Below are positions 1-7,351 of a stretch of 7,351 bases of DNA, one piece after another; the stretch's first letter is position 1, and each line of letters opens with the position of its first letter. The DNA is from JBHIER01 sp046760705 [NCBI: bacterium]. Its GTDB lineage: Bacteria > JBHIER01 > G020348925. The stretch covers positions 1 through 7,351 of the forward strand of contig JBHIER010000160.1 in NCBI GenBank assembly GCA_046760705.1, given 5' to 3'. The notes beneath the pieces were generated by a model. That model was not told the DNA's origin, ran no database searches, and saw nothing but the letters and a program-made list of their open reading frames with translations. The translations under genes were made by a program, and so were the position numbers.

Positions 1-171
1 TAAATTATTATTGACGGGCAGAGTTTGAAGGACAAGATCGAGTCAGGACCACTGAAGTTGGAACAAGCTCTGGACATTGCCATGCAGGTTGCGGAAGGTT
101 TGCAGGAGGCGCACGAGACCCGACTAAAACTAAAAAGTGATTATAAGCCTAGAGCGGAGAGTTTTTGTTGA
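1..171 (+). pseudogene. Ser/Thr protein kinase remnant (mid-domain fragment, cut at left edge)
   Basis: Reading from the first base, codons 2 onward give DGQSLKDKIESGPLKLEQAL then DIAMQVAEGLQEAHE, the hinge and helix-E part of a Hanks-type Ser/Thr kinase. The usual continuation KGIVHRDIK, with the catalytic loop, is absent. After AHE the frame runs into unrelated codons (TRLKLKSDY...) and stops at TGA 169-171. The first codon in this frame is TAA, so the fragment is broken upstream too, or the homology enters from another frame. It is clearly similar to the second kinase relic at 1751-2654 (shared DIAMQ..AE.LQE and SLKDK at DNA level), so the two are paralogous copies. No active kinase can come from this piece. 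The family assignment is confident; whether a longer kinase lies to the left cannot be seen. Confidence 0.75.
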
Positions 172-223
172 TGGGTTTTCTCTTAGCTCTAAGGAAAAGA
201 TTTTACCATTCTGCATTTAAAAT

Positions 224-229
224 GAGGAG
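224..229 (+). promoter_or_regulatory. Shine-Dalgarno site of the putative antitoxin gene
   Basis: GAGGAG lies six bases before ATG 236 and supports that start. No convincing -35/-10 pair could be fixed in the 64 bases between the kinase remnant and this gene, although the TTTAAAAT just upstream is AT-rich enough to be part of one. Confidence 0.6.
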
Positions 230-235
230 TAAGTT

Positions 236-508
236 ATGGATTATAAACAGGAAATCATAAAGGAAATCGAGGGGATGCCTAAGGAGATGCTGCCACGAGT
301 GCACCGACTCGTTCATCTCCTTAACTACAAAAGAGAGAAGCTTGAAGAGGTCCTTCGAGAGGCTGAAAAGCTAAAGACGGAACGTGCCAACTGGACCGAT
401 GAACAGTACATAGATCGTCTTTTGCAAGTGCTTGAGGATCTCAGACAGGAGGCCATTGAGAAGGGGGTAGCCATTGAACGGGATGAGGAGGCCGCCATTG
501 GCAGCTAA
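236..508 (+). CDS. Small charged helical protein, putative antitoxin partner of the PIN protein
   Basis: This is a 90-residue, strongly charged, mainly helical protein. Residues 1-30 (IIKEIEGMPKEMLPRVHRLV) resemble the opening of DUF2281-like/VapB-type antitoxins, where a helix of the form I.E.LP.E.L..V is common. The middle (33-50) is a Lys/Glu helix and the C-terminal part (58-85) another amphipathic helix rich in Asp/Glu. No ribbon-helix-helix or AbrB DNA-binding domain is recognisable, so the antitoxin call rests on size, charge and position: its last 11 bases overlap the PIN gene, the usual order of antitoxin before toxin with translational coupling. In such pairs the first protein binds the nuclease and blocks its active site, often also repressing the operon. 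That role is inferred. The ATG is supported by a GAGGAG site. An unrelated small operon partner is the alternative. Confidence 0.6.
   Translation: MDYKQEIIKEIEGMPKEMLPRVHRLVHLLNYKREKLEEVLREAEKLKTERANWTDEQYIDRLLQVLEDLRQEAIEKGVAIERDEEAAIGS
485..491 (+). promoter_or_regulatory. Shine-Dalgarno site that decides the PIN gene start
   Basis: A perfect GAGGAGG sits inside the end of the antitoxin gene, six bases before TTG 498. It favours TTG 498 over the upstream in-frame candidates TTG 474 and ATG 483. TTG 474 has only a GGGGG run before it. Confidence 0.65.
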
Positions 509-1007
509 AAAAGTGTTAAGGGCTGTTTTTGACGCAAATATCTATATTGCCGCCGCACTCACCAAAAACCCCCAAAGTCCTACTCGTGAGCTCATTAAAA
601 TGTTAAAGAAACGAAAATTCCAACTGGTGTGGTGTAGACAAATCCGAGAAGAAGTTGCAGAAAAATTAGTTGAAAAAAGCCTCAGCACAGCCCGAATCGC
701 TGAATTTATCAATGCGGTAGATCGATGGGCTCAGTCCATTGATATCGATTCTACTGATATTATACCAGTTGTCATCGCTGATCCGGATGATGACGTGGTA
801 GTCGCCTGCGCGGTGAAGGGAAATGCAACTCATTTGGTCACCTACGATCCTCACTTTAATTTATTGGGTAGAACGTATCGGGGGATTAAGATCATTGATG
901 GTTTACATTTTCTTTATGTAGTGCGAGGAGATAAACCAAAGGACAAATCTTCCCAAAAACCTTCCTTGACTCGGTTGAAAAGGGAAGAGCGGAGAGCAAA
1001 GAGCTAA
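498..1007 (+). CDS. PIN-domain ribonuclease, putative toxin of a toxin-antitoxin pair
   Basis: A 169-residue protein of the PIN family annotated as putative toxin component (COG1569/TIGR00305 type). PIN toxins are Mg2+-dependent endoribonucleases that cut tRNA, rRNA or mRNA when freed from their antitoxin. Counting from TTG 498, the active-site acidic set is visible: D12 in AVFDAN, E52 in IREEVAEKL, D97-D99 in ADPDDDVVVACAV and D117 in VTYDPHF. The core ends with YRGIKIIDGLHFL, typical of this subgroup. A Lys/Arg/Ser-rich tail follows (about 149-169, including LTRLKREERRAKS) that is not part of the PIN fold and might aid RNA binding. The start is chosen because GAGGAGG lies six bases upstream and PIN proteins usually reach the first Asp within about 12 residues. 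An ATG at 483 or TTG at 474 would add 5 or 8 residues. The gene overlaps the putative antitoxin by 11 bp. The family is confident; the target RNA is unknown. Confidence 0.85.
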   Translation: MAAKKVLRAVFDANIYIAAALTKNPQSPTRELIKMLKKRKFQLVWCRQIREEVAEKLVEKSLSTARIAEFINAVDRWAQSIDIDSTDIIPVVIADPDDDVVVACAVKGNATHLVTYDPHFNLLGRTYRGIKIIDGLHFLYVVRGDKPKDKSSQKPSLTRLKREERRAKS

Positions 1008-1021
1008 GTAAGCAGGGAACA

Positions 1022-1517
1022 ATGGAAGCATTGGAGGTTATTGGTAAGCGAAGGAGCGTGAGAAGTTATTCCAGTAAACTGGTAGCCAAAGAGATTATCG
1101 AGCAGATCGTCGGTGCGGGACGGCGAGTTCCCAGCGGCAATAACGTGCAGCCCTGGGAGTTCATTGTCGTCACCGATGAGGCAATTAGAAAAAGGAATTG
1201 CGGACATTACAGATTTCGGCAAATTCATTGCTCAGGCACCTGTCTGCATTGCCGTCTACGCAAGGGACACAAAGTACTATTTGGAGGACGGGAGCGCCGC
1301 CACCGAGAATATGCTCATTGCTGCTACCGCTCTTGGCGTGGGTACCTGCTGAGTCGCTGGTGACAAAAAGCCCTACTGCGGCAAGATTAGCCAACTCTTC
1401 AAGATGCCGCTTTCCTATAAGCTGGTGAGTCTGATCTCCTTGGGGTATCCAGCTTACGATGCGCCACCAAAGGCAAAGCGGTCCTTAGAGGAGGTGATCC
1501 ATTGGGAGGGATTTTAG
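1022..1517 (+). pseudogene. Nitroreductase-family protein, broken by one frameshift and one stop
   Basis: Joined across two lesions the reading is a nearly full-length (~165 residue) FMN-dependent nitroreductase-fold protein. These enzymes reduce nitro groups, quinones or flavins with NAD(P)H. The first frame, from ATG 1022, gives the N-terminus with KRRSVRSYSSK (FMN phosphate-binding Arg/Ser region) and RRVPSGNNVQPWEFIVVTD. Near 1190-1196 the A-run in ATTAGAAAAAGG has five A where four would keep the frame, and the protein continues one frame over with GIADITDFGKFIAQAPVCIA, YYLEDGSAATENMLIAATAL and GVGTC. There a TGA (1350-1352) replaces the Trp codon expected in GTCWVAGDKKPY. The same frame then runs to TAG 1515-1517 through KLVSLISLGYPAYDAPPKAK and SLEEVIHWEGF. 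It begins 14 bp after the PIN gene and may share its transcript. Two independent lesions make a true pseudogene likelier than a sequencing slip. Confidence 0.85.
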
Positions 1518-1750
1518 CCCAAAAGCTAACCTTCTTAGAAAATATGACTATCAGTATAATTCACATTATCGTCCAAGGGATTTCAGGAAGCTAACTTTGT
1601 CTCGTCAATACCAGAAAGGGCGATGGACGGACGCGTGGGGCGTGGTGTGGGAGGACATCGAGGAAAGACTCGATTCCATCCCTGCCTGGTGTTATCGCAC
1701 AACTTCCGTATTGTCGATAAGTGGCTTGAAACTGGATGGAGTAGTTTGCA
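1518..1750 (+). other. Gap with a possible uroporphyrinogen-decarboxylase-like scrap
   Basis: No intact gene is seen in these 233 bases. One open frame (phase of base 1540) reads KYDYQYNSHYRPRDF then QKGRWTDAWGVVWEDIEERL. The stretch GRWTDAWGVVWEDI resembles the T-D-E-W-G-V-V-W segment of URO-D-family (corrinoid methyltransferase-like) proteins. Neither the N-terminus nor the rest of that family follows, so at most this is a degraded fragment. The match is by eye over about 15 residues and could be chance. The last bases carry GGAG (1738-1741), a plausible ribosome site for the ancestral kinase start at 1751. Confidence 0.3.
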
Positions 1751-1824
1751 ATGATCGGCAAAACCATTTCCCACTACAAAATCCTGAAAAGACTCGCCGA
1801 AGGCAGCATGGGTGTGATCTTCAC

Positions 1825-1922
1825 CTCGTGAGATAAAGGACTGAAAATTTCTTTTTACACATAACATGAAAGCAAATAAAGCCAAACTATTCGGAAGGAT
1901 TGATCAAATCATATCTCACGGG
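1825..1922. repeat. Short insertion in the kinase relic with an 11-bp inverted repeat at its edges
   Basis: CTCGTGAGATA at 1825-1835 and TATCTCACGGG at 1912-1922 are inverted copies matching at 10 of 11 positions. Kinase homology breaks at about 1847 and resumes at about 1926, so roughly 79 bp of AT-rich DNA were added. The left arm lies inside kinase-homologous sequence, so the arms do not coincide exactly with the insertion edges. This may be a tiny palindromic element, a local template-switch product or coincidence. Confidence 0.4.
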
Positions 1923-2204
1923 GTAAAACGCACTGTTGCTCTGAAATTTCTCCCGCCGCAAGCCCTGGGCAGTGAGGAAGTAAAGACACGCTTTATTCAC
2001 GAGGCACAGGCTTCGGCGACATTGGAACTCTTGAACATTAACGGCGTCTATGAAATTCACGAGCCAAAGTCTGAAAGACAAGGTCGAATCGGTCCCCTAC
2101 CCATTGATGAAACCATCGATATCGCCATGCAGGGTGCAGAGTGTCTGCAGGAGGTATACGAGAAAGGGATCGTTCATCGGGACATTAAAAGCACCAATAT
2201 CCTA

Positions 2205-2519
2205 GCGGGGCAAAGCCGCAATCGCACTTTGAGAATAAGTATATCAGATGATCAGGGTATCAGTGGGAAGAATATCAGGTGAGCGGATGAGACGAGCAGA
2301 GTATCAGTGGGAAGGGTACCAGTAGATCAGAATATCAGGACACCCCGATCGCTCTCTGGGTGCATAGGAACTGATATGCTGATAATCTGATATCCTGCCT
2401 ACTGGTCTGCTGATGTGCTGATATGCTTTGTAAAGTGAGCGGGTCAGACGATCAGAGTATCGGGACTGATATTCTGATTTGCTTTAATTTCTTGCCAAAA
2501 AAACAAAAATTTGATTGCC
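2205..2519. repeat. ATCAG/CTGAT octamer array inserted in the kinase relic
   Basis: The pentamer ATCAG occurs eight times and its complement CTGAT seven times between 2243 and 2478. In 236 bp, about 0.5 copies on both strands would be expected by chance. Copies are often exactly 8 bp apart: ATCAG at 2243, 2251, 2259; at 2326, 2334; CTGAT at 2371, 2379, 2387; at 2410, 2418; at 2466, 2474. The left half (to about 2340) carries only ATCAG and the right half mostly CTGAT. The arms pair around CACCC (2341-2345) and GGGTG (2358-2362), and 2318-2338 pairs with 2387-2406. GTATCAGTGGGAAG is repeated directly at 2257 and 2301, and 2280-2306 recurs at 2435-2461 (24 of 27). The array splits the kinase between NIL and the DFG segment. 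The edges carry similar 11-mers, CCAATATCCTA at 2194 and CCAATACCATA at 2518, though both may simply encode the expected kinase residues. There is no coding potential. Confidence 0.75.
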
Positions 2520-2715
2520 AATACCATAGTGACGACTGAGGCTCAGGCGAAGATCACGGATTTTGGCCTAGTCAAATTGGCTGGGCGAACGAAGCTCACC
2601 AGGACCGGCACGACCACAGGTACAGTTGTCTATATGTCGCCCGGAGAGCGCTGAAGTTTTTCACCGTTCGAAAGAATCTCACCGTCGTCACCTCGATTGG
2701 GCTGACGCAACCAAA

Positions 2716-2722
2716 AAGGAGG
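2716..2722 (+). promoter_or_regulatory. Strong Shine-Dalgarno site at the head of the three-gene operon
   Basis: AAGGAGG stands six bases before ATG 2729. The 74 bases between the last kinase codon and this ATG show no clear promoter hexamers. The operon promoter may lie in the AT-rich stretch around 2480-2520 at the end of the octamer array, which is a guess. Confidence 0.65.
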
Positions 2723-2728
2723 AGTTTC

Positions 2729-4102
2729 ATGACAGAAGAAATTCGATTGCCAGAAGCGGCGGTTAAAACCTTATCCAAGAAGTCTACCATTACCCTGGTA
2801 GCAGGGAAGGCGAGGGTTTTGTCAGGACAAGACCCAGATTTTGTCCGGGCCGACATCGGCGAAGTCTGTGTGCCCGGGCTCTTCCCGCCCGGCTATAAGG
2901 AGAGTCTGGAGAAATCAGCCGCGACAGTTTCAACCGAAGGAAGAATTGGCTACACGGTACCCGATGGCGACAACAGGCTTAAGAAGCTTATTTTCAAGCA
3001 CTCCATACCTGCTGACCTCCGGGCTGTGATTCTGAAGCAGCTTCGGGATGAGGCCAAGAAGCAGGGCATTGATGTCGAAAAATATGAAGAAGAGAACATA
3101 CAGAAGTACGTGGCCGTCACCCACGGCGGCACTGGCGCCCTGGGGGCTGCTCTCTCAATCTTCTTCACTGCCCAGCAAAAACTGGTCGTCGTCAATCAGA
3201 GAACCTGGCAAAACCACAACCTGATTGTGGATATGCACGGCGGCATGATCTGGCCGGTGCCATTGATTGACGAGCAGGGACAGGTGGCTAATCCAGATTC
3301 TGTTCTCAAGCTCTGCCATCCGGTTAAAGACAAAATCGCTTCTTTCCTTTTCACCATGATTAACAACCCTGACGGCGCCGTCATCACCGATCCGGCCGAA
3401 CAGGCTAAGCTGGAAACAATTCTCCAGGAGCTTAATGTCCCTTTGATCCTGGATGTGGCCTACCATGGGTTGGTCTTCGACGGAAAAGAAACCCAGCCCT
3501 TTTCGCCCGACATTCTTCGCAAAACGGTGGTTTGCGGCACCTATTCAAAGACCTTACAGATTCCTGGTGAACGTCTGGGGTATATCTCCTGTCCTGACCC
3601 GAGGGTGACCCGCTATGTCTACTTCTACAACCGTTCCCACAGCGGCTGCCCTTCCGTCACTCCCCAGCGAGCCTTAACCGCCCACTTCACTAAATTTGAA
3701 ACGGCTCCGGATGAGATAGGGACTTACAAGAGAGAACTTCTCACTGAAATGGAAACCAGGAGAAATATCCTGGTGAACAAGGTAAAAGAAAAACTGGGCT
3801 GGGAGATGAAACATCCTGGTGGCGCCATCTACGCTCTCATTCCTCTGCCTGTTGAGCTGGTGAAGGAGTACGGCGATGTCGACAGATTTACCCTTGACCT
3901 GGTTGACCAGGGACATGTCAGCGCCATTTCCGGAACCGTTTTTGAATTCCGCGTCCGTTCAACCAATAACGGCTACGAAGTTTACACTCCGGCCCCGACG
4001 AGTTCAGAAGTGTGTTACCTCCGCTTCTGCTACGGTTTTACTCCTACCGACCGGGTGGAATTGGCAGTTGAACATATCAAGAACTTTATTGCGAATCGCT
4101 GA
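2729..4102 (+). CDS. PLP-dependent aminotransferase, class I/II (fold type I)
   Basis: A 457-residue cytoplasmic aminotransferase that would move an amino group between an amino acid and a 2-oxo acid using pyridoxal phosphate. The family signature is complete: THGGTGALGAAL near 131-142 (phosphate-binding turn), NNPDGA with N213, DVAYHGLVFD with D242 and Y245, the Schiff-base Lys K274 in GTYSKTLQIPGERLGYI with R282 contacting phosphate, and R432 in YLRFCYG, the position that usually binds the substrate carboxylate. It is longer than a typical aspartate aminotransferase (about 400), with an extended N-terminus and an insertion around 95-125 (LRDEAKKQGIDVEKYEEENI). The start is fixed by AAGGAGG. 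It heads an operon with an M20 hydrolase and a glutamine-synthetase-like ligase, so its substrate may be what those two act on. Class is certain; the substrate is not readable. The sequence is not close to SerC, whose gene lies nearby on the other strand. Confidence 0.9.
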   Translation: MTEEIRLPEAAVKTLSKKSTITLVAGKARVLSGQDPDFVRADIGEVCVPGLFPPGYKESLEKSAATVSTEGRIGYTVPDGDNRLKKLIFKHSIPADLRAVILKQLRDEAKKQGIDVEKYEEENIQKYVAVTHGGTGALGAALSIFFTAQQKLVVVNQRTWQNHNLIVDMHGGMIWPVPLIDEQGQVANPDSVLKLCHPVKDKIASFLFTMINNPDGAVITDPAEQAKLETILQELNVPLILDVAYHGLVFDGKETQPFSPDILRKTVVCGTYSKTLQIPGERLGYISCPDPRVTRYVYFYNRSHSGCPSVTPQRALTAHFTKFETAPDEIGTYKRELLTEMETRRNILVNKVKEKLGWEMKHPGGAIYALIPLPVELVKEYGDVDRFTLDLVDQGHVSAISGTVFEFRVRSTNNGYEVYTPAPTSSEVCYLRFCYGFTPTDRVELAVEHIKNFIANR

Positions 4103-4108
4103 GGGGGG
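4101..4108 (+). promoter_or_regulatory. Shine-Dalgarno site that decides the M20 gene start
   Basis: GAGGGGGG overlaps the last bases of the aminotransferase stop. It is directly adjacent to GTG 4108, too close to serve it, and eight bases from GTG 4117, a normal spacing. GTG 4117 is therefore taken as the start. Overlap with the upstream stop suggests coupled translation. Confidence 0.6.
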
Positions 4109-4116
4109 TGATACCC

Positions 4117-5235
4117 GTGGAAGTGAACAGAAATAGACTCATCCACTGGCTTCGAGAGCTTATTCGCGTTCCCAGCGTCACCGGCGACGAAGAAGCCATT
4201 GCTGGCTATGTCAGCCAGGAACTCTCCAAAATGGGCTACCAGCCTCAAGTTAAAGAGAACAATGTCTTCTTTGAAGTGGGTGATGGCTCAAAGTCGCTCC
4301 TCCTCAATGCCCATCTGGACACCGTTGATGTGGGCAGCCAGTGGCAGCACGACCCTTTTGGGGCTCTTATGGAAGAGGGGAAAATTTTCGGCCGAGGGGC
4401 GAGCGACGACAAAGGCAATATCGCTGCTATGCTGGAGGTCGCTCGCCTCGCTGGAAATGCCCAAATCAATGGCCGCCTCATTTTTACCTTTACGACAGGA
4501 GAGGAGTTCGGAGCCGAACTCGAGGCAAAAGGGAGTTACCTTCTCTCACAGTGGCTAAAGGCTGAGAAAGCCTTGGTGCTGGAGCCGCAGACGGAGGTCG
4601 ATGAGAAAAGGGTGAACGTTATTTACGGCTGTCGCGGGATTGAAAATATCCTGGTTCGCATCAAAGGGAAAGCCTCCCACACTGGCTACCCCGAGCGAGG
4701 CGTAAACGCCATTTCTAAAGCCGTTCAGCTATTGACCAGAATGGAAGATCTTGACTTCCACAAAGTTGTGGTTTCTGGAGAGGAGATTGAAACCATCTGC
4801 ATGCCCATTCGCATCAGTGGTGGAGCCGATATTTTCCGAGTGCCTGACAAGTGCGAGACAATGATTCACTGCCGCACCGCCCCGGAAGACGCTAAAATTG
4901 TTAAGCAGGTGGAGCTTGTGTGTCAGGAAGTTTGCGGTGAAAATTTCGAGATGGAAAATACATACAGCGCCCCAGGTTATATTGAAGACCCTAAAGATAA
5001 ACTGGTGGACATTATCCGCCAGCAGGCTCAGCGGCTCAACTACACCACTGTAAACAGGTTTGCCGGTGGCCGCATCGACGCCTCTATCTTTAAAACGGTG
5101 GGCAATATTCCCTCTTTCTGCACGGGCGTAGGCAACCGTGATCAAATGCACTTGGTGGACGAATACATTTCCGTGGCAGATTTCATCGCGTGTTCAGAAA
5201 TGATCAAGAATGTTGTCTTCGCTTACTTGAGTTAA
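4117..5235 (+). CDS. M20-family zinc metallopeptidase / deacylase (ArgE/DapE/LysK-like)
   Basis: A 372-residue cytoplasmic hydrolase of the M20 family, which cuts an amide bond next to a free carboxylate in acyl-amino acids or short peptides using two zinc ions. Counted from GTG 4117, all expected ligands are present: H66 and D68 in NAHLDTV, bridging D97 in GRGASDDKG, the catalytic base E129 with ligand E130 in TTGEEFG, E156 in VLEPQ and H345 in DQMHLVDE. H188 in GKASHTGYPERGVNA is the lid-domain His that completes the active site across the dimer. Length is typical. It starts 14 bp after the aminotransferase and ends 17 bp before the ligase gene, so all three are very likely co-transcribed. 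Possible jobs are removing a gamma-glutamyl or other acyl group from a product of the neighbouring ligase, as LysK or ArgE do in protected pathways, or degrading a dipeptide. The family is certain, the substrate unknown. An in-frame GTG at 4108 would add three residues. Confidence 0.9.
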   Translation: MEVNRNRLIHWLRELIRVPSVTGDEEAIAGYVSQELSKMGYQPQVKENNVFFEVGDGSKSLLLNAHLDTVDVGSQWQHDPFGALMEEGKIFGRGASDDKGNIAAMLEVARLAGNAQINGRLIFTFTTGEEFGAELEAKGSYLLSQWLKAEKALVLEPQTEVDEKRVNVIYGCRGIENILVRIKGKASHTGYPERGVNAISKAVQLLTRMEDLDFHKVVVSGEEIETICMPIRISGGADIFRVPDKCETMIHCRTAPEDAKIVKQVELVCQEVCGENFEMENTYSAPGYIEDPKDKLVDIIRQQAQRLNYTTVNRFAGGRIDASIFKTVGNIPSFCTGVGNRDQMHLVDEYISVADFIACSEMIKNVVFAYLS

Positions 5236-5240
5236 CAAAA

Positions 5241-5247
5241 GAGGAGG
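5241..5247 (+). promoter_or_regulatory. Shine-Dalgarno site of the glutamine-synthetase-like gene
   Basis: GAGGAGG lies five bases before ATG 5253 and fixes that start. An in-frame ATG at 5190, inside the M20 gene, lacks such a site and would add 21 residues with no family match. Confidence 0.7.
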
Positions 5248-5252
5248 AAAGG

Positions 5253-6677
5253 ATGTTTAAGGATACCGATGAAGCATTACGATATATTAGAGATAGAAAG
5301 ATTGTAATGCTTGATCTAAAAACAGCCGACCTGATCGGCCGCTGGCGCCACATGGTCTACAAAAGTGGGCACGACGACGAAAAAATTTTCCTCGAGGGGA
5401 CAGGGACCAGCCTCACCTCGTATCCCGGTTTTAAGACCATGGAATGCGGTGACATGATTATTAAGCCGGACCCAGCCACCGGCTTTCTTGATCCCTTTGC
5501 TGAGTTGCCCACTCTCTGCTTTATCTGCGACATCCACAACAATGACGGCACTCCTTTTGAGCTTGACCCCCGCTATGTGGCCAAAAAAGCGGAAAAATAT
5601 CTGGCCAAGACCAATCTCGGCGGCTTCAGCCTCTGGGGTCCAGAGATCGAATTCTATCTCTTCGATGAAGTCCGATACGGCACAGAGGTCCAGGGAGCCC
5701 ATTACGGGGTTAACTCTTCGGAATCTTACTGGAACGCCGGGCAAGAAAGAAGCAAGGGCTACAACCTGCCTTATACCAAGGGATCTCAGGCCGACCAGCC
5801 CCGCGACCAGTTCTGCAATCTGCGCAGCCGCATCGTTCAATATTTGGAAGAAGTCGGGATTCCGGTCAAATACCACCACCACGAGTCCGGGTCCCCGGGC
5901 CAGATGGAGATCGAGACATATTTTACTCCTCTCGTTCAGACCGGAGATAATATTTTCAAGCTGAAATACATCATCAAGAATGCAGCCGTAAAATTTGGCA
6001 AAACCGCGACCTTTATGCCCATGCCTCTCTTTTCCGAATCGACCAACGGCCTGCATTACCACCAGTACATTACTGATGGGAGGAAGTCTCTTTTTTACGA
6101 CCCTAAAGGTTACGGCGGGCTGAACAAAAACGGCCTGGCATACATTGGCGGCATCCTCGCCCATGTGCAGGCGGTTATTTCTCTGACGAATGGCAGCACC
6201 AATTCCTACCGGCGCCTGGGTGGTTATCGGGCCGCGCCGAACTATATCTTTTTCTCAGTAGCCAACCGGACTGCCGCCATCCGGATTCCGGCTTACGCCA
6301 TCAATGAAAAAGAGGCCCGGGTTGAGTTCCGCATGCCCGATGCCACCGGCAATCCTTACCTCTCTCTGGTAGCCATGCTCATGGCGGGATTAGACGGGAT
6401 CGAGAAGGGGATCGATCCCACCGAGGCAGGGTTTGGACCCTTTGAGGAAAATTTCAATGTGCAGGACGTGATTGATAAACATGAATTGCCCAAAGCGCCC
6501 AGCACATTTCAAGAGGCTTTAGTTGCCCTCGAAAAGGACCATGATTTCTTAACTAAGGAGGCTGTCTTTCCGCAGGAGTTGATCAAAGCCTGGATTAAGG
6601 TAAAGGAGACGCTGGAAATTGCCCCGCTTCAGAAACGGCCTCACCCCTACGAATACGACCTCTACTACGATTTATAG
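5253..6677 (+). CDS. Glutamine-synthetase-like ligase, probably gamma-glutamyl-amine type
   Basis: A 474-residue type I glutamine synthetase fold protein, normal length, ending in HPYEYDLYYDL as GSI proteins do. True GS joins ammonia to glutamate with ATP. Metal ligands are kept: E131 and E133 in GPEIEFYLFD, E211 and E219 in HHHESGSPGQMEIE, H268 in NGLHYH and E358 in VEFRMPD. The ATP/phosphate and glutamate arginines R321, R339, R344 and R360 are kept too. The ammonium pocket is not: enterobacterial D50 aligns with S53, Y179 with Q179 in KGSQAD (normally KGGYFP), and catalytic E327 with A327 in RLGGYRAAP (normally PGYEAP). The adenylylation motif NLYDL is also missing. These changes recall PuuA, GlnA3/GlnA4 or gamma-glutamyl-methylamide synthetases, which use amines larger than ammonia. 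It is the last gene of an operon with an aminotransferase and an M20 hydrolase. Family certain; the loss of ammonia specificity is inferred from a manual alignment. Confidence 0.88.
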   Translation: MFKDTDEALRYIRDRKIVMLDLKTADLIGRWRHMVYKSGHDDEKIFLEGTGTSLTSYPGFKTMECGDMIIKPDPATGFLDPFAELPTLCFICDIHNNDGTPFELDPRYVAKKAEKYLAKTNLGGFSLWGPEIEFYLFDEVRYGTEVQGAHYGVNSSESYWNAGQERSKGYNLPYTKGSQADQPRDQFCNLRSRIVQYLEEVGIPVKYHHHESGSPGQMEIETYFTPLVQTGDNIFKLKYIIKNAAVKFGKTATFMPMPLFSESTNGLHYHQYITDGRKSLFYDPKGYGGLNKNGLAYIGGILAHVQAVISLTNGSTNSYRRLGGYRAAPNYIFFSVANRTAAIRIPAYAINEKEARVEFRMPDATGNPYLSLVAMLMAGLDGIEKGIDPTEAGFGPFEENFNVQDVIDKHELPKAPSTFQEALVALEKDHDFLTKEAVFPQELIKAWIKVKETLEIAPLQKRPHPYEYDLYYDL

Positions 6678-6694
6678 AGAGTTACCGGCGGAAA

Positions 6695-6874
6695 TTACAG
6701 CAGATTTGAACCCGAATTATGCACAAACCCCGTAGTGTAAATATGCTTTGTTTTAGCCATTTGCTCCTCTGCTTTTGATATACTCCAACCATTCAAAAGG
6801 TAAAGATTCACATCCCCATGGGTCATGATCTTTTGACCGATGCTTTCACCCCGGCATCTTTTGAGAATATTCAT
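6695..6874 (-). CDS. Doubtful 59-residue open frame, no known family
   Basis: A minus-strand frame from ATG (6874) to TAA (6695) encodes a 59-residue protein with a plausible mixed composition (GQKIMTHGDVNLYLLNGW then SISKAEEQMAKTKHIYTTGF). No ribosome site precedes the ATG, and no family is recognised. The string LLNGWSISKAEEQMAKTKHIY weakly recalls the end of a tyrosine recombinase but lacks the Gly-His and the Tyr context, so that reading is not claimed. It may be a gene relic or chance. Confidence 0.2.
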   Translation of the reverse strand: MNILKRCRGESIGQKIMTHGDVNLYLLNGWSISKAEEQMAKTKHIYTTGFVHNSGSNLL

Positions 6875-7021
6875 TCACTTGTTTATCCACGAAGATCAAA
6901 CGATAACCACAACTCCCAAAGGATATTCCCCAGAGTTTTCTATATTATTACATCGTAAAAGTTTGCTTTTTTAGCCAGCTTTTTTCATGTGCCGCCATTG
7001 CCATTGCCAGGAGAAGCCCGG

Positions 7022-7142
7022 GGTGAGGGTGACGGTGACGGTCACGAAGCCCGCCCTGTTAGAAAGGGATCTTCTGAAGGGCTCCACCTTATTGAAATGG
7101 ACATTTCTAACAGGGCCCGTATCGGTTACGGTACATGGTGAC
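7022..7142. repeat. Inverted repeat with flanking GGTGAC-like hexamers
   Basis: GCCCTGTTAGAAA (7053-7065) and TTTCTAACAGGGC (7104-7116) are perfect 13-bp inverted copies separated by 38 bp. Next to the right arm, GAAATG and CATTTC form a further 6-bp hairpin (7094-7107). Hexamers of the form GGTNAC flank the structure: GGTGAG, GGTGAC, GGTGAC, GGTCAC in tandem at 7022-7045, and GGTTAC, GGTACA, GGTGAC at 7124-7142. The outer sequences are also loosely complementary. A dispersed palindromic element or a hairpin closing both convergent transcripts fits the position; there is no T-run for intrinsic termination. Confidence 0.6.
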
Positions 7143-7164
7143 GGAGCTGAGGCTTCTTTTCCTA

Positions 7165-7351
7165 TCAACCATTCTTCCTGACAAATTCGACCATGAAATC
7201 CGTCAAGGCTTTGATACCTTCTAACGACATGGCGTTGTACATGGACACTCGAACCCCCCCGACCGACCGGTGTCCCTTCAAGCCAGCAAACCCAGAACTC
7301 ATCGCCTCAGAGACAAACTTTGTTTCCAACTCCTCGCTGGGACGCCGAAAC
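7165..7351 (-). CDS. serC: Phosphoserine aminotransferase, C-terminal 61 residues (cut at right edge)
   Basis: The minus strand encodes the end of SerC, the PLP enzyme that converts 3-phosphohydroxypyruvate and glutamate to phosphoserine and 2-oxoglutarate, the second step of serine synthesis (and a step of vitamin B6 synthesis in some bacteria). The visible part begins FRRPSEELETKFVSEAM and continues AGLKGHRSVGGVRVSMYNAM, with the His/Arg pair and second Arg that bind the substrate phosphate. It ends SLEGIKALTDFMVEFVRKNG, very close to the end of enterobacterial SerC. A run of seven G in the gene is in frame, so nothing is broken. The stop is TGA (7167-7165). The N-terminal part with the PLP lysine lies beyond the window. 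The gene converges on the ligase operon, so joint regulation is not implied. Confidence 0.92.
   Translation of the reverse strand, partial: FRRPSEELETKFVSEAMSSGFAGLKGHRSVGGVRVSMYNAMSLEGIKALTDFMVEFVRKNG

What the first reader, a model, noticed from the sequence alone, without database searches (positions are those of the whole stretch)
5253..6677. Glutamine-synthetase fold with the ammonium pocket rebuilt (D50 to S, Y179 to Q, E327 to A)
Metal, ATP and glutamate residues are all in place, but the three side chains that hold and deprotonate ammonium in canonical GSI are replaced. Residues 179, 321, 339 and 344 even keep the enterobacterial numbers, which makes the alignment there easy to trust; the D50 equivalent needs a 3-residue offset. 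The adenylylation Tyr motif is also gone. The enzyme probably ligates glutamate to an amine that is not ammonia, or a different acid to an amine. The KGSQAD and GGYRAAP replacement motifs could define a subgroup.
Basis: partly seen in the sequence, partly recalled or inferred. Interest (0 to 1): 0.62.

Follow-up and report, generated by a model that had tools for sequence, protein, structure and literature searches.

The report
Glutamine synthetase that lost its ammonium pocket
A bacterial enzyme that looks like ordinary glutamine synthetase keeps its ATP- and metal-handling parts but has lost the side chains that hold ammonium, so it probably attaches glutamate to some other amine, next to two partner genes found beside it in each copy seen.

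Summary
The 474-aa ORF at 5253-6677 has the type I glutamine synthetase (GSI) fold. Against 63 GlnA-type sequences, D50 is S53, E327 is A327 (R326 beside it), and Y179 is S178, not Q179. G265 is also replaced (T264), and N264 is S263. Ten checked metal, phosphoryl and glutamate residues are intact. Of 65 near-invariant columns 11 changed, 7 in four active-site loops (Fisher p 0.003).

Three copies were found: the window and two Candidatus Aminicenantes MAGs (2 of 142 class genomes). The replaced residues are identical in all three; dN/dS is about 0.03. Each copy lies in an aminotransferase-M20 hydrolase-GS operon, in different surroundings. The tree places it inside GSI-beta, sister to an Acidobacteriota clade that keeps D50, Y179 and E327. 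Grouping it with seven PuuA/GlnT-type references is rejected (AU p 0.0003), so the loss looks independent of those.

Best reading: an ATP-dependent gamma-glutamyl ligase for an amine other than ammonia, possibly an amino acid processed by the neighbours. The substrate is unknown and no activity could be tested. New variant of a known kind.

The parts
2729..4102 (+). Class I/II aminotransferase, 457 aa, first gene of the operon
   Evidence: Pfam Aminotran_1_2 97.3 bits; 82 and 80% identical to L001 and L002 copies; SK motif with K274 and LRFCY motif present (their roles are recalled)
4108..5235 (+). M20 metallohydrolase of ArgE/DapE type, 375 aa, GTG start, second gene
   Evidence: Pfam Peptidase_M20 90.1 bits; DapE-ArgE TIGR01910 190.1 bits, under its 217.6 cut-off; metal-site motifs HLD, DDKG, EE, LEP, MH present (roles recalled); 77 and 76% identical to L001 and L002
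5253..6677 (+). Glutamine synthetase homologue with replaced ammonium pocket, 474 aa, third gene
5409..5411 (+). S53, at the place of Asp50
5784..5786 (+). S178, at the place of Tyr179
6042..6044 (+). T264, at the place of Gly265
6228..6233 (+). R326-A327; A327 at the place of the flap Glu327

Best explanation
It is an ATP-dependent gamma-glutamyl ligase, evolved from within GSI-beta, whose normal acceptor is no longer ammonium. Shown by sequence: the residues that bind metal and ATP and make gamma-glutamyl phosphate are intact, while the side chains that bind and deprotonate ammonium (Asp50', Tyr179) and the flap base (Glu327) are gone in all three copies, together with an invariant Gly of the glutamate loop. 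Inferred: glutamate is phosphorylated as in GS; another amine enters the less negative pocket and attacks the acyl phosphate; Glu219 (the place of the catalytic Glu186 of GmaS) or Glu211 takes the proton. Inferred with less certainty: since the gene stands third behind an aminotransferase and an ArgE/DapE-like M20 hydrolase in each copy found, the three form a protect-transform-deprotect route (glutamylate the amine, transaminate the product, cut the glutamyl amide). The loss of two acidic groups and the presence of Arg326 would suit an acceptor with a carboxylate (an amino acid) better than a polyamine. Odds: non-ammonium acceptor about 0.65; amino-acid acceptor with this three-step route about 0.3.
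For: D50, Y179, G265 and E327 replaced in 3 of 3 copies while 10 of 10 catalytic residues are kept. GS dN/dS 0.025 and 0.035 against the window. GSI fold (Z 43.5 to 7w85). Nested in GSI-beta beside a clade that keeps the pocket in 22 of 22 loci read. Same three-gene order in 3 of 3 copies with different surroundings. G001 also has an ordinary GS, L003, with D50 and E327. GmaS and NpaA1 lost the same two acids (passages). T264 recurs in a haloarchaeal protein annotated gamma-glutamylputrescine synthetase.
Against: No activity data. G002 shows no second GS (1 PF00120 match), so there this could be the only one, or the MAG is incomplete. L001 and L002 pass the GlnA equivalog cut-off. G024 has the aminotransferase and M20 without this GS. 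The GmaS base Asp177 is not here: its place is His209, as in ordinary GS. The pocket loops are of low confidence in the model.
Confidence: 0.6

Rival explanations
1. It is still an ammonia-using glutamine synthetase, slow or with a shifted mechanism, in which other residues (Glu211, Glu219, His209) bind and deprotonate ammonium.
For: Best NCBIfam model is GlnA, 425.2 bits for the window and 433.4 and 433.2 for L001 and L002 against a cut-off of 429.15; G002 has no other PF00120 match; GmaS without Asp50' still turns over ammonium, with a high Km (passages).
Against: Asp50, Tyr179 and Glu327 are invariant in the GlnA-type rows (63, 34 and 63 rows with a residue) and lost together here; G001 has an ordinary GS as well.
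Confidence: 0.17
2. The acid has changed too: it ligates an acid other than glutamate to an amine or to ammonia, helped by the changed Asn264 loop (S263, T264).
For: G265, kept in 63 of 63 GlnA-type rows, is Thr, and N264 is Ser.
Against: R321, R339, R359 and H269 are kept; the same Thr occurs in a haloarchaeal protein annotated gamma-glutamylputrescine synthetase, a group of which one member was shown to use glutamate (PMC8394153, passages).
Confidence: 0.15
3. It is a catalytically dead GS homologue kept for a structural or regulatory role.
For: Loss of residues used in GS catalysis; non-enzymatic GS homologues are known (recalled).
Against: 10 of 10 catalytic residues kept, very low dN/dS, and it is more conserved than its two enzyme neighbours.
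Confidence: 0.07

Closest known systems
Type I glutamine synthetase, beta group (GlnA, TIGR00653), and its Acidobacteriota clade L037-L058
   Same: Fold, length, catalytic residues, and place in the tree; 44-48% identity to the clade
   Different: Asp50, Tyr179, Gly265 and Glu327 replaced; an operon with aminotransferase and M20, not seen around the 16 clade regions fetched
GmaS, gamma-glutamylmethylamide synthetase (type III GS, 7cql)
   Same: Asp50' and flap Glu lost (PMC7948447, passages); Glu179 and Glu186 correspond to Glu211 and Glu219
   Different: Separate branch: a close relative of GmaS (Aminobacter GlnT, 624.9 bits to 7cql) lies outside GSI in the tree; GmaS base Asp177 is His209 here
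GoaS group (NpaA1, PuuA and others) and the puu cluster
   Same: Ammonium-site acids lost (PMC11335346, passages; PuuA row); in E. coli the ligase also stands with a glutamyl-amide hydrolase and amine-transforming enzymes
   Different: Holding the variant in one clade with PuuA and six other references is rejected (AU p 0.0003); the hydrolase is M20, not PuuD type. NpaA1 itself was not in the tree
GlnA2 and GlnA3 of Streptomyces coelicolor
   Same: Replacements in the ammonium site: GlnA3 has Ala169 and Thr327 for Tyr179 and Glu327 (PMC8998196, passages)
   Different: GlnA2 gained acids (Glu55, Asp150) where this enzyme has neutral residues; their sequences were not compared here

Membership tests
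Type I glutamine synthetase (GlnA, glutamate-ammonia ligase) | GSI fold over the whole length | tested here: met
   AF2 model, pLDDT 71, pTM 0.80; 7w85 Z 43.5, rmsd 3.0 over 422 residues; 3ng0 Foldseek E 2.5e-39
Type I glutamine synthetase (GlnA, glutamate-ammonia ligase) | NCBIfam TIGR00653 cut-off of 429.15 bits | tested here: inconclusive
   Window 425.2, L001 433.4 and L002 433.2; sister-clade proteins 503.6-536.1 (3 tested)
Type I glutamine synthetase (GlnA, glutamate-ammonia ligase) | Ammonium site: Asp50, Tyr179 (beta type), Glu327 | tested here: not met
   Ser, Ser, Ala in 3 of 3 copies
Type I glutamine synthetase (GlnA, glutamate-ammonia ligase) | Place within the GSI-beta tree | tested here: met
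   19 rows with the Acidobacteriota clade, support 100/99
Type I glutamine synthetase (GlnA, glutamate-ammonia ligase) | Makes glutamine from ammonium | not testable with these tools
   Needs an assay
GoaS/PuuA/GmaS-type gamma-glutamyl amine ligases | Asp50' and flap Glu lost | tested here: met
   S53 and A327; feature as described in passages
GoaS/PuuA/GmaS-type gamma-glutamyl amine ligases | Same branch of the tree | tested here: not met
   One clade with 7 references rejected, AU p 0.0003; long branches among the references; NpaA1 and GlnA3 themselves not included
GmaS / type III (TIGR03105) | Profile cut-off 469.6 bits | tested here: not met
   169.1 bits
GmaS / type III (TIGR03105) | Catalytic Asp177 | tested here: not met
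   His209 at that place
Gamma-glutamylputrescine synthetase (NF045547) | Profile cut-off 650 bits | tested here: not met
   192.5 bits

The most novel reading that the evidence does not exclude
A separate origin, inside GSI-beta, of gamma-glutamyl-amine ligase chemistry, tied to an undescribed three-enzyme route (aminotransferase, M20 deacylase, GS) in which glutamate serves as a removable protecting group on an amino acid, in logic like the succinyl, acetyl or LysW groups of lysine and arginine synthesis (comparison recalled).
Probability: 0.3. Interest if true: 0.65.

Novelty: new variant of a known kind. Interest (0 to 1): 0.44.

Why it matters
Two of the three copies pass NCBI's GlnA equivalog cut-off, so automatic annotation would be expected to call them glutamate-ammonia ligase although they lack the ammonium site. 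The case suggests that the pocket can be lost inside the GlnA lineage proper, not only on the known amine-ligase branches, and gives simple diagnostic positions (50, 179, 265, 327). If the operon reading is right, it would point to a glutamyl-protected route in the poorly known Aminicenantes.

Tried and rejected
AF2 on the three close copies alone failed (pLDDT 30). The second model, with 8 rows, is good for the fold only: residues 139-182, 256-265 and 322-341 have pLDDT under 50, so the Tyr179, Asn264 and flap loops rest on sequence alignment. A scan of viral contigs with the three copies found no relative; a wider query found 5 GS loci. Rfam found nothing in the window at its gathering scores. 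Promoter- and terminator-like sites in 2500-7351 were not clearly above shuffles. That the sister clade has the same operon was considered and rejected: in 16 regions (some cut by contig ends) no M20 homologue reached E 1e-5, and 2 had an aminotransferase next to the GS, about 23% identical to the operon's. The first tree joined L006 and L015 to the wider group on a branch of length 3.98; without them the placement held with better support. Left out: 27 near-duplicate loci from both trees, L006 and L015 from the second, 10 non-GlnA rows from the near-invariant count.

Limits: distribution was searched only among relatives of G001 (2 of 60; 2 of 142 of the class; G001 alone of a 396-genome phylum sample) and by exact-peptide seeds in genome contigs (2 loci), which reach close relatives only. 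Of the matches the 29 best loci besides G001's own were read at the pocket positions; losses among the rest are not excluded.

Print: the searches listed no paper whose title or abstract start describes this operon or a GSI-beta with these losses. I read passages of PMC8998196, PMC11335346, PMC7948447, PMC10799026 and PMC8394153, and saw the other papers as listings only.

Full report
What is there. The window carries a three-gene unit on the plus strand: a class I/II aminotransferase (2729-4102), an M20 metallohydrolase (4108-5235, GTG start) and a glutamine synthetase homologue (5253-6677, 474 aa). The gaps are 5 and 17 nt, with GGAGG sites before the first and third gene. No whole genome is held for the window, so its organism is inferred from its relatives only.

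Who else has it. A scan of genome contigs found two relatives, L001 and L002, 88 and 87% identical in the GS, both in MAGs titled Candidatus Aminicenantes. Both have the three genes in the same order, with gaps of 5-6 and 14-15 nt. Outside them the surroundings differ: acyl-CoA and POR-type genes in L001, a sulfatase upstream and a methyltransferase further downstream in L002, a PIN-domain ORF, kinase fragments and an end that I read as serC (a recalled label, not checked against a family library) in the window. The GS variant is in 2 of 60 relatives of G001, 2 of 142 genomes of the class, and G001 alone of a phylum sample of 396. The aminotransferase and M20 are each in 3 of 142 class genomes, the third being G024. 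There the contig ends 96 nt after the M20 stop, inside a high-copy repeat, and no variant GS was found in that genome.

The residues. A 76-row alignment with E. coli GlnA gives D50 to S53, Y179 to S178, N264 to S263, G265 to T264, and E327 to A327 with R326 before it. Of 65 columns at least 97% one residue in 63 GlnA-type rows, 11 differ in all three copies: 21, 49, 50, 52, 179, 258, 265, 291, 325, 327 and 340 (column 179 let in by hand, with 34 rows). The window differs at 12 of the 65, and the most deviant other GlnA-type row at 4. Seven of the 11 fall in four active-site loops holding 16 of the 65 columns (one-sided Fisher p 0.003). For the five-residue ammonium site (50, 53, 179, 212, 327) it is 3 of 5 against 8 of 60 (p 0.03). 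E129, E131, E212, E220, H269, R321, R339, R344, E357 and R359 are kept.

Is it maintained. dN/dS of the GS gene is 0.025 and 0.035 against the window; the aminotransferase gives 0.060-0.087 and M20 0.049-0.111. Synonymous sites are near saturation, and the L001-L002 GS pair gives no usable ratio. The GS is the most conserved of the three, so the altered pocket is maintained, not decaying.

Where it comes from. A 47-row maximum-likelihood tree puts the three copies beside an Acidobacteriota clade (19 rows together, support 100/99) within GSI-beta. Holding them together with seven PuuA-, GlnT- and other GS-like references is rejected (AU p 0.0003). The sister clade keeps D50, Y179 and E327 in 22 of 22 loci read (L037-L058). 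PF00120 searches of 16 of its genomes gave one to three matches each. The seven references have long branches, so their own order is unsure; the Aminobacter row stands for GmaS (624.9 bits to 7cql), while NpaA1 and GlnA3 themselves were not in the tree. The AF2 model (8 rows, pLDDT 71, pTM 0.80) matches GSI structures best (7w85, Z 43.5; 3ng0, Foldseek E 2.5e-39), with low confidence in three pocket loops.

How it most likely works. GmaS has Ala48' for Asp50' and Trp300 for the flap Glu, uses Asp177 and Glu186 as bases, and still takes ammonium at a much higher Km than methylamine (PMC7948447, passages). By the alignment printed and the rows, its Glu179 and Glu186 correspond to Glu211 and Glu219 here, and its Asp177 to His209. 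NpaA1, which acts on 1-naphthylamine and aniline, also lost the flap Glu and Asp50' (PMC11335346, passages). GlnA3 has Ala169 and Thr327 for Tyr179 and Glu327; GlnA2 has Glu55 and Asp150 (PMC8998196, passages). I infer gamma-glutamyl phosphate formation as in GS, attack by an organic amine, and Glu219 or Glu211 as base. GlnA2, a polyamine enzyme, gained acids; this one lost two and has Arg326. With an aminotransferase that keeps the LRFCY arginine (role recalled) and an ArgE/DapE-like hydrolase, an amino-acid acceptor is my favourite, at about 0.3.

Against this reading. G002 shows no second GS, while G001 has an ordinary one (L003, 471.7 bits to TIGR00653) and a distant paralogue, L006. G024 has two of the three genes without this GS. 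The best NCBIfam model is GlnA, and L001 and L002 pass its cut-off while the window misses it by 4 bits. Nothing here measures activity.

Verdict. The finding is real and mostly well read. Y179 was misplaced by one residue, the glutamate loop is changed as well, and the lost adenylylation Tyr is not specific to it. It is a new variant of a known kind: a GSI-beta protein that lost the ammonium site apart from the amine ligases compared here, in a small operon of unknown pathway.

Noticed in passing
L134:8130-8225 (G024:C223), also L138-L141: A roughly 96-nt dispersed repeat follows the M20 stop codon in G024; the search scored 40 matches in G024 (of 98 candidates), 40 in G002 (of 65) and 1 in G001. 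Copies also lie in L011 and L031, none in the window. By eye the ends carry inverted CCTGRATTATTCA-like sequences, like a small transposon remnant.
   Followed up: partly
L134:5622-8129: In G024 the aminotransferase (79%) and M20 (78%) stand together without the GS next to them or elsewhere in the genome held; the contig ends there.
   Followed up: partly
window 236-1007: A small ORF (DUF5788 19.5 bits, below cut-off) followed by a PIN_3 ORF (70.5 bits; TIGR00305 35.9 bits, above its cut-off): a toxin-antitoxin-like pair.
   Followed up: no
window 1-130, 1866-2282, about 2520-2655, and 1022-1515: Pieces of a Ser/Thr protein kinase (Pkinase 34.9 bits for 1866-2279; a 46-nt direct repeat links 73-118 and 2118-2163; the rest by eye) and a shortened nitroreductase ORF: decayed genes upstream of the operon.
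   Followed up: no
L073:5729-8517 and L074:5934-8928: In 2 of 16 sister-clade regions a class I aminotransferase lies next to the pocket-intact GS on the same strand; both score under the cut-offs of the NCBIfam aspartate aminotransferase and GntC models.
   Followed up: partly
window 2729-4102: The operon's aminotransferase is itself a far-off family: no match at E 1e-40 in the 296 other genomes of a phylum sample, and 21.7-29.0% identity in the 15 of 192 plasmid records listed.
   Followed up: partly
window about 7045-7125: A 13-nt inverted repeat (GCCCTGTTAGAAA and its complement) between the GS and the minus-strand ORF at the window end, seen by eye.
   Followed up: no
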